Position numbers and translations under genes: made by a program
NCBI RefSeq assembly: GCF_003046175.1
Contig: NZ_PZZM01000001.1
Span: 2,125,001-2,189,000, forward strand
DNA: 64,000 bases
From: Bosea sp. 124
Lineage (GTDB): Bacteria; Pseudomonadota; Alphaproteobacteria; Rhizobiales; Beijerinckiaceae
Direction of reading: 5' to 3'
In this document: piece by piece, positions 1-64,000 of the stretch
Layout of the letters: each line of letters begins with the position of its first letter
Numbering within the stretch: position 1 is the first letter of the stretch
Notes under the pieces: generated by a model
What the model saw: only the letters and a program-made list of their open reading frames with translations
Databases searched by the model: none
What the model was told of the DNA's origin: nothing

Positions 1-2
1 GG

Positions 3-1511
3 TTGGCGGGGATGTTCGCGGTGGAGGTCTACGCGGCGGTTCGGCAGTTCGTGTTCAATCAGGGGAAGAGCCGCCGGGAGGCGGCGCGTGTTTTTGGTCT
101 GAGCCGCGAGACGATTGCGAAGATGTGCCGGTTCTCGCTGCCGCCGGGGTACACGCGAACGAAGCCTGCCGGGAAGCCGAAGTTGGGTCCGTTGCTGCCG
201 GTGATCGACGCAATCCTGGAGGCTGACCGGAGCGCGCCGGTGAAGCAGCGCCATACGGCCAAGCGGATCTTCGAGCGCCTGCGCGACGAGCATGGTTTCG
301 CTGGCGGCTACACGGTGGTGAAGGATTACGTGCGGATCGGCCGGGCGCGTGGGCGCGAGACCTTCGTGCCGCTGGCGCATCCGCCGGGACACGCCCAGGT
401 GGATTTCGGCGAGGCGATCGCGGTGATTGGCGGGGTTCGGCAGAAGATCCATTTCTTCTGCATGGACCTGCCGCAGTCGGACGCCTGCTTCGTGAAGGCC
501 TATCCCCGCGAGACGACGGAAGCGTTCCTGGACGGCCATGTCTCGGCCTTCGGCTTCTTCGAAGGGGTGCCGCTGTCGATCCTGTACGACAACACGCGCA
601 TCGCGGTGGCGAAGATCTGCGGCGACGGCAAGCGCGAGCGAACCCGCGCCTTCACCGAGCTGGTCAGCCATTATCTGTTCCGGGATCGCTTCGGCCGTCC
701 AGGCAAGGGCAACGACAAGGGCAAGGTCGAGGGCCTGGTGAAGTACGCCCGCTCCAACTTCATGACGCCGATCCCGGTGGTGGCAAGCTTTGAGGCGCTG
801 AACGCCAGGCTGGCTGAGCGTTGCCGTCTCCGGCAGGGGGAACGAGCCGGGCGGCATGCCGGGACGATCGGAGAACGGCTTGTCGCCGATCTGGCGGCGT
901 TGCGCGACCTGCCGGCCGTGCCGCTGGAGCCGTGCGAGAAGCGCAGCGCGCGGGTCTCCTCGACCGCATTGGTGCGCTACCGCTCAAACGATTACTCCGT
1001 GCCCACAGCTTACGGCTTTCAGGATGTCGTGGTGAAGGGCTTCGTCGATGCGGTCGTGATCCTGTGCGGTGGCGCCGAGATTGCCCGTCACCCGCGCTGC
1101 TATGGCGAAGGCGTGTTCGTCTCCAACCCACTGCATTATCTCGCCCTGATCGAGACCAAGCCCAATGCGCTCGACCAGGCGGCGGCGCTCCAGGGCTGGG
1201 ATCTGCCCGAGGCCTTCCAGCACCTGCGCCATCTGCTGGAGGCGCGCATGGGCAACCGTGGCAAGCGCGAGTTCATCCAGGTGCTGCGGCTGATGGAGGC
1301 GATGCCGCGAGATATGGTGACCTTCGCGGTGACCGAGGCGATCCGCCTCGGTGCCATCGGCTTCGACGCGGTCAAGCTGATCGCGCTGGCGCGGATCGAG
1401 CGCAGGCCCGCCCGTCTCGACCTGTCGGCCTATCCCCATCTGCCGAGGACGACGGTCAGGACAACCGCGGCCGCCGACTATGCCGTGCTCCTGCCGGAGG
1501 AAGCGGCATGA
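3..1511 (+). CDS. istA: IS21-family transposase IstA
   Basis: DDE transposase that cuts and joins the IS ends. A helix-turn-helix lies at about residues 20-45. The catalytic core shows D134 (in VDFGEA), D196 (in YDNTR) and E243 (in KVEGLV), the IS21 DDE triad with usual spacing. About 500 aa is normal for the family. The first ATG is at 12; a TTG at 3 is in frame, and the true start could lie to the left of the window. It overlaps istB by 4 bp (ATGA at 1508-1511), the usual translational coupling. No frameshift is seen, so the transposase should be functional. Confidence 0.93.
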   Translation: MAGMFAVEVYAAVRQFVFNQGKSRREAARVFGLSRETIAKMCRFSLPPGYTRTKPAGKPKLGPLLPVIDAILEADRSAPVKQRHTAKRIFERLRDEHGFAGGYTVVKDYVRIGRARGRETFVPLAHPPGHAQVDFGEAIAVIGGVRQKIHFFCMDLPQSDACFVKAYPRETTEAFLDGHVSAFGFFEGVPLSILYDNTRIAVAKICGDGKRERTRAFTELVSHYLFRDRFGRPGKGNDKGKVEGLVKYARSNFMTPIPVVASFEALNARLAERCRLRQGERAGRHAGTIGERLVADLAALRDLPAVPLEPCEKRSARVSSTALVRYRSNDYSVPTAYGFQDVVVKGFVDAVVILCGGAEIARHPRCYGEGVFVSNPLHYLALIETKPNALDQAAALQGWDLPEAFQHLRHLLEARMGNRGKREFIQVLRLMEAMPRDMVTFAVTEAIRLGAIGFDAVKLIALARIERRPARLDLSAYPHLPRTTVRTTAAADYAVLLPEEAA

Positions 1512-2374
1512 CCAGTAACACCAGCGACGCGATGCCGGCGGGAACGACCAGCGGCACGCCGCAGGTCCTGCTGGCGCATCATCTCAAGCAGCTGAAGCTG
1601 CCGACGGTGCTGCGCGAGTACGACAAGGTCGCCCGCGAATGCGCGCGCGATGGCGTCGATCATCCGCGCTATCTGCTGCGCCTGATCGAGCTCGAACTGA
1701 TCGACCGCGAGCGCCGCACGGTCGAGCGGCGCATCCGGGCGGCGCGCTTCCCGGCGGTGAAGAGCTTCGACACCTTCGACTTCGCCGCCATCCCCGACCT
1801 CAACAAGATGCTCGTCCTGGAGCTGGCACGCTGCGGTTATCTCCTGCGCCGGGAGAACATCATCGCGCTCGGCAATAGCGGCACCGGCAAGACCCATGTC
1901 GCGCTCGCACTTGGCCTGGCGGCTTGCCAGAAAGGCTTCTCCGTCACGTTCACGACGGCGGCTTCTCTGGTCAACCAGTTGCTGGAGGCCCGCGACGAGC
2001 GCCGCCTGCTCAAGCTTCAGCGCGATCTGCAGGCGGTCAAGCTGCTCATCGTCGACGAACTTGGCTACGTGCCGTTGTCGCCGACCGGAGCCGAGCTCTT
2101 GTTCGAGACCTTCTCGCAACGCTACGAGCGCGGCTCGACCATCGTCACCTCGAACCTGCCCTTCGAGGACTGGACCTCGGTCCTGGGATCGGAGCGTCTC
2201 ACCGGCGCACTGCTCGACCGGCTCACCCACCACGTCAGCATCCTGGCCATGAACGGCGACAGCTACCGGCTCAAACAATCCGCCGGCCGACGCCGCGCTA
2301 TCGCCGCGGCGGAGCAAAACCAGGCCACCGTCGAGCACATCGATCCAAACACCGGCGAGATCACCGAAAGCTGA
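1508..2374 (+). CDS. istB: IS21-family ATP-binding helper protein IstB
   Basis: AAA+ ATPase of 288 aa related to DnaC, which assists IstA in target selection. Walker A is GNSGTGKT at residues 122-129 and Walker B is IVDE at 181-184. The N-terminal 60 residues form the helical region typical of IstB. The start ATG overlaps the istA stop, so the two are coupled. A longer open frame beginning at 821 runs through istA in another frame and is a shadow. The intact length and motifs suggest the element is active. Confidence 0.93.
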   Translation: MTSNTSDAMPAGTTSGTPQVLLAHHLKQLKLPTVLREYDKVARECARDGVDHPRYLLRLIELELIDRERRTVERRIRAARFPAVKSFDTFDFAAIPDLNKMLVLELARCGYLLRRENIIALGNSGTGKTHVALALGLAACQKGFSVTFTTAASLVNQLLEARDERRLLKLQRDLQAVKLLIVDELGYVPLSPTGAELLFETFSQRYERGSTIVTSNLPFEDWTSVLGSERLTGALLDRLTHHVSILAMNGDSYRLKQSAGRRRAIAAAEQNQATVEHIDPNTGEITES

Positions 2375-2388
2375 TCAGAAACGAACGC

Positions 2389-2432
2389 GACGATAAGCCA
2401 AGGGCCCCGATCGGGGCCCTTGGCTTATCGTC
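2389..2432. terminator. 44-bp perfect palindrome downstream of istB
   Basis: Two 22-bp arms (2389-2410 and 2411-2432) are exact reverse complements with no spacer, and the core is GGGGCCCTTGG-like. It starts 14 bp after the istB stop and lies inside the IS. There is no T-tract, so it is not a classic intrinsic terminator. It could end or protect the istAB transcript, or block read-through into neighbouring DNA. Confidence 0.5.
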
Positions 2433-2498
2433 CTCCGGCGCCATCGCTGGCCTGGTTTTGCTCCGCCACGCTGGCCTGGAAACCGACCGCCGTTGACA

Positions 2499-3304
2499 CT
2501 CGCAATGGTGAAGCTCAGCTGCACGCGATCGAGCGCCGCATCCAGAAAGAACTCTTCACCTGCACCAACGCAGTCGTATCGCTGGTCGAGCATGCAAGGC
2601 GTGTGAGCAAAGAACGCCCTATCGCCGACTACAACGCGCAGAGGCTGTCATGCTTTGGAACGGATGGGCTGCACGAGTTTGTCGTCGCCCTACGGGTCAT
2701 GCTGCATCATCTCCATATCGTCGATGCCGGCTGGAACCTGCAGACCAACGTCAACAAAGATGGCAATACGGCTTCCTTCATGATCCATAAGGACGCCGTC
2801 TTGCGAATTATGCACGAAAATGAAGGTAGCTTTACACCGAAGACAGCCCGCGAAGCCGCCCGATCGTACATCGCCGCAAAGCCGTCTACGATCGATCTGC
2901 GCGACGTTTTTCAGGAATACGAGGCGCGCGCACATCGGTTCAATAACTGGTTCAAACAGCAACTTCAGTCTGAAAAGCTGGCCGATCTGCGGGATTACGA
3001 CCGGCTCATAAAAGAGAAGGTGAATTTCGACCAGCTGACGATCTACAAAGCAATGATGCACCACTGGCTGAAATGGGACACGCCGCCAGATCCGCACCGG
3101 CACCTGAGCAGGTATCTATCGGCTGACCAGCTTGCCGAAGCTTACAAGCTGCCGCGTAACTCCCCCGAGCAGGTCGATCTGATCATCGGTTATGCCGACC
3201 GGGACAACGCGATTGATGAGAAGCTGCGAGAGCAGGTTTATGAGCTATTTCGGCGATCTCCGTCGCCGGAGCTGATTGAGGAGCCGCTTGATCGAGCGCC
3301 GTGA
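2499..3304 (+). pseudogene. 3' remnant of a gene interrupted by the IS21 element
   Basis: An open frame continues from the IS end for about 268 codons to a stop at 3304. It has protein-like composition but no plausible start after the IS; in-frame codons before 2499 belong to the IS. The product is unrecognised: helical and charged, with an RVMLHH stretch (RxxxxH spacing) near the start of the remnant. That spacing resembles HEPN-type motifs, but this is weak. The 3' end overlaps the convergent recombinase gene by 67 bp. The missing 5' end should lie left of the window, beyond the IS. Confidence 0.6.
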
Positions 3305-3894
3305 TGATCGCTTTCAGGTGAAACGCCGCATGCCTTCTGCGTCTTGATACCCCTGCGAAGGGAACGACTGAGCGTCCATGGCGCGACATCGAAGAGCTGC
3401 GCGACACAGGCCATTGTTGAATTTGGAAGAAGTGCGCGTGCCTGATCGAGCTGGGCGGCATCGAGTTTGGGAGGCCGCCCTAGCCTAACCCCCCGTTTGC
3501 GGGCCGCCGCCAAACCTTCTCTTGTGCGCAGCGAAAGCGTGTTCCGCTCCAGTTCCGACATGGCTCCGAGCATCGTCAGTATGAAAATTCCTGCCGGGGA
3601 GGCGGTGTCGAGGATACTCAGGCTCGCAAGGCGGAAGCCGATACCCTTGGCACGAAATCTCTTGGTTTCAGTAAGCGCGTCGATCGTGGAACGCCAGGCG
3701 CGGTCAAAGTCCCAAACGACAAGGCAATCCCCGGATCGAAGCCGTCGTTTGACCCTCTCATAGACGGGACGGCGCTTACTGGTCGCTGAAACCACCTCGA
3801 TGTGGATTTCATCGCAGAGCCCCCGTAAACCCTCGATTTGCCGGTCGGGACGCTGTTCGTCGGTGCTGACGCGGAGATACCCTATTTTTCTCAT
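3238..3894 (-). CDS. Serine recombinase (resolvase/invertase family)
   Basis: A 218-aa small serine recombinase. The N-terminus GYLRVSTDEQ places the nucleophile at Ser10, and the catalytic domain runs to about residue 140, including the RTREGLAAARKRG segment. A short C-terminal helix-turn-helix lies at about 158-185 (VAQLFDVAPWTLSR). About 30 residues of polar tail beyond the HTH are unusual and coincide with the overlap with the disrupted gene. Such proteins resolve multimers of plasmids or transposons or invert DNA. A res site would be expected in the AT-rich 3895-4070, but I could not define subsites. Confidence 0.85.
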   Translation of the reverse strand: MRKIGYLRVSTDEQRPDRQIEGLRGLCDEIHIEVVSATSKRRPVYERVKRRLRSGDCLVVWDFDRAWRSTIDALTETKRFRAKGIGFRLASLSILDTASPAGIFILTMLGAMSELERNTLSLRTREGLAAARKRGVRLGRPPKLDAAQLDQARALLPNSTMACVAQLFDVAPWTLSRSLRRGIKTQKACGVSPESDHHGARSSGSSISSGDGDRRNSS

Positions 3895-4071
3895 ATTACT
3901 TTCAAAGGCTTAGCTCCTGAGCCCGCTCGGCTAACCGCCAAAAAAGGACCCTTTTCGTGCGTTCATTGGCAGGCATCCCTACGTTGCATTGGCCAAGTCT
4001 AAAACAACTATATTAAATAGATCTTAGCATAATATCAGATCTTATGGAAATTTCAACAAATACGGTCGATT

Positions 4072-4419
4072 GTGAGCGTCTTTAGAGCCAATACAATTGC
4101 GTTGTATTTGCCGCTCTATTTCCTCGGCGCTCTCGTGATTGCTAATGATGTATCCGCGCAAACGCTGACAGCTGGCGTCGTCATGGAAAAAATGGAGGCG
4201 GGAGACCGCTACACCTATGTCGCGGGCATTGTCGAAGGACTGGCGCACGCTCGCTTCGTCAAGGACAACAAGGACACACAGGGCCGCGCCTGCATCTACA
4301 CATGGTTCTACGACGACAAAGCCACGCTACCCAAAATCTATGCCGCCTTCGAGAAATACCCCGGCACCTTGCCTGGAGCCGTCGTCGGCGCGCTCGCCGC
4401 GACGAAATGCGGGGTGTAG
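4072..4419 (+). CDS. Small secreted protein, possibly Rap1a/Tai-like
   Basis: A 115-aa protein with a GTG start and a signal peptide (hydrophobic residues about 9-25, likely cleavage after VSA at about 28), so periplasmic or secreted. The mature part has the pattern YVAGIVEGL, a central Cys in RACIY, a YPGTLPGAVVGAL segment and a final Cys. This recalls the Rap1a/Tai fold, which includes periplasmic immunity proteins against T6SS peptidoglycan amidases; the match is by eye. Its stop directly abuts the ATG of the next gene, so the two are likely co-expressed. Confidence 0.55.
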   Translation: MSVFRANTIALYLPLYFLGALVIANDVSAQTLTAGVVMEKMEAGDRYTYVAGIVEGLAHARFVKDNKDTQGRACIYTWFYDDKATLPKIYAAFEKYPGTLPGAVVGALAATKCGV

Positions 4420-5175
4420 ATGGAGACAGTGACCCAAAAATCAGCCCGGCTGGAATTTACCCTCAGAGCGCAGATCACCTCCGAGCAGCGGCAGCGCCTT
4501 CTCATGGAAATGGGCGCCCGCCTGAACGCCGAGCAAAATCAAACGCAGCTTGAAAAACGTCGCCGGCAGGATGCGGAGTTCTTTGCTGCGATGGAGGCGG
4601 CTCTCGCTCCGGCGCACAAGATCGAGCAATTCACGATCAAGCTTGATCGTTACGAGACGGCGACAGTGCAGGCGCTCATGGACAATGAGCGCGACACGCT
4701 AGCCGTACGCAAAGAGATCGATGCGATGCTCCTGAAGGCACACACGCTTGAAGACGGCAGACGCGTCTTCAAATCCGAAGACGGCGTGCGGGTGTTCGAT
4801 GAGCATGGAGCCGAACTCAAACCGGCCGATGTTGCGCCGGAATCCATCTCGGACGAAAAGCCGCGCGCCGAAGCCTATTTTGAAAGGCGGACGGAAGAGC
4901 GCCGATTGGTCGAAGAGCGCAAAGGCCTGCACGACTATCAAACGAAACTCGATACGGCGCGGGAGCGCGTGAAAGACCCGACCCTCACCGAGAACGAATT
5001 GAGCGCGCTCGACAAGGAACTCGGTCAGTCGGTGCCCGATCGCGTTCGCAAGCTTGTTGGCGACCGGACAGGTGGCCAATCCATCGATGCCGCCATCGCC
5101 CCAGAGGCAGGCGATGTCCCGGCCGCGCAGGATCGGCTGCGCTTGCCCGTTCAGCCTGCATTCCAACCCGGCTAG
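4420..5175 (+). CDS. Unknown protein rich in charged helices
   Basis: A 251-aa protein that I do not recognise. It begins immediately after the preceding stop, indicating translational coupling. It is highly charged (Glu, Lys, Arg, Asp) and predicted helical or coiled-coil at about residues 15-90 and 140-190, with a short VFKSEDGVRVFDEHG segment between them (a beta-hairpin-like unit). No signal peptide or membrane segment is visible. Proteins of this type recur in conjugative and mobilizable elements without an assigned role; that statement is general knowledge rather than a specific match. Confidence 0.6.
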   Translation: METVTQKSARLEFTLRAQITSEQRQRLLMEMGARLNAEQNQTQLEKRRRQDAEFFAAMEAALAPAHKIEQFTIKLDRYETATVQALMDNERDTLAVRKEIDAMLLKAHTLEDGRRVFKSEDGVRVFDEHGAELKPADVAPESISDEKPRAEAYFERRTEERRLVEERKGLHDYQTKLDTARERVKDPTLTENELSALDKELGQSVPDRVRKLVGDRTGGQSIDAAIAPEAGDVPAAQDRLRLPVQPAFQPG

Positions 5176-5240
5176 CCGCCAGCGCGCCCTTTTGAGGGGA
5201 TTTCCTTGTGGCCGCAGTGCCGCTGCGGCATCATCGATTG

Positions 5241-6368
5241 ATGATAAAAGAATACTATCTGGACGAGAGCGGTAATAGCGGCGACCTTGCCAGGCCCGGC
5301 AAGGATTTTGATTTTGCCCAGCAGCAGATCTTTTCACTCGCCTGTCTGGGCGTTGAAGATACCCACGCCCTTGGGATCGAAATCGCCAGGCTGAAGACCG
5401 ACTACCGCATTCAGGCTCCCGAACTCAAATCGTCCCTTGTGCGCGATAAGCCCAAGCTCATCATCGAACTGGTCGATTTTATCGAACGGCACGAATTGCC
5501 TCTATTTATCGAGCTCGTCGACAAGCGCTTTTTCATCGCCGCCAATATGGTCAACACGCTGATCGTTCCTCCGATCGGCGAACACGAGTTCGACCCGCAG
5601 AAATTCGGCCAAATGCAGTGGATGCGGAATCGTTTCGGGGAGTATCTTTGCGCCCGAGCGCCATCAGATATTTTTGCGGCCTATATCGCAGCTTGCGATA
5701 CTCCCTCGTCCGCCAGCATCGCGCGCGCATTCCGCGTTTTGCTTGATTGGCTCAAGGGGCGCCTTCCAGACGACGAAGTCGCACAGGGTTTGGATCTCTT
5801 CGCCGCCGATAGTTTTTCCGATTTTCAAGCCATACCGGCTGCTAACGAGAAAGAACGCCTTCGGTCGCTGCCCTTGCCTGACTTCGGCAAGCACGGGCAG
5901 TCAGTGTGGATGTTGCCGAACTTCTCGTCGTTCACCAATATCTACGCGCGCATCAATCTCCTGCACGCCCGCCGCATCGGCGGCCTCACCCTCTTTCACG
6001 ACGAGCAGGACCATTTCGATGACATCCTTCGAAGCGCCAAAAAGGGCGCTGAGGATCTCGCGCAGGCCGATGCCGTACCGATCATTCCTTCCGCCGACTA
6101 TCAGTTCGAGGAAAAGGCGACTTTGGTATTTGCGCGTTCGCATGCCTCGCCTGGTATCCAGGCGGCCGACATCCTTGCAGGTTTCATGATGCGATTTGCC
6201 AGAGATCTGCTCTATGGCGAACGCGCGCCATCCCATCAGGCGCGAGAAGCCTTTCACCGTATTGTCGCGCTGACCGATGCGGCAGATGGCAGAGGCGTGA
6301 ACTTCGTGTTCTCTGACTTTGACATGCACAAGCTCGGCATCATGCCCGAGCAACGATTCTCCCCCTAA
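5241..6368 (+). CDS. DUF3800 domain protein
   Basis: A 375-aa protein starting at the ATG at 5241, which gives the diagnostic N-terminus YYLDESGNSG. A GTG at 5208 in the same frame would add 11 residues. The second family motif, GIQAADILAGF, lies near residue 315. DUF3800 proteins have an RNase H-like arrangement of acidic residues (Asp/Glu in the first motif, Asp in the second) and are common in mobile elements and defence islands. Their function is not established. The gene is 65 bp downstream of the coiled-coil gene and may belong to the same transcript. Confidence 0.8.
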   Translation: MIKEYYLDESGNSGDLARPGKDFDFAQQQIFSLACLGVEDTHALGIEIARLKTDYRIQAPELKSSLVRDKPKLIIELVDFIERHELPLFIELVDKRFFIAANMVNTLIVPPIGEHEFDPQKFGQMQWMRNRFGEYLCARAPSDIFAAYIAACDTPSSASIARAFRVLLDWLKGRLPDDEVAQGLDLFAADSFSDFQAIPAANEKERLRSLPLPDFGKHGQSVWMLPNFSSFTNIYARINLLHARRIGGLTLFHDEQDHFDDILRSAKKGAEDLAQADAVPIIPSADYQFEEKATLVFARSHASPGIQAADILAGFMMRFARDLLYGERAPSHQAREAFHRIVALTDAADGRGVNFVFSDFDMHKLGIMPEQRFSP

Positions 6369-6438
6369 TCCTTAGGGTTCGGCGACGGAGTTCGAGGCCA
6401 TCCGCTCGGTGTGAACCCATTACGCTTGAACCCTGGCT

Positions 6439-6954
6439 CTACTCGACAGGACCTCGGGGGTCCCGCTTCCGGAAGGAGATGGCTGCAAATATCGCAGCCA
6501 TCAGCATGGCCATCACGATGCTGCTCAAGGCCACCTCCGCAACAACTGCGGCCCGAGCTGACTTGTGCGGTAAAATATCCCCGTAACCCAATGTCGTCCA
6601 TGTAACGACGGAAAAATAGATGGCATCTAAAAAATCAATCGGACTGTCTGGCCTGCCGGATTCATAGATGCCTAGCTCCAGGTAGATCAGCGCGAAATGC
6701 ACGGGGAGAGACATTACGCCAATGACAGAAATCACGATAATGGAAGGTAGAGTTCTAACTGGTGTCAATCCACGACGGATGATATCCGAGAACATGAGTA
6801 TGAGAGCTATGGAATTCAATGCAATAAATAATGATCCCACATAGGCGATATGTGGTCGTGTTGGGGACTGTCCGAGAAATACTGAAATAATCAGCATGAG
6901 AAGCTGAGGCGATATGATTGCATAAGTTGCGGCACCGATTTTCATGGTGGCCAC
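6439..6954 (-). CDS. Potassium-channel-like pore protein (Ion_trans_2)
   Basis: A 171-aa membrane protein with four hydrophobic segments (about 12-27, 35-58, 70-95 and 133-158). A pore loop precedes the last segment, with TWTTLGYGD at 118-126, the classic K+ selectivity filter. No regulatory RCK or cyclic-nucleotide domain follows; the C-terminus is a short basic tail. It should sit in the inner membrane. Its ATG immediately follows the stop of the 86-aa coiled-coil gene, and it is the last gene of a three-gene minus-strand unit (7805 to 6439). The neighbourhood suggests the channel is an effector controlled by its two partners; this is inference. Confidence 0.85.
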   Translation of the reverse strand: MATMKIGAATYAIISPQLLMLIISVFLGQSPTRPHIAYVGSLFIALNSIALILMFSDIIRRGLTPVRTLPSIIVISVIGVMSLPVHFALIYLELGIYESGRPDSPIDFLDAIYFSVVTWTTLGYGDILPHKSARAAVVAEVALSSIVMAMLMAAIFAAISFRKRDPRGPVE

Positions 6955-7215
6955 TTAATCCGGATTTTTCTGATTTTTTGCAAGCTGACGATTTTCGTCG
7001 ACGAGCAATGCTATATCTTTCTTGAGCTGCGCTATTTCGTCAAAAGCATTGCTTAAACTTGCAGAAAGTGCCCCATTGGTTTGTAGGAGGACCTCGTTAT
7101 TTTTCCTTTGCTTTTCGAGCGCGGCGGTCAGATCCAATATCTCTGACGCGTCCAGTTCAACATATTTGCTCTGAATGCCAAGAATATCGAGCGCTTCTTC
7201 TAGCGTCTTGTTCAT
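6955..7215 (-). CDS. Small coiled-coil protein
   Basis: An 86-aa protein of unknown function. Residues about 28-80 form one long amphipathic coiled coil (heptad pattern in LTAALEKQRKNNEVLL and the following stretch), preceded by a short acidic domain with DILG and DASEILDL. It is soluble with no signal peptide. The stop codon directly abuts the channel start, so the two are translationally coupled. It may oligomerise with, or gate, the channel or link it to the 182-aa upstream protein. No homologue is recognised. Confidence 0.65.
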   Translation of the reverse strand: MNKTLEEALDILGIQSKYVELDASEILDLTAALEKQRKNNEVLLQTNGALSASLSNAFDEIAQLKKDIALLVDENRQLAKNQKNPD

Positions 7216-7256
7216 ATCCGTAAAAGCTCGCTGAAGCGCGGTTTAGTGAAAATATT

Positions 7257-7805
7257 TCAGATCAGCTTCATCGCTTTCCGCAATAATTCGTTGGACCGCG
7301 CAACGGCAGCTTCGACTTCCTTGTCGATACGTTGATGATCCTGTAGCGCAGAAGCTGCACGTTCAGAAGCTTCCTGGCGCTTTGCTAAAGCGGCGCGCGC
7401 ACGATCAAAAACTTCCCTGGCTCTCTCTTGCAATGAATTGTCTATGTGCGTGTCGAAGGCGCGTAGTGAAGCTAGCTCCCCGTCCTCTATCAGGTTAATT
7501 TCTTCCTGATATCTTACAGATACATACTGAGGTCGTCCATAATTCAGTTCATGACGATGGTGCGCCCAATTCTCAGGAGAATCAATGATGCTTAGTACAA
7601 CGGAATCGTCGCGCGTTGACCTGCTAAGCGCGATCGCCTCCCCCTCTTTGAATAGCTGAGCTGGCTTCGACGCTGCAAACGCATCAAAATGAAGCATAAC
7701 AGCCCGCATGATCGTACGGGCCACGTCAACAGCGCTTTCAGCTCCACCAACAGCGATCTTTGGGCTCATGCTCGGATGCCAGGTTAACGATCTGTGCGCT
7801 GCCAT
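7257..7805 (-). CDS. Unknown protein with helical C-terminus, first gene of channel cassette
   Basis: A 182-aa soluble protein. The ATG at 7805 is preceded by GAGGAG 11 bases upstream; a second ATG at 7769 is possible. An N-terminal alpha/beta part (about 15-105) contains SIIDSPENWAHHRHEL and PQYVSVRYQEEI, and residues 110-180 are a charged helix or coiled coil. I do not recognise the fold. The spacing to the next gene is 41 bp. Being first in the operon, with a globular head and coiled-coil tail, it is a plausible sensor for the downstream channel; that is inference. Confidence 0.6.
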   Translation of the reverse strand: MAAHRSLTWHPSMSPKIAVGGAESAVDVARTIMRAVMLHFDAFAASKPAQLFKEGEAIALSRSTRDDSVVLSIIDSPENWAHHRHELNYGRPQYVSVRYQEEINLIEDGELASLRAFDTHIDNSLQERAREVFDRARAALAKRQEASERAASALQDHQRIDKEVEAAVARSNELLRKAMKLI

Positions 7806-8507
7806 TGCGTTTTGGGCTCCTCGAGCATGCTGTCGGAAATGCTAACCAGCACGTCCCGGGATGCCAAGGCACAAAACACACTGCAGGCAGGATCATTAGC
7901 CCCCCCAAAATCACAACATCCCCTTAAAGACGGGATTGTGCCCGGATTAAAAAACATCGTCATCGTTGTTTTGTAGCGACGGAATGCGCCGGCATTTTGG
8001 TCGCTGCACCGCGAAAACCTGCGTCTGATCAGCGCGGATGCGCTTCATCTCCCCTTCATGTATCGGATAGCCAAGGCCAACCCCTGTCGGGCCGCGCTCT
8101 ATTCCGGCGCAGGCGCCTTCACCGAACCCGAAATCGGTTTCGGCCCATACGGGTGACGATCGCTGTCGGGGAGATCGGGAGAGCAGCTGCGCCGCAAGCC
8201 ATGGTAATGCGCGCGGCCGCGCGCAGAAACCTCCTTTCAAGCTTACATCGACGGCCTCGGCTTGCCCAATGACCGAAGTCCGGGCCGCCCGCTCCATTCG
8301 GCCAGCAGAGCTGTCCTCCCGTGTTGCCCGGACCGCGAAGACGCGCCCCAAGGGGTTCGGTCTTGGAGCCGTTGCCTTTCGATCGAGACGTCCTGGCGCC
8401 GCTTTGCGTCGCCTGAAACAGGACGCTCGGCGCTTGCCAAGGTTTCATGCGCAAGGCTCAGACAAGAACAGAGCTTTCGCTAGAAACCCAAGCGAAAGGC
8501 AATCAAA
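7806..8507. other. 702-bp region without a convincing gene
   Basis: No open frame here has a start, composition and length that I trust; overlapping frames on both strands look like noise in GC-rich DNA. It contains an 18-bp perfect palindrome at 8208-8225 (core CGCGGCCGCG) and a hairpin at 8474-8498 just before the ArdC gene. The promoters for the divergent units (channel cassette leftward, ArdC rightward) should lie here. The GC-rich part 8000-8400 may be decayed coding sequence. Confidence 0.5.
8474..8498 (+). promoter_or_regulatory. Hairpin overlapping the ArdC ribosome-binding region
   Basis: CTTTCGCT (8474-8481) and AGCGAAAG (8491-8498) are perfect 8-bp complements with a 9-nt loop. 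The right arm ends at the only purine-rich Shine-Dalgarno-like bases (GAAAGG, 8494-8499) before the ATG at 8508. Pairing could limit translation until the mRNA is opened. Function is inferred from position only. Confidence 0.4.
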
Positions 8508-9404
8508 ATGAAAAAGGATATTTATCAGACCATTACCAACCGCATCATCGCCGATCTGGAGAAAGGCGTGCGCCCGTGGATGAAACCATGGAGCGTGGAG
8601 AATGCATCGGGGCGGATCAGCCTGCCCCTGCGTGCCAACGGTGTGCCCTATCGCGGCATCAACATCGTGATGCTGTGGTCGCAAGCGATCGAACGCGGAT
8701 ACAGCTCACCGCACTGGATGACGTTCAAGCAGGCCAAGGAGCTTGGCGCCTTCGTCAAGAAGGGCGAACAGGCGTCGGAGGTCGTCTATGCCAGCACGCT
8801 CAGCCGCACGGAAACCGACGAGAAGACGGGCGAGGAATCGGAGCGAAATATCCCCTTCCTTAAATCCTATGCCGTGTTCAATGCCGAGCAGGTGGAAGGA
8901 TTGCCCGAACGGTTCACGATGGCAGCGGAGAGGACGCTGGAGCCGGTGCAGCGGATCGAGCGTGTCGAGGCGTTCATTCGGTCAACGGGCGCGCACATCC
9001 GCCATGGCGGCGGCAATGCCTATTATAATGTAAGCGGCGATCATGTGCAGATGCCATTGTTCGAGACGTTCGATACGCCCGAAAGCTATTACGCGACGAT
9101 TGCCCACGAACTGACGCACTGGACGCGGCATAAGTCGCGCCTTGATCGGGAATTCGGACGCAAGCGGTGGGGCGACGAAGGCTATGCGACCGAGGAACTG
9201 GTTGCCGAGCTTGGTTCCGCCTTTCTCTGCGCCGATCTGGAGCTGACACCGGAGGTTCGGGAGGATCACGCCGCCTACATCGCGAACTGGCTCACCTTCC
9301 TGCGAGGCGACAAGCGCGCGATCTTTACGGCTGCGGGACATGCACAGCGTGCGGCGGATTATCTCCTAGCCTTCAGCGCACCGGCCGCGCAGCAGGCCGC
9401 ATAA
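8508..9404 (+). CDS. ardC: ArdC-type antirestriction protein / zincin-like metallopeptidase
   Basis: A 298-aa two-domain protein. The N-terminal ArdC ssDNA-binding domain (about 1-135) has the typical opening IYQTITNRIIADLEKG, then PWMKPW and YRGINIVMLW. The C-terminal metallopeptidase-like domain contains AHELTHW near residue 200 and a downstream ELVAELGSAF that supplies the third metal ligand. Family members travel on conjugative plasmids and ICEs and protect incoming DNA from restriction. The stop overlaps the next gene's ATG. The presence of this gene supports a transfer-capable element. Confidence 0.9.
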   Translation: MKKDIYQTITNRIIADLEKGVRPWMKPWSVENASGRISLPLRANGVPYRGINIVMLWSQAIERGYSSPHWMTFKQAKELGAFVKKGEQASEVVYASTLSRTETDEKTGEESERNIPFLKSYAVFNAEQVEGLPERFTMAAERTLEPVQRIERVEAFIRSTGAHIRHGGGNAYYNVSGDHVQMPLFETFDTPESYYATIAHELTHWTRHKSRLDREFGRKRWGDEGYATEELVAELGSAFLCADLELTPEVREDHAAYIANWLTFLRGDKRAIFTAAGHAQRAADYLLAFSAPAAQQAA

Positions 9405-9697
9405 TGATGAATGTCTCGGATCACATCATCCAGTGGCAAGGCATGGCGGTCTCGATCCGCCATGTCGCCAACTGGTCAGGCACGGGCATCGATCATATCG
9501 AGGTGCGGAGCATCACACCCCAGCGCGCCCCGCTCCCGATCACGGAGACAGGCTATCGCTCGCACTTCCTGCACGGCGAAGATCTGGCCGGACATGGAGG
9601 CGCGGTGGCGTTTGTCACCAAATGGCTCGATCACGAAGCGCGCAGCGCGAAGTGGCAGGAGCATCAACGAACATCCGCGCAGATGTCCCTCTTTTGA
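9404..9697 (+). CDS. Small conserved-looking protein coupled to ArdC
   Basis: A 97-aa protein that begins at the ATG overlapping the ardC stop (TAATG); a second ATG at 9407 is adjacent. The sequence contains MAVSIRHVANW, IDHIEVRS and TGYRSHFL, with an alpha/beta character and no membrane segment. Small proteins of this kind often follow ardC in rhizobial mobile elements, but no function is known to me. The overlap argues for co-translation. Confidence 0.6.
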   Translation: MMNVSDHIIQWQGMAVSIRHVANWSGTGIDHIEVRSITPQRAPLPITETGYRSHFLHGEDLAGHGGAVAFVTKWLDHEARSAKWQEHQRTSAQMSLF

Positions 9698-9883
9698 GGG
9701 GCAGTTGCCTCCGCCCAGGCGAACGCGATTCCACCCGCTTTCGCCTCCCCGGAACCCCGCCCGCGACGCGTGGCTGATCGAGGGCAAATCGGATTAGCAT
9801 GTAGGCAATGTTTAATCTGCTTGCCTGAACGTAGTATAGCTCGTTAGTCTACGGCATTGCTCAATTAATAGATCGAGACACAC

Positions 9884-11071
9884 ATGCCTCCATATGATGA
9901 TGACTTTAAAGAAATCGCTCACTGTGGAGGGCAGGCAACCTTCAACGTTCGTTGCGACGCTGACGGGAGGATTAGCGTCGCTCCCGGGTTTCGACATTCG
10001 AGCCCCGGCCCGGCGTCGTGGATAGGCATATATGCTTTGGAGTTTAATGCGCAGCCCGTGATGGATTTCAACATGGGTGGCATTGGGCAAGGATTCGATC
10101 CACCGATGCCGGAAGAGTGCTGGCCGGTATTCCTTGGCTCAGATTCACAAATGAAACGGGGGCATCAATGCCCCCGATGTAAAGGGGATTTTCGAAACTC
10201 CAGCCACACGAAAATTTTCCCCCTTAGTTGTCCGTATTGCGGACTGAAGACAGAGGCCTTTCGATTTCTAACGCCTGCGCAGCGCAGGTATGTCGCCCAT
10301 TACATGGAGACGCTAATGGGCGCCTATCACACCGAGATGGAGCCGAACACGGAAAAAGAAATCGTAATTGATATGGACGCGATCGCCGACCAAGAAGTCG
10401 GAGCGCGGCCAGATTTTTACTATGCAGAAGAGTCCCAGCAAACGCGCTATACGTGCAAAAAGTGCGACGAATTTAACGACATACGTGGGCTATACGGCTA
10501 CTGTGCAGGCTGCGGACATCGTAATAATGCGACATCGTTCCGCACGGCAGCAGCCAAATTACGTGATGACCTGAACAATGGCGTCTCCAGTCCGAGTGAA
10601 GTGGTTCGATCCTGTGTCTCGAAATTCGACGCCTGCTGCCGTGACATTCTAGCCCAGGTTTCCAAAAGAGTGGCCATGCGGCCATCGAGACGCGCAGACT
10701 TTGACCGTCTCAAATTTCACGACGTTGAAAATGACGTCTTTAAGCGCCTAAAGCCAATGTTCGATATCGATTTGTTGCGGGGTATCTCGGCTGCCGATTC
10801 GAGCTTTCTCACCCTCATGCTCCACCGCCGCCACGTCTACGAGCACAATGACGGTGTGAGCGATGACCGCTATGTCCGTGAAAGCGGCGACACCGATGCG
10901 CGCATTGGCGTTCTCATCCGGGAGACGCAGGAAAATGCCCACCGGCTCCTCGGAATTCTGGCGCGCATGGTCGAGAATATGCAGACCGATTTCCACGAAG
11001 TATTCCCATTGACCAAATGGCCAGTAGAGTACGCAGAAGGGATACGAAGGCGCCGAGCCGCGCGCGCTTGA
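9884..11071 (+). CDS. Zinc-ribbon protein with a possible HEPN-like C-terminus
   Basis: A 395-aa protein of unknown family. Two Cys4 zinc ribbons are visible: CPRC...CPYC at about residues 95-118 and CKKC...CAGC at about 190-213. The C-terminal 170 residues are helical and include RHVYEH at about 316, matching the RxxxxH motif of HEPN RNases, within a helix pair (LTLMLHRRHVYEHNDG). The G+C content is lower than the chromosome's. It stands alone (187 bp upstream and 149 bp downstream) at the left edge of the defence genes. A defence or toxin role is inferred from HEPN spacing and context. Confidence 0.65.
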   Translation: MPPYDDDFKEIAHCGGQATFNVRCDADGRISVAPGFRHSSPGPASWIGIYALEFNAQPVMDFNMGGIGQGFDPPMPEECWPVFLGSDSQMKRGHQCPRCKGDFRNSSHTKIFPLSCPYCGLKTEAFRFLTPAQRRYVAHYMETLMGAYHTEMEPNTEKEIVIDMDAIADQEVGARPDFYYAEESQQTRYTCKKCDEFNDIRGLYGYCAGCGHRNNATSFRTAAAKLRDDLNNGVSSPSEVVRSCVSKFDACCRDILAQVSKRVAMRPSRRADFDRLKFHDVENDVFKRLKPMFDIDLLRGISAADSSFLTLMLHRRHVYEHNDGVSDDRYVRESGDTDARIGVLIRETQENAHRLLGILARMVENMQTDFHEVFPLTKWPVEYAEGIRRRRAARA

Positions 11072-11220
11072 TTTGATTTCTGGACGGCCTTGTGACATGC
11101 CGAACTCGGAAACGGCCAAAATTATTGCCATAAGCTATTGATTTCATTGATGCTGGATTGGGACGTTGAAAACGAGACGCCCCGGAGGTAGTCTGTTTAA
11201 TAAATTAAGCAGCGTGACAT

Positions 11221-12828
11221 ATGGCAGATTTGGTCGCCGATTACCTCAAAGAGCATGGTCCAGTCCGATCGTCGGTATTGGCTGCCGCTTTGCAGGCTGA
11301 GGGGTTGTCACCAGAAGCCGCCCGTCAGCGGCTTTCGCGGACACGGCCGCCGATCTTCAAGTTTCCACTGCGGTTGCTCCCGAAGAACGAAGCGTTTTTC
11401 TATCTCAAGGATCAACGCAACACCGAACTGTTCTGGGCCAATTTTCTGCGAGACATGCGCGAAACAGGTTCAATATTCGGGATCGCATTGGATGGAATGA
11501 TTGCGCGCGGCGGACGGGTTTATGCCGACCAGTTTGCGGTAATAAGCGGCGCGCCCGCTCGGCCGATGAAGAAGCAGCTGAGCGCTGAGCGCGTCGCTGA
11601 AACGTTGAGCAAGGCAAGCGTCATTCGTGAGTATGTTGACGCGGACAGTCGAAAATATCTCTCGTTCTCGGCGGCTGGCGGAGTGCTCGATATCAACGGG
11701 CCGGCCGAGCTTGTTATGCTCGACGCCGTTCGCGAGTGGGCCCGCAAGCTGGGCTTTGCAAGCTATAACAGTATTGCCATTCGCGGAGAGGACGGACTGG
11801 TCCCCATCGGCCCATTTATGTTTGATCTGGCCGGACCCAGTTGGTTCGGGCCAATCCCACAAAGCGGCGGGAAGCCTGGCTTTCTCGTCGCGGATGTTTT
11901 TGCGGAAGGCCCGCTGACCGAGCACCAGATCCAGTTTTTTATCCGCAAAGTCACGATGCTGAAGGCAATGCGGAACGGTATGAACGTTATGCCGATACTT
12001 GTGGCGGAAAGCTTCACCGGCGCCGCACTGACCGCCGGTCACGCTGCTGGCATTAGTCTCGCTACACCCACGATATTATTCGGCAGGCGTGTTGGTGCGG
12101 CTCTCGTCTCCCTCGTGCAGACACTCAAGAATGCTGCCGCCTACGCCTCTGCTAACGATCCAGACCGCATTGTCACCCTCATCTACGATCTGGCTGAAAT
12201 TGAAGGTCGCGCGGGCAACCTGCGTGGCATCCTGTTTGAACTGCTTGCTGCTTATCTGTCTCGCCGCGATGCTGTTTCGATCGATATGGGCATCAAGGCT
12301 CGCGATCCGACGACCGGCATGTCAGCGGACATCGACATTTTGAAAGTCACGGCGATGGGAGCGTCGGTTACCTGCATCGAATGCAAGGGAAAGGAGCCTG
12401 GCGGTGCAGTGACCAAGGGCGAGGTTGAGGAATGGCTCCGCAAAACCGCGATCATGAAAGCCCACCTGGCCGTTCAATATTCGTTTCGCGAAGCGGAAAA
12501 GCGCTTTGAAATTTGGACGTCGGGAACATTCGACGCCGACGCTCTAACGCTCCTGACTGCCGAGCAAGCCAGACGAACAAAGTCGCCTATTGGATGGAAA
12601 GATGGAAGGGATGTCCTCGCCATTGCGACAGCAGGGAAAGAGAAAGCGATGGCCGACGCGTTGCAGCAGCACTTTCTGAAACACCCCCTGCAAGAGGTTG
12701 CCGTCGTCGCGGCCACTCTCGATCCAGAGAATGCGCCGTCACATCTCGATCAGCTCTTGGCGATCCATGGACCGGCCCCTTTTGGTGGATATTTGAGCCT
12801 TCCCGCGCCGACCAAGGCTGGCAAATAA
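11221..12828 (+). CDS. PD-(D/E)xK nuclease-like protein with N-terminal winged helix
   Basis: A 535-aa protein. Residues 1-60 look like a winged helix (VADYLKEHGPVRSSVLAAAL). Residues about 335-400 carry the restriction-endonuclease core in order: Glu in FELLAAYL (338), Asp in ADIDILKV (369), and ExK in CIECKGK (384-390). This E-D-ExK arrangement matches Mrr/Holliday-junction-resolvase-type nucleases. It ends 130 bp before the Gabija nuclease gene and is co-directional. It may be an independent restriction factor or an accessory to Gabija; no close family is recognised. Confidence 0.7.
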   Translation: MADLVADYLKEHGPVRSSVLAAALQAEGLSPEAARQRLSRTRPPIFKFPLRLLPKNEAFFYLKDQRNTELFWANFLRDMRETGSIFGIALDGMIARGGRVYADQFAVISGAPARPMKKQLSAERVAETLSKASVIREYVDADSRKYLSFSAAGGVLDINGPAELVMLDAVREWARKLGFASYNSIAIRGEDGLVPIGPFMFDLAGPSWFGPIPQSGGKPGFLVADVFAEGPLTEHQIQFFIRKVTMLKAMRNGMNVMPILVAESFTGAALTAGHAAGISLATPTILFGRRVGAALVSLVQTLKNAAAYASANDPDRIVTLIYDLAEIEGRAGNLRGILFELLAAYLSRRDAVSIDMGIKARDPTTGMSADIDILKVTAMGASVTCIECKGKEPGGAVTKGEVEEWLRKTAIMKAHLAVQYSFREAEKRFEIWTSGTFDADALTLLTAEQARRTKSPIGWKDGRDVLAIATAGKEKAMADALQQHFLKHPLQEVAVVAATLDPENAPSHLDQLLAIHGPAPFGGYLSLPAPTKAGK

Positions 12829-12958
12829 TTCCCGTGCGCGGCGCTCTGGAACTCTTTGACCAAGCACGCTCCCCCGTCATCTACCAGCGATTGGCAATTT
12901 GGTTTTAATCGCCCCCGATACACGCTATTGTTGCATCGAAAAATAATGAGGGGGGATT

Positions 12959-14788
12959 ATGTATCTGAGCAGCCTGAAGCTGAGCAACTTCCGTTCATTC
13001 GACGAAACTGAGGTTAATTTTCAAAAGAAAATCACAGTCCTCGTCGGAGAGAATAACGGTGGGAAAAGCAACGCGATTGACGCGCTGCGGCTTATCACTC
13101 CGCCATTAAGCGGTCGTCGTGAAATCTACTGCGAGCCGACAGACATTAATTTCACGAGCAAGAGCTCTCGCTTCGATATTGAGGCTTCTTATCTCGACTT
13201 GAGCACTTCGCAACAGGGCCGCCTGCTCTCGGCCACGATCGACGCCACACTTCAGTCCGCGAGATTCGGCCTGACATACGATGGCACCTCCGAGCGATAT
13301 CCCATCAAGCCAAGCATTTGGGCCGGAGGTAAGAAATCGCCGCCCGAGCCGGGATGCCAGGATGCAATTCGGCACGTTTACCTACCGCCTCTCCGTGACG
13401 CCAAGCGCGCGCTGGCCTCAGGAAATCCCACGCGCATCTACGCGCTGCTGAAGCACTTCCTTGATGGCGAACTGCCGGACGCGCTAGCCCAGCGCCTGAA
13501 ACGAATCGCAACCGATCCCATTCTCACGAAGGTCGACAACGCTGTTGATATTGGGCTCGGTGCGCTTACCACCGGCGTGCGCCGGCAATCTGCATCCCTT
13601 GGCTTCGCCGGCGATGAGAAGCTGATCGATATTGCACGCGATCTGCGTTTCAAACTGGCTGACCACGGCATCGCGCCAGAGGATCTTCGTTATTCCGGTC
13701 ACGGTTATGCCAACCTTCTCTATATGGCGACGATTGCCGTCGAACTGGAAAAGGTGAATGACGCCGACCTGACGCTCTTTCTGGTAGAGGAGCCCGAAGC
13801 CCACCTGCATCCGCAATTGCAGGCCGCCGTGCTGAGCTTCCTGGAGGAGCAATCCGAGAAAACGCAGCCAAGTAAACCCGGCGCAGCCGCCGGCCAGGTC
13901 CAGATTGTTGTCGCCACGCACTCGCCCAATCTCTCGGCATGGAACGACAGCAAGAACCTTGTCGTCTTCAGATCGTGCGTCGTGCCCGTGCCGGTTGAGC
14001 CGCTCCCGAGCGAGCCGGCTATCGAAGATGACGCAGCGGTCGGGCCTGATGCCGCCCCTGCGCCTGCTCCCGTGCTGCGCCGGACATCGCGCTGCATTCC
14101 TCTGGAAAAAATCTCCCTGTCCGACCCGGATCGCCGGAAGGTCGACAGATATCTCGACGTGACGCGATCCGCGCTTCTGTTCGGCGGACGCGCAATGCTC
14201 GTGGAGGGTATCGCGGAAGCTCTGCTGCTTCCCGTGATCGCGAAGAATTACGTTCTCAAAGGCAAAGCCGACAAGATGCGCCTGTTTCGATCGGCAGTCT
14301 TCCTGCCGATCGATGGGGTCGATTTTCGTCCCTATGTGACGCTGCTGCTGACCCCCTACGATCAGGTTAGGATTTCTGACCGAGTTGTCGTCATAACTGA
14401 TGGCGACGCCCACAAAGAAGCGGTCAACGGCAGAACGCCAGGCGACAATAGGAAGCATGAACTTGATACTCTTGCCACAGCGCTCAGCGCCACAAGTGTC
14501 TTCTCGGCGGCCGTCAGCACGTACTCTCTGGAAACCGAACTGGTAAACGCGGGAAACGCGGACCTGCTAAAGTCCGTCTACCTCTCCTTCCATCCAAAAT
14601 CAGAGCACCACTGGACGGCTGCGATCGGCAAAACAGGGCATGATCGCGCTTCGGCGATTCAGGAACTCTTCAAGTCGACGCGAAAAGGCGATTTCGCCCA
14701 GATTCTGGCGGAAAAGATCCAAGCGGACGGCGCGACCTTCGTGGTGCCGCAATATATCCGCGATGCTATCGAGGCCATAGTGCTGTGA
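12959..14788 (+). CDS. gajA: Gabija nuclease GajA (OLD-family ATPase with TOPRIM domain)
   Basis: A 609-aa OLD-family DNA nuclease. The ABC-type ATPase N-terminus has Walker A GENNGGKS (30-37) and Walker B LFLVEEPEAHLHP (about 272-284). The TOPRIM domain follows, with the acidic motif in MLVEGIAEA (about 413) and the D-x-D pair in VVITDGDAH (about 477-485). A strong GAGGGGGG ribosome site precedes the ATG at 12959. The stop overlaps the start of a UvrD-like helicase (GTGA), which is the Gabija arrangement. In Gabija, GajA nicks DNA and is restrained by nucleotides until phage infection depletes them. The length is slightly above that of characterised GajA. Confidence 0.88.
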   Translation: MYLSSLKLSNFRSFDETEVNFQKKITVLVGENNGGKSNAIDALRLITPPLSGRREIYCEPTDINFTSKSSRFDIEASYLDLSTSQQGRLLSATIDATLQSARFGLTYDGTSERYPIKPSIWAGGKKSPPEPGCQDAIRHVYLPPLRDAKRALASGNPTRIYALLKHFLDGELPDALAQRLKRIATDPILTKVDNAVDIGLGALTTGVRRQSASLGFAGDEKLIDIARDLRFKLADHGIAPEDLRYSGHGYANLLYMATIAVELEKVNDADLTLFLVEEPEAHLHPQLQAAVLSFLEEQSEKTQPSKPGAAAGQVQIVVATHSPNLSAWNDSKNLVVFRSCVVPVPVEPLPSEPAIEDDAAVGPDAAPAPAPVLRRTSRCIPLEKISLSDPDRRKVDRYLDVTRSALLFGGRAMLVEGIAEALLLPVIAKNYVLKGKADKMRLFRSAVFLPIDGVDFRPYVTLLLTPYDQVRISDRVVVITDGDAHKEAVNGRTPGDNRKHELDTLATALSATSVFSAAVSTYSLETELVNAGNADLLKSVYLSFHPKSEHHWTAAIGKTGHDRASAIQELFKSTRKGDFAQILAEKIQADGATFVVPQYIRDAIEAIVL

Positions 14789-16527
14789 CCCTCGATGCCT
14801 TCATACCAACGCGTGAGCAGAGCGATATTGTCGCGCACGACCGATCCGCCTTCATCATAGCATGTCCGGGGGCGGGCAAAACACGGGTGATGGTTGAGCG
14901 GTGCCGTGGCCTGACTGCTCGCACCAAAGGTCGTCGTGGGGTTGCGCTGCTCTCTTTTACCAACGCCGCTGTTCATGAACTTGAGACACGGCTGCGGCAC
15001 GCGAATCTCATCGTCGAACCCACGTTCCCCGACTTTGTCGGAACGTTCGACGGCTTCGTTTGGCAGTTCATTCTTGCACCGTTCGGGATTCCCGAATGTG
15101 AAAATGCTCCCCGCCTCATTGCCGATCTCGATCGCCGGATCGTGCAGCCGTTCGAAAAAGCCCACCCTCTACCGCTCTCATGCTTCGATCGCGCCACTGG
15201 CGAAATTGTTCCGGCCCTCGCCAAAGCCAAAGGTTATGACGTCGCGAAGAAGGCCGCCGGTGTCCGGAAGGCCTCGGAGACAGTGGCGCGGACGATGCGC
15301 AAACGGTTTCGGGATCGGGGTGAGGTCGATTTTGAAGATGTCCGGTCGATAGCAAGGGAACGGTTGGCCGATAGGGAACTCTCCGAGCGTCTCGGCAATG
15401 CGCTAGCGGCACGTTTTGCGGAAATTATCGTCGATGAAGCGCAAGACTGTAATCCCCATGACCTGGAAATCATTTCGTGGCTGCGGACTGCCGGGATACC
15501 CATCAAAGTAATCTGCGATCCCCACCAATCCATTTACGAATTTCGTGGTGGCGTGACCGATCACCTCTTCGCCTTCCGCGACAAATTCGAAGAGGAAGAC
15601 AGGCTTCCGATGACCGGAAATTTTCGGTCGAATGACAATATCTGCAAAGCTATCGCGATGCTTCGATCTCACACCACGCGTGGTGACATCGACAAGCCGG
15701 TAGGCCGCCACAAAGCCGATCAGACACCTGTTCACATACTAAGCTACAAGGGCGCTGTTTCGGCAGCCATCGGCACACGCTTCCGGGAGCTTGCGACAGG
15801 GCATAGTTTCGATCTTGCGGATTGCCCCATCCTGGCATCGACCGTTGACAGCGGAGCCAAATCTATCGGCCAGCCACGGATTGAAAAAACGAACGATCTA
15901 TCGCTCCGGCTAGCCTCGGCCGTGATGGAATTTCACTACGGTTTTGATACGGGCAACCAGCTTGAGGCCATTCATCGCGCACACGCCGTGATCCTTTCGA
16001 TCCAGGGGCGGCTCGCCGGAAAAACCTACAATCAATATTTGACTTCAGAGCAGATGACCGCCGAAACGTGGCGGCCTAAAATTCTCAGCATCGTTCAGCA
16101 GTTGCGCTTCGATCCATCGATCGACACAACCGCTAACGGATGGCTGGCCCGCGCCCGCGCTCTGATCGCGCCTGAAATGATCGCCAATGGATTATCGATC
16201 GCGCAGCGGCTGAAATCGAACAGGGAGTTGGCCAGTCTGCTCACCGTTCCGCCGCCGGCCAGCGCTGCATCACGGACCATCCATTCCGTGAAGGGTAAGG
16301 AATTTCCGGCCGTCTGCGTGGTTATGACCACGGCCACGGCAAAGGGAATTCTCGACTACCTGCAAACAGGCGAGCCGGCGAAAACGGGCGAGGACGCCCG
16401 CAAGCTCTATGTTGCTGCTTCGCGGGCCGAGCGGTTGCTTGTGTTCGCCTCACCTAGGAGCCAAGCGGCTCGCTTGAAAAGTCATCTTGAAACGCTTCAC
16501 GCGACAGTGACCCTCGAAGAAATCTGA
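14785..16527 (+). CDS. gajB: Gabija helicase GajB (UvrD/Rep-like)
   Basis: A 580-aa superfamily-1A helicase-like protein with a GTG start overlapping the gajA stop. Visible motifs are a Q-motif-like FIPTREQSDIV, Walker A CPGAGKT (about 28-34), a motif Ia region LLSFTNAAV, Walker B IVDEAQD (about 213-219), GNFRSN (motif IV region) and VAASRAERLL near 542 (motif VI). GajB senses DNA ends or ssDNA and activates or joins the GajA tetramer. It is longer than the roughly 494-aa characterised example, mostly in the region after motif IV. No terminator follows within 60 bp. Confidence 0.86.
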   Translation: MTLDAFIPTREQSDIVAHDRSAFIIACPGAGKTRVMVERCRGLTARTKGRRGVALLSFTNAAVHELETRLRHANLIVEPTFPDFVGTFDGFVWQFILAPFGIPECENAPRLIADLDRRIVQPFEKAHPLPLSCFDRATGEIVPALAKAKGYDVAKKAAGVRKASETVARTMRKRFRDRGEVDFEDVRSIARERLADRELSERLGNALAARFAEIIVDEAQDCNPHDLEIISWLRTAGIPIKVICDPHQSIYEFRGGVTDHLFAFRDKFEEEDRLPMTGNFRSNDNICKAIAMLRSHTTRGDIDKPVGRHKADQTPVHILSYKGAVSAAIGTRFRELATGHSFDLADCPILASTVDSGAKSIGQPRIEKTNDLSLRLASAVMEFHYGFDTGNQLEAIHRAHAVILSIQGRLAGKTYNQYLTSEQMTAETWRPKILSIVQQLRFDPSIDTTANGWLARARALIAPEMIANGLSIAQRLKSNRELASLLTVPPPASAASRTIHSVKGKEFPAVCVVMTTATAKGILDYLQTGEPAKTGEDARKLYVAASRAERLLVFASPRSQAARLKSHLETLHATVTLEEI

Positions 16528-17022
16528 TAAGCCGAACGGGACGGAGATAATTCCCGTATAGTATTTGCAGGCGATAAAGGCCGAGCGTTGCTCGCAAGCT
16601 GTGTAATGTAAACACATTACCAGCTTGGGAAGGGGGCCCGCTGCGCGCCCCCGTTCCATCCCCCCGGCCATTGGCCCGGATTTCGACATCGAGCCTACAC
16701 CGGGCCAGTGCACCGATCCGCCGGTGCATCACGGGTCAGTGGAGCGTCCCTGCTCCTCCGACACCGCCATGGCCAAGGAGACCCGGTCTCCCTGGACCCA
16801 ACGATTGGCAGCTCGGCCCTGAGCCTACCGAGGTGTAGGCTCGGCACGATCCGCCGTCTCCCTCGTACAATTGCCTGGGAGTTGTTCGGCGGCAGCCCTT
16901 GCGGCGCCGCCTCGTTTCATTCTACTTTTGTTCTATGGCCGCTCACGTTCTGACCAAATTGCTTCCAAGCTTGAAGCCAAGCCCGATTGCCGGGCGCCGG
17001 GCGCGGGGATCGCGAGCGACGA
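16528..17022. other. 495-bp region between Gabija and SPARTA, no gene seen
   Basis: No credible open frame. It holds an interrupted inverted repeat at 16596-16626 and a perfect hairpin at 16821-16842 (GAGCCTAC / GTAGGCTC, 6-nt loop), whose left arm also appears as a direct repeat at 16691-16698. Base composition from about 16630 to 16900 is GC-rich like the chromosome, unlike the flanking defence genes, so it may be debris from an earlier insertion. The promoter of the TIR-Argonaute pair should lie in the right part. Confidence 0.5.
16596..16626. repeat. Interrupted inverted repeat after gajB
   Basis: The left arm 16596-16609 and right arm 16614-16626 are complementary over 13 bp with one unpaired T at 16602; the spacer is AAAC. 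The core GTAATGT-AAAC-ACATTAC is perfect. There is no U-tract, so it is a better candidate for an operator or recombination site than for a terminator, though a role in ending the gajAB transcript cannot be excluded. Confidence 0.5.
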
Positions 17023-18438
17023 GTGGATAGTTCTCCTGTCGCCATCACCGCCGGTGCAAGCGATCCAACCCTCGTTCGCGACATCGTCTTCATCAGTAAA
17101 GGGACGCCCAACGACGACGAGTTCACTCTTTGGCTCGCGCCTCGGTTGGAGGCCGCCGGATATGTCGTTTTCGCCGATATCTTGAACCTGCAAGGCGGGG
17201 ACCGCTGGCGAAAAGAGCTGACTGAAACCCTGCAAAAGCGCGCTGTGAAAATGCTGCTTTGCTGCCAGGACGCGACGCTCGCAAAGAACGGCGTTCAAGA
17301 AGAAATCGGCATAGCAGAGGATCTGGCAAAGGAGCTGGATGACAAGCGCTTTATTATCCCGTTACGGCTGAAGAAGTTTAAAAAGCTGTTTGGCATAGGT
17401 GGCCTTCAATACGTTGATTTCGAGCATAGCTGGGCGAAGGGCCTGATCGATCTCCTAGAATTGCTTGAGCGCCAAGGCGTTCCTTGTGACAGGCAGCACG
17501 CAGTCATAAATCCGAATTGGGAACTCTATCGGAAGCGGCATTCACTCGAACTTATTCAAAGCCCTGAGACGCTCACTTCGAACTGGCTGCGCATCGCGGC
17601 CATTCCGAGCCAGATTCGGTACTGCGAACCCACCGGCGCGATCGACCACAGCAGGACAAAGAAAGCCTATGGCGATGCCGGCTTTCCGTTCTACCTTCAC
17701 AATCGTGGCGTTCTCACATTTCTGACCGCCGATGAGATGAGGGCTGCTGTCCGGGATCTTGGCTCTTTTCAAGAGCTGCATAGCGTCTCGGTGCAGACGT
17801 TCGCCGAAGAAGGTATGCCAGAAATCGGCCTTCAACCACGCGAAGCCAAAAACATTCTGGTGTTTCTGTTCAAGGCTGCCTGGCAAAATTTCTGCAAGGC
17901 AAATGGCTTCCTTGAATATCACTATTCCAAGACGCCCGGTTATCACGTCGGGAAAGCCAAACTGGCGGTGGGCAAGAAAATTCCCTGGGGGCGGCAGGGA
18001 AGCAAGCGTTCTGCGATGCTTCGCAATGTCGCGAAGGGGAAGGTTTGGCAGTTCGGAATCTCGGCTATCCCGGTTCTCTGGCCCTACTATCATTTTCGCC
18101 TAAAATCGCGGGTTCTGTTCGCTGAGTTTGAGAATGATAAAGAGGGATCGCTTGTTGCCGACGACAAGCAGTTCCGCCTTCGACGCTCCGTCTGCAAGGG
18201 ATGGAGAAACAAGCAGTGGCACGGAAGGCTGATGGCCTTTTTAGAACTCATGGCCGGCGAGAGGGCTTATATCGATTTGGCGGTAAGTCCGACCGAATCT
18301 ATTCGGCTCGACAGCGCGCCCCAGCTCTTCACATCACCCGTGACGACCCCGCTGCCAAACGTCCTCGGCGAAGAGGATGAGGACTCCGATCCATCCGTGC
18401 TGGGCAATCGGGACATCGAGCAGGAGGCTGCGGAATGA
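17023..18438 (+). CDS. TIR-APAZ protein of a SPARTA short-Argonaute system
   Basis: A 471-aa protein from the GTG at 17023; a TTG at 16987 in frame would add 12 low-complexity residues. Residues about 18-150 form a TIR domain: DIVFISKG on strand A, FADILNLQGGDRW on the BB-loop side, and a likely catalytic Glu in NGVQEEIG. The remaining 320 residues match the APAZ-type region that pairs with short Argonautes. The gene overlaps the Argonaute gene by 4 bp (ATGA), with AGGAGG just upstream. In SPARTA, guide-directed detection of invader DNA oligomerises the complex and the TIR domain hydrolyses NAD(P)+, killing or arresting the cell. Confidence 0.87.
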   Translation: MDSSPVAITAGASDPTLVRDIVFISKGTPNDDEFTLWLAPRLEAAGYVVFADILNLQGGDRWRKELTETLQKRAVKMLLCCQDATLAKNGVQEEIGIAEDLAKELDDKRFIIPLRLKKFKKLFGIGGLQYVDFEHSWAKGLIDLLELLERQGVPCDRQHAVINPNWELYRKRHSLELIQSPETLTSNWLRIAAIPSQIRYCEPTGAIDHSRTKKAYGDAGFPFYLHNRGVLTFLTADEMRAAVRDLGSFQELHSVSVQTFAEEGMPEIGLQPREAKNILVFLFKAAWQNFCKANGFLEYHYSKTPGYHVGKAKLAVGKKIPWGRQGSKRSAMLRNVAKGKVWQFGISAIPVLWPYYHFRLKSRVLFAEFENDKEGSLVADDKQFRLRRSVCKGWRNKQWHGRLMAFLELMAGERAYIDLAVSPTESIRLDSAPQLFTSPVTTPLPNVLGEEDEDSDPSVLGNRDIEQEAAE

Positions 18439-19991
18439 TCGAACTGCCTGAGAAATCGCTTCAGATCATCCATATCGCAGAGCCGCAGCTTGGTTTTGCG
18501 CACGGGCAGACCTGCGAACATCCAAAAGATGGCTTGCACCTCTACGGCCCGAACTCCGGACCCACGCGGCCGATCAAAGTGAGAGTCGGCGCCGTCGGGA
18601 CTGCGACCGGCCTTGCCTATCTGGATAAGCACCTCATCGCGTTGTGCAATCCTGTCGACGTTCCACCGCCAGGGAAAACGGACAAAGAAAACAGACTGCA
18701 TCTTTCGAATTTTCCAGGACTAGAAGAGACCTTCGGAATTTCAATCGACACGAAGAGCATCGCTCGCCGCGTCGTCAAAATTGAAGAAATCGAACGTGCG
18801 ACGCTGATTATCAATCATCACGAGGCAGTCCGAGAGGTCGTTGACGTCTATGTTAAAGCGATTGATGAGCACGAGAAAAATGAAGAGCAATCGGTAGATA
18901 TCTGGATACTAGTGCTTCCAGAGATCATATATGATCGCTGTAAACCGAAATCCCGTCGTTCAGGCCTGAATCTTGTGTTGGGGACCTTCGCGCGGACGCA
19001 AAGCAAGAAGATTGACCTGCCCCTTTTCGCCGACGTGATTGATCAGTCCGCCGAAGAAATATTCGAAGATATGCCGAATTTTCACCGGCAGGTGAAAGCC
19101 CAACTCCTAAGACGAGCGAAAACATCTCAGCTCGTCCGGGAGACAACATTGGCGCCCGCAGAATTTGTAAATAAGGCGGGCTATCCATCTCGGCCGATCC
19201 AAGAGCCAGCGAGTGTCGCTTGGAACTTGGCAACTGGCATCTATTATAAGACGCAGCCAGAGCCACCTTGGAAATTGGCGAGCGCGCGTCCTGGCGTTTG
19301 CTATATCGGCCTCGTCTTTAAGGTGCTGCCCAATCATCCGAAGCACCATGCCTGTTGTGCCGCTCAGATGTTTTTGAGCGAGGGCGATGGGATCGTTTTT
19401 CGCGGGGCCAATGGCGCTTGGAAAACGTCGGATTATGAATTTCACCTCAGCGAGAGCGAGGCGAAAAAGCTCATTCAGAAAGTCATTGATACCTTCACCG
19501 AAAAACACGGGAAGCCGCCGACAGAGCTATTCATTCACGGCAAGACGACGTTTAACAAGGTGGAGTGGGATGCGTTCTCGTCCGTCTGCCCTCCGGGGAC
19601 AAATTTGGTTGGCGTCAGAATAAAGACAACGGACGGCGACACGAAGCTCTTCAGGGACGGTGATTATCCCGTTCTCCGTGGCACCGCGATGATCCTCGAT
19701 GATCGCAATGCATTCCTTTGGACAACGGGCTTTCTGCCTCGGCTGGACACCTATATCGGCCCGGAGACACCCAACCCGCTTTCCGTGACAATTCTGAAAA
19801 GCACCGGCCCGACACCCCCCATCGAGAATGTCCTCGGGGATATAATGGGGCTGACAAAATTGAATTATAATGCGTGCAATTTCAATGATTCACTTCCGGT
19901 TACGATCCAGTTCGCCGACAAGGTCGGTGATGTACTTACGCTAAAGGCTGCTCAGGGCGCGGAAAAGCAGCCCTTCAAATATTATATTTGA
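18435..19991 (+). CDS. Short prokaryotic Argonaute (MID-PIWI), SPARTA partner
   Basis: A 518-aa short pAgo lacking N and PAZ domains; about 500 aa is usual. The MID domain spans roughly the first half and PIWI about 260-510. Recognisable PIWI signatures are ELFIHGKTTFN near 364, the GVRIKTTDGD strand, and the C-terminal TKLNYNACNFND followed by PVTIQFADKVGDVL. I do not see the DEDX catalytic tetrad at the expected places, consistent with the inactive PIWI of short pAgos. It binds guide RNA and target DNA and is the sensor for the TIR-APAZ subunit encoded just upstream. Confidence 0.88.
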   Translation: MIELPEKSLQIIHIAEPQLGFAHGQTCEHPKDGLHLYGPNSGPTRPIKVRVGAVGTATGLAYLDKHLIALCNPVDVPPPGKTDKENRLHLSNFPGLEETFGISIDTKSIARRVVKIEEIERATLIINHHEAVREVVDVYVKAIDEHEKNEEQSVDIWILVLPEIIYDRCKPKSRRSGLNLVLGTFARTQSKKIDLPLFADVIDQSAEEIFEDMPNFHRQVKAQLLRRAKTSQLVRETTLAPAEFVNKAGYPSRPIQEPASVAWNLATGIYYKTQPEPPWKLASARPGVCYIGLVFKVLPNHPKHHACCAAQMFLSEGDGIVFRGANGAWKTSDYEFHLSESEAKKLIQKVIDTFTEKHGKPPTELFIHGKTTFNKVEWDAFSSVCPPGTNLVGVRIKTTDGDTKLFRDGDYPVLRGTAMILDDRNAFLWTTGFLPRLDTYIGPETPNPLSVTILKSTGPTPPIENVLGDIMGLTKLNYNACNFNDSLPVTIQFADKVGDVLTLKAAQGAEKQPFKYYI

Positions 19992-20029
19992 TAATTATCA
20001 TTTACGGGGTAGCGCAAAAATTGCTCCCT

Positions 20030-20145
20030 AAACGGTCATCAAACCGGCCATTTAAGCGAATTAATTATCGTAGAAATTTGGCTATCTGCATGATAATATG
20101 AATTAATTGAAAAAATTAAACCGGCCATAAAACCGGCCATCTAAG
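20030..20145. promoter_or_regulatory. Direct-repeat cluster upstream of the Fic gene
   Basis: Three exact copies of AAACCGGCCAT (20041-20051, 20118-20128, 20130-20140) plus one degenerate copy (AAACGGTCATC, 20030-20040) form two tandem pairs about 90 bp apart in AT-rich DNA. The longer units AAACCGGCCATTTAAG and AAACCGGCCATCTAAG close each pair. The right pair ends 13 bp before the Fic ATG, so it would overlap the promoter or leader. This is the layout of an operator for an autoregulating protein or of iterons; function is inferred. Confidence 0.5.
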
Positions 20146-20153
20146 TGGTAGAT

Positions 20154-21350
20154 ATGCCTTTAAGAGACGATAATGAGGGAATAGGCCTTTTCGAACCGCT
20201 GATGGTTTCAAGCGGTAATAAGGCGCGAGATGACCTCAACGATCTAGCATTAGAGCTCGCAAAGCGCTCGGAGGGGTTTCGCCGCAGCCTGCCGGAATCG
20301 ATCGCGACCGCACTCGCCGATCTCGTGCGTTCGATGAATTGCTACTACAGCAATCTCATCGAAGGCCATAACACGCACCCGGTCGATATTGAACGCGCGC
20401 TTGCGGGCGACTACAGCGCCAACCCCGGCAAGCGCAATCTTCAGCTCGAGGCGAAAGCGCACATCACCGTCCAGAAGTGGATCGACGACGGCGGTATTCC
20501 GGGCAGCGCCACCGACCCGGCGGTCATCTGCGACATCCACAAACGGTTCTGCGAGCTGCTGCCTGCTGAGCTGCTTACGGTTGAAGATCCTGTCACGCAC
20601 GAGCGGTTCGAGATTGTGCCGGGCGCGTTGCGGGAGCGCGACGTGCAGGTCGGGCGGCTGGTCGCGATCAGCCCCGGCGCTGTTCCCCGCTTCCTGGACC
20701 GGATGCATCAGGCCTATGGCCGGCTCGGCAAGATCGAATCCATTCTTGCTGCCGCGTGCGGACACCATCGGCTTCTTTGGGTCCACCCGTTTATCGACGG
20801 GAACGGCCGCGTCGCGCGATTGATGTCGTATGCCATGCTTTTGCGCGCGCTCGACACGAGGGGGTTGTGGTCCGTCGCGCGCGGCCTAGCTCGCAAGGAA
20901 ACGGCCTACAAGGCGCATCTCGCCGCCTGCGATCTTCCACGCCGTAACGACCTTGATGGGCGCGGGACACTGAGTGAGGAAGAGCTTGCGAAATTCACGT
21001 GCTTCTTCCTGGAAGCCTGCATCGATCAGGTCGACTTTATGGAAGGGCTGATGAAGCCGGACCGGTTGCGTGACCGCATCATGATCTGGACCGAAGAGCA
21101 AATGCGCGCGGAAGTGTTGCCAGCGAAGTCCGATATCGTGCTGAAAGCTCTTCTTTATCAAGGCTCACTGGAGCGCGGCGAGATCGCGCCCCTTCTCGGC
21201 CTTAGTGATCGCGCGGCGCGGCGCGTTACATCCTCACTGCTCGATGCCGGCGTGATCAGTTCCGAGACGACGCGAAGCCCGCTGTTTCTGGCATTCCCCG
21301 CGAAATACGCGGATCGCTGGATGCCAGGGCTGTTCCCGCCGGCAGAATGA
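20154..21350 (+). CDS. Fic-domain AMP transferase with built-in inhibitory helix
   Basis: A 398-aa protein from the ATG at 20154; an in-frame GTG at 20145 is possible. The Fic core is HPFIDGNGRVAR at about 212-223, giving the catalytic His and the phosphate-binding GNGR. The N-terminal SNLIEG (about 67-72) fits the S/TxxxE(G/N) inhibitory motif, so this is a class II Fic that restrains itself. The C-terminus (about 325-385) has a winged-helix look (GEIAPLLGLSDRAARRV), suggesting DNA binding and autoregulation through the upstream repeats. Fic proteins transfer AMP from ATP to target hydroxyls. The target is unknown. Confidence 0.88.
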   Translation: MPLRDDNEGIGLFEPLMVSSGNKARDDLNDLALELAKRSEGFRRSLPESIATALADLVRSMNCYYSNLIEGHNTHPVDIERALAGDYSANPGKRNLQLEAKAHITVQKWIDDGGIPGSATDPAVICDIHKRFCELLPAELLTVEDPVTHERFEIVPGALRERDVQVGRLVAISPGAVPRFLDRMHQAYGRLGKIESILAAACGHHRLLWVHPFIDGNGRVARLMSYAMLLRALDTRGLWSVARGLARKETAYKAHLAACDLPRRNDLDGRGTLSEEELAKFTCFFLEACIDQVDFMEGLMKPDRLRDRIMIWTEEQMRAEVLPAKSDIVLKALLYQGSLERGEIAPLLGLSDRAARRVTSSLLDAGVISSETTRSPLFLAFPAKYADRWMPGLFPPAE

Positions 21351-21407
21351 TGCCTTACTGACGTAACGTCCTTTCATTCACAGCGCTGAATTGGAGTTTT
21401 GCGGGGG

Positions 21408-21782
21408 ATGGCCAAGCGCATCGTGGTGAGCTTAAAGGACCAGCAGTTGGTGGCTTATGAGGGCACCAAAAAAGCGTTTACATTTGACTGCATGACGGGG
21501 GATGCTGACCATCCGACCGACAAAGGTGTCTTCTACATCATTTGGAAAAGTAAAAACCACGTAAGCAAAGCGTACGGTGTAAAAATGCACTTCGCATTGT
21601 TTTTTACGACCGATGGAAAAGCTATTCATCAGTACCATGCGCCCGGATTCCATGTCACAAGATCTTTAAAGAAAAACGCAAGCGACTGGTTTGGTTCGCA
21701 TGGCTGTGTTAGATTGCAAGAGGAAGATGCAAAGCGAATTTATAAATGGGCTCAGGTCAAAACGAGTGTGACGGTGATTTAA
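21408..21782 (+). CDS. L,D-transpeptidase catalytic domain (YkuD), no signal peptide
   Basis: A 124-aa protein from the ATG at 21408. The YkuD active site GSHGCVRL is near residue 103, with Cys as nucleophile, and the preceding His lies in KAIHQYHAPGFHV. It is the catalytic domain alone: no signal peptide, LysM or peptidoglycan-binding module, which is odd for an enzyme that acts on periplasmic peptidoglycan. The gene is more AT-rich than its surroundings. It is followed 15 bp later by a gene for an exported protein. It might be a toxin exported by another route with an adjacent immunity protein; this is inference. Confidence 0.8.
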   Translation: MAKRIVVSLKDQQLVAYEGTKKAFTFDCMTGDADHPTDKGVFYIIWKSKNHVSKAYGVKMHFALFFTTDGKAIHQYHAPGFHVTRSLKKNASDWFGSHGCVRLQEEDAKRIYKWAQVKTSVTVI

Positions 21783-21790
21783 GGAGGGTG
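21781..21790 (+). promoter_or_regulatory. Strong Shine-Dalgarno fixing a TTG start
   Basis: AAGGAGGGTG begins at the last base of the L,D-transpeptidase stop codon and lies 7 bases before the TTG at 21798. It is the best ribosome site nearby and supports TTG as the start of the following exported protein. Confidence 0.7.
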
Positions 21791-21797
21791 ATATAAT

Positions 21798-22292
21798 TTG
21801 AAACGCATAAGAAGTTTTATTTCGACACTTATAGTGTCTGTGCTGTTGCAGGCCGGATCTGCCATTGCAGATGAATCGCGCGTCCGAGAAGAATTATTGG
21901 CATTTGATCCCTCTTCCGTAATGAAAATTGATATACAGCTCGAAGGTCGAAAAATCACGGCCGAGCGTCAGAAAGGCAGCAAGGGATTTTTGATCACCGA
22001 TCGAAAAGGAGAGAAGATAAATCGTTGCAGATCGTCGTATTCATTTAATGGATCTTTGGAATCTATTTCGACATTTACATCAATCGGTCCTGCTTTGAAA
22101 TTTATGGGCAGATCCAGCAAAGAGGTATTGAAAATTGATATCAACTTTTCCGAGCAGATGGGTACGGGCGTTTGGACGTTCTACGACGCTGGGCAAAAAA
22201 CTGTGATCGGGCAGTCCCAAGATTCAGGCGATATCTACGAACTAGACATTCGTCCCGAGACTCTCAAAGCCCTGGCAGCTGGCTGTCCTTGA
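21798..22292 (+). CDS. Exported protein of unknown function
   Basis: A 164-aa protein with a TTG start and an N-terminal signal peptide (hydrophobic about 8-22, cleavage near AIA-DE at 24-25). The mature domain is about 140 residues, beta-rich by eye, with two Cys (NRCRS and the C-terminal AAGCP) that could form a disulfide. It is AT-rich like the preceding L,D-transpeptidase gene and separated from it by 15 bp, so the two form a unit. No family is recognised. Its location and pairing are consistent with a periplasmic inhibitor or substrate partner of the transpeptidase. Confidence 0.6.
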   Translation: MKRIRSFISTLIVSVLLQAGSAIADESRVREELLAFDPSSVMKIDIQLEGRKITAERQKGSKGFLITDRKGEKINRCRSSYSFNGSLESISTFTSIGPALKFMGRSSKEVLKIDINFSEQMGTGVWTFYDAGQKTVIGQSQDSGDIYELDIRPETLKALAAGCP

Positions 22293-22332
22293 CCAAGCGC
22301 CAGCTATTTTGCCGTCGATCACGAGACAAAAG

Positions 22333-23616
22333 TTAGGTCGGCGAAATGTCGCGTCGCCTACGCATTCTGCGCACAGCGCCTGCGACGTACAATTCCACCA
22401 ATTGCTCGGGCACGCGCGCATGGTCTCCAGGCTCCTGGAGTAATTGCAACTCGCTTTCCAAGCGCTGCTCGTGCTCTCGGATCTGGCGATGGAGCAAACG
22501 GCGGTCATGCAGCTGCCGTTCGATCAAGGCCTGCTGCTCAGCACGATCCCGCTGATGCGCGCGTAAAAGTTCGGCCTCGTTGTGGCGCCGTATCTCAGCG
22601 TGACGCCCCGTGATCCGGTCCCAAATCCCTCTCAGAAACCCGCTGCTGAAGCGTTCATGCCGGATGCGCGCTTCCTGCGTTTGCCGGACAGTGTGTAGCT
22701 CCATCTGAATCTGACGTTCATGGCGTTGCCATGCAACGAGCTTGCGCTTCTGTTCCTGGAGGCCGAGCCGCGCTTCATTGAACTCGCTCTTCGCTTCCGC
22801 TGCGAAGCGCATCAATTTCACACTGACCTCCCGTGCCAGACGTTCTTTCACGTCAGTGACAGTAGGGTAGCCAGCGGGCTCGCCGAGGCGTGCGTTCACT
22901 TCCTTCGTTTTGACATCTGCCCAGCGGGCGATCGCGTAAACTTCACCCGTGTGATCGAGGGTGACAAATGCCCGCCGGTCCCCACGCGCGACGTAATAGC
23001 CGCGTGCTTCCATCGCCTGTACGAACGCCTTAGCGGAATCTGAGATCGCCCAGCAATCCTGAAAAATGGCCTTGATCGTGCGCGGATCGCGGCTGATCCG
23101 CTTGGCCTGCTGCCATTCTTCCCGTGAGAAATTCAGGGGGTTGCGCTCCTCGCTGTTCACGAGCCCACGTGGCATCTTCCAGCCATGCTCGATAAAAAGC
23201 TCGCGCGTCAGATCCTTCAGCTTCATTTTGAAATGCGGCATGTTCACCGCGCGCATCTCGTCCGCCTTGATCCGCGACCATACGCAATGGGCATGGCGTC
23301 GCCCCTGTTTCTCATGGAAGACGATGACGCGCGGCTGACCAGTCAAGCCGAGCTTTTCTTCCGCCGCACCGATCGCGCGCTCGAAATCCGCAACGGTCGC
23401 CGTCTCGCCTTCCGGCGGATTGAAGCTGCATGAAAAAAGGAACTGCCGGCACTTCGTGCCTTTGCTGATGGCATAGGCCTCCCGAAATGCGCTTTCGACA
23501 TCCTCGCCCATGAAGCCCCTGACTTCGTGAACATGAACATGATCATTCTCGTCGTCGCGCATGAGATGCACGGCGAGCGCTTTTCCGCCCGCGCGCTGTG
23601 ACGCTTTAATGATCAT
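22333..23616 (-). CDS. Relaxase / mobilization nuclease (MobP-VirD2-like)
   Basis: A 427-aa protein. The N-terminal relaxase domain (about 1-190) has the histidine metal site HEKQGRRHAHCVW (His101, His108, His110) and an early GGKALAVHLMR region that would contain the catalytic residue environment. Residues 260-420 are a long Arg/Glu/Gln-rich coiled coil. Such enzymes nick oriT and pilot the strand in conjugative transfer. It overlaps mobC by 11 bp and is downstream of it. With no coupling protein or mating-pair genes in view, the element looks mobilizable rather than self-transmissible, unless those genes lie to the left. Confidence 0.85.
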   Translation of the reverse strand: MIIKASQRAGGKALAVHLMRDDENDHVHVHEVRGFMGEDVESAFREAYAISKGTKCRQFLFSCSFNPPEGETATVADFERAIGAAEEKLGLTGQPRVIVFHEKQGRRHAHCVWSRIKADEMRAVNMPHFKMKLKDLTRELFIEHGWKMPRGLVNSEERNPLNFSREEWQQAKRISRDPRTIKAIFQDCWAISDSAKAFVQAMEARGYYVARGDRRAFVTLDHTGEVYAIARWADVKTKEVNARLGEPAGYPTVTDVKERLAREVSVKLMRFAAEAKSEFNEARLGLQEQKRKLVAWQRHERQIQMELHTVRQTQEARIRHERFSSGFLRGIWDRITGRHAEIRRHNEAELLRAHQRDRAEQQALIERQLHDRRLLHRQIREHEQRLESELQLLQEPGDHARVPEQLVELYVAGAVRRMRRRRDISPT

Positions 23617-23989
23617 CTGCGCCTCCTTCGATCAGGCCGAGGCCGACCATCAGTCGCTCACGGATTTCAAGCGTGGCGTTGCAGGCCGACCGGATCGCTT
23701 CTTCTGTTTCTTGATTGACGGGGAGGGCGCCAACGCGGGCTGCCTGGAGCATTTCGCGGAGCATCGGCGCCAGATCGGATTGTCCGAGTATGGCCAAGAC
23801 ATGCGCGACTTGCCGCGCATTGGCCGTCGGTTCCTGCCACCGGCGAGGACGGTTTTCGCCATTGAAGAGTCGCGTGCGAATGTACTCGCCCAGCGTCCGT
23901 TTCCCCGCTTCCGCGACGAGACGGCTCCGCTCCTCCTCCGTCAGCCTTATTGAGACTGGCGTAGTTTTTGGTCCTCGTTTGGAAGGCAT
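23606..23989 (-). CDS. MobC-like relaxosome accessory protein
   Basis: A 127-aa protein. Residues about 10-40 (VSIRLTEEERSRLVAEA) match the ribbon-helix-helix type start of MobC/TraJ-like proteins, and the rest is helical with SDLAPMLREMLQAARVG. It is the first gene of the mob unit and overlaps the relaxase by 11 bp. MobC proteins bind oriT and help the relaxase open the nick region. Three small hairpins precede its start codon, and a candidate nick motif lies about 200 bp upstream. Confidence 0.78.
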   Translation of the reverse strand: MPSKRGPKTTPVSIRLTEEERSRLVAEAGKRTLGEYIRTRLFNGENRPRRWQEPTANARQVAHVLAILGQSDLAPMLREMLQAARVGALPVNQETEEAIRSACNATLEIRERLMVGLGLIEGGADDH

Positions 23990-23993
23990 TTCA

Positions 23994-24052
23994 ATCCCGA
24001 AGCGGGATCGAACCGATGCCGGATTTGCCGTAAATCCGCTCAGGCCGAGCGG
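23994..24052 (-). promoter_or_regulatory. Three consecutive hairpins in the mobC leader
   Basis: Perfect 6-bp stems lie at 23994-24008 (3-nt loop), 24021-24037 (5-nt loop) and 24036-24052 (5-nt loop). The second and third share two bases, so they compete. The nearest ends 4 bp before the mobC ATG. The arrangement could be an operator array for MobC, part of oriT, or an RNA leader. It superficially resembles a tRNA cloverleaf, but the acceptor stem and T-loop do not match. Confidence 0.45.
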
Positions 24053-24136
24053 CTACGGCGCCTCTGGTTTAGGTCCGATATCCCACGCTACGTGAATGAA
24101 ACGGCGCTTAGAGCGAGCCCCCGCAACCAACCATTC

Positions 24137-24171
24137 AAAAAGCCCTCGCAGCTCCGCTGCGAGGGCTTTTT
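24137..24171. terminator. Strong bidirectional intrinsic terminator
   Basis: A perfect 16-bp stem (24137-24152 with 24156-24171) and a 3-nt loop, flanked by A5 on the left and T5 on the right, so it works in both directions. No gene ends here: mobC starts leftward and DUF72 starts rightward. It may be left over from a gene whose 3' end was the integration target, or it may insulate the mob operon. Confidence 0.8.
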
Positions 24172-24200
24172 GCGCGTGGCGCCGACGCCAGGATAGCTTA
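24172..24200 (-). other. Candidate oriT nick region
   Basis: On the minus strand, 24195-24189 reads TATCCTG, the core of IncP/MobP-type nick sites (ATCCTG followed by a pyrimidine or G). It lies about 200 bp upstream of mobC-relaxase and next to a large inverted repeat (24137-24171), the usual oriT setting. The motif is only 7 bp and can occur by chance, so this rests on position. Confidence 0.35.
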
Positions 24201-24427
24201 AAGCCGATCGCTGCCTCCAAAGGATCGCGGCCGGCGAGACGCCGCCTGACCCCCGGTCGATCGTTCCAGCCTGCGGTAGGGTGCTGAAAGGACCGACAAG
24301 CCGCTGCTGACATCGGATGTCGCCAGGCCGGTTCAGCGCCGCCGCCGGGGCTGCTATGTTGCCTACGGAGACAGGGAACGGCCCTGGCGCATTCGCCGGC
24401 AAGCGTATCCGGCCCGGGGGACCCGAA

Positions 24428-25240
24428 ATGACGGCAGCAGAGGGCAAGATCAGGGTCGGGATCGGCGGCTGGGTGTTCGAGCCCTGGCGCGGGACGTTCT
24501 ATCCGGACGGCCTGCCGCAGAAGCGCGAACTCGAATATGCCGGGGAGCGGCTCGACTCGATCGAGATCAACGGCACCTATTATGGCTCGCAGAAGCCCGA
24601 GAGCTTCGCCAGATGGCGAGCGGAGACGCCTGAAGGCTTCGTTTTCGCGCTGAAAGGCTCGCGCTACATCACCAACCGCCGTGTGCTGGCGGAAGCGGCG
24701 CCCTCCATCGAGAAGTTCTTCAGCGGCGGCGTGATGGAGCTGAAGGAGAAGCTGGGGCCGATCAACTGGCAGTTCATGCCGGCGAAGCGCTTCGATCCAA
24801 CAGATTTCGAGGCCTTTCTCAAGCTGCTGCCGCAGACGGTCGACGGTGTTCCGGTCCGGCATGCCGTCGAGGTGCGACACGACAGCTTCCAGACGCCCGA
24901 TTTCATCGCGCTCCTGCGGGGATACGACGTCGCCGTGATCACCTCGGCGGATTCCGACTACACGCAGATCGCGGACGTCACGGCCCCCTTCGTCTATGCC
25001 CGTATCATGGGCACGAAGGAGGCCGAGCCGAACGGCTATTCCGATGCCGATCTCGAGCGATGGGTCGAGCGCGCTCGTGTCTGGGCGAAAGGCGCGGTGC
25101 CGGAGGGGCTGGAGACGGTCGGCGCGGCACTTCCCAAGACAGGCCCGCGCGATGTCTTTCTGTATGTGATCAGCGGCGACAAGGTCCGTAATCCGGCCGC
25201 CGCCATGGCGCTGACGCAGCGGCTCGCAGCCAAAACCTGA
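24428..25240 (+). CDS. DUF72 (YecE-like) protein
   Basis: A 270-aa TIM-barrel-like protein of the DUF72 family. Diagnostic parts are RVGIGGWVFEPWRGTFYP at the N-terminus, RLDSIEINGTYYG at about 40, FALKGSRYITNRR at about 70, and the acidic/aromatic segment RHAVEVRHDSF. The biochemical role is not established in this family. High G+C and clean codon use mark it as chromosomal, the first core gene right of the accessory region. It converges on ybaK across a tandem repeat. Confidence 0.88.
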   Translation: MTAAEGKIRVGIGGWVFEPWRGTFYPDGLPQKRELEYAGERLDSIEINGTYYGSQKPESFARWRAETPEGFVFALKGSRYITNRRVLAEAAPSIEKFFSGGVMELKEKLGPINWQFMPAKRFDPTDFEAFLKLLPQTVDGVPVRHAVEVRHDSFQTPDFIALLRGYDVAVITSADSDYTQIADVTAPFVYARIMGTKEAEPNGYSDADLERWVERARVWAKGAVPEGLETVGAALPKTGPRDVFLYVISGDKVRNPAAAMALTQRLAAKT

Positions 25241-25274
25241 TCCTGCGCGTCAGGCCAAACCCTGATCAGGCCAA

Positions 25275-25361
25275 GTCCTGGTCAGATCAGGTCCTGGTCA
25301 GATCAGGTCCTGGTCAGATCAGGTCCTGGTCAGATCAGGTCCTGGTCAGATCAGGTCCTGG
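25275..25361. repeat. Five perfect 16-bp tandem repeats
   Basis: The unit GTCCTGGTCAGATCAG occurs exactly five times (25275-25354), followed by a partial sixth copy (GTCCTGG, 25355-25361). Degenerate precursors (TCAGGCCAAACCCTGA and TCAGGCCAAGTCC) lie just left at 25253-25278. The array fills the gap between the convergent DUF72 and ybaK genes. Its right end enters the ybaK stop region, so that the last residues DLI and the stop are encoded by a repeat copy. Confidence 0.95.
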
Positions 25362-25813
25362 CAGACATCGACCCATTGCGCGCCCGTCAGCGCGGCCATG
25401 CGCTCTGGCGCGATGCGGACGGCGCTCTGCGTCGAGCCGGCGGCGGGCACGACCTCGTCGAAGCTCTTGAGCGAGACATCGCAGTAGACCGGCAAGAGGG
25501 TAGCCAGTCCGAAGGGGCAGACGCCGCCGACGGGGTGCCCGGTCAGAGCGACGACCTCGTCAGCATCCAGCATGCGCGGTTTTCCGCCGAGCGCGGCCTT
25601 GGCCTTGCGGTTGTCGAGCCTGGCATCGCCGCGCGCCACCACCAGCACGACGCGCTCGCCGATGCGCAGCGAGAGCGTCTTGGCGATGCGCGCCGGCTCG
25701 ACGCCATGGGCTGCGGCGGCGAGCGCGACCGTCGCGCTGCTCTCTGCCGTCTCGATGATCGCGATGTCGGGAGCGTGCGCGGCAAAGAAGGCGCGGACCG
25801 AGTCGAGGCTCAT
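25346..25813 (-). CDS. YbaK/EbsC-family aminoacyl-tRNA deacylase
   Basis: A 155-aa protein of the YbaK/ProX editing family, which hydrolyses mischarged tRNA (often Cys- or Ala-tRNA-Pro). Landmarks are the ARIAKTLSLRI segment with the conserved Lys, VARGDARLD, and the HPVGGVCPFGL motif at about 92-102. Length is typical. Its C-terminal codons are formed by the tandem repeat array. It is the last of a minus-strand run that starts with htpX. Confidence 0.87.
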   Translation of the reverse strand: MSLDSVRAFFAAHAPDIAIIETAESSATVALAAAAHGVEPARIAKTLSLRIGERVVLVVARGDARLDNRKAKAALGGKPRMLDADEVVALTGHPVGGVCPFGLATLLPVYCDVSLKSFDEVVPAAGSTQSAVRIAPERMAALTGAQWVDVCQDLI

Positions 25814-25817
25814 CGCG

Positions 25818-26084
25818 CTACCGGAACTTCAGGAAGAGCAGGATCGCGAAGGCTGCCGGCAGGCCAAAGACGAGCGAGAAGAACGGCATCTCCTGCAGGA
25901 GCGTATAGCCGGCGCGGTTGACGCCGACCCAGAGATTGACGAGCGAGGCGACGAGCCAGAGCGGCAGGAAGAGCTTGACGGCGAAACCTGTCGGGTCGCC
26001 GCCGCCGAGCTTCAGCCGGCGCGCCAGGAAATGCAGCGCTCCGAGCAGCGCGAAGCCTGCCGCGATGATCTTCAGCGTGTGCAT
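25818..26084 (-). CDS. Small membrane protein
   Basis: An 88-aa hydrophobic protein with about three membrane segments (residues 5-22, 36-53 and 65-85). No catalytic residue is evident. It sits 4 bp upstream of ybaK and 30 bp downstream of purH on the same strand, so it is likely part of that transcript. Function unknown. Confidence 0.75.
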   Translation of the reverse strand: MHTLKIIAAGFALLGALHFLARRLKLGGGDPTGFAVKLFLPLWLVASLVNLWVGVNRAGYTLLQEMPFFSLVFGLPAAFAILLFLKFR

Positions 26085-26114
26085 GCGGCCTCCATCCTCG
26101 CTGCCGGAAAGGGC

Positions 26115-27707
26115 TCAGTGCCGGAAATGACGGTGGCCGGTGAAGACCATGGCGAGGCCGGCCTCGTCGGCCGCCTTGATGACCTCGTCGTCGCGCATCG
26201 AGCCGCCAGGCTGGATCACCGCCGTGGCGCCCGCTTCGGCTGCGGCCAGCAGGCCGTCGGCGAAGGGAAAGAAGGCGTCGGACGCAACGACCGAACCCTT
26301 GGCCAGCGTCTCGGACAGACCCGCGGCCTTCGCCGCCTCTCCGGCCTTCCAGGCGGCGATGCGCGAGGAATCGACCCGGCTCATCTGGCCGGCGCCGATG
26401 CCGACGGTGGCCCCGTCCTTCACATAGACGATGGCGTTCGACTTGACATGCTTGGCGACGCGGAAGGCGAAGCGCAGATCGGCGAGTTCGGCTTCGCTCG
26501 GCTGGCGCTTCGTCACGACCCTGAGCTCCATGTCGTCGACCACGGCGTTGTCGCGGGCCTGGGCCAGGAAGCCGCCCGAGACGGTGCGCAGCGAGAGGCC
26601 GGGGGCGCGCACATCCGGCAGGCCGCCGGTGAGCAGCAGGCGCAGGTTCTTCTTGGCGGCGATCAGGGCGATCGCCTCCTCGTCGGCGTCGGGCGCGATG
26701 ATCACCTCGGTGAAAACCTCGACGATCTTCCGGGCCGCCTGCGCATCGAGCTTACGGTTGAGAGCGACGATGCCGCCAAAGGCCGAGACCGGGTCGCAGG
26801 CCAGGGCCCGCTCATAGGCCTCAAGCGGCGAGCCGCCCGTGGCGACACCGCAGGGATTGGCGTGCTTGACGATGACGCAGGCCGCCGACGCCGCGGGGTC
26901 GAACTCGGCGACGCATTCGAAGGCGGCGTCGGTGTCGTTGATGTTGTTGTAGGAGAGCTGCTTGCCCTGGACCTGGCGGGCGGTCGAGACACCGGGGCGG
27001 CTGCCCGGCGTGCGGTAGAAGGCTGCCCATTGATGCGGGTTCTCGCCATAGCGCATGGTCTCGGCCAGATGGCCGCCGAGCGCGCGAAAAGCCGGGGCGG
27101 TGTCGCCGAGCTCGCCCGCAAACCAGTTCGAGATCGCGGCGTCGTATGCCGCGGTGCGGGCATAGGCCTTCTGGGCGAGCTTGCGGCGCAGCGTCAGCGT
27201 GGTCGCGCCCTTGTGGGACTGGAGATCGCTGAGCACGGTGGCGTAGTCGGCGGCATCGACGACGACCGCGACGTCGTTGTGGTTCTTGGCGGCGGCGCGG
27301 ATCATCGCCGGCCCGCCGATGTCGATGTTCTCGATACAGTCGTCATAGGGCTTGGCTGCAGCGACCGTCGCCTCGAAGGGGTAGAGGTTGACGACGAGCA
27401 GGTCGATCGGAGCGATGCCGTGGCCGAGCATCGAGGCCTGGTGCTCGGGATGCGAGCGGATCGCCAGCAGCCCGCCATGGACCTTGGGATGCAGCGTCTT
27501 GACGCGGCCGTCCATCATCTCCGGGAAGCCGGTCAGATCGGAGACGTCGGTGACGGGCAGCCCGGCTTCGGCGAGCGCCTTGGCGGTGCCGCCGGTCGAG
27601 ACCAGCGCGATGCCGAGGAGGTTCAGCGCACGCGCGAAATCGATCAGCCCGGTCTTGTCGGAGACGGAAAGGAGTGCGCGTTCGACGCGGCGAAGCTCGG
27701 TCGGCAT
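26115..27707 (-). CDS. purH: Bifunctional AICAR formyltransferase / IMP cyclohydrolase
   Basis: A 530-aa PurH of normal length. The N-terminal MGS-like cyclohydrolase domain (about 1-195) opens with [16 protein letters not shown] and includes STGGTAKAL. The C-terminal AICARFT domain includes [22 protein letters not shown] and [10 protein letters not shown]. It catalyses the last two steps of IMP synthesis in the cytosol. It lies downstream of the heparinase-like gene on the same strand, an order familiar in Hyphomicrobiales. Confidence 0.97.
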
Positions 27708-27795
27708 CGGGGCATGTCCAGAATTGATGAGGCAGGCGGTTGGCGCGAGCTATCATGCTGCGGCGCGCAAAGCAAAGAATGCCGACGCGGGCGGA

Positions 27796-29580
27796 TCATG
27801 CGTCCTGCGCCGGCTCCGGCGGCGTTCCGGTATCGGGTGGCGGCGGCCTGAACCGCCCGGTCGATGCCGCGGCGGCAACGATGCGGCTGAACCGCCAGGC
27901 GATGCGCGGCGTCGCCACCGCGTCGAAAGCAACGCTGAGCTGTTCGGTGCGGCGCCGGCCATCGGCGGCTGCAAGGAAGATGCTCTCCTCGATCGAGACC
28001 TGCAGGCCCGAGGCCTCGAAGGCCCAGACCTCGCCATTGGGCAGCGCCAGCATGGCGCCCGCTCCCTCGCGGATCAGGCTCGGCCTGATCGAGGGGTGCA
28101 GATGGAAGCGGGCCACGGCCGGCAGGCCGGAGGGCGTTCCGCCGAGCGTGATCTCGTCCTCGCCGGTCAGCGTGGCGCCATCGCGGGCGAGCAGCAGGCG
28201 GCGCGTATGCACGGCACCGAGGCCGCGGCGATAACCGTCATGACTGCCGACCCACTCCTGACCCGCCTCGGCGTCCTGCCTTGCGACGCGGACATCGGCG
28301 GGCCCGGCGACGACCCGCATCTCGCCCAGAACAAGCCCGAAGGCGGCGCTGGAGCGGTCGTCGAGCGTCACGGTGGAATGCGCCGCCGTGCTGCGGGCGG
28401 CGAGCCGCAATTCGGCCGAGCCGTAGCGGCTGGTGCCGCAATTGACGACGATCCGCTGGGCGCCGCTGGAGAATTCGAAGGCGAGGCAGCCGGCATGCGC
28501 TTCGACGGAATGGGCTCCGCGCGGCGGTGCGCCCGCATCGATCACGACGATGCTGCGCTCGCCGGAGAGGCGGCTGTAGCCGGCATAGGCCGCCTGCTCG
28601 ATCGGCCGGGCGCGGGCGTCGTCATAGGCGGCGAGCGTCGCCATCAGGTCGGGCGGGGTCGTGCCCATGCCGTTGAACAGGGCGAGCGCGCCATCGCCGT
28701 GACGGAACAGGCGCAGATGCGGCATCATCCGCTCGATCGCCATCAGCACGCCGCGGGGCGGCTCGATGCCGCGCGCCATGAAGGTCTCGCGCAGCGGCAG
28801 CAGGTCGAGCAGCAATTCGATCAGCAGACGCGGGTTGCGGCTGAGATGGCCGCCATCGGGCAGGATCTGGTGGTCGAGTTCGTCGGAGAGCTGGAATTCG
28901 AGCCGCTTTCGGCGCCCATCCTGGCCGTCGAGACAGATCGCGGCGAAGGCGACGGCGATCAGGCAGTTGAGCCGCGCGGAGCCCTCGACCGCGCCGGCCA
29001 GTGCGAGGTTCAGCCGATCGGCCAGCCGCGAGACATGGCGCAGGAAGCGCTCGTAGAAGACATGGTCTGCGCCTTCCAGCAGCAGCGGCGAATGCGACAG
29101 GAAGGAGATCAGCCGCCGCGCCGCGACCGCCGGACGCCGGGCGATCTCGTTGCGGTCGCGCCGCCGGGTGATGAAGTCGTCGACCAGCGCGCGGGCATTG
29201 GCGCGGGCGATCGCGGTGTCGGCGGCGTGCATGTGCCGCAGCCAGCCGAAGCCGTGCAGCGCCTCGGCCCAGGCCTCGCTCGGCGGCTCGCTGTCGAAAG
29301 GCGATTCGCCATGCGTGCGCAGCGTGCGGCCGGAGAAGGCGTAGTAACCGGCATAGATGTCGCCGGCCGTGGTCGGGTCCGAGGTGCGCAGGTCATGCGG
29401 CGCGAAGAGCAGGCGCGTTGCGGACGAGCGGCCGAAGGGCCAGAGCTTGCGCGCGAAACCGACGAGCTGGCCACGGGTCCGCCGCGCCGCCCGCCCGATC
29501 GCGGCCTGCGCCAAACCCCTGCGCTCAGACCAGCCGTTCAATGCCCCAATACGCCCCGTACCCATTACGCCTGGTGCCAT
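27796..29580 (-). CDS. Heparinase II/III-family protein
   Basis: A 594-aa protein. The N-terminal helical toroid domain (about 80-330) is followed by the heparinase II/III beta-sandwich domain, with HSTVTLDDRSSAAF and the preceding NCGTSRYGSAELRLAA. The family includes polysaccharide lyases, but in alphaproteobacteria this copy is a conserved neighbour of purH and rsmB with unproved substrate, perhaps an envelope glycan. No clear signal peptide is seen. An alternative start lies 5 codons downstream (29565). Transcribed with rsmB, 24 bp away. Confidence 0.88.
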   Translation of the reverse strand: MAPGVMGTGRIGALNGWSERRGLAQAAIGRAARRTRGQLVGFARKLWPFGRSSATRLLFAPHDLRTSDPTTAGDIYAGYYAFSGRTLRTHGESPFDSEPPSEAWAEALHGFGWLRHMHAADTAIARANARALVDDFITRRRDRNEIARRPAVAARRLISFLSHSPLLLEGADHVFYERFLRHVSRLADRLNLALAGAVEGSARLNCLIAVAFAAICLDGQDGRRKRLEFQLSDELDHQILPDGGHLSRNPRLLIELLLDLLPLRETFMARGIEPPRGVLMAIERMMPHLRLFRHGDGALALFNGMGTTPPDLMATLAAYDDARARPIEQAAYAGYSRLSGERSIVVIDAGAPPRGAHSVEAHAGCLAFEFSSGAQRIVVNCGTSRYGSAELRLAARSTAAHSTVTLDDRSSAAFGLVLGEMRVVAGPADVRVARQDAEAGQEWVGSHDGYRRGLGAVHTRRLLLARDGATLTGEDEITLGGTPSGLPAVARFHLHPSIRPSLIREGAGAMLALPNGEVWAFEASGLQVSIEESIFLAAADGRRRTEQLSVAFDAVATPRIAWRFSRIVAAAASTGRFRPPPPDTGTPPEPAQDA

Positions 29581-29604
29581 CAGCCGATGCGAATCCCCGC
29601 ATGG

Positions 29605-30978
29605 TCATAGCCTGATCAGGCGGCTTGCGTAAAATCCGCTCCATCCCGAGAGACGGGGCGTCTCGTTGCGGAGCTGGTGGGGCAGGGTGCGCAGGTCGCC
29701 GCTGTTGTCGATCGCCTCGGAAAGGCCGCCGATCTCGGCCGGATCGATTGGCTTGCGGGCGAAGTCAGGGTGGGCCTTCAGAAAGGCTTCGATCTGCTCC
29801 TCGCCCTCCTGCGGCTCGAGCGAGCAGGTGCAGTAGATCAGCCGTCCGCCCGGCCGCGTCAGGCGCGCCGCTGCCTCGAGCAGGCGTGCCTGCAGGGCAA
29901 CGAGCTTGTCGCGATCCTCCGGGGACTTGGTCCAGGCGACGTCGGGGTGGCGCCGGATCGTGCCTGTGGCGCTGCAGGGCGCGTCGAGCAGCACGGCATC
30001 GAAGGGTTCGGCCTCCCAGAGGGTGGCGTCCTTCACGACGATCTCGGCGGAGAGGCCGAGCCGCTCCAGATTGGCCCTGAGGCGGCGCAGGCGCGGGCCG
30101 GAGCGATCGACCGCCGTGACCGTCGCTCCCAGCGCGGCGAGCTGCGCGGTCTTGCCGCCGGGGGCGGCGCAGAGATCGGCGATGCGCTCGCCCGGCTTGG
30201 GCGCCAGCAGGCGCACCGGCAGCGCGGCGGCGGCATCCTGCACCCACCAGGCGCCTTCGTCGAAGCCGGGCAGGCCGGTGATGGCCTGGCGTTCGCGCAG
30301 GCGCACGGACCCGGTCGGCAGCAGGACGCCGTCCAGCTTCTCGGCCCAGCCTGCGGCATCGTCCTTCACGGAGATATCGAGCGGGGGCTCGTTGCGGTGG
30401 CTTTGCGCGATGGCGGCGGCGGCGTCCTCGCCATAGCGCTCCATCCAGCTCTCGGCGAGCCATTCGGGCGTGTCGAGGAAGGGATCGACCGCTTCCGCCA
30501 GGATCGCCTCGCGCTCGCGGGCGAGACGCCTCAGCAGCGCATTGCCGAGCGCGACATAGCGGGAAGACCGGGTGTCCTCATGCAGATGGCGGATGGCGAG
30601 ATCGACGGCGGCGTGGTCGGGCACGTCGAGAAAGAGGATCTGGGCGGCGGCTGCGACCATGATCGGCTCGAAGAGGCCCGAATTGCGCGGGCTACCGCGC
30701 TCGAGCCTGGCATTGATCGCCTCCTGAATGGTGCCGAGGTGCCGGAAGGCCGTGATCGCGATGGCGCGGGCCAGCGCGCTGTCGGCTGCATCCAGCCCGT
30801 AGGATGGCGCCAGCCGCTCATGGGTGTCGTCCAGCGCCAGCCTTGCGCGCAGGACCTCGTCGATGACGGCGGCAGCCAGCCGGCGGGCCGGAAGGCCCGG
30901 CACCGTCGCTGCGCCGGTCCGGCTGTCGTCGTCCTGCTGGACCTGGCCGCGATCGTCTTGCGTGATTCCCTTCGCCAC
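29605..30978 (-). CDS. rsmB: RsmB-family rRNA cytosine-5 methyltransferase
   Basis: A 457-aa protein with a GTG start 4 bp after the htpX stop. A NusB-like RNA-binding domain occupies about 25-160 and the SAM-dependent methyltransferase domain about 220-455. Motifs are DLCAAPGGKTAQ (SAM binding), DAPCSATGT (motif IV Cys) and YCTCSLEPQE (catalytic Cys, motif VI). RsmB methylates C967 of 16S rRNA in E. coli. Other RNA m5C methyltransferases have a similar core, but the NusB domain favours RsmB. Confidence 0.92.
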   Translation of the reverse strand: MAKGITQDDRGQVQQDDDSRTGAATVPGLPARRLAAAVIDEVLRARLALDDTHERLAPSYGLDAADSALARAIAITAFRHLGTIQEAINARLERGSPRNSGLFEPIMVAAAAQILFLDVPDHAAVDLAIRHLHEDTRSSRYVALGNALLRRLAREREAILAEAVDPFLDTPEWLAESWMERYGEDAAAAIAQSHRNEPPLDISVKDDAAGWAEKLDGVLLPTGSVRLRERQAITGLPGFDEGAWWVQDAAAALPVRLLAPKPGERIADLCAAPGGKTAQLAALGATVTAVDRSGPRLRRLRANLERLGLSAEIVVKDATLWEAEPFDAVLLDAPCSATGTIRRHPDVAWTKSPEDRDKLVALQARLLEAAARLTRPGGRLIYCTCSLEPQEGEEQIEAFLKAHPDFARKPIDPAEIGGLSEAIDNSGDLRTLPHQLRNETPRLSGWSGFYASRLIRL

Positions 30979-30982
30979 CGGA

Positions 30983-31915
30983 TCAGCCCCAGGGGCCGGG
31001 CTGGTGGCCCGAGCCGGAACCGCTCCAGGGGCTCTGCGCGGCCTGGCTCATGAAGCCGCCGCCTGCATGGGCACCGATCCCCATGGCGCGGGCCTGCTCC
31101 ATCAGCGCGGCGATTCGATTGCCAGTGTCGGGGTGTGTCGAGAACAGGGAATCCATGCCGCCGCCAGTCAGGGGATTGATGATGAACATGTGCGCCGTAG
31201 CAGGCTTCGCCTCCGCCGTCTCGTTTGGAATATGCGCGACGCCGCCCGCGATCTTGGCGAGCGCATCGGCGAGCCAGACCGGATTGCCGACGATCTCGCC
31301 GCCGAGCTTGTCGGCCTCGTATTCGCGCGAGCGCGAGATCGCCATCTGGATGACCATCGCAGCCAGCGGTGCCAGGATCGAGAGCAGGATCTGGACGATG
31401 ACGTTCGGCCGGTTCTCGCGCGAGCCGAACATCATCCCGAAGGTCACCAGCGAGGAGATCGCACCGGCCATGGTGGCGGTGATCGTCATCGTCAGCGTGT
31501 CGTGATTCCTGATATGGGCGAGCTCGTGCGCCATCACGCCGGCAAGCTCCTCATAGCTCAGCGTGCGCATGATGCCGGTCGTCGCCGCGACGGCGGCGTT
31601 CTGCGGGTTTCGCCCGGTGGCGAAGGCGTTGGGCTGGTCCTCGTCGATCAGATAGACGCGAGGCATCGGCATGTTCGCGCGGGCCGCGAGATCGCGCACC
31701 ATCCCGTAGAGTTCCGGCGCGCTGCGCTCGTCGACCTCGTGGGCGTTGTGGGCGGCCAGCGCCAGCCTGTCGGAATTCCAGTAGCTGAAGAGATTGGTGA
31801 CGGCAGCGAAACCCAGTGCCATGAGCATGCCGCTGCCGCCGCCGAGCAGGTAACCGACCGCGCCGAACAGCGCAGTGAGGCCGGCCATCAGCATGCCGGT
31901 GCGGATGTAGTTCAT
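30983..31915 (-). CDS. htpX: Membrane zinc protease HtpX
   Basis: A 310-aa M48-family protease of the inner membrane that degrades misfolded membrane proteins. The zinc motif [13 protein letters not shown] is near residue 128, with two N-terminal membrane segments (about 4-50) and two more after the active site. The start is taken at the ATG giving [12 protein letters not shown] (31915); an upstream extension in frame is GC noise. It is the first gene of the leftward htpX-rsmB-heparinase-purH run, and it diverges from the SDHAF4-like gene. Confidence 0.95.
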
Positions 31916-32027
31916 CGTCTTCCCCATCGGCCACATTCGCGGATCGCGGCGACATGCCTCTCCCCGGATGCGGATTTGGGCCTTATGTGGTGAAGCCGGT
32001 GCCGATCCTGCAAGAGAGAGCAAGCCG

Positions 32028-32258
32028 ATGAGCCAGCAGAGCGAGGAGACGAAGGCGCCGGCGGCGCCCGAGGAGGCGCCTGCCCGCAAGCTGCCGCCGG
32101 CGGCGGAACGGGCGCTGGCCGAAGCAGCCGCACGGCGGGCGGCGATCGATGCGAAGGCCGCCGACCTCGGCTCGACACGCGAGATCAACGGGCGCGGCGG
32201 ACTCGAGCCGGTCCGCTACGACGACTGGGAGGTCAAGGGGATCGCGAGCGACTTCTGA
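32028..32258 (+). CDS. DUF1674 / SDHAF4-like succinate dehydrogenase assembly factor
   Basis: A 76-aa protein. The C-terminal signature [19 protein letters not shown] matches the DUF1674 family, whose mitochondrial member Sdh8/SDHAF4 protects the FAD-bound SdhA subunit during complex II assembly. The N-terminal half is Ala/Glu/Pro-rich and probably disordered. The start ATG at 32028 is preceded by AGAGAG. Small size and alphaproteobacterial occurrence fit. Confidence 0.85.
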
Positions 32259-32351
32259 GGCGCCGGGGGAGGCGCGCGCGGGCAGCTACGGCTTAACCCA
32301 GCGACAAGACTCGCTCCGCTAGGGTTTTTCCCTTCGGAAGGAGTCTCCGCC

Positions 32352-33086
32352 ATGTTGCCTGCATCCTGGAAGCCCGTCGCCGCGGGCGGGCTGGTCCGCG
32401 TCGGTTCGGAGCGGGACGGCGGCTACATCGTCTCGAAGCGCGCCGTCCTTGCGTCGAAGCTGCTGATCGGCATGGGCGTGAACGACGACTGGCGGTTCGA
32501 GGACGCGTTTCGCCGGCTCGGCGGGGCGCGGATCGTCTGCTTCGACCATACGGTCAATTTCGCCTTCTGGGCGCGCTATTATGTCGAGCAGATCCTGCGG
32601 CTGCGCTGGAACCGGCTGACGCGCTATTTCGGCTATCGCCGCTTCTTCGGCCAGCCCGGCGTCGAGCACAGGTTGATCCGGATCGGCTACGACCAGCCGG
32701 GCGGTGTCAGCGTCGCCGGGCTGATGCGCGAATTTGGCGAGCGCGATATCTGCCTCAAGATCGATATCGAGGGCTCGGAATACCGCATCCTCGACGAGAT
32801 CGTGGCGCATGCCGACCGCGTCACCAGTGTCGTGATGGAACTGCACGATCTCGACCTGCATCGCGAGCGGGTGGCGCGCTTCATCGATGGAATGAAGGAT
32901 TTCGCGATCGTCTTCCTGCACGCCAATAATTTCGGCGGCACCGACGGCGATGGCGACCCGCTGGTGATCGAGATCAGCCTCGTCCGCAAGGACCTGCTCG
33001 ACCCGCCGGTTCCGGGCGAGCCGTCGCCCGCCCTGCCGGCAAACGACACGCGCGTGCCCGATATCGCGCTGCGCTTCGCGTCCTAG
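32352..33086 (+). CDS. FkbM-type SAM-dependent methyltransferase
   Basis: A 244-aa protein. The central motif CLKIDIEGSEYRIL (about 135-148) is characteristic of FkbM-family methyltransferases; VRVGSERDGGYIV and KLLIGMGVNDD near the N-terminus form the SAM-binding region. FkbM enzymes O-methylate sugars or natural products; the acceptor here is unknown. An AGGAG ribosome site lies 9 bases upstream. The gene converges on a solute-binding protein gene with a palindromic repeat in between. Confidence 0.82.
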   Translation: MLPASWKPVAAGGLVRVGSERDGGYIVSKRAVLASKLLIGMGVNDDWRFEDAFRRLGGARIVCFDHTVNFAFWARYYVEQILRLRWNRLTRYFGYRRFFGQPGVEHRLIRIGYDQPGGVSVAGLMREFGERDICLKIDIEGSEYRILDEIVAHADRVTSVVMELHDLDLHRERVARFIDGMKDFAIVFLHANNFGGTDGDGDPLVIEISLVRKDLLDPPVPGEPSPALPANDTRVPDIALRFAS

Positions 33087-33098
33087 GCGGCATCGCTT

Positions 33099-33177
33099 GT
33101 CATTCTCGGGCGAAGCGCAGCTTCGGCCCGAGAATCTCTTGCAGAAGATGCTCGGGACAAGCCCGAGCGTGACGGCA
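33099..33177. repeat. Palindromic interspersed repeat, copy 1
   Basis: Contains ATTCTCGGGC / GCCCGAGAAT (33102-33111 with 33126-33135) and GCTCGGG / CCCGAGC (33150-33156 with 33162-33168), framed by GTCATTC and GTGACGG. A second copy in the opposite orientation lies at 45446-45526. It is between convergent genes, where it could end transcription from both sides. Confidence 0.8.
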
Positions 33178-33187
33178 TGTGGCGGCC

Positions 33188-34399
33188 TTACTTCGCCCGT
33201 TTCGCCCCAACCAGTTCGTCCCATTTGCGGAAGGCGACGACCATCTTGTCGGGCTTCAGGGGCAGCTCGATCGGGTTGTTGGCGATCAGGTCGGCATATT
33301 CCGGCCGGCCGAACTCGGCGATAACGTCCTGGCTCGCCTTGGGGGCGAGCGAGAGCGGTACGTTCTTCACCGCCGGGCCCGGATAGAGATAGCCCTCGTC
33401 ATAGGCGTAAGCCTGCGCCTTTGGGGTGAGCACATAGGCCATCATGTCGAGGACGACGGCGAGCCGGTCGTTCGGGATGCCCTTGGGCACGCACATGAAG
33501 AAGGCATCCGAGACCCAGTGGAAGCCCTTCAGCGTCTGGATCTTCGCCGATTTCGGCACGATGCCGAGCGCGCGCGGGTTGATGTCCCAGCCGGTGGTCG
33601 AGATGATGATGTCGCGCGAGCCCTCGCCGAATTCCTTCATCGTCGCGCCGGTGCCGGCGGGGTAGTACTCGATGTATTGCCCGAGTTCCTGGAGATAGGC
33701 CCAAGTCTTGTCCCAGCCGCCGACCGGGTCCTGCGGGTCCTTATCGCCGAGGATATAGGGCAGGCCCATCATGAAGGTCCGGCCCGGGCCGGAATTGGTC
33801 GGGCGGGCATACATGAAGCGGTTCGGATTGGCCTTGGCCCAGGCGAGCAGTTCTTCGGCCGAGGTCGGCACAGCCTTGACGCGCTCGGGGGCATATTCGA
33901 GCAGCGGGCCGGAGGGATAGTAATTCACCACGACGCCGAAGCCGTCGCCCTGGACCTTGTGCAAAGCGAGCGCGGCCGGCTCGTAATTCGCCTCGATGTT
34001 CGGGAACTTGTCGTTGAAATCGGGCAGGACCTTGAGCCAGAGCTTCTGGTCGAGGCCTGCCGCCAGCCCGTCGCTGCCGGTCAGGACGAGATCGAGATCG
34101 GCGCGGCCGGCCTCCTGCTGCGCCTTGATCTTGCTGGCGAGTTCGGGCGCGGGGGCCTTCACGAAGGCGATCCGCGAGACCAGCTTGGGGTTGGCGGCGC
34201 GATAGTCCTCGAAGGCCTTCTGCATCAGGGCGAGTGCGCCGCCGACGTCGATGACGCTGATCGTCACCGGGGCGGAAGGCAAGGGCGGCGAGGCGGCGAG
34301 CGCACCACCGGCCCCCGTCGCCATCGCGGTCAGGCCGCCCAGGACGGTGCGACGATCGATGGCGGTGCGGCGGTCGAGGCCTGTCGGATCTTGGCTCAT
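33188..34399 (-). CDS. Extracellular solute-binding protein with Tat signal, paralogue A
   Basis: A 403-aa ABC-type solute-binding protein. The N-terminus has twin arginines in DRRTVLGGLTAM followed by a hydrophobic stretch ending near ALAAS (about 36), so Tat export is likely. The mature part is a type 2 binding fold (ISVIDVGGAL, DLDLVLTGSDGLAAG, GWDINPRALGIVP). It is clearly homologous to the protein at 37731-38903 along its whole length. No permease or ATPase of the matching class is adjacent. The position downstream of nagB-nagA suggests an amino-sugar-related ligand; inference. Confidence 0.85.
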   Translation of the reverse strand: MSQDPTGLDRRTAIDRRTVLGGLTAMATGAGGALAASPPLPSAPVTISVIDVGGALALMQKAFEDYRAANPKLVSRIAFVKAPAPELASKIKAQQEAGRADLDLVLTGSDGLAAGLDQKLWLKVLPDFNDKFPNIEANYEPAALALHKVQGDGFGVVVNYYPSGPLLEYAPERVKAVPTSAEELLAWAKANPNRFMYARPTNSGPGRTFMMGLPYILGDKDPQDPVGGWDKTWAYLQELGQYIEYYPAGTGATMKEFGEGSRDIIISTTGWDINPRALGIVPKSAKIQTLKGFHWVSDAFFMCVPKGIPNDRLAVVLDMMAYVLTPKAQAYAYDEGYLYPGPAVKNVPLSLAPKASQDVIAEFGRPEYADLIANNPIELPLKPDKMVVAFRKWDELVGAKRAK

Positions 34400-34438
34400 C
34401 TGGTGATCTCCCCTTTTATGGTTCAGCCGTTGTTCGGT

Positions 34439-35491
34439 TCAGGTCGTCGCTTGCATGTCCAGATCTGCGGCATGGCCGAAGCGGCGCTGGATCCTGCCGA
34501 GATCGATGCCAGTGACGGCAAGGTCGTCGGACCAGTCGACCGTGCCGCGATCGGGCGTCATGCCGCGTGCGCGCAGGGCGGGCTGCAGCACGGCGAGCGG
34601 GTGATCCGAGGCCATCGCGATGGCCTCGCGCGGTGTCGCGAAGCCCCAGGAAACGAGATTGCGGACGGCCTGATCGAGGCAGAGTGCGGAGCCGGCGAGG
34701 TTGGCAGCGCCGGGCTGGCGCACCGAGCCGTCCTCGCGCAGCTCGACCGTCATGCCGGCGAAGGGGTAGCTGCCGGGCCGCGAGGCCGCCGCAGAGACCG
34801 CATCGGTGACGAGAATGGAGCGGTCATGGCCCTTTGCCCGCAGCAGCGAGCGCAGCGCCCTGGGATGGAGATGGATGCCGTCGGCGATGAAGCTCGCCCA
34901 GAGCCGGTCCTCGGCGAGCTGGGCGAAGATCGGGTTGACCAGCTTGTGGAGCTGCTGCGGCATGCCGTTGCCGAGATGGGTCGAGAGCGTCGCCCCGGCA
35001 TCGGCGGCGGCTGCGACCGCGTCGAAATCTGCCGCGCTATGGCCGAGCGCGACGACCCGGCCGGCGCGAACGAGACCCGAGACGAGACGCTGCACGCCTT
35101 CGACCTCGGGGGCCAGCGTCACCATCAGGATCGGCCGGGCGAGGCCGGTTTCGAGACGGTCGACGAGGCCGGGATCAGCCGCCGTCATCGCCGCGGCGGG
35201 ATGGCAGCCGGCATAGCCCGCCGAGGGGTTCAGGAAGGGGCCTTCGAGATGGTAGCCCGGGCACATTGCCGGGCCGAGCCGGCTCGCCTTGATCGCCGCG
35301 TCGAGCGCCTTGAAGCGCTGGTCGAGCTCATCGGCATGGGCAGTGATGATGGTCGGCAGGCAGAGCGTGACGCCGGTCGCCAGCATCGCCTCCAGCGCGT
35401 GGTCGATCTCGGCCGGCGTGATGGCGCCGGCGTTGAAGTCGATGCCGGCGAAGCCGTTGACCTGGAGATCGATGAGGCCGGCCGTGCGCAT
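34439..35491 (-). CDS. nagA: N-acetylglucosamine-6-phosphate deacetylase (short form)
   Basis: A 350-aa amidohydrolase converting GlcNAc-6-P to GlcN-6-P. Visible motifs are GLIDLQVNGFAGIDF at the N-terminus, YHLEGPFLNP (metal-ligand Glu), VVALGHSAAD (metal His), STHLGNGMPQ (metal His) and ILVTDAVSA (catalytic Asp). It starts where usual NagA proteins have already completed a 40-50-residue beta-sandwich domain, so that part is absent. The frame is open further upstream, but that is nagB in another frame. It is 14 bp after nagB. Confidence 0.88.
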   Translation of the reverse strand: MRTAGLIDLQVNGFAGIDFNAGAITPAEIDHALEAMLATGVTLCLPTIITAHADELDQRFKALDAAIKASRLGPAMCPGYHLEGPFLNPSAGYAGCHPAAAMTAADPGLVDRLETGLARPILMVTLAPEVEGVQRLVSGLVRAGRVVALGHSAADFDAVAAAADAGATLSTHLGNGMPQQLHKLVNPIFAQLAEDRLWASFIADGIHLHPRALRSLLRAKGHDRSILVTDAVSAAASRPGSYPFAGMTVELREDGSVRQPGAANLAGSALCLDQAVRNLVSWGFATPREAIAMASDHPLAVLQPALRARGMTPDRGTVDWSDDLAVTGIDLGRIQRRFGHAADLDMQATT

Positions 35492-35505
35492 CCCTTTCTC
35501 TCCGC

Positions 35506-36249
35506 TCAGGCGCTTTTCAGCAGGGAAGCGGCGGGGGGATCGATGAAGAGCACCGTGTTTGCGTGCGTCTGCAGGATCGAGGCGGGATGCAGGTTGCTGA
35601 CCGGGCCTTCCAGCGCATCGCGGGCGGCCTGGGCCTTGCGCTCGTCGGAGACGGAGAGAACGATCAGTTCGCTTTTCAGGATCTGCCGGACGCTCATCGA
35701 GATGGCGCGCTCGGGCACGGCGTCCAGCGTCGGGAACCAGCCCTCGCCGAATTGCTGGCGGCGGCAACCCTCGTCCAGCGTCACCACGATATAGGGCTGT
35801 TCGGTGTCGAAATCCGCCGGTGGGTCGTTGAAGGCGATATGGCAGTTCTCGCCGATTCCGGCGAAGCAGACATCGATGCGCTTGCCGGCGATCAGCCCGT
35901 TCAGGCGCGTGGTCTCGGCCTGCGGGTCGCCCTCGCCGTCGACGGGCACGAATGCGGGTGCGTTGCCGAGGGGGGTCATGAAGCGCAGGCGCAGATAGCG
36001 CCGGAAGCTCGCGGGATGCTCCTCGCTGAGGCCGGCATATTCGTCGAGATGGAAGGCCGTCACCTTCGACCAGTCGATGCCCTCGGCCGCGACGAGGTTC
36101 TGAAGCAGCTCGAACTGGCTCGCGCCGGTCGCGACGATGATGTTGGCATGGCCGAAGCGGCTTTGTGCCTCGCGGATCGCCTGGGCACCGAGTGCGGCGG
36201 CCCTGGCGCCCAGCGTCGCCTTGTCGGGGACGATGCGAATATCGACCAT
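35506..36249 (-). CDS. nagB: Glucosamine-6-phosphate deaminase
   Basis: A 247-aa NagB/6-phosphogluconolactonase-fold enzyme that isomerises and deaminates GlcN-6-P to fructose-6-P and ammonia. Motifs are [13 protein letters not shown] (phosphate loop), FHLDEYAGL (catalytic Asp), and [17 protein letters not shown] (catalytic His and neighbours). Length is close to that of the short NagB class. It is the first gene of a leftward nagB-nagA unit and diverges from a ROK regulator that probably controls it. Confidence 0.92.
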
Positions 36250-36371
36250 GCGATTTTTGAACCTTTGCCTATGTGATTGTTTTTTATATCGTCTTGAGAG
36301 CTTATGGCTGCGGTTCGGAAAGGCAACAGCTATTTTTGAACGCTAATGTTCTGAATAGGAGGCCGACGATC
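36250..36371. promoter_or_regulatory. Divergent nagB / ROK promoter region with repeated motif
   Basis: This 122-bp AT-rich gap holds two direct copies of ATTTTTGAAC (36253-36262 and 36332-36341), one next to each divergent start. AGGAGG at 36357-36362 lies 9 bases before the GTG at 36372. The repeats are candidate binding sites for the ROK protein; this is inferred from position. Confidence 0.45.
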
Positions 36372-37553
36372 GTGTTTCTGACGACGCTCGACGAGAGCCG
36401 CTTCACGCTCAGCCATGAGCGCGACTGTGCCCGCGTCTATCGCCTCGTCATGACGGGCCTCGCCCATTCACGCTCCGAGATCGGCAGGCGGCTCGGCCTG
36501 CGCTCGACCACGACCTCGCGGGTGGTCGCCGACCTCGTCGACCGGCGGCTGCTGCTGGAAACGATGGGAGAAACGGCGGGCCGCGGCCGTCCGGCCGCGA
36601 TCCTCCTCGCCAATACGCGGCGGATCGGGGCTTCGGTGGTCCATGTCTCGAGCCAGTCGCTGTCCGGGGCGCTGGTCGATCTCTCCGGCCATCTCGTGGC
36701 GGAGCGGACGATCACGATCGGCCGCGATGCCGACAACGCCGCGATTGCCGCCGTGATGGCTACCCTGGCCAGGGAACTGCTGGAGGCGATGCCTTCCGGC
36801 ATGCGCCATGCCGGCACGGCGGTTTCGCTGTCGGGCCTGATCGACCTGCCGCGCGGACAATGGCTGCTGGCCTCGCGTTGGCCGCGCATGCGCGGCCTCG
36901 ACGTCGCAGCCGTGCTGGCGCCGATCGCCGGGCCGGTCGAGATCTGCCGCAATCTCGATGCCGAGCTGCGGGCACGGGCGGTGCGCGAGCCGGAGCAATT
37001 CTCCGGCAGCACGCTCCTGCTGCATTGGGGCTGGGGCGTCGGCCTGTCCTATGGCGTGGACGGGCGCCCCTTCGCGCCGGCCGGCTCGTTCGGCGAGATC
37101 GGCCATTGGCGAATGTCGACCCTGGCCGGGCGGCGCTGCGGCTGCGGCAACACCGGCTGCCTCGAGACCGGGGCCGCGCTGTGGTCGCTGCTGCCGGCGC
37201 TGCGCGCGCGCTGGCCCGATCTGGAGGAGGATGAGGCACGTCTCGCCCGGCAACTGGCCGGGCGCGATCTCGTCGGCCTGCCGGAGATCGACGATGCGGC
37301 GCGGCTGCTGGCGCGCGCGCTGGCGAATGCCTGCCGCATCTTCTTTCCGACCCGCATCGCTGTCAGCGGCCCTTTTGCCGCGAATGCCGGCCTCTGGGCC
37401 CATTTCGATGCGTTGCTGCGGGCGGAAGGCACGATGGACGGGCTCGCCATCCCGCAGCTCGCGAGCGTGCGCGCCAGCCAGCTTCATGAGATCCACGGGG
37501 CCGCGGCGCCCCTGCTCGGTCGCGCCACCGAGGCGCTGCTCCGGCAGGCTTGA
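36372..37553 (+). CDS. ROK-family transcriptional regulator (NagC-like)
   Basis: A 393-aa regulator starting at the GTG 36372, chosen for its AGGAGG; an ATG at 36273 in frame lacks such a site. The N-terminal winged helix (about 15-75) includes HSRSEIGRRLGLRSTTTSR. The ROK sugar-binding part has the zinc motif CGCGNTGCLE (about 256-265) preceded by SFGEIGHWR. ROK repressors respond to sugar phosphates such as GlcNAc-6-P. Divergence from nagB-nagA supports control of that unit and perhaps of the downstream transport genes. Confidence 0.88.
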   Translation: MFLTTLDESRFTLSHERDCARVYRLVMTGLAHSRSEIGRRLGLRSTTTSRVVADLVDRRLLLETMGETAGRGRPAAILLANTRRIGASVVHVSSQSLSGALVDLSGHLVAERTITIGRDADNAAIAAVMATLARELLEAMPSGMRHAGTAVSLSGLIDLPRGQWLLASRWPRMRGLDVAAVLAPIAGPVEICRNLDAELRARAVREPEQFSGSTLLLHWGWGVGLSYGVDGRPFAPAGSFGEIGHWRMSTLAGRRCGCGNTGCLETGAALWSLLPALRARWPDLEEDEARLARQLAGRDLVGLPEIDDAARLLARALANACRIFFPTRIAVSGPFAANAGLWAHFDALLRAEGTMDGLAIPQLASVRASQLHEIHGAAAPLLGRATEALLRQA

Positions 37554-37730
37554 GCTGCGCAGGCTGCGGCGGGTCAGCCGGGGACCCGCTCGTCGGGCCC
37601 GCTCCTCCTGCCGGGCGCGATCTGCGTCCAACGCACTGGCGCGCCGTTCTGTGGTGCACTAGTATGCCAGTCAAAGGTCCGCAGCGTGCACCTCGTGCGC
37701 TTCAAGAGGCCTCAACCCAGGGAGACGACA

Positions 37731-38903
37731 TTGACCCATCCGACACGCCGCACCGTGGTCGCGGGCGCGGCCGGCCTTGCCGCGCTGGCCTCCAGCGGGG
37801 CGAAGGCCCAGACCGCCCCCGTCGCGCTCAACATCATCGACGTGGCCGGTAATCTTCAGTTGACGCAGGCTGCGATCGAACGCTTCGCCAAAGAGAATCC
37901 GAAGCTCATCTCGCGGCTGAACTTCTCGCGCGCGCCCTCGCCGGAACTGCCGGCCAAGCTCAAGGCGCAGCAGGAAGCCAACCGCGTCGACATCGATCTG
38001 GTGCTGACCGGGCCGGGCGCGATGTCGGACGGCATCCAGCAGGGGCTGTGGATCGACGTCTGGAAGTCGCACACGGCCAGCCTGCCCAAGGCCGAGGACA
38101 TCTATCACGAGCAGGCGCTGATGATGCAGCGCAATTTCGGTCAGAACGAGGGCGTTGCTGTGGCGTACTCGCCATCGGGCCCGCTGTTCGAATACATGCC
38201 GGCGCGGCTCAAGACCGTGCCGAAGACGGCCGAGGAATTCCTCGCCTATGTGAAGCAGAACAAGAATCGCTTCACCTATGCGAGGCCGGTCAATTCCGGC
38301 CCCGGCTGGACCTTCCTGCAGGGCCTGCCCTACATCCTCGGCGATGCCGACCCGAGCGACCCGATGAAGGGCTGGGACAAGACCTGGGCCTATCTCAAGG
38401 AACTCGGCAGCGGCATCGACTATTATCCGGGCGGCACGACGCCGACGATGAAGGAACTCGGCGAAGGCACCCGCGACGTCATCGTCTCGACGCTGGGCTG
38501 GGACATCAATCCGCGCGCGCTCGGCATCGTGCCGAAGGAGGCGGAGGTCTTCGCGCTGGCCAACACGCACTGGATTCCCGACACCCAGTTCATGTGCATC
38601 CCCAAGGGCGTTCCGGCCGACAAGGTCACCGCGCTGCTGGCGCTGATGTCCTACATGCTGAAGCCCGAGGCGCAGGCCGCGACCTATGACAAGGGCTATT
38701 TCTACCCCGGTCCCGCGGCGAAGGGCGTGACGCTCGCGATGGCGCCGCAGGAGAGCCGTGACGTGCTCGCCGAATACGGCCGTCCGAAATATGACGAGCT
38801 GATCAAATCCCTGCCGACGAAGCCGCCGCTGACGCCGGAACGACTGGTTGCCGCCTTCCGGCGCTGGGACCAGGAGATCGGCGTCGGTCACACGCCGAAG
38901 TAA
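37731..38903 (+). CDS. Extracellular solute-binding protein with Tat signal, paralogue B
   Basis: A 390-aa protein starting at TTG 37731, supported by AGGGAG at 37719-37724; an earlier GTG at 37686 would add 15 residues before the signal. The signal has TRRTVVAGAAGLAALA, so Tat export is likely, with cleavage near AKAQT. It shares the full-length pattern with the protein at 33188-34399 (NIIDVAGNL, DLVLTGPGAMSDG, GWDINPRALGIVP, FYPGPAAKGV). It is first in a long rightward run of sugar genes and 11 bp before an oxidoreductase gene. Confidence 0.85.
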   Translation: MTHPTRRTVVAGAAGLAALASSGAKAQTAPVALNIIDVAGNLQLTQAAIERFAKENPKLISRLNFSRAPSPELPAKLKAQQEANRVDIDLVLTGPGAMSDGIQQGLWIDVWKSHTASLPKAEDIYHEQALMMQRNFGQNEGVAVAYSPSGPLFEYMPARLKTVPKTAEEFLAYVKQNKNRFTYARPVNSGPGWTFLQGLPYILGDADPSDPMKGWDKTWAYLKELGSGIDYYPGGTTPTMKELGEGTRDVIVSTLGWDINPRALGIVPKEAEVFALANTHWIPDTQFMCIPKGVPADKVTALLALMSYMLKPEAQAATYDKGYFYPGPAAKGVTLAMAPQESRDVLAEYGRPKYDELIKSLPTKPPLTPERLVAAFRRWDQEIGVGHTPK

Positions 38904-38914
38904 GGCACGTCCAG

Positions 38915-39940
38915 ATGCGGTTTGCCGCGATCGGCCTCGACCATCGCCATATCTACCACATGGTCGGAGGCCTGCTGGAGGCCGGCGCGCAATGCGCCGG
39001 CTTCGACCCCGCGACGAGCGACGAGCGTGTGCTCGCCGGCTTCCGCGAACGCTTTCCCGATCTGCGCCCGGTGGAAGCGCAGCGGCTGCTCGACGATCCC
39101 TCGATCGAGCTGATCGTCTGCGCCGGGATTCCGAGCGAGCGCGCGGCGCTGGCGATCAGGGCGATGCGGGCCGGCAAGGACGTCATGGTCGACAAGCCGG
39201 GCGTGACGAGCTTCGACCAGCTCGCGGCGGTCGAAGCGGCGGTGGCGGAGACGGGGCGGATCTTCTCGGTGTGCTTTTCCGAGCGTTTCGTCGTGCCGGC
39301 GACGCTGGTCGCCGGGAAGCTGATCGCCGATGGTGCGATCGGCCGCGTCGTGCAGACGATCGGGCTCGGGCCGCACCGGCTCAACCGGGCGATCCGGCCG
39401 GACTGGTTCTTCGATGCGGCGGCCTATGGCGGCGTCCTGACCGACATCGCCTCGCACCAGATCGACCAGTTCCTGCATTTCACCGGCTCGGAGGACGCGG
39501 AGATCGTCGCCTCCGGCATCGGGCATTTCGGGGCGCCGGACCTGCCCGATTTCCAGGATTTCGGTGAGATCCTGCTGCGCAGTGACCGGGCGGGCGGCTA
39601 TATCCGCGTCGACTGGTTCACCGCCGACGGGCTCTCGACCTGGGGCGATGGCCGCCTGACGATCCTCGGCACCGAGGGCACGATCGAGCTGCGCAAATAT
39701 GTCGACGTGGCCGGCCGGCCGGGCAGCGACCATGTCTTCCTGGTCGACAAGACGGGCGCGCGCCATCTCGACGCCTCGCGCGAGCCGCTGACCTATTTCC
39801 GCAACCTGATCGCCGATATCGGCACGCGCGGCGAAACCGCAGCGTCGCAGCGGCATAGCTTCACCGTCTGCCGGCTGGCGCTGGAAGCGCAGGCGAAGGC
39901 GGCGTGGCTGCCGTCGAAGCCTGGCACCGCCCATTCCTGA
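38915..39940 (+). CDS. Gfo/Idh/MocA-family oxidoreductase, first copy
   Basis: A 341-aa NAD(P)-dependent dehydrogenase. The Rossmann domain (about 1-125) has the family DKPGVTSFDQL segment with the catalytic Lys (VMVDKPG at about 90). The C-terminal alpha/beta domain includes YGGVLTDIASHQIDQFLHF, where the Asp and His fit the usual catalytic D-x-x-x-H pair. It acts on a sugar, polyol or inositol derivative; the exact substrate is not readable. It is 12 bp upstream of a second family member. Confidence 0.9.
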   Translation: MRFAAIGLDHRHIYHMVGGLLEAGAQCAGFDPATSDERVLAGFRERFPDLRPVEAQRLLDDPSIELIVCAGIPSERAALAIRAMRAGKDVMVDKPGVTSFDQLAAVEAAVAETGRIFSVCFSERFVVPATLVAGKLIADGAIGRVVQTIGLGPHRLNRAIRPDWFFDAAAYGGVLTDIASHQIDQFLHFTGSEDAEIVASGIGHFGAPDLPDFQDFGEILLRSDRAGGYIRVDWFTADGLSTWGDGRLTILGTEGTIELRKYVDVAGRPGSDHVFLVDKTGARHLDASREPLTYFRNLIADIGTRGETAASQRHSFTVCRLALEAQAKAAWLPSKPGTAHS

Positions 39941-39952
39941 GGATCATCGACC

Positions 39953-40963
39953 ATGACACGCAAGCTCGGCATCGCCGTGATCGGTCTCGGCCCCGCTTCC
40001 CTGCCGCATTCCAAGAGCCTGCTCGATCTCGCGGACCGGGCCGAGGTGCGCTTCGCGGTCAGCCGCTCGGCTGAACGGGCCGAGGCCTTTGCCGCGCAGT
40101 TCCCGTTTCCGACGACGACCGATCTCGACGCGGTCCTGGCCGATCCGACCGTCGACGCGGTAATCGTCCTGACGCCGCCGAGCAGCCATCTCGATGTCTC
40201 CGCCCGCTGCCTCGAGGCAGGCAAGCATGTGCTGGTCGAGAAGCCGCTGGAACTGACCAGCGCGCGCGGCCAGAGCCTGGTCGAAACGGCGCGACGCACC
40301 GGCAAGGTCTTCGGCGTGGTGCTGCAGCATCGCTTCCGGCCCGCGAGCCTGCGGCTGAAGGCGGCGCTCGATGCGGGCGAACTCGGCAGCATCGAGGCTG
40401 CGTTCCTGAGCGTACCGTGGTGGCGGCCGCAGAGCTACTACGACGAGCCGGGACGCGGGACGCTGGCGCGCGATGGCGGCGGGGTCCTGCTGACGCAGGC
40501 GATCCACTCGCTCGACCTGTTCCGTTCGCTGGTCGGCGTATCCAAGGTCGTCGCGGCGCAGTCCCGCACCACCGGGCTGCACCGGATGGAGACGGAGGAC
40601 TATGTCTCCGCCCTGCTGGAGACCGGCAGCGGCGCCCCGGCGACGCTGGTGGCCACGACCGCAGCCTATCCGGGTTATCCCGAGCGGATCGAGATCACCG
40701 GGACGAAGGCCTTCGCCTCGCTGATCGGCGGGCGGCTGCGCCTCGCCTTCCTCGACGGGCGCGAGGAGATCGTCGAGGCGGAAGGGGCGACCGGCAGCGG
40801 CGCCAACATCATGGATTTCCCGCATGACGCCCACCGTGCCGTCATCGCCGATTTCCTCGATGCCATCGAGACGGGGCGAGATCCCGTCGTGACCGGGGAG
40901 GAGGCGCTCGCCTCGCAGCGGCTTGTCGACGCGATCCTGACAGCTTCGCGACCGGCCGCCTGA
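39953..40963 (+). CDS. Gfo/Idh/MocA-family oxidoreductase, second copy
   Basis: A 336-aa oxidoreductase with the same fold. Its catalytic Lys is in HVLVEKPLELTSARG, and GGVLLTQAIHSLDLFRS holds the downstream His. The N-terminal nucleotide site begins GIAVIGLGPAS. It differs clearly from the first copy, so the pair may catalyse successive or opposite redox steps, such as oxidation and epimer-forming reduction, as in inositol or levoglucosan catabolism; that is inference. Confidence 0.9.
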   Translation: MTRKLGIAVIGLGPASLPHSKSLLDLADRAEVRFAVSRSAERAEAFAAQFPFPTTTDLDAVLADPTVDAVIVLTPPSSHLDVSARCLEAGKHVLVEKPLELTSARGQSLVETARRTGKVFGVVLQHRFRPASLRLKAALDAGELGSIEAAFLSVPWWRPQSYYDEPGRGTLARDGGGVLLTQAIHSLDLFRSLVGVSKVVAAQSRTTGLHRMETEDYVSALLETGSGAPATLVATTAAYPGYPERIEITGTKAFASLIGGRLRLAFLDGREEIVEAEGATGSGANIMDFPHDAHRAVIADFLDAIETGRDPVVTGEEALASQRLVDAILTASRPAA

Positions 40964-40991
40964 TCGGTGCGGCCGTCCCGGCGGTATTCTT

Positions 40992-41038
40992 GACTTTCAG
41001 GCGATTTATGGCGCTCCAAGAGCCGTCGCCTGAAAGTC
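40992..41038. promoter_or_regulatory. 13-bp perfect inverted repeat upstream of the kinase gene
   Basis: GACTTTCAGGCGA (40992-41004) and TCGCCTGAAAGTC (41026-41038) are exact reverse complements with a 21-nt spacer, in the only sizeable gap (166 bp) of the sugar operon. It could be a terminator-like hairpin separating two sub-operons, an operator, or another interspersed palindromic element. There is no T-tract. Confidence 0.5.
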
Positions 41039-41129
41039 GCTTCGTGAATCTCGCTCGCCCAGCCTCTCGCCCTTCCGAATTCGCCGCCGCGCCCGCTGCG
41101 CCGCGCGGATTTTCGTCCGGGCGCCACCC

Positions 41130-42653
41130 ATGAGCGTCGTTCTCGCCTGCGATCTCGGGGGCAGCAGCTTTCGCGCCGCCCTGATCGACCCGCAGGGGGC
41201 GGTGCTGGCCGAGCATGCGATCTCGGGGCCTGTGCTCAGCGACGGGCTCGACCGTTCGGAGGTCAGCGCTGAGGCATGGTGGAGACTGCTTGTCGAGACC
41301 GCCGGCCGGATCGCGCAGATGGCGCCCGCGCTGTTTGCCGAGGTTCAGGCCATCGCGATCTGCGGGGTCACGCGCACGCAGGTCTTCCTCGGTCCTGATG
41401 GGCGCGAGATACGGCCGGCGCTGACCTGGAAGGACGCGCGTTCGGAAGGGGCGGCCCAACGTTTGCGGGAGAGGCTGGGCGGCCATCCGGAGGCCGGGCG
41501 CGTCAACGCGTTCCACCCGCTCGCCCGCCTCGCCTGGCTCGCCGAGGAGGAAGGCGCCCATTTCCGTGGCCTCGCGCGGGTGCTCGAGCCCAAGGACTAC
41601 CTGAATTTCCGCCTCACCGGCCGGCGGGCCAGCGACCCGGTCTCGATGGCGCGGCTCATCGCCTGCGCGGAGACCCATGATGGCGGCACGGCGCTCGCCG
41701 CGCTCGGCCTCCCGGCAGGGATCATCCCGGCGATCCTCGAGCCCTGCGACAGGGTCGGCCCCGTCCAGGCGGAGCTGCCGGCGCCGTTCGACCGGCTCGC
41801 CGGCGTACCGGTGTTCTGTGCCTGCAACGACACCTGGACGGCAGTGGCCGGGCTCGGCGCGCTGCGGCCGGGCTACGCCTACAACATCTCCGGCACGACC
41901 GAGGTTCTGGGTGTGCTCGGCGCGGATGAAGCGGAGGCCGAGGGGCTCATCACGGTCGACTGGCGCGGTCTCTGGCATCTCGGCGGACCGAGCCAGAACG
42001 GCGCCGATACGGCGAGCTGGCTGGTTGCCCTGCTCGATCCCGCCGGCTCCCATGATGTCGGCGAGCGCATCGACGTGCTGCTCGCCGGGCGCCGTCATCC
42101 GCAGCCGTTGATCTTCCTGCCCTATCTGCAGGGCGAGCGCGTTCCCTACTGGAACCCGAATCTGCGCGGGGCCTTTCTCGGCCTCAACCGCCAGCATGGC
42201 CCGACCGACCTGGCTTTTGCGGTTCTGGAAGGCGTCGCCTGTCTCAACCGCGTCGTGCTGGAACGGGCCGAAGCCGCGCTGGGCCGCCCGGTCGACGAGA
42301 TCCGCTTTGGTGGCGGCGCCGCCGCCAATCCGGCCTGGGCGCAGATCAAGGCCGATCTCTGCGGCCGGCCGGTCGTGGTCGGCAGCGCGAAGGAGCCCGG
42401 CCTGCTCGGGGCCGCGATCATCGCCTGGACCGGGCTCGGCCGTTTCGCCTCGCTGGTCGCCGCGCAGGATGCGCTGGTCAGCATTGCCCGGCGCTATCAG
42501 CCCGATCCCGCGCGACGCGCGGCCTATGACGCGCTCTACGCGCTCTTCCGCCGCAGCGAGCTCGCGCTGGCACCGATCTCGGCGGAACTTGCCGCCATCG
42601 GGCGCGATCCGGGGCCCCTGCACGGCCTCGCCACCCCAGCGCCTTCGCCGTAA
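41130..42653 (+). CDS. FGGY-family carbohydrate kinase
   Basis: A 507-aa sugar kinase of the FGGY/xylulokinase class. The N-terminal ATPase fold starts VLACDLGGSSFRAALID. Further motifs are AICGVTRTQVFL (catalytic region), VFCACNDTW (substrate and catalytic Asp), YNISGTTEVLG, and the C-terminal signature EIRFGGGAAANPAWAQIKAD. It phosphorylates a pentulose or polyol in the cytosol. It lies 12 bp before the SDR gene. Substrate unassigned. Confidence 0.9.
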   Translation: MSVVLACDLGGSSFRAALIDPQGAVLAEHAISGPVLSDGLDRSEVSAEAWWRLLVETAGRIAQMAPALFAEVQAIAICGVTRTQVFLGPDGREIRPALTWKDARSEGAAQRLRERLGGHPEAGRVNAFHPLARLAWLAEEEGAHFRGLARVLEPKDYLNFRLTGRRASDPVSMARLIACAETHDGGTALAALGLPAGIIPAILEPCDRVGPVQAELPAPFDRLAGVPVFCACNDTWTAVAGLGALRPGYAYNISGTTEVLGVLGADEAEAEGLITVDWRGLWHLGGPSQNGADTASWLVALLDPAGSHDVGERIDVLLAGRRHPQPLIFLPYLQGERVPYWNPNLRGAFLGLNRQHGPTDLAFAVLEGVACLNRVVLERAEAALGRPVDEIRFGGGAAANPAWAQIKADLCGRPVVVGSAKEPGLLGAAIIAWTGLGRFASLVAAQDALVSIARRYQPDPARRAAYDALYALFRRSELALAPISAELAAIGRDPGPLHGLATPAPSP

Positions 42654-42665
42654 GGATCGTTCCCC

Positions 42666-43493
42666 ATGACCGCCGCCCGCGCCGAAGAGCAGCCCCAGCC
42701 CGCCCCTCCGAACAGGACTGCGCCCGTCACCCTGCTGACAGGCGCGTCCGGCGGCATCGTCGGCGCGCTCGCCATCATGCTCGCGCAGGCGGGGCATCGT
42801 CTCGTGTTGTCGGGGCTCGATCAGCCGGGGCTCGATGCCGTCGCGGCGGCCGTCGCGGCGCGCGGTGCCGAGGTCGCGACCATTGCCGGCGATCTGCGCG
42901 AACGCGACCTTGCCCGGGCCTGTGTCGATCTCGCGGTCGCGCGCTTCGGCCGGCTCGACAATCTCGTCACGGGGGCCGGCGCCTCGCGCCCCGTGCCGAT
43001 GGTCGAGATGGAGGATGACGAGTGGGACAGGCTGGTCGATCTCAATCTCTCGGCGGTGTTCCGCATCTCAAAGGCGGCGTCCCGCCAGATGATCGCGCAG
43101 GGCGAAGGCGGGGCGATCGTCCACATCTCCTCGATCGCCCATGCCAATGGCGGCGCCAATCTGGCCTATGGCTCGGCCAAGGGCGGCGTCGCGACCCTCA
43201 CCTACGGCATGGCCCAGCAGCTCGGGCGTCATGCGATCCGCGTGAATGCGGTTGCGCCCGGCATCATCGATACGCCAATGGTGCGTAACGGCTTCGCGCA
43301 GCACTTCGATGCGCTGGTCGCAGGCGCGGCCGTGCGCACGCCGCTCGGACGTTTGGGACAAGCTGAGGATGTCGCTGCCGTGATCGCCTTCCTGCTCTCG
43401 CCGGGTGCCGCCTTCGTTACCGGTGCGCTGATCCCGGTCACGGGCGGCATCGAGATCCTGTCGCCGATCTCGACGATCGCCAAGGGAGCCTGA
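42666..43493 (+). CDS. Short-chain dehydrogenase/reductase
   Basis: A 275-aa classical SDR. The cofactor motif is LLTGASGGIVGAL (about 24-36), a TGxxxGxG variant in which the usual final Gly-Ile-Gly is GGIVG. The NAG-like motif is replaced by TGAGAS, and the active-site Tyr and Lys are in LAYGSAKGG. A 20-residue Ala/Pro-rich extension precedes the Rossmann fold. It is placed between a sugar kinase and transporter genes, so it probably oxidises a polyol or keto-sugar. Confidence 0.88.
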   Translation: MTAARAEEQPQPAPPNRTAPVTLLTGASGGIVGALAIMLAQAGHRLVLSGLDQPGLDAVAAAVAARGAEVATIAGDLRERDLARACVDLAVARFGRLDNLVTGAGASRPVPMVEMEDDEWDRLVDLNLSAVFRISKAASRQMIAQGEGGAIVHISSIAHANGGANLAYGSAKGGVATLTYGMAQQLGRHAIRVNAVAPGIIDTPMVRNGFAQHFDALVAGAAVRTPLGRLGQAEDVAAVIAFLLSPGAAFVTGALIPVTGGIEILSPISTIAKGA

Positions 43494-43498
43494 GGCGG

Positions 43499-44455
43499 AT
43501 GGCCCGGCTCGATCTTCGCGAGGTGATCGGACGCTATGGCGCGGCCATCGCGGGGCTGGCGCTGATCATCTTCTTCCTGCTCTTCGCGCCGAATTTTGCC
43601 AGCGTGACCAACATCATCAATGTGCTGAAGGATACGAGCTTCCTCGCCATCCTGGCGCTGGGCTTCGCGCTCGCCTTCACCGTCGCCGAGCTGGATCTCT
43701 CGATCGCGGAGATGGCGAGCCTCGCCGCCGTGGTCTGCGGCTGGATGGTGCATTCGCAGTATCCGCCGGCATTGGCCGTCGGCGGTGCGCTCGCGGTCGG
43801 CATCGTGCTCGGCTCGCTGAACGGCTACGGCGTCACCGTGCTGCGCATCCCGTCGCTGATCATGACGCTGGGCACGGCGGCCATCGCCAAGGGCCTGGCC
43901 TTCATGATCACGCAGGGCGTCGCTTTCGTCGGGCGCTGGCCGGTCGGCTTCACCGGGCTGGCACGCGGCTATACCTTCGGCATTCCCAATCTCGTCCTCT
44001 GGATGGCGGGCGCGACGCTGTTCGCCTGGGGGCTGGTCAAATGGACCCGCACCGGCGCGCATATGGTCGCGACCGGAGAGGCCGACGAGGCGGCCAGGCT
44101 CGCCGGCATCGCCACTGCCAGGATGAAGCGCATCGGTCTGCTGCTCGCCGGGGTCTTCGCCGGTCTGATGGCCGCGTTGCTCGCCGCCAACCTGTCCTCG
44201 GCCGCGCCGAACATGGCGGGCGACTACCTGCTCTATGCCATCGCTGCCGTGCTGCTCGGCATGACGATGTTCGAGCCCGGCAAACCCAACATCCCCGGCA
44301 CGGTGTTCGCGGCCCTGGTGCTCAAGGTGCTCGGCAACGGCTTGGTGCTGCTCAGCGCGCCGTACTACATCCAGGATATCGTTCTCGGCGTCATCATCAT
44401 CGGCTCGGTGGCCTTCTCGGCCAGCGCGATGAAGACGGCGGCCTTCAAGGTCTGA
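43499..44455 (+). CDS. Ribose/fructose-type ABC transporter permease
   Basis: A 318-aa polytopic inner-membrane protein of the RbsC/FrcC family with about 8-10 hydrophobic segments. The conserved GFALAFTVAELDLSIAEM region (about 54-71) corresponds to the family signature around the first periplasmic loop. It is 5 bp after the SDR stop and is followed by the binding-protein gene. Together with the ATPase at 45560 it forms one importer. Confidence 0.9.
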   Translation: MARLDLREVIGRYGAAIAGLALIIFFLLFAPNFASVTNIINVLKDTSFLAILALGFALAFTVAELDLSIAEMASLAAVVCGWMVHSQYPPALAVGGALAVGIVLGSLNGYGVTVLRIPSLIMTLGTAAIAKGLAFMITQGVAFVGRWPVGFTGLARGYTFGIPNLVLWMAGATLFAWGLVKWTRTGAHMVATGEADEAARLAGIATARMKRIGLLLAGVFAGLMAALLAANLSSAAPNMAGDYLLYAIAAVLLGMTMFEPGKPNIPGTVFAALVLKVLGNGLVLLSAPYYIQDIVLGVIIIGSVAFSASAMKTAAFKV

Positions 44456-44493
44456 TTTTTGCAAAACGATCGATAACGAGGGGAGTCACCACC

Positions 44494-45435
44494 ATGTTCG
44501 GTTTCAAGAAAATGCTGGTCGCGGCCGTAGCGCTGGTCGCGTTCGGCCCGTCGGCGCAGGCCTTCGAGGTCGGCATCATCGGCTTCCAGTTTTCCTCGGA
44601 GACGCATGCGCGCGTCGCCAACGCCGCGGCGGCCGCCGCCAAGGCGAAGGGCTGGGGCGTGACGCTGCTGAATTCGGAAGGCGCGCTGCCGAAGCATGCC
44701 GAGCAGTTCGATGCGCTGATCGCCAAGAAGGTCGACGCCATCATCATCGCCATGGGCAAGCCGGTCGAGGCCGACGCCCAGTTCAAGGCGGCCAAGGACG
44801 CGAAGATCCCGGTGATCACCGTGCAGTCGGGCTCGAGCCCGCATGCGCTGTTCGACATCCAGACCAATGAATACAAGGTCGGTGCCGATGCGGCGCTCTA
44901 TCTGCTCGGCCAGCTCGGCTATCAGGGCAACATCGTCACCGCGCGCTTCGATCTCAACGTCGCCTCGCGCATCCGCGGCCGCATCCTCGACGCGGTGCTG
45001 GCGGAGAACCAGGCGGTGAAGGAGCTCGGCAAGTTCTCGATGGCGCGCACCCAGAGCTGGAGGGACGATGTCCGCGGCGGCATGCAGGCGCTGCTGCTGC
45101 AGAACCAGGGCAAGATCAACGGCATCTGGGCCTCCTTCGACGGGCAGGCCTACATCATCGACGACTTGCTGCAGGCGCAGGGAATCAAGAAGGGCCAGAT
45201 CCCGCTGATCTCGGTCGATGGCGGCAAGGAGACCTATGCCCGCATCGCCGACCCGGCCTCGACCTTCCTCGCCACCGTCGCGATCCCCTTCGAGGAGATG
45301 GGCAAGCAGGCGGTCGACGCGATCCAGACCATCGTCGTCGACAAGAAGCCGAAGGAGACGGTCGCGAGCGGGCCGTACCTGTTCACCGAAGCCGTGCTGG
45401 TCGACAAGACGAATGTCGACAAGTTCCTGAAGTGA
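44494..45435 (+). CDS. Periplasmic sugar-binding protein (RbsB/FrcB class)
   Basis: A 313-aa binding protein from the ATG at 44494, preceded by GAGGGGAG. The signal peptide covers about residues 1-23 (cleavage near AQA-FE). The mature part is a type 1 periplasmic-binding fold: GIIGFQFSSETHARVANAA, FDALIAKKVDAIIIA, and GIWASFDGQAYI. It delivers the sugar to the permease encoded upstream. The ligand pocket cannot be assigned by eye. A palindromic repeat follows the stop. Confidence 0.9.
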   Translation: MFGFKKMLVAAVALVAFGPSAQAFEVGIIGFQFSSETHARVANAAAAAAKAKGWGVTLLNSEGALPKHAEQFDALIAKKVDAIIIAMGKPVEADAQFKAAKDAKIPVITVQSGSSPHALFDIQTNEYKVGADAALYLLGQLGYQGNIVTARFDLNVASRIRGRILDAVLAENQAVKELGKFSMARTQSWRDDVRGGMQALLLQNQGKINGIWASFDGQAYIIDDLLQAQGIKKGQIPLISVDGGKETYARIADPASTFLATVAIPFEEMGKQAVDAIQTIVVDKKPKETVASGPYLFTEAVLVDKTNVDKFLK

Positions 45436-45445
45436 TGGACCTTCG

Positions 45446-45526
45446 CCGTCATGCTCGGGCGGAGACCCGAGCATCTCTGACACGAGTTTCCCGGCTCTGC
45501 GCTTCGCTTCGGCCGAGAATGACGGC
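45446..45526. repeat. Palindromic interspersed repeat, copy 2 (inverted)
   Basis: The reverse complement of this stretch parallels the element at 33099-33177: GTCATTCTCGG at one end, ATGCTCGGG...CCCGAGCAT at the other. It lies between the binding-protein and ATPase genes of a single transporter, where a stable RNA hairpin could make the binding protein mRNA more abundant than the ATPase mRNA. Confidence 0.75.
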
Positions 45527-45559
45527 AGACCACATAGCCATCCCTCTCCGGGTTCAGCC

Positions 45560-46324
45560 ATGACCGACCCCACGCCCCTCCTTTCCCTGCACGGCATCGG
45601 CAAGAGCTACGGCCCTGTCGTCGCCGTGCACGAGGTCGATCTCGACATCTTCGCGGGCGAGGTCGTTGCGATCTGCGGCGACAACGGCGCCGGCAAGTCG
45701 AGCCTGATCAAGGTGATCTCCGGTGCCGAGGAGCCGACCGGCGGCACGATGCGCATGCGCGGCAAGCCGGTCTCGTTCGGCTCGCCGCATGATGCGCTGG
45801 AGCATGGCGTGGCGACGATCTACCAGGACCTGGCGCTCGCCCCGCGCCTCTCGATCGCCCAGAACGTCTTCATGGGTTCCGAGCTGACGAAGCCGGTGCT
45901 GCTGCCGTTCCTGCGCGTGCTCGACAAGAAGAAGATGATCGCGGAGTCGCAGCGCTACCTGTCGCAGCTTTCATCTGCCGTCACCGACATGACGCGCCCC
46001 GTGGAACGGCTCTCCGGCGGCCAGCGCCAGGCGGTGGCGATTTCCCGCGCGCTGCGCTGGAACGCCGAGATCATCATCATGGACGAGCCGACGGCGGCGC
46101 TTGGGGTCAAGGAAAGCGCGCTGGTGCTCGACCTGATCCGCAAGCTCAAGGCCGACGGGCGCACCGTCATCCTGATCAGCCACAACATGCGTGACGTGGT
46201 CGCGCTGGCGGACCGGGTCGTGATCATGGGAGCGGGCCGCAAATATGTCGACCGGCAGCTCGGCGATCTGACGGCCGACGACATCGCCCATCTGATCATG
46301 GCCGGCAATGCGAAGGCCGCCTGA
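45560..46324 (+). CDS. Sugar ABC transporter ATPase, single nucleotide-binding domain
   Basis: A 254-aa ATPase. Walker A is GDNGAGKSS (about 40-48), the signature is LSGGQRQAVAISRAL, and Walker B is IIIMDEPTAALG. Ribose-type RbsA proteins have two such domains; this has one, like FrcA of the fructose importer FrcBCA. It is the third component of the importer, separated from the binding protein by 124 bp with a palindromic repeat. Confidence 0.92.
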   Translation: MTDPTPLLSLHGIGKSYGPVVAVHEVDLDIFAGEVVAICGDNGAGKSSLIKVISGAEEPTGGTMRMRGKPVSFGSPHDALEHGVATIYQDLALAPRLSIAQNVFMGSELTKPVLLPFLRVLDKKKMIAESQRYLSQLSSAVTDMTRPVERLSGGQRQAVAISRALRWNAEIIIMDEPTAALGVKESALVLDLIRKLKADGRTVILISHNMRDVVALADRVVIMGAGRKYVDRQLGDLTADDIAHLIMAGNAKAA

Positions 46325-46328
46325 GCCG

Positions 46329-47258
46329 ATGCGCGAGCCGATCATCATCGACGCCGATCCGGGGCAGGACGACGCGGTCGCGCTGCTGCTCGCCTTCGCG
46401 GCCGGCGACAGGCTCGACCTGCGCGCGATCACCACCGTTGCCGGCAATGTCCCGGTCGCGCAGACGACGGCCAATGCGCTGCGCATCCGCGATCTCGGCG
46501 GTGCCGCTGCCGTTCCCGTTCATGCCGGCGCGGAGGGGCCGCTGGTCTTCCCGCTGGAGACGGCCGAGTTCGTCTGCGGGCCGGACGGGCTGGCTGGTGC
46601 CGACCTGCCGGCGCCTGCCGGTGCGGTGGCGCGGGGCCATGCCGTCGAGGCGATCATCGCGATCTGCCGTGCCGCGCCCGATGACGGCATCACGCTCTGC
46701 CCGCTCGGGCCGCTGACCAATCTCGCGCTGGCCTTCCGGCTGGCGCCGGACATCCTGCCCAAGGTCAAGCGCATCGTGCTGATGGGCGGGGCCATCGGGC
46801 TCGGCAACATGACGCCCGCGGCCGAATTCAACATTCATGTCGATCCGCACGCCGCCGCAATCGTCTTCGATTGCGGCCGTCCGATCGTGATGATGGGGCT
46901 TGGCGTGACGCTGCAGGCGATCGCGAGCCATGAGCAGGTCGCAGGCATCGGCGGGCTCGGCACCGCGACCGGAAAGGCGATCCACGGCATGCTGACGCGG
47001 CCGCGCCCGGGCGGACTCGGCACGGCGGGCCATCCGATGCACGACCCCTGCGTCATCGCCTTCCTGCTCTGGCCGGAGCTGTTTGCCGGTCGCGACTGCT
47101 TCGTCGAGGTCGAGACGGGCGCGGGCCCCTTGCGCGGGCGCACTACGATCGACTGGAACGGGCGGCTGAAGCAGCCGGTGAACGCTTATGTCGTGGCTTC
47201 CGTCGAGGCGCATGAGCTGTTCGAGCGGATGACGGCGCGTCTTGCCACCCTTCCCTGA
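46329..47258 (+). CDS. Nucleoside hydrolase (IunH/RihA-like)
   Basis: A 309-aa enzyme from the ATG at 46329, 4 bp after the ATPase stop. The calcium-binding signature IIIDADPGQDDAVALLLAF is at the N-terminus, and VLMGGAI plus NIHVDPHAA carry the remaining metal and ribose contacts. The C-terminal His region is HPMHDPCV. It cleaves the N-glycosidic bond of ribonucleosides, releasing ribose and base. Its presence in a sugar-import operon suggests that a nucleoside or N-riboside may be among the substrates. Confidence 0.9.
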   Translation: MREPIIIDADPGQDDAVALLLAFAAGDRLDLRAITTVAGNVPVAQTTANALRIRDLGGAAAVPVHAGAEGPLVFPLETAEFVCGPDGLAGADLPAPAGAVARGHAVEAIIAICRAAPDDGITLCPLGPLTNLALAFRLAPDILPKVKRIVLMGGAIGLGNMTPAAEFNIHVDPHAAAIVFDCGRPIVMMGLGVTLQAIASHEQVAGIGGLGTATGKAIHGMLTRPRPGGLGTAGHPMHDPCVIAFLLWPELFAGRDCFVEVETGAGPLRGRTTIDWNGRLKQPVNAYVVASVEAHELFERMTARLATLP

Positions 47259-47283
47259 CGTCGCAGACTTGCGAGGATACGCC

Positions 47284-47805
47284 ATGACCCATTTCGTCGA
47301 GGAATTGCGCGCGGACGCTGCCGCTGCCATCGCCGGCATGCGCGAGGCCGCGCTTGCGGCACGCCATCTCCATGCCCGCGCCGAGCTGATGCGGCACATG
47401 CTGACGACGGCGCGCAAGGTCGCGGGGAAGCCCAAGGCGGAAGCCGTCGAGACCGTCGTGCGCGAATGGATGGACGCCTGGAATCTCGACCGTCACGACT
47501 GGCCGCATATCGCGCGCGAGATGGAGAGCTTCACGGCGGCCTTCCACGACTATGCCAACCAGCCTTCGGACGGGCATGACGCGGCCCTGCGCGACAACTG
47601 CACGGCTCTGGACGAGGCGCTGGCGCGCGAGAACACCTCGATCTCGGAGCAGATGGCCTTCCGCTCGCAATGCGCCCATGGCTGGTGGGAGCTGGTCGCG
47701 CCAACGCCGGCGGACCTGCCCGGGGCCAAGCCGCGCCCGTCGATGCCACAGCCGCGCGCCGACGCGCCGTTCTGGGAGGCCGGCTGCGCCGATTTCTGCC
47801 GCTAG
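47284..47805 (+). CDS. Unknown protein at the end of the sugar operon
   Basis: A 173-aa protein, mostly helical, with a GAGGATA ribosome site 6 bases before the ATG at 47284. It starts 25 bp after the nucleoside hydrolase. Features are Ala-rich helices at about 10-65, a Trp-rich acidic middle (EWMDAWNLDRHDWPHI) and a Cys-containing C-terminus (SQCAHGWWEL, AGCADFCR). No signal or membrane segment. I do not recognise the family. Confidence 0.65.
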   Translation: MTHFVEELRADAAAAIAGMREAALAARHLHARAELMRHMLTTARKVAGKPKAEAVETVVREWMDAWNLDRHDWPHIAREMESFTAAFHDYANQPSDGHDAALRDNCTALDEALARENTSISEQMAFRSQCAHGWWELVAPTPADLPGAKPRPSMPQPRADAPFWEAGCADFCR

Positions 47806-47873
47806 AGCATCTCCCGGTTCTTGCGCATTTTCTTCACGCGAGCCGGTGTCTGCTTCGCTCGAAAATGCTCTAG
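47802..47873. repeat. Interspersed palindromic element between convergent genes
   Basis: CTAGAGCAT (47802-47810) pairs with ATGCTCTAG (47865-47873), with an internal imperfect repeat around GCGAGCC and GCTCGAAAAT. This AGAGCATTTTCGAGCGAAG-type element is common in Hyphomicrobiales genomes. It starts within the stop codon of the preceding gene and ends 12 bp before the convergent ABC ATPase gene. Confidence 0.65.
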
Positions 47874-47885
47874 TAGGGCGTCGAT

Positions 47886-48650
47886 CTATCCCGGCAGGAA
47901 CGCCACCCGGCCGTCGCCGTCCCGCACCGTTTCGATGCTCACGCCGTAGAGCTGCTCCAGCCGGTCCGGTGTCAGCAGCGCATCCGCCGGCCCGCTCGCG
48001 AGCGCCTGCCCGTCGCGGATCATCATGACGCGGTCGGCATGGCGCAGGGCCTGGTTCGGATCGTGCGTGGTGAAGAGCACGCCGAGGCCTTCCGCCGCCA
48101 GCCGGCGGATCTCGCTCATCACGCGGCCCTGATTGCCGAAATCGAGGCTGGCGGTCGGCTCGTCGAGGATGACATAGGCCGGCTCCTGCGCGAGCGCACG
48201 GGCGATCAGCACGAGCTGGCGCTCGCCGCCCGAGATCAGCGTATAGGGCCGCTCCGCGAGATGGGCGATGCCGAAGCGCGCGAGCATGGCGTGGGCGACT
48301 GCATGGTCGCGGGCAGAGGGCGCGGCGAAGATATTGCCATGGGCGCTGCGGCCCATCAGCACGACCGCAAGCACCGTGAAGGCGAAGGTGCCGGCATGGG
48401 CCTGCGGCACATAGCCGAGCGCCCGCGCCCGCTGCGGCGGCGAAAGCGCCGCGAGCGGGGCGCCGTCCAGCGTCAGGGTTCCGTCGCGGGCCGGGAGCAG
48501 GCCGAGCAGCGTCTTCAGCAGGGTGGTCTTGCCGCTGCCATTGGGGCCGAGCAGGGCCAGAACCTCGCCCCGCGCGAGCGACAGGGCGATGTCGCGGCCG
48601 ATGAGACGCTCGCGATAGCCATAGGCGAGACCGGAGGCTTTCAGGCTCAC
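47886..48650 (-). CDS. FecE/BtuD-type ABC transporter ATPase
   Basis: A 254-aa ATPase. Walker A is LLGPNGSGKTT (about 34-44), the signature is LISGGERQLVLIARAL, and Walker B is YVILDEPTASLD, followed by the switch His in FTTHDPN. It overlaps the permease gene by 4 bp. It is the last gene of the leftward locus. The family imports iron-siderophores, B12, haem, or in the MolC branch molybdate and tungstate. Confidence 0.92.
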   Translation of the reverse strand: MSLKASGLAYGYRERLIGRDIALSLARGEVLALLGPNGSGKTTLLKTLLGLLPARDGTLTLDGAPLAALSPPQRARALGYVPQAHAGTFAFTVLAVVLMGRSAHGNIFAAPSARDHAVAHAMLARFGIAHLAERPYTLISGGERQLVLIARALAQEPAYVILDEPTASLDFGNQGRVMSEIRRLAAEGLGVLFTTHDPNQALRHADRVMMIRDGQALASGPADALLTPDRLEQLYGVSIETVRDGDGRVAFLPG

Positions 48651-49660
48651 GACCAGCCTCCGCGCGACGATGCCAGCAGCCAGATGAAGAAAGGCGTGCC
48701 GATGACCGCCGTCAGGATGCCGAGCGGTGTCTCGACCGGGCCGGCCGTCCGCGCCAGCGTGTCGATGACGAGCAGATAGCCGCCGCCGAGGATCGCCGCC
48801 GTCGGCACGAGCTTGCCGAAGTCCGGGCCGACGAGGAAGCGGGCGAGATGCGGCACGACGAGCCCGACCCAGCCGATGATGCCGGCGGCGGCGACGCTTG
48901 CGGCGGTCACCAGCGTCGCGGCGACGACGATGGCGAAGCGCAAGGGGCCGGTGCGCAGGCCGAGCGCCCGCGCTTCCTCCTCCGGCAGCGACATCGCGTT
49001 CATGCGCCAGCGCAGCGCGACCAACGCGGCCGAGCCGAGCAGGACGGGGCCGAGCAGCGGCAGGAGATCGGCCTTCGACGTGCCGGCGAGGCTGCCGAGC
49101 AGCCAGAAGGTCATGGCGGGAAGCTGGTTGTAGGGGTCGGCCCAGTATTTCACCAGGCCGATGCCGGCGCCGAGCAGCGAGCCGACGACGACGCCGGTCA
49201 GCACCAGCACCAGCACCGGGTCGCCGCGCCGGATCGTGGAGCCGACCGCATAGACGGCCCCGACCGCGATGAGCCCGCCGATGAAGGCGGCGAGCTGGAT
49301 CGCGAACAGCCCGAGCGAGAGATAGATGCCGAGGACGGCGCCCAGCGCCGCGCCAGAGGAGGCGCCGAGGATGTCGGGCGAGACCAGCGGGTTGCGGAAC
49401 AGGCCCTGAAAGGTTGTGCCCGCCACGGCCAGTGCCGCCCCGCAGAGAAGGGCCGCGAGCACGCGCGGGCCGCGGATGTTCCAGATCACGGTCTCGATCT
49501 GCGGCGGCAGTCCCGATGGCTGGCCGCTCAGGCCGGACCAGAGCAGCCGCGCGAGATCGCCCGGCCCGATGGGAAACCGCCCCAGCCCGAAGGCGAGCAG
49601 GATGGCGAGGGCGAGCAATGCGAGCGCGATGGCGTTTCCGCGGAAGGGCGATGATCGCAT
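48647..49660 (-). CDS. FecCD-type ABC transporter permease
   Basis: A 337-aa permease of the FecCD/BtuC family with about ten membrane segments. Conserved parts include RGPRVLAALLCGAALAVAG, GLFRNPLVSPDILGASSGA and GIIGWVGLVVPHLARFLVG near the C-terminus. It overlaps the ATPase by 4 bp and is 48 bp downstream of the binding protein gene, forming one importer of the type II BtuCD architecture. Confidence 0.93.
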   Translation of the reverse strand: MRSSPFRGNAIALALLALAILLAFGLGRFPIGPGDLARLLWSGLSGQPSGLPPQIETVIWNIRGPRVLAALLCGAALAVAGTTFQGLFRNPLVSPDILGASSGAALGAVLGIYLSLGLFAIQLAAFIGGLIAVGAVYAVGSTIRRGDPVLVLVLTGVVVGSLLGAGIGLVKYWADPYNQLPAMTFWLLGSLAGTSKADLLPLLGPVLLGSAALVALRWRMNAMSLPEEEARALGLRTGPLRFAIVVAATLVTAASVAAAGIIGWVGLVVPHLARFLVGPDFGKLVPTAAILGGGYLLVIDTLARTAGPVETPLGILTAVIGTPFFIWLLASSRGGWS

Positions 49661-49708
49661 GGGATCAGATGTGCGCCGGCGGATGCAGGCCGGGAATGGC
49701 TCGCGTCA

Positions 49709-50740
49709 TCACCCCCGCCCCGCGAGGATGCGGTCGAGCTGCACGTCACTCGGCGTCACCTGATAGAACAGCGTGTGGAAATCGCGCGCGATCTTGCGGA
49801 TGTCCTCGGGAAAGGCCTCCGGATAGAGGAGTTTCGCCAGCCACCAGAGACCGATCATGCGGTTGACGGAGGGCGGGAAATCGACCCAGCCGAAGGGCAG
49901 CTTGGGCGAGAGATGGACGCGGCCGGCCTTCACCGCCTTCACATCCGCCCAGGCCGGGTCGCTGCGCACGGCATCGGAGAAGGCGAGATCGATGGTGACG
50001 ATCACCGCGGGGTCCCAGGCGAGGACCTGTTCGAGCGAGACCTGCGCCAGCCCGCTGCCGGGCTGGTCGGCGACATTGCGGGCGCCGAGGAAGGTTAGGG
50101 TCTCGACATTGATCGAGCCGCCGAGGCCGGTTTCGAGACCGCGCGGCCCGCGCGCGTAATAGACCGAAGGGCGCCTGTCGGCGGGGATGCCGGCGATCCG
50201 GCCCTGGATCGTCGCCATGGCGGTCTCGCACCAGATGGCCAGCGTCTCGGCGCGTTCGCTGCGGCCGGTCAGCCGGCCGAGGATGCGGTAGCTCTCGGGA
50301 ATCGCGGCGAAGCGGCCGTCGAGCAGCGCATAGGGGATGCCGGTCTGGTCCTGAACGCGATCGGCAAGCTCGACATAGGTGCGCCCGGTCGAGCCTGCAT
50401 CGACGATCAGGTCGGGCTTGAGCTGGAGCACGGCTTCGAGATTGGCGCTGTTGCCGCGGCCGGTGATGCGGCCGATCTCGGGCCGGTCGCCGATGCCAGG
50501 CAGCAGGAATTCCAGTTCTTCCGCCCGGTTGGCGCGGGGCCAGCCGAGCAGGAGATCGGGCGCCAGCGTGTAGAGCTGGATCGCGGCGGGCGGGCCTGCC
50601 GGGAAGACGCGTTGGACCTTGCCGGGGATCGCGACCTCGCGGTTGGCACTGTCCCGTACCGAGGCTGCGCGGGCGAGATGCGGGGCGGTGACGAACGAGC
50701 CAAGCCCGGCCAGAACCAGCCGGCGGTCAGGATTGCGCAT
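49709..50740 (-). CDS. FecB/TroA-like substrate-binding protein, possibly molybdate/tungstate
   Basis: A 343-aa binding protein with a twin-arginine-like signal (NPDRRLVLAGLGSF, cleavage near ARAAS). The mature type III fold includes ASVRDSANREVAIPG, VLQLKPDLIVDAGS and LEQVLAWDPAVIVT. The gene overlaps a TrmO-like gene by 14 bp and lies in a run of tungstate and molybdate transport genes. The related MolABC transporter uses the same architecture for molybdate and tungstate, so an oxyanion ligand is plausible; iron or cobalamin remain possible. Confidence 0.82.
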   Translation of the reverse strand: MRNPDRRLVLAGLGSFVTAPHLARAASVRDSANREVAIPGKVQRVFPAGPPAAIQLYTLAPDLLLGWPRANRAEELEFLLPGIGDRPEIGRITGRGNSANLEAVLQLKPDLIVDAGSTGRTYVELADRVQDQTGIPYALLDGRFAAIPESYRILGRLTGRSERAETLAIWCETAMATIQGRIAGIPADRRPSVYYARGPRGLETGLGGSINVETLTFLGARNVADQPGSGLAQVSLEQVLAWDPAVIVTIDLAFSDAVRSDPAWADVKAVKAGRVHLSPKLPFGWVDFPPSVNRMIGLWWLAKLLYPEAFPEDIRKIARDFHTLFYQVTPSDVQLDRILAGRG

Positions 50741-51209
50741 GGCGCGGTCCCCGTTCCGCCGGCGCTTGCCGGCAATGATGCGGTTTGATGTCGAGCAGTG
50801 GCGTTCCGTCGAGGCAGTCGAGCCCGCGTACGAGGAGGGCGCCGTCCTCGACGCCGAGCAATCGCACGCGCGAGAGCGCGATCGGATTCGGCCTGACCGG
50901 CGAGCGCAGCGCGAAGGTGCCGAGCGGCTGGCCGCCGCGCGGGGTTTGCGTCACCAGATCGCGCCGCGCCAGATGCATCCAGTAGAGCAGGTCGAGCTCC
51001 TGGAAACCGTCGATGCCCGTCAGCGCGGTGCGCCAGGGCTCGTCGATCTCGACGCGGCAGACCGGACCGTTCTCGGCATCGCCCCGCCGCGGGCACTGGT
51101 CGCGCGAGGCGAAGGGCGTGCGCAGGCGTCCGATGAAGACGAGATGCGCGTCCTGCCGGTCGGGCAGGGGCGCGCATGTCTCGCCCGGCCGTGTCGCCTG
51201 CCAGTCCAT
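50727..51209 (-). CDS. trmO: TrmO-like tRNA (t6A37) N6-methyltransferase
   Basis: A 160-aa protein of the TrmO/TsaA (UPF0066) family: HLVFIGRLRTPF near the start, the ELDLLYWMHLARRD helix, and the core FALRSPVRPNPIALSRVRLLG, which holds the conserved SxxRPNPI motif. TrmO methylates t6A37 of certain tRNAs with SAM. In many genomes a TrmO-like gene lies among molybdate or tungstate transport genes, as here, and may have a different role. It overlaps the downstream binding-protein gene by 14 bp. Confidence 0.88.
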   Translation of the reverse strand: MDWQATRPGETCAPLPDRQDAHLVFIGRLRTPFASRDQCPRRGDAENGPVCRVEIDEPWRTALTGIDGFQELDLLYWMHLARRDLVTQTPRGGQPLGTFALRSPVRPNPIALSRVRLLGVEDGALLVRGLDCLDGTPLLDIKPHHCRQAPAERGPRHAQS

Positions 51210-51221
51210 CGCCGTCTCCGT

Positions 51222-52043
51222 TCAACCGTCCGTGCGCGGGAGCGTCGGCGCGGCGAAGCCATACCGTGCCAGGATCTCCTGCCCGTTGCGCGCGAGGATG
51301 AACATGGCGAAGCGCCAGGCGTTTGGCGAGGCCCCGGTCATGACGGTCAGTCCGTAATCGGCGCCGACGGCGAGCGCGGCAGGCAGGCGCACGAGCTTCA
51401 TGCCGGGCTGCTCCTTCGCGATCGGCGCCGCGTTGGTGCAATAGGCCAGGAAGAGGTCGGCCGCGCCGCTGGCGAGGTTGTGGCCGTAGACATTGACGCC
51501 CTCGGGTGCCGGCGCGCTTCCGGGCCCGCCGGTGAGCTGCAGCGCCCTGGCTTCCAGCGCGGCCTTCGCGCCGGGCTTCACGGCCTCGGCCCGGGCGAAG
51601 ACCTGGAAGGCGTAGTCGCCGGACGGGTCGGCGCGCGGTGTCGAGGTACCGAGCTTGATCGCCGGGTCGAGCATGCGCTCCAGCAGGGTCTCCGGCGTCA
51701 CCGCCACCTCGGGCCGGGCAAAGGCGCAAAGCTCGTTGCGGGCGAAGAGCACGACGGGGCCAGCGAGCCCGGCCTGTGCCAGGGCGCGCGGATTGCCGAG
51801 ATCGGCCGAGGCGAAGACCTCGGCGGCCTCGCCCCTGGCGATGCGGTCCTTCAACAGACCCGAGGCGCCGAAGGCGGGTTTCACCGCGAGCCTGCTCTGC
51901 GCGGTGAAGGCCTGAGCGACCTCGGTCAGGGCGGCGCGCAGGCTGCCGGCCGCATGCAGCAGCACGGGCTCCTGCGCCCGGGCGGCCGGTGCCGTCACGA
52001 GCCCAGCCATCAGGAGGAGGCCGGCGAGAAGAGGGTGGCGCAT
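51222..52043 (-). CDS. ModA-like molybdate/tungstate-binding protein
   Basis: A 273-aa secreted binding protein with a signal peptide (about 1-23, ARA-QE). The mature part begins VLLHAAGSLRAALTEVA, with the Ser typical of ModA anion sites, then GASGLLKDRIARGEAAEVFASADLG and GTSTPRADPSGDYAF. It has no ModB or ModC next to it; it may feed another importer in this locus. It lies 12 bp before trmO and 4 bp after tupA on the same strand. Confidence 0.85.
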   Translation of the reverse strand: MRHPLLAGLLLMAGLVTAPAARAQEPVLLHAAGSLRAALTEVAQAFTAQSRLAVKPAFGASGLLKDRIARGEAAEVFASADLGNPRALAQAGLAGPVVLFARNELCAFARPEVAVTPETLLERMLDPAIKLGTSTPRADPSGDYAFQVFARAEAVKPGAKAALEARALQLTGGPGSAPAPEGVNVYGHNLASGAADLFLAYCTNAAPIAKEQPGMKLVRLPAALAVGADYGLTVMTGASPNAWRFAMFILARNGQEILARYGFAAPTLPRTDG

Positions 52044-52047
52044 GATG

Positions 52048-52926
52048 TCACGCGCCTGCCTGCGTCGCGTTCGGGAAGAAGAGTTGCTGCCCCTCGATCT
52101 TGTAGTCGGCGATGGCCTTCTGGCCTTCCTGGCTGACGAGCCAGTTCACGAAGGCCTGCCCGTCATTGATCTTCACATGCGGATGCTTGGCGGGGTTCAC
52201 CGCGATGACGCCGTACTGGTTGAACAGGCGCCTGTCGCCCTCGACGGAGATGACCAGATCGCCCCGGTTCTTGAAGGAGATCCAGGTGCCGCGGTCGGCG
52301 AGAACATAGGCGCCCATGCCACCGGCGGTGTTGAGCGCCGCGCCCATGCCCTGGCCGATCTCGCGATACCAGGCGCCCTTCTTGGCCTCGAGATCGACGC
52401 CCGCGACCTTCCAGAGCGCGAGTTCGGCCGCGTGGGTGCCCGACTTGTCGCCGCGCGAGACGAAGGGCACGCCCTTCTCGGCGATCTTCACCAGCGCGGC
52501 CGCGATATCCTTCGTGTCAGCGATGCCGGCCGGGTCGCTCTTCGGCCCGATCAGGACGAAATCGTTGTACATCACCGGCTTGCGCTCGAGCCCGAAGCCC
52601 TCGGCCACGAATTTCTCCTCCTGCGACCGGGCATGGACGAAGACGACGTCGGCATCGCCGCGCCGGCCGGTGTCGAGCGCCTGTCCGGTGCCCTGCGAGA
52701 TGACGCGGACCTCGATGCCGGTCTTCGCCTTGAACAGCGGCAGGATATGGCCGAACAGGCCGGAATCCTGGGTCGAGGTGGTCGAGGAGACGGTGATGAA
52801 GCGGGCATCGGCCGCGCCCGGTGCGGAAGCGGCGGGCGGCGTCGCCGTCGTCGTCTGGGCGAGAGCGAGGCCGGTCAGGGCGGCTGAAAAGCCGGCGGCA
52901 AGCAGCAGGCGTCTGGTCAGGGTCAT
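52048..52926 (-). CDS. tupA: Tungstate-binding protein TupA
   Basis: A 292-aa binding protein. The start is the ATG giving MTLTRRLLLAAGFS (52926), preceded by AGGAGA; a longer frame adds 20 residues. The signal peptide ends near ALAQT. The TupA hallmark TTSTQDSGLFGHIL (about 48-61) is clear, followed by GTGQALDTGRRGDADVVFVHA and FVSRGDKSGTHAAE, which form the tungstate pocket. It works with TupB and TupC, encoded just upstream. Confidence 0.93.
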   Translation of the reverse strand: MTLTRRLLLAAGFSAALTGLALAQTTTATPPAASAPGAADARFITVSSTTSTQDSGLFGHILPLFKAKTGIEVRVISQGTGQALDTGRRGDADVVFVHARSQEEKFVAEGFGLERKPVMYNDFVLIGPKSDPAGIADTKDIAAALVKIAEKGVPFVSRGDKSGTHAAELALWKVAGVDLEAKKGAWYREIGQGMGAALNTAGGMGAYVLADRGTWISFKNRGDLVISVEGDRRLFNQYGVIAVNPAKHPHVKINDGQAFVNWLVSQEGQKAIADYKIEGQQLFFPNATQAGA

Positions 52927-52982
52927 GGTCGTCTCCTGTGTGGGGGTGATTTCTTCGGGCTTCTTCTTGAACGCAACGGGTG

Positions 52983-53705
52983 TCACCAGATCAGCTCTCC
53001 GGCGAGGAAGGCGCGGGCCTCCAGCGAGGCCGGGCCGGCGAAGAAATCGGCGGCGGCGGCGTCCTCGATCAGCCTGCCGCGATGCAGGAAGAGCACGCGC
53101 GCGGCGAGGCGTCTGGCCTGGCCGAGATCATGGGTCGACATCAGGATGGTGATGCCCTCGGCGACGAGGCCAGCGAGCAGTTCCTCGATCTGCCGGGTCG
53201 CGGCGGGGTCGAGCTGCGAGGTCGGCTCGTCGAGGAAAAGCAGTTCCGGCCGCAGGGCCCAGGCACGGGCGATGGCGAGGCGCTGCTGTTCGCCGCCCGA
53301 GAGCAGCCGCGCCGCCTGAGCTGCGCGGTCGGAGAGGCCGAAGCGGGCCAGAGCCGCGCAGCTACGCTGGTGGCGTTCCGTGCCGGAGACGCCGGCCGCG
53401 GCCAACGCATGGGCGATATTGGACTCGACCGAGCGGCGCAGCATGATCGGCTTCTGGAAGACCATGGCATGGCGCTTGGCGCGACCCTCCGCGCCCGCCG
53501 ACCAGCGGATCAGGCCCTCCTTAGGCACCAGCAAGCCGTGGCAGAGCCGCAGCGTCAGCGACTTGCCGGCACCGTTGGGGCCGAGCAGCACGGTCAGCCC
53601 GCCGGCGGGCACGCCGAAGCTGAGCCCGTCGATCAGCCTGCGGCCGTCGCCGAGGAAGGACACGGCTTCGACCGCCAGCGGCAGAATGGAGGCGATGTCA
53701 CGCAT
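52983..53705 (-). CDS. tupC: Tungstate ABC transporter ATPase TupC
   Basis: A 240-aa ATPase from the ATG at 53705 (MRDIASILPLAV). Walker A is LLGPNGAGKSLT, the Q-loop is MVFQKPIMLRRS, the signature is LSGGEQQRLAIARAW, and Walker B is LLFLDEPTSQLD. A longer frame upstream lies inside tupB in another frame. The order tupB-tupC-tupA on the minus strand with a 5-bp gap to tupB fits the Tup importer. Confidence 0.92.
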   Translation of the reverse strand: MRDIASILPLAVEAVSFLGDGRRLIDGLSFGVPAGGLTVLLGPNGAGKSLTLRLCHGLLVPKEGLIRWSAGAEGRAKRHAMVFQKPIMLRRSVESNIAHALAAAGVSGTERHQRSCAALARFGLSDRAAQAARLLSGGEQQRLAIARAWALRPELLFLDEPTSQLDPAATRQIEELLAGLVAEGITILMSTHDLGQARRLAARVLFLHRGRLIEDAAAADFFAGPASLEARAFLAGELIW

Positions 53706-53710
53706 CGGCT

Positions 53711-54412
53711 TCACCCGGCATAGCGGGCGCCGATGCGGCTCGCGCCGAAGGCGATGGCATTGATGGCGAGCGTCAGCGCGATCAGGACGAGGCCGAGCCC
53801 CAGCGCGAGCGGAAGGTCGCCCTTCGAGGTCTCCAGCGTGATCGCCGTGGTCATGGTGCGGGTGTAGCCGGCGATGTTGCCGCCGACGATCAGCACCGCG
53901 CCGACTTCGGCGCTGGCCCGGCCGAAGCCCGCCAGCAGCGCCGTCGCCAGGGCGAAGCGGCCGTCGAAGAGCAGGGTCGGGATGGCGCGGGCGCCTTCGA
54001 GCCCGACCGAGCGCAGGTGGTCGCGATACTCGTCCCAGAGGTCCTCGACAGTCTGGCGGGTGAGCGCGATCACGATCGGCAGGACGAGCAGGACCTGGGC
54101 CGCGATCATCGCCGTCGGCGTGAAGAGCAGGCCGAGCGGCCCGAGGGGACCCGAGCGCGACAGCAGCAGGAAGACGAACAGCCCGGCCACGACGGGCGGC
54201 AGCCCCATCAGCGCGTTGAGGCAGACGATGACCGCCGAGCGGCCGGGGAAGCGCGCCAGGGCGAGCGCCGCACCGAGCGGAAGGCCGACCAGCGCGGCGA
54301 TCAGAACGGCCGTCAGCGTCACCCGCAGCGACAGGCCGACGATCGCCAGGAAGCCCGGATCGAGCCCGACGACCAGCGCGAATGCCGCCTTGAAGATCGC
54401 TCCGAAGTCCAA
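53711..54412 (-). CDS. tupB: Tungstate ABC transporter permease TupB
   Basis: A 233-aa permease with five or six membrane segments. Features of the binding-protein-dependent permease family include LSLRVTLTAVLIAAL, the cytoplasmic EAA-like loop DEYRDHLRSVGLEGARAIPT, and AEVGAVLIVGGNI, which resembles TupB/ModB. It is the first gene of the minus-strand uptake locus and diverges from the HTH regulator. Confidence 0.92.
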   Translation of the reverse strand: MDFGAIFKAAFALVVGLDPGFLAIVGLSLRVTLTAVLIAALVGLPLGAALALARFPGRSAVIVCLNALMGLPPVVAGLFVFLLLSRSGPLGPLGLLFTPTAMIAAQVLLVLPIVIALTRQTVEDLWDEYRDHLRSVGLEGARAIPTLLFDGRFALATALLAGFGRASAEVGAVLIVGGNIAGYTRTMTTAITLETSKGDLPLALGLGLVLIALTLAINAIAFGASRIGARYAG

Positions 54413-54512
54413 TGTCGACCACTCCCGCGCCTGCCAGCATCCTGCAAAGACTTGTATTTTCTAGAGTTCAATGCGACCAAATGCCAATTACGGAATAGGT
54501 GCAGATCAGCGC

Positions 54513-55409
54513 ATGGCGATGCAGGATCAGATCTATCTGACGACCGAAGAGGCGGCTGGCTATCTGCGGCTGAAGGAGCGCAAGCTCTATGAGCTGGTCG
54601 CGAGCGGCGGCGTGCCCTGCACCAAGGTCAGCGGCAAATGGCTGTTCCCGCGCGCGGCGCTCGACCGCTGGCTGGAAGCCGGGCTGGCGCGGCCGGAGGG
54701 CATGCGGCCCACCAGCCCGCCGCCGATCATCGGCGGCAGCCAGGATTCCCTGCTGGAGGTCGCGGTGCGCGATTCCGCCTGCGGGCTCGCGCTGCTGGCG
54801 GAGGGTTCGCATGCGGGGCTGGACCGGCTGGTGCGCGGCGAGGTCGCGATCGCGGCGATCCACCTGCACGCGACCCCCGATGACGACGAGGCCAACCCGG
54901 TCGCGATCCTGGCGGAGCCGGGCCTGTTCGACGCGGTGGTAATAGGCTTTGCCCGGCGCGAGCAGGGTTTGCTCGTGGCGCCGGGCAATCCGCTCGGCAT
55001 TGCGGGGGTCGCCTCGGCGGTTGCGCAGCGGGCCCGCTTCGCGCGGCGCCAGAAGGGGGCGGGAGCGCAATTGCTGCTGAACAGCCTGATCGAGCGCGAG
55101 GCCGTGCCGGAACAGGCGATGGTCCTGGCTGAGGGCATCTGCGCCACGGGTCAGGATCTGGCACTCGCCATCCGCACCGGCCGCGCCGATTGCGGCATCG
55201 CCTCGCGCGCCGTCGCGGGCGCCTTCGGGCTCGATTTCCTGCCGTTGGTCTGGGAGCATGTCGATCTGGTGATGCGCCGCCGGACCTATTTCGAGCCCGC
55301 GACGCAGACGCTGCTGAGCTGGATGCGCGGCGAGGCGATGACAGCGCGGGCAGGCGAACTCGGCGGCTATGATCTGTCGTGGAGCGGGGCGGTGCGGCTG
55401 AACCGATAG
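54513..55409 (+). CDS. HTH regulator with PBP-like ligand domain, probable Mo/W sensor
   Basis: A 298-aa protein from the ATG at 54513; in-frame ATGs at 54471 and 54519 are possible. Residues about 6-55 are an excisionase-type helix-turn-helix (YLTTEEAAGYLRLKERKLYEL, then GKWLFPRAALDRWL). The rest is a periplasmic-binding-protein-like domain of the ModA-related PBP superfamily kind. The combination (HTH_17 plus PBP-like) is typical of one-component regulators of molybdate or tungstate genes. Divergence from tupB-tupC-tupA strongly suggests it controls that operon in response to the oxyanion. Confidence 0.82.
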   Translation: MAMQDQIYLTTEEAAGYLRLKERKLYELVASGGVPCTKVSGKWLFPRAALDRWLEAGLARPEGMRPTSPPPIIGGSQDSLLEVAVRDSACGLALLAEGSHAGLDRLVRGEVAIAAIHLHATPDDDEANPVAILAEPGLFDAVVIGFARREQGLLVAPGNPLGIAGVASAVAQRARFARRQKGAGAQLLLNSLIEREAVPEQAMVLAEGICATGQDLALAIRTGRADCGIASRAVAGAFGLDFLPLVWEHVDLVMRRRTYFEPATQTLLSWMRGEAMTARAGELGGYDLSWSGAVRLNR

Positions 55410-55422
55410 GGCCAAACGGCCG

Positions 55423-55620
55423 TCAGCGCCGGAGCGCGGTTTCCCGCTCGGCCGCGGCCTCGCCGAAGGGCGCGACCTGCCAGTCCCAGCTTTCATCGGT
55501 TGGCGGCAGTTTTGTGCCGCGCATCAGGCCGAACCGCTCGAGCACGGCGCCTTGTCTGTCGCGCTTGACCATCTCGACATTGGTGAGCAGGACGACGCGG
55601 CAGGCGATGCGCCCGAGGTC
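55423..55620 (-). pseudogene. Possible 3' remnant of an unknown gene
   Basis: A short frame ending at 55423 encodes a protein-like stretch (RIACRVVLLTNVEMVKRD, then RFGLMRGTKLPPTDESWDW) of about 60 residues, with no good start or ribosome site. A methionine at 55572 would give only 49 aa. It fills the gap between the HTH regulator and the DSD1-type gene. It may be the tail of a lost gene; I do not recognise the family. Confidence 0.25.
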
Positions 55621-55658
55621 GTCAGCCGGACGCGAGTTCGGCGAGCAAAGCCCGGTCG

Positions 55659-56795
55659 TCAGGTCAGGGCGCCCCGCGCCGCCACGGGCCAGAGCGCCTC
55701 GACATGGGCGTCTTGCGTATGGAGACCGCGCACGCAGACATACCAGTCGTGCAGGTTGACGGTCGGGTCGCAATGGCCGGGGACCAGCAGCAAACGGTCA
55801 CCGCGATGGGGCAGGGCGATCGGATCGCCCGTCAGCACGCCATGCTCGTCGGAAGGCTTGGTGTAGACCACGCCTTCGCGCCGGAACGGTGTCGGCAGCC
55901 CTGAATCGATTGCCGCGGCCTTGTGGCCGGCATCGACCACGGCGCGGTCCGGCACCGGCTTGCTCATCACCCCGGTCAGGATGAAGAGCGAATGTTCGAA
56001 GGTGCGGAAGGGCGTGCCGTCGGCCTGACGGTTACGGGCATAGTCGGCGTCCATGAAGATGTAGGAGCCGGCCTGGATCTCGTTCCAGATCCCGGACTGG
56101 CTCTCGATCTCGAAGGTGCCCGTGCCGGCGCCGCTGACCACGCCACAGGCGAGCCCGGCCTGGGCCAGCCGCTCGACGGTGTTGCGGGCACCGAGCCCGG
56201 CGCGCTCGATCGCCTCGCGACGCTCGTCGATCGAGCGCATGTGCTGGGCGGTGCCGTGATAGGCCTGCAGGCCGCCGAAGCGCAGCGTGTTGCTGCGCGC
56301 GATCGCCTCGGCCAGGCGCACGGCGGTTTCGCCGGGCGCGACGCCGCAGCGCCGGCCGCCGACGTCGATCTCGACGAGAACGTCGAGCACGACGTCATGA
56401 CGGGCCGCGGCTTCCGCCGCCTCGCGCACCCCGTCGAGATGGTCGACACAGAGGCTGATCTTCGCCTGACGGGCGAGCCTGGCCAGCCGGTCGAGCTTGG
56501 CTGCGCCCGCGATCTCATTGCTGACGAGCACGTCGGTGACGCCGCCCTCGACGAGGATTTCCGCCTCGGAGACCTTCTGGCAGCACTGGCCGACCGCGCC
56601 ATGGGCGATCTGGCGCAGCGCGATCTCCGGGCTCTTATGGGTCTTGGAATGGGGCCGCAGCCTGACGCCGTGGCCCTGCGTATAGGCGGCCATGGTGACG
56701 AGATTGCGCTCGAAGGCGTCGAGGTCGAGGATGAGGGCCGGGGTGTCGATCTCGTCGAAACTCTGGCCGGCCTGGGCCGGCGGATGCAAGGGCAT
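55659..56795 (-). CDS. DSD1-family PLP enzyme (D-threonine aldolase / hydroxyaspartate type)
   Basis: A 378-aa fold-type III PLP enzyme (alanine-racemase-like N-terminus). The PLP lysine is in RLRPHSKTHKSPEIA (about residue 51). Other features are DTPALILDLDAFERN, VEIDVGGRRCGV and GAGTGTFEIE, plus a C-terminal metal site with the final Cys-containing GHCDPTVNLHDW. This matches D-threonine aldolase, D-serine dehydratase (DSD1) and beta-hydroxyaspartate enzymes; the reaction cannot be fixed from sequence alone. It stands as a single gene. Confidence 0.85.
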   Translation of the reverse strand: MPLHPPAQAGQSFDEIDTPALILDLDAFERNLVTMAAYTQGHGVRLRPHSKTHKSPEIALRQIAHGAVGQCCQKVSEAEILVEGGVTDVLVSNEIAGAAKLDRLARLARQAKISLCVDHLDGVREAAEAAARHDVVLDVLVEIDVGGRRCGVAPGETAVRLAEAIARSNTLRFGGLQAYHGTAQHMRSIDERREAIERAGLGARNTVERLAQAGLACGVVSGAGTGTFEIESQSGIWNEIQAGSYIFMDADYARNRQADGTPFRTFEHSLFILTGVMSKPVPDRAVVDAGHKAAAIDSGLPTPFRREGVVYTKPSDEHGVLTGDPIALPHRGDRLLLVPGHCDPTVNLHDWYVCVRGLHTQDAHVEALWPVAARGALT

Positions 56796-56903
56796 GGGCT
56801 GTCGCGCTTTCCTGAATCAGTGGCGGCCATGGGACGCCAGCTTCTTGTCTGGAGCAAGACCCCGGGAGCGAATGGCGCGCGGCGAATGGAAGCCGCCCTC
56901 GTT

Positions 56904-56929
56904 CGCCACTCGCCACTCGCCACTCGCCA
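56904..56929. repeat. 7-bp tandem repeat before an ABC exporter gene
   Basis: CGCCACT occurs three times in tandem (56904-56924) plus a partial CGCCA (56925-56929). It lies 17 bp before the exporter start codon at 56946. Copy-number change by slippage could alter leader spacing. Confidence 0.8.
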
Positions 56930-56945
56930 TGATACGTCGCGCGCC

Positions 56946-58766
56946 ATGAAGATAGGCCGCGTTACCGACGATACGTTCGCGCTTCTCCTCCGCGTCTGGC
57001 GCGAGCAGGTCAAAGCCTATCTGCCGCAGATGGCGATGATCATGGCCCTGGTGGTGGTGATCGCGGCGACGACGAGCTTCTATCCGTTGCTGATCAAGGC
57101 GGCTTTCGATGCCTTTGCCGATCCGCTGACGGCGGAAGCGACCGGCTTCGTGCGCCGCATGGAGCGCCTCGTCTCCAAGTCGATCGGCATCGAGATCGGC
57201 GTCGTCAATGCGGTTGCCGTCGTCGTCGTCCTCGTCACGGCGGTGAAGGGCTTTTCGCTGCTGGCGCAGACGGTGATGACCAACAGCGTCGTCAGCCGGA
57301 TCGAGGCCGACATGCAGACGGCGCTCTATTCGCACCTGATCCGCGCCGACCTCGCGCAGCTTCACCGCGAAAACCCGGCCTCGCTGACGCAGCGATTCAC
57401 CACCGACTTCACCTTCGTCAAGGAGGCGCTGACGCGGCTGATCAACATTGCCGTGCGCGATGTGCTGACGGCGGTCGCGCTGGTCGGCGCGATGTTCTGG
57501 ATCGACTGGCAGATGACGCTGGTGGTCATGCTGATCGCCCCGATCGTGGCGCAGCCGATCGGCAGGATCGGCCGCAAGCTGCGCCGCATGGCGACCTCGC
57601 AGCAGGAGCAGACCGGGCTGATGGCGAGCCTCGTCACCGAGAGCCTGCAGGGCGCCCGCGCCGCCAAGACCGACACGCTCGAGCCCTATCTCGAACAGCG
57701 CGCCGCGGCGGCCTTCGAGAGCATCCGCGCCCTGAAGATGAAGGCGGCCAACGCACGCGGCCGGCTCGACCCGCTGCTCGAGGTCGGCGGCGGCATGGCT
57801 GTGGCCGGCGTGCTGGCGGCGATCGGCGTCCGGATCACCTCGGGTGGCTCGACGGTCGGCGATTTCACCGGCTATGTCTCGGCGCTCCTGCTGGCGGCCC
57901 AGCCGATGCGCTCGCTCGGCAACCTCAACGCCATCGTCCAGGAGGCCGGTGCCTCGCTGAAGCGCTATTATGCCCTGCTCGACGAGCAGCCCGAGATCGT
58001 CGAGCGGCCCGACGCCAGACCACTGCAGGTTGGCGCGGGCGAGGTCGCGTTCCGGAATCTTCGCTTCCGCTATCGTGACGATGCGCGCGCGCTCGAAGGC
58101 ATCGACCTCGTCGCCGAGGGCGGCAGGACGACGGCGCTGGTCGGCCGTTCGGGCTCGGGCAAGTCGACGCTGCTGGCGCTGGTGCCGCGGCTCTACGATC
58201 CCGCGGAAGGCCGCGTCGAGATCGACGGGCAGGACCTGCGCGAACTGACGCTCGCCTCCCTTCGCGCGCAGGTCGGCGTCGTCAGCCAGGACGTGGTGCT
58301 GTTCGACGACACGGTGCGGGCCAATATCGCCTTCGGCCGGCCGGGTGCGAGCGAGGCGGAGATCGTCGCCGCGGCGAAGGATGCCGCCGCCCACGACTTC
58401 ATCATGGCGATGCCGGAGGGCTATTCGTCCTCCGTCGGCGAGCGCGGCCAGAAGCTCTCCGGCGGCGAGCGCCAGCGCGTCGCGATCGCCCGTGCCATCC
58501 TCAAGGACGCGCCGATCCTGCTGCTCGACGAGGCGACGAGCGCGCTCGACGCCGAATCGGAGCGTCTGGTGCAGCAGGCGCTCGGGCGCCTGATGAAGAA
58601 CCGCACCACGCTGGTCATCGCCCACCGGCTCTCAACCGTGCGCGAGGCCGATCTCATCGTCGTGCTGGAAGAGGGCAAGATCGTCGAGACCGGCAGCCAT
58701 GAGGCGCTGCTGGCCCGCGACGGCGCCTATGCAAGGCTGCACCGGCTGCAGTTCATCGAGGATTGA
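56946..58766 (+). CDS. MsbA-like ABC exporter (fused permease and ATPase)
   Basis: A 606-aa half-exporter. The N-terminal membrane domain has six segments (about 27-330) and ends with SLGNLNAIVQEAGASLKRYY. The ATPase domain has Walker A GRSGSGKST (about 400), VVSQDVVLFDDTVRANIAFG, the signature KLSGGERQRVAIARAI, and Walker B ILLLDEATSALD. Family members flip lipids (MsbA) or export drugs or peptides. The start is the ATG at 56946; the frame remains open far upstream, but over the antisense of the PLP enzyme gene. Confidence 0.92.
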   Translation: MKIGRVTDDTFALLLRVWREQVKAYLPQMAMIMALVVVIAATTSFYPLLIKAAFDAFADPLTAEATGFVRRMERLVSKSIGIEIGVVNAVAVVVVLVTAVKGFSLLAQTVMTNSVVSRIEADMQTALYSHLIRADLAQLHRENPASLTQRFTTDFTFVKEALTRLINIAVRDVLTAVALVGAMFWIDWQMTLVVMLIAPIVAQPIGRIGRKLRRMATSQQEQTGLMASLVTESLQGARAAKTDTLEPYLEQRAAAAFESIRALKMKAANARGRLDPLLEVGGGMAVAGVLAAIGVRITSGGSTVGDFTGYVSALLLAAQPMRSLGNLNAIVQEAGASLKRYYALLDEQPEIVERPDARPLQVGAGEVAFRNLRFRYRDDARALEGIDLVAEGGRTTALVGRSGSGKSTLLALVPRLYDPAEGRVEIDGQDLRELTLASLRAQVGVVSQDVVLFDDTVRANIAFGRPGASEAEIVAAAKDAAAHDFIMAMPEGYSSSVGERGQKLSGGERQRVAIARAILKDAPILLLDEATSALDAESERLVQQALGRLMKNRTTLVIAHRLSTVREADLIVVLEEGKIVETGSHEALLARDGAYARLHRLQFIED

Positions 58767-58777
58767 GGCGCCTCACC

Positions 58778-58829
58778 GAGAGCAGGATGCGAAAAGCGGA
58801 AACCGGCTTTTTGCTTGAATCCCGCTCTC
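58778..58829. repeat. Interspersed palindromic element after the exporter gene
   Basis: GAGAGC (58778-58783) pairs with GCTCTC (58824-58829) around an imperfect internal hairpin (AAAAGCGGAAACCGGCTTTTTGC region). It lies between the convergent exporter and MFS genes. This AAAAGC-GGAAACCGGC-TTTT type element recurs in Hyphomicrobiales and could act as a terminator in both directions. Confidence 0.6.
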
Positions 58830-58886
58830 GCTTTTTGATGAGAGACGGAAATCATCCGGCTCTTGCGGGGGGAAGCGCCTCGCGGA

Positions 58887-60206
58887 TCAGGCGGCGACCC
58901 TGGCTGCTCTGGCGGGCATGGCCGTTCCGCGCAGCGTGACCGAGAAGGCGGCTGCGAAGAGGCAAAGCGCGCCGGCGATGAAGAAGGCCGGCAGATAGCT
59001 CTCATAGACCGTACGGCTGAAGCCGGCGCCGTAAGCTGCAAAGGCGGCTCCAAGCTGATGTCCGGCGAAAATCCAGCCGAAGACCAGGTTGGACTTGTCG
59101 CCGAAGCGGTCGGCGGCGATTTTCACCGTCGGCGGGACAGTCGCGATCCAGTCGAGGCCGTAGAACACCGCAAACAGCGAGAGTCCGTAGAACGAGAATT
59201 CGGTGAAGGGCAGGTAGAGCAGCGACAGCCCGCGCAGACCGTAATACCAGAACAGCAGCCAGCGGCTGTCATAGCGGTCCGAGAGCCAGCCGGAACCAAC
59301 CGTGCCGGCGAAATCGAAGATGCCGATCATCGCCAGCACGCCGGCGGCCGTCACCGCTGCCATGCCAAAATCGCTGCAGAGCGAGATGAAATGCGTCTGG
59401 ACCAGCCCGTTGGTGCTGGCGCCGCAGACGAAGAAGGTGCCGAACAGCACCCAGAAGGTGTGCGTGCGCGAGGCCTCGCGCAACGCCAGCAGCGGCGACA
59501 TCAGCATGGCGCCCATCCCGCCCTGCTGTGCGGGGGCCGGCACGATCGCATCCCCGCCATAGGGCGCAAGCCCGACATCGGCCGGCCGGTCGCGCATCAG
59601 CACGAGCACGACGAGCGCGGCGAGGACCAGCATGACCAGGACGAAGACGAGCGCGCTGCGCCAGCCGAGCTGCTCGGTGAGACTGGCGAGCAGCGGCAGG
59701 AAGACCAGTTGCCCCGTCGCGCTGCTCGCCGTCAGCAATCCCAGCACAAGCCCGCGTCTCGCCGAGAACCAGCGCGTCGCGACGGTCGCGCCAAGCACCA
59801 TAGCGGTCAGGCCCGTGCCGAAGCCGACGACGACGCCCCAGAGCAGCACCAGATGCCAGAGTTGCGTCATCGCGAAAGAGCCGAGGATGCCGGTCGCGAT
59901 CAGGATGAGCGCGACGCTGGCGACGCGGCGAACGCCGAAGCGGTTCATGAAGGCGGCGGCAAACGGCCCCATCAACCCGAACAGTAAGAGGCGCACGGCC
60001 AGCGCGGAGGAGATGTCGGCCGTTGCCCAGCCGAATTCGCGTTGTAGCGGCCCGATCAGCACGCCGGGAGCACCGACCGCGCCTGCGGTGACGAGCATGG
60101 TCAGGAAGGTCACGGCGGCGACGATCCAGCCATAATGCCAGCCGCGCCGCGCCATTGCGGCGGAAAGTCCGGTGGCGGGGCCGTCAGTGGCGGCGAGCGA
60201 GGGCAT
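58887..60206 (-). CDS. MFS transporter
   Basis: A 439-aa major facilitator protein with about 12 membrane segments. Early parts are WHYGWIVAAVTFLTMLV and GVLIGPLQREFGW, and the central cytoplasmic loop holds RDRPADVGLAPYGGD, a segment typical of oxalate/formate-antiporter-like and monocarboxylate MFS proteins. It is 52 bp downstream of a MarR-family gene on the same strand, so it is probably regulated by it. Substrate unknown; an organic anion or drug is plausible. Confidence 0.9.
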   Translation of the reverse strand: MPSLAATDGPATGLSAAMARRGWHYGWIVAAVTFLTMLVTAGAVGAPGVLIGPLQREFGWATADISSALAVRLLLFGLMGPFAAAFMNRFGVRRVASVALILIATGILGSFAMTQLWHLVLLWGVVVGFGTGLTAMVLGATVATRWFSARRGLVLGLLTASSATGQLVFLPLLASLTEQLGWRSALVFVLVMLVLAALVVLVLMRDRPADVGLAPYGGDAIVPAPAQQGGMGAMLMSPLLALREASRTHTFWVLFGTFFVCGASTNGLVQTHFISLCSDFGMAAVTAAGVLAMIGIFDFAGTVGSGWLSDRYDSRWLLFWYYGLRGLSLLYLPFTEFSFYGLSLFAVFYGLDWIATVPPTVKIAADRFGDKSNLVFGWIFAGHQLGAAFAAYGAGFSRTVYESYLPAFFIAGALCLFAAAFSVTLRGTAMPARAARVAA

Positions 60207-60258
60207 GGCGGGCTCCTTTGCGGGTAGATGCCCGCATTGTGATGAAAAAAAGGCGATT

Positions 60259-60657
60259 TCAAAGGACGTTTAGGGCGGCGCGAAGACTTTCGGCATGGTC
60301 CGGGCCGAGGCGGGCCTCGATCTGGCCCTGGACGCTCTCCCAGAGTGGCGCTCCGGCGTCGAGAACCCGGTGTCCGTCCGGCGTCAGCGTGACGGTGGCC
60401 TCGCGCTGGTCCTTGCCGCGCCCGACCGCGAGGAGCCCCATCCGCTCCAGGACGCGGACATTGCGCCCGATCGTCGAGCGGTCGAGTTCGGTCAGCCTGC
60501 CGAGTTCCGTCAGGGTCAGTGGTTCCGCGCGCCGGACACTCCTGAGCAGGCTGAACTGCGCGATATTGACCCCGACCGGCTCCAGCGCGGCGTCATAGGA
60601 CGCTGCGATGCGGCGCATGGCGGCGCGCAGGACGGTGCAGTAGCAGGGGCTGCTCAT
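60259..60657 (-). CDS. MarR-family transcriptional regulator
   Basis: A 132-aa winged-helix regulator from the ATG giving MSSPCYCTVLRAAMRR (60657); a longer frame upstream is less likely. The DNA-binding part is LTLTELGRLTELDRSTIGRN (about 50-70), followed by the wing GLLAVGRGKDQREATVTLT. The two Cys near the N-terminus could sense oxidants. It precedes an MFS transporter on the same strand, a common MarR arrangement. Confidence 0.88.
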   Translation of the reverse strand: MSSPCYCTVLRAAMRRIAASYDAALEPVGVNIAQFSLLRSVRRAEPLTLTELGRLTELDRSTIGRNVRVLERMGLLAVGRGKDQREATVTLTPDGHRVLDAGAPLWESVQGQIEARLGPDHAESLRAALNVL

Positions 60658-60771
60658 AGTGCGGGTATATGCCCGTGATGGGATGTTTGCAAGGCCGGCG
60701 AGCAGCGCGGCCGAGGCCGAGGCCATCCGTGCTGTCATCAAACCCTCACGAGCGGCGCGGAGTCTCCTGCG

Positions 60772-61146
60772 ATGGCTGATTCGATCCTCCGGCTCCATAT
60801 GGCGGTGCTGGTCGCGCGTTCGTGCGATCCGGCGCTGTCGCGTACCGCGCGGCTCGCGGCCGGTGGCATGCCCAAGATCGCGAAGAAGCTCGCCGAGGAG
60901 GCGGTCGAGGTCGCCCTCGAGGCCGTGCAGGGTGACCGCCACCGCACCGTCCTAGAAAGCGCCGACCTGATCTACAATCTCGTGGTGCTGTGGAGCGAGA
61001 TCGGCATTGTGCCTGCGGATGTGTTTCGCGAGATCGACCGGCGCGAGCAGCTCTACGGCATCGCCGAGAAGCTCCCGAAGAGCCGGGCCAAGCCGAGCCC
61101 GCGGCCGGTGCGCGGACCCTCGGCTCTGGCGATGGTCAAGCGCTAG
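60772..61146 (+). CDS. HisE-like phosphoribosyl-ATP pyrophosphatase family protein
   Basis: A 124-aa all-alpha MazG/HisE-type pyrophosphohydrolase. The metal-binding helices are seen in KIAKKLAEEAVEVALEA (ExxE) and ESADLIYNLVVLW (ExxD), followed by RREQLYGIAEKLPK. The N-terminus differs from standard HisE (long ARSCDPALSRTARLAAGG lead), and no his genes are adjacent, so it may be a paralogue acting on another nucleotide. It reads toward tRNA-Arg. Confidence 0.8.
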   Translation: MADSILRLHMAVLVARSCDPALSRTARLAAGGMPKIAKKLAEEAVEVALEAVQGDRHRTVLESADLIYNLVVLWSEIGIVPADVFREIDRREQLYGIAEKLPKSRAKPSPRPVRGPSALAMVKR

Positions 61147-61289
61147 CCCCGCCAACCGTCGCGAAAGCGCCGGCATCCGCCAGCCGGCGAAACTTTCCGA
61201 CGGCTGCGACTTTCAGGGTTGCCAAGACGAGGGAGAGCGGCTATCTCCCCCGACATCGGGCCACACGCCATGCGCTGTGGTCCCGATAG

Positions 61290-61366
61290 GCGCCCGTAGC
61301 TCAGCTGGATAGAGCATCAGACTACGAATCTGAGGGTCAGAGGTTCGAATCCTTTCGGGCGCGCCA
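61290..61366 (+). tRNA. tRNA-Arg (anticodon ACG)
   Basis: A complete cloverleaf: acceptor GCGCCCG pairs with CGGGCGC (61356-61362), discriminator G at 61363, CCA encoded at 61364-61366. The D-arm is GCTCAGCTGGATAGAGC, the anticodon loop CTACGAA gives ACG, and the T-arm is GAGGTTCGAATCCTTT. A tyrosine integrase gene lies 20 bp downstream pointing at it, so the 3' half is probably the attachment site of an integrated element. Confidence 0.97.
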
Positions 61367-61385
61367 TTCTTTTCAAAGACTTAGC

Positions 61386-62459
61386 TTAAGTATCGGGATC
61401 GATAATCCGGCCGGTTTGCAAACGGTTTGCAAAATCCGTTGCCGCGGCGTTCTCGAACTTGTCGATTGCAGCCTCCGCGAGGGCTGCGGTTCGGCTTAGA
61501 TACTTCTCCAGAATCGTCGCCACCGTCTTGAGGGAGTGGCCGGTGATGGAGGCGATTTCCGGCACGGTGCAACCGGCCTCGGCAAGCATCGTGATGGCCG
61601 TGCCACGCAGGTCGTGGAAGTGAAGATCTTGAAGGCCGGCAGCGTCGCTGGCTTCCTTCCACTGGTCCGAGAAGTAGCGCTTCTTCCATGCCTTCCCTGT
61701 AACCGACGTCAGAATGACCGTCGCGTCGCGGGGCATTGCGTCGAGCATTGCCCTCAAGGCACGCGTGCAGGGGATGGCAACGACCACGTTACCCTTGGAT
61801 TGGCGGATACGTAGGATTTTACCATCGTAGTTGGTCCAGGCTGCGCGAAGGATGTCGCTCAGACGCTGCCCGGTGTGAAGCGCGAGAATTAGGGCACGCT
61901 GCATCTCCAGGGGCGCCACCGCCATGAAGGCGCGGATATGCCCCTCTAGCCAGAGGATATCTGACCGATCGGAGGAATACAGGCGCTTGAAGCCGAGGAT
62001 ATGGTTGGTCTTGAGCTTCCCTCGGTCGACCGCCCAGCTCAACATCGCGGAAATTGTCGTAAGGCGGTTGTCGCCCTCACGTTTCCCGGAAGCGCGCACG
62101 ATCTCGTCGCGCCACTCCAGGAGGTCCTCCTTTACGCGCTGGTCGTCGAGAGCCTTGATGGGCATAGAGCCGAATCTCGGCTCCGCCTTCGTCAACATCC
62201 GCTTATATTCCGCCTGGGTTGAGGCGGCGAGCTCGGCGAACTCCACCGAACCTGTGTAGGCACGGACGAGGTCGTTGAAGGTGCCTTTGGGGCGTTGGAT
62301 CGTGGCCTGCTGAGCCTTTGTATAGGTAGCCAGAAACTGGGCTGTCCCAGGTTTGCCCTCCAGCTTTTCCCCGGTTGCGCGGTGGTAGTGGTACGTCCGG
62401 AAGGTCCCGTCTGCGAGACGCTTACGGACGGTGTTAACGCCCTTCAGCTTCACGCGCAC
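61386..62459 (-). CDS. Tyrosine recombinase integrase
   Basis: A 357-aa phage/ICE-type integrase. The catalytic residues appear as Arg in HTGQRLSDILRAAW, His and Arg in HFHDLRGTAITMLAEAG, His in ITGHSLKTVATI and Tyr in EKYLSRTAAL. A core-binding SAM-like domain covers about 60-165 (TQAEYKRMLTKAEPRFG), and an arm-binding N-terminus precedes it. Its 3' end lies 20 bp from tRNA-Arg, the classic orientation for an element integrated at a tRNA 3' end. It overlaps the small upstream gene by 26 bp. Confidence 0.93.
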   Translation of the reverse strand: MRVKLKGVNTVRKRLADGTFRTYHYHRATGEKLEGKPGTAQFLATYTKAQQATIQRPKGTFNDLVRAYTGSVEFAELAASTQAEYKRMLTKAEPRFGSMPIKALDDQRVKEDLLEWRDEIVRASGKREGDNRLTTISAMLSWAVDRGKLKTNHILGFKRLYSSDRSDILWLEGHIRAFMAVAPLEMQRALILALHTGQRLSDILRAAWTNYDGKILRIRQSKGNVVVAIPCTRALRAMLDAMPRDATVILTSVTGKAWKKRYFSDQWKEASDAAGLQDLHFHDLRGTAITMLAEAGCTVPEIASITGHSLKTVATILEKYLSRTAALAEAAIDKFENAAATDFANRLQTGRIIDPDT

Positions 62460-62652
62460 GGCGCTGCCTCCACTGGTCCAGAGGATTTGCAGCTTGGGCG
62501 TGGGCGCCCACGTCCACAGCGGCCGGGGAGATGATGATGGCCCCGTCTTCCGTGATCTTTACCTGGCCGATCGGCAAGCCGGCCGCGAGGACACCCGCGA
62601 CGGCACGCTTCACATCCGCTTGTCTGAATGGGGTTTTTCTAGCCATGGTCAT
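62434..62652 (-). CDS. Small protein upstream of the integrase
   Basis: A 72-aa protein, with ATGs at 62652 and 62646. Residues about 10-50 (RQADVKRAVAGVLAAGLPIG, then VKITEDGAIII) form a helix-plus-beta-hairpin unit seen in many short proteins that precede tyrosine integrases. It overlaps the integrase gene by 26 bp, so the two are coupled. It may act as a directionality or regulatory factor; no catalytic feature. Confidence 0.6.
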   Translation of the reverse strand: MTMARKTPFRQADVKRAVAGVLAAGLPIGQVKITEDGAIIISPAAVDVGAHAQAANPLDQWRQRRAREAEGR

Positions 62653-63049
62653 AACGACCGAGGCTCTTGACCGCGGGTTCTACCCGGTTACTGTTTTCCG
62701 ACATCCCGAGAGCTCACAGAATGAGCATCGGCCGAAGGCCGATGCGGTTCCGTGCTCTCGAGTTCAGGCTAGGGTTTGCACATACCTAGCAAGGGAGGCG
62801 TTACGCGGTTCCGGGCGCACTACCTGCGGGCGCACTCTGGCTGGCCCCTTCTCGCAATCCACTCACCACGCCCCGGCATGCCCTGCGGCTGACGGAAGCG
62901 GAACCTTCGGCGGGCATTGCTGCGTGTTTCGACAGCTTAACCGCCGTTTGGAAGGCTGCTCTTCCTTCCTAACACTCCCGGTGCAACATCGGACGGGCCA
63001 TGATGTCCCGTCCGAATCGATGAGCTTCAGAACATAGCACGAACGCGAC
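62653..63049. other. 397-bp region without a gene, structured
   Basis: No trustworthy open frame. The main feature is a perfect 9-bp hairpin at 62725-62745 (GCATCGGCC, GAA loop, GGCCGATGC) nested in an outer pair (CGAGAGCTCAC around 62707-62717 with GTGCTCTCG at 62752-62760, one bulge). The integrase promoter should lie near 62650-62700 on the minus strand. Confidence 0.5.
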
Positions 63050-63931
63050 TTATTTCGTAGCGGTAGTCGTGTTTATCAGGCGCTGTGCTTTGTAGCCCTG
63101 GTTGAGGGCAACCCAGCCCCAGGCCGGACGATCGGCTGCGGCATCGCGGACGACGAAGTCGTGGACGATGTGCTCGACGATGGTCAGCAGGCGCCCACCA
63201 TCGCGGCGCGGCTTGAAGACATAGAGTTCGTCGGCCCGGCTGACGCGTTCTGCCTCGCCGGTGTTGTAGCCGGTGAGGCGCATGGCTTCGCGCGGGTCGA
63301 GACCGAGGTCGGCGCAGTGCTTTCGGCCTGTAGGAGACGAGATCCAGCGGCCGAGGGCCGCCGGACTGAGTCGCTCATGAAGCTCCTTCTCGAAGGTGAT
63401 GAGCGAGAGCCCCTGCGGCAGGACGACGCGGATGACGCGCGGGCGGGCGTCGATCGGCGCGCCCGGGATCGGCTTGCGCGAGGGGTGGATGAGGACGAGG
63501 CGCCAGTTGTCGTAGCCCGGATCGCAGGCAAGGCCAGATTCAGCCTCGTACATGCCGGCATAGCGCTCGAGGTTGATGTCCTCGATCCGGGCGAGCGCGT
63601 TCTCGGACGCCGTCGCGGAGATCTTGAACAGCGGCAGCGCGAAGCGCCGCGCCAGGCCGTGGAGGCCCGTCGGCTGGTCCGGCGCTTTCAGCGTGTCACC
63701 GGAGCCGGCGACATAGACATAGGCGACGTGGCCGGGCTGGTAGGCCTCGGCGAACTCCGGGTCGAGGAAGGTATGTTCGGGGAGCGGCGCGAGATCCTTG
63801 CCGCCGATGGCGGGCCAGCGCGTCTCGACATAGTGCGTGACGGCGGCCGTGCTGCCCTCCTCGCGGATGCGGCGGGGCGTCGCCGGGATGGCGTGGCCAT
63901 CGCTGTTCGTCATGGTCATCATGATTTTCAT
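63050..63931 (-). CDS. Unknown protein of the integrated element
   Basis: A 293-aa protein from the ATG at 63931 (MKIMMTMTNSDGHA); nearby ATGs are alternatives. I do not recognise it with confidence. The stretch HVAYVYVAGSGDTL and, 30 residues later, LPLFKISATASENALARI loosely echo the YVY...KIG pattern of GIY-YIG/T5orf172-type domains, followed by a basic, helical C-terminus (TFEKELHERLSPAALGRW, a motif resembling T5orf172 tails). No membrane segment. It is probably cargo of the element integrated at tRNA-Arg. Confidence 0.6.
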   Translation of the reverse strand: MKIMMTMTNSDGHAIPATPRRIREEGSTAAVTHYVETRWPAIGGKDLAPLPEHTFLDPEFAEAYQPGHVAYVYVAGSGDTLKAPDQPTGLHGLARRFALPLFKISATASENALARIEDINLERYAGMYEAESGLACDPGYDNWRLVLIHPSRKPIPGAPIDARPRVIRVVLPQGLSLITFEKELHERLSPAALGRWISSPTGRKHCADLGLDPREAMRLTGYNTGEAERVSRADELYVFKPRRDGGRLLTIVEHIVHDFVVRDAAADRPAWGWVALNQGYKAQRLINTTTATK

Positions 63932-64000
63932 GTCCTGTCGTCCTGGGCTTCCCGGGGGCATTCCCGTTTTCGCCTCAATCCCGTTTCCTCTCTTCCTTCG

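Follow-up and report, generated by a model that had tools for sequence, protein, structure and literature searches.

Among known systems, those closest to the gene pair considered here are the SPARTA systems, for which plasmid interference was reportedly demonstrated by Koopal et al. in 2022. Solved examples (8qlo/8qlp; CrtSPARTA, 8isy; MapSPARTA, 8fex and 8ffi) have in common with our pair a TIR-APAZ protein with a short prokaryotic Argonaute (pAgo), a catalytic glutamate, a guide 5′-phosphate pocket and an inactive PIWI domain. The sections of PMC10474274 and PMC11156904 available to us describe the sensing of ssDNA by a guide RNA, assembly of the TIR domains, hydrolysis of NAD(P)+, and arrest or death of the cell. 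Within these sections, PMC11156904 (C. thermophila) gives Glu77 as catalytic, places His207, Lys211, Asn468 and Ile507 at the guide 5′-phosphate and Mg2+, and has Val284, Tyr328, Arg362 and Asn484 standing in for the catalytic tetrad, whilst PMC10474274 (M. polysiphoniae) uses E77A as a catalytic mutant and reports effects for T11, F45, W46, Y105, G42, D44 and R114. Mrr-TIR-APAZ is likewise an already known architecture; in the parts available, PMC2743648 describes PD-(D/E)XK domains preceding a subset of TIR-APAZ proteins, whilst (Mrr-)TIR-APAZ appears under clade S2A in PMC12205087.

The window (the whole analysed stretch of 64,000 nucleotides from Bosea sp. 124) contains a gene pair (Table 1) that we regard with high confidence as a SPARTA system, apparently intact. 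This reading is founded on the intact frames, the catalytic glutamate, the core of the 5′-phosphate pocket, the degenerate PIWI site and the absence of an extra nuclease domain. PADLOC, Pfam and PDB matches, which extend over nearly the full length of the proteins, agree on the SPARTA identity that the initial annotation had proposed.

Table 1. Features of the putative SPARTA pair, its neighbours and the right edge of the carrying element (positions in the window).
Feature	Position	Strand	Evidence
ArdC, left of SPARTA	8508..9404		
GajA of Gabija, 609 aa	12959..14788	+	PADLOC GajA, E = 0, 1134.2 bits
GajB of Gabija, 580 aa, 4-bp overlap with GajA	14785..16527	+	PADLOC GajB, E = 0, 1039.1 bits
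TIR-APAZ protein, 471 aa, GTG start	17023..18438	+	ORF, PADLOC, Pfam, PDB matches
Gene overlap, 4 bp, ATGA	18435..18438	+	sequence
Short Argonaute (MID-PIWI), 518 aa, ATG start, degenerate PIWI, conserved 5′-phosphate pocket	18435..19991	+	PADLOC, PDB matches
Fic protein, downstream of SPARTA	20145..21350		PADLOC SoFic 5.6e-20, Pfam Fic
Relaxase of carrying element, MobA/VirD2-like	22333..23616	-	Pfam Relaxase PF03432, 2.4e-13
NikA-like mobilization protein, weak match	23606..23989	-	Pfam 1.2e-4, 22.6 bits, cut-off of 27 not reached
Right edge, 12-bp tRNA-Met 3′ end (read as att scar)	24118..24129	+	ARAGORN on empty sites, DNA homology

Both open reading frames have the coordinates given in the initial annotation and contain no internal stop, and they overlap by the 4 bp described there. 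A TTG at 16987 is an alternative possible start of the TIR-APAZ gene; the GTG start appears the better candidate, because the closest TIR-APAZ relative among the matches listed (P0121, 90% identical) is also 471 aa long. For the Argonaute, the PADLOC profile pAgo_I covers residues 9–518 (E = 1.7e-204); a Pfam scan of this protein matched no domain. The best five of 16 phmmer matches in the PDB are short Argonautes (E 4.8e-116 to 4.3e-106), with chains spanning residues 10–518; four of these (8qlo, 8j8h, 8ifk and 8fex) have entries with SPARTA or short pAgo in the title, and the fifth is 8j7s. The PADLOC and PDB E-values for the pair are far beyond chance. The initial annotation had described a short MID-PIWI protein with an ELFIHGK motif and a degenerate site, and had named an intact DEDX tetrad as the finding that would speak against it. 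The motif is present, its final lysine (K370) lying at the degenerate catalytic position, and the tetrad reads V294, F336, K370 and D495 (8fex_B positions 284, 328, 362 and 484), which is not an intact DEDX.

In the TIR-APAZ protein the TIR domain occupies approximately residues 19–150 and APAZ the C-terminal part (approximately 180–430). Pfam TIR_2 (PF13676) matches residues 22–141 above its cut-off (65.6 bits versus 28) and PADLOC agrees, upholding the earlier assignment of a TIR domain; the Pfam scan found no domain besides TIR_2 and no Mrr_cat match. The PADLOC model Aga_TIR-PNTD1-PNTD2 (PDLC02400; 639 positions) covers residues 13–470 (E = 1e-184). A phmmer search of the PDB returned nine distinct sequences at E ≤ 1, eight of them 418–484 residues long (E 2.2e-41 to 1.9e-38) and the ninth a weak TIR match (E = 0.63). 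The solved TIR-APAZ chains align within residues 18–462, and APAZ, the absence of which had been held out as counter-evidence, is thus found by PADLOC and by the solved chains alike. An AlphaFold model built from 13 sequences has a mean pLDDT of 70.8 and a pTM of 0.54, with low confidence in the TIR domain and values below 50 for residues 119–128. Foldseek gave 1243 PDB matches to this model, and among the best 50, which were listed, ranks 1–35 are SPARTA or TIR-APAZ/Ago entries (20–28% identical in these alignments) and the later ranks mainly SPARSA and SPARDA. The domain orientation in the model is untrustworthy, since full-length SPARTA chains give TM-scores of only approximately 0.4–0.46 by query and an rmsd of approximately 20 Å; three partial chains (251–286 residues) fit better (TMt 0.71–0.82; rmsd 3.8–7.7 Å).

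Residue equivalences were scripted from alignments, numbering the TIR domain by the 8j8h_B row (first aligned Met as residue 1) and the Argonaute by the 8fex_B row (MapSPARTA). At a threshold of E ≤ 1e-10, and from approximately 8000 scored candidates in each search, the protein searches yielded 3089 relatives of the Argonaute and 1094 of the TIR-APAZ protein; 11 of the 120 Argonautes and 12 of the 120 TIR-APAZ proteins listed were aligned with the window proteins. E94 of the window protein aligns to the catalytic E77 of 8j8h_B and is invariant in all 13 TIR rows, in line with the candidate catalytic glutamate noted initially. T28, W62, G59 and D60 are also kept at SPARTA TIR functional positions, and T28, W62, F123 and Q129 share the invariance of E94. 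Four positions differ from Map/CrtSPARTA (F45 to R61, Y105 to L122, R114 to G127 and N116 to Q129), R61 being arginine in 12 of the 13 rows; the stretch around Y105 and R114 contains a four-residue alignment gap and has low model confidence. More tentatively, R61, F123 and Q129 could make up the NAD site in the window subgroup, taking the place of F45, Y105, R114 and N116. In the Argonaute, the core of the guide 5′-phosphate pocket is kept (H217, K221, R253 and N479, plus the C-terminal I518), and H217, K221, R235, T238, R253 and N479 are invariant in 12/12 rows. Guide and target contacts are kept at R225, T228, R243, K286, K395, N439 and N466 (reference numbering); several others differ from the solved SPARTA structures, with R72 replaced by L90, K287 by V297, position 325 by D333, R364 by T372 and R481 by Q492. 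Positions 35 and 37 of the pAgo–pAgo interface align to G42 and I47 and are likewise not conserved.

A contig scan gave 368 pattern matches, of which 340 proved to be Argonaute relatives; 80 loci were kept. A TIR-APAZ relative lies directly upstream of the Argonaute in every one of these; the genes overlap by NTGA in 68, and seven of the other 12 have TAATG or TGATG. The pocket lysine, arginine and asparagine are each present in 80/80 loci and the histidine in 69/80. The position of the TIR glutamate is covered in 75 loci, of which 39 have E, 24 D, seven L, three N and two V. If each protein is taken to begin at its most upstream start codon, 2–40 residues precede the TIR domain in the 39 glutamate-bearing loci, versus 183–238 in the 36 others, so that the glutamate is kept in exactly those loci without an N-terminal domain. 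Nine of the 36 glutamate-less proteins were scanned with Pfam, and all nine matched both TIR_2 and Mrr_cat, the latter at E 3.4e-6 to 0.033, with four of the nine above the curated cut-off; five scanned with PADLOC matched nearly the whole 639-position model and the REase-TIR model. One locus (L067), whose TIR-APAZ frame is interrupted by a stop, was left out of these scans. A DGR...LQAK signature is present in 36/36 (16 by a strict pattern and 20, in a looser form, by eye). In a midpoint-rooted FastTree phylogeny of the Argonautes, the 36 fall in a single 37-tip clade (local support 0.998) with no glutamate-bearing member, the 37th tip having no covered TIR. The 39 and 36 are counts of sequences, not of events, because several loci are near-identical; loss of the glutamate together with the N-terminal fusion is most simply explained by one event.

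The glutamate-less loci correspond to the Mrr-TIR-APAZ type (PADLOC Aga_REase-TIR), whose Argonaute (55–60% identical in the 36 loci) and APAZ are closely related to those of the window, but in which a nuclease-like domain stands at the N-terminus and the TIR glutamate is lost; neither change is seen in the window pair. With its glutamate kept and only 17–18 residues before the TIR domain, the window pair therefore belongs with the NADase-type group. Because the glutamate has gone from 36 of 75 relatives, TIR-APAZ homology alone is no proof of NADase activity. We lean slightly towards a single exchange of effector in that clade of the same Argonaute family, in which an Mrr-like nuclease was fused N-terminally and the TIR domain, having lost its NADase glutamate, was left solely as an assembly or sensing module, with pairs of the window type on the NADase side. 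The split between NADase-type and nuclease-fused, glutamate-less proteins makes the notion of TIR as a non-enzymatic trigger under a new effector directly testable. The portions of PMC10474274, PMC11156904, PMC6299218, PMC2743648 and PMC12205087 that were available hold no description of the glutamate loss; we make no firm claim that this loss, or the neighbourhood of SPARTA and Gabija, is unreported.

These comparisons bear on two other ways of reading the pair. Were it to belong to another class of short pAgo system, namely SPARSA (with SIR2), SPARDA (with a nuclease) or the Mrr-TIR-APAZ type, the match of the Argonaute to PADLOC Aga_SIR2 (5.1e-28) would be accounted for, as would the best PADLOC model for its partner, which is 639 positions long and whose first 179, covering the Mrr-like domain in relatives, are unmatched by the window protein. 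Such an assignment is nonetheless extremely improbable, given that TIR is found by both Pfam and PADLOC, that neither protein yielded a SIR2 or nuclease domain, and that the short leader and retained E94 are those of the 39 nuclease-free relatives. It is also very unlikely that the pair is an inactive SPARTA, with its TIR NADase function lost, which persists only as mobile cargo. The non-conserved residues at F45, Y105, R114 and N116 would fit such decay, and loss of the TIR glutamate did occur in the related clade; both frames are intact, however, and the invariance of E94, W62, T28, F123 and Q129 in 13/13 aligned close relatives makes the substitutions look like a feature of the lineage.

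The immediate neighbourhood raises a further alternative. Directly upstream of SPARTA lies Gabija (GajA/GajB), a separate known defence pair that is not part of SPARTA and that was absent from the initial annotation. The two lie on the same strand, 495 bp apart, as they might in one composite system. Profiles derived from four sequences of GajA and three of GajB were run over the 80 related loci, 47 of which have approximately 10 kb on both sides. Only four loci (L053, L070, L077 and L082) gave a pair resembling GajA and GajB; PADLOC, applied to L053, L077 and the L070 GajA, confirmed GajA in all three loci and GajB in L053 and L077. The L053 locus has a different Gabija directly upstream of SPARTA (approximately 150 bp between the ORFs; GajA 26.6% identical to that of the window over the longest segment), whereas in L082 the GajA/GajB-like ORFs follow the Argonaute. 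These loci repeat the association, but the rarity of the pair and its varying order relative to SPARTA, together with the ability of Gabija to defend without SPARTA, make a composite system hardly credible. Gabija as a constant partner of SPARTA was rejected, on 4/80 loci by profiles and 3/80 by tblastn.

The favoured reading is a SPARTA system standing beside Gabija, for which the guide type, tetramer, NADase activity and abortive outcome would, by analogy, be those of the characterised systems. A guide RNA would pair with complementary ssDNA of an invader, upon which the complexes would assemble through their TIR domains; the assembled TIR domains would hydrolyse NAD(P)+, and the invaded cell would stop growing or die. 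We take the pair to be carried by a relaxase-bearing element that has inserted into the 3′ end of a tRNA-Met gene; it probably shields the host, and the element too, from other plasmids and from phages. The integrated element is presumably not itself a trigger of SPARTA.

A YkuD protein is also encoded downstream of SPARTA, followed by the relaxase and the NikA-like protein. The relaxase and a scar of tRNA-Met support the mobilizable element described initially, the scar being seen at the right end alone. At 24118–24129 the sequence CCCCCGCAACCA is followed by a terminator-like hairpin and then by a host DUF72 gene; in three further genomes of the genus, DNA homology begins at 24424–24425, before this gene, and one of them has an additional 43-bp match, inside host sequence. 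ARAGORN located a tRNA-Met(CAT), which we take to be the initiator tRNA, ending in CCCCCGCAACCA directly upstream of the DUF72 gene in two of nine related loci that possess this gene (L118 and L121), and no tRNA in the fetched flank of the other seven or in longer stretches taken from three of their genomes (L124–L126). We read positions 24118–24129 as an integration scar and L118 and L121 as empty sites in the genus. A second copy of CCCCCGCAACCA with the same terminator occurs elsewhere in the Bosea sp. 124 genome, approximately 180 bp from a 1295-bp repeat that is an identical copy of the IS21-like start of the window; genome G311 has two copies of the motif of its own. As a candidate integrase the proteins scanned gave only a resolvase (3238–3894), and one element end, the right, was located. 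The GC content is 51–60% in 2-kb windows across 2001–24000 versus 62–72% to the right. An RNA-family search of window positions 1–32000 returned three microRNA matches, all sub-threshold.

In G311, relatives of MobA (73% over 401 residues) and MobC (83% over 126) lie near IS21-like genes, with 92% DNA identity over window positions 24000–24130; beside the mob genes are methyltransferase, Vsr, REase-like and HNH genes instead of Gabija and SPARTA. These two examples suggest that defence cargo is exchanged on a mobilizable backbone. MobA relatives at E ≤ 1e-60 occur in at least three of 298 family genomes (our own included, and G286 among them), a lower bound because G311, with its 73% identical MobA, is absent from the matches and was evidently not drawn. 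Only two of the 80 SPARTA loci (L033 and L090) have relatives of MobA and MobC nearby. The window is a clear genomic example in which SPARTA and Gabija are carried together by an element that bears a relaxase and lies at a tRNA-Met gene.

Horizontal spread of pAgos is inferred in the available part of PMC6299218. The pAgo_I profile matches 29 of 298 family genomes at 1e-3 and three at better than 1e-190, and the Argonaute itself matches ten of 385 genomes of the class at 1e-40, our own genome included in each count. Carriage by phages was rejected, as none of 50,697 phage records matched the Argonaute at 1e-10. At 1e-50, 34 of 72,556 plasmid records match, 27 predicted to be conjugative and seven non-mobilizable. 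The initial annotation had called the location of SPARTA on a mobile element notable; it is less so given how often close relatives are plasmid-borne, a mobile location being usual. Two of these alphaproteobacterial relatives, in Sinorhizobium fredii NGR234 (NC_000914) and S. meliloti (NZ_CP021821), have a short Argonaute 58.9–59.1% identical to ours at 99–100% coverage, next to an annotated TIR protein; both copies are plasmid-borne, whereas that of the window is chromosomal.

The non-coding interval upstream of the NikA-like gene contains hairpins and is a candidate oriT; the fold z-score calculated there takes in a terminator hairpin as well. When compared with G311, a genome carrying MobA/MobC relatives near IS21-like genes, this interval is 92% identical, against 75% for 22457–24130 overall. 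In a stretch from G311 (L123, 10320–16617), the related mobilization genes adjoin DNA methyltransferase, Vsr, restriction-endonuclease-like, HNH and PDC-M33A-like genes.

Coordinates of features in the window
Feature	Position	Remarks
Palindrome, 44 bp, perfect	2389–2432	adjoins istA/istB-like pair
395-aa protein	9884–11071	adjoins Gabija; no Pfam family; PADLOC candidate PDC-M14A (weak match, 2.4e-8)
535-aa protein	11221–12828	adjoins Gabija; no Pfam family
Gabija pair, complete	12959–16527	SPARTA immediately downstream (PADLOC)
Fic-domain protein	20145–21350	downstream of SPARTA; PADLOC SoFic, 5.6e-20
Candidate oriT	24000–24130	
Tandem repeat array, 16-bp unit	25249–25361	downstream of DUF72 gene

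The istA/istB-like pair beside the palindrome is presumably IS21. At L053, one of the SPARTA-related loci, a Gabija different from that of the window occupies the same position relative to SPARTA. No relative of the Fic-domain protein was found in the 80 SPARTA-related loci at 1e-5.

The TIR glutamate (E94 in the window TIR-APAZ protein), which is the catalytic residue of the NADase, has been lost in 36 of the 75 TIR-APAZ relatives in which the position is covered (L049, L050, L055, L058–L064, L066–L071, L073–L077, L079, L084, L088, L091, L093, L094, L101, L103 and L106–L112). These same 36 proteins bear an N-terminal extension of 183–238 residues, Mrr-like in all nine scanned, and their loci form one clade in the Argonaute tree.
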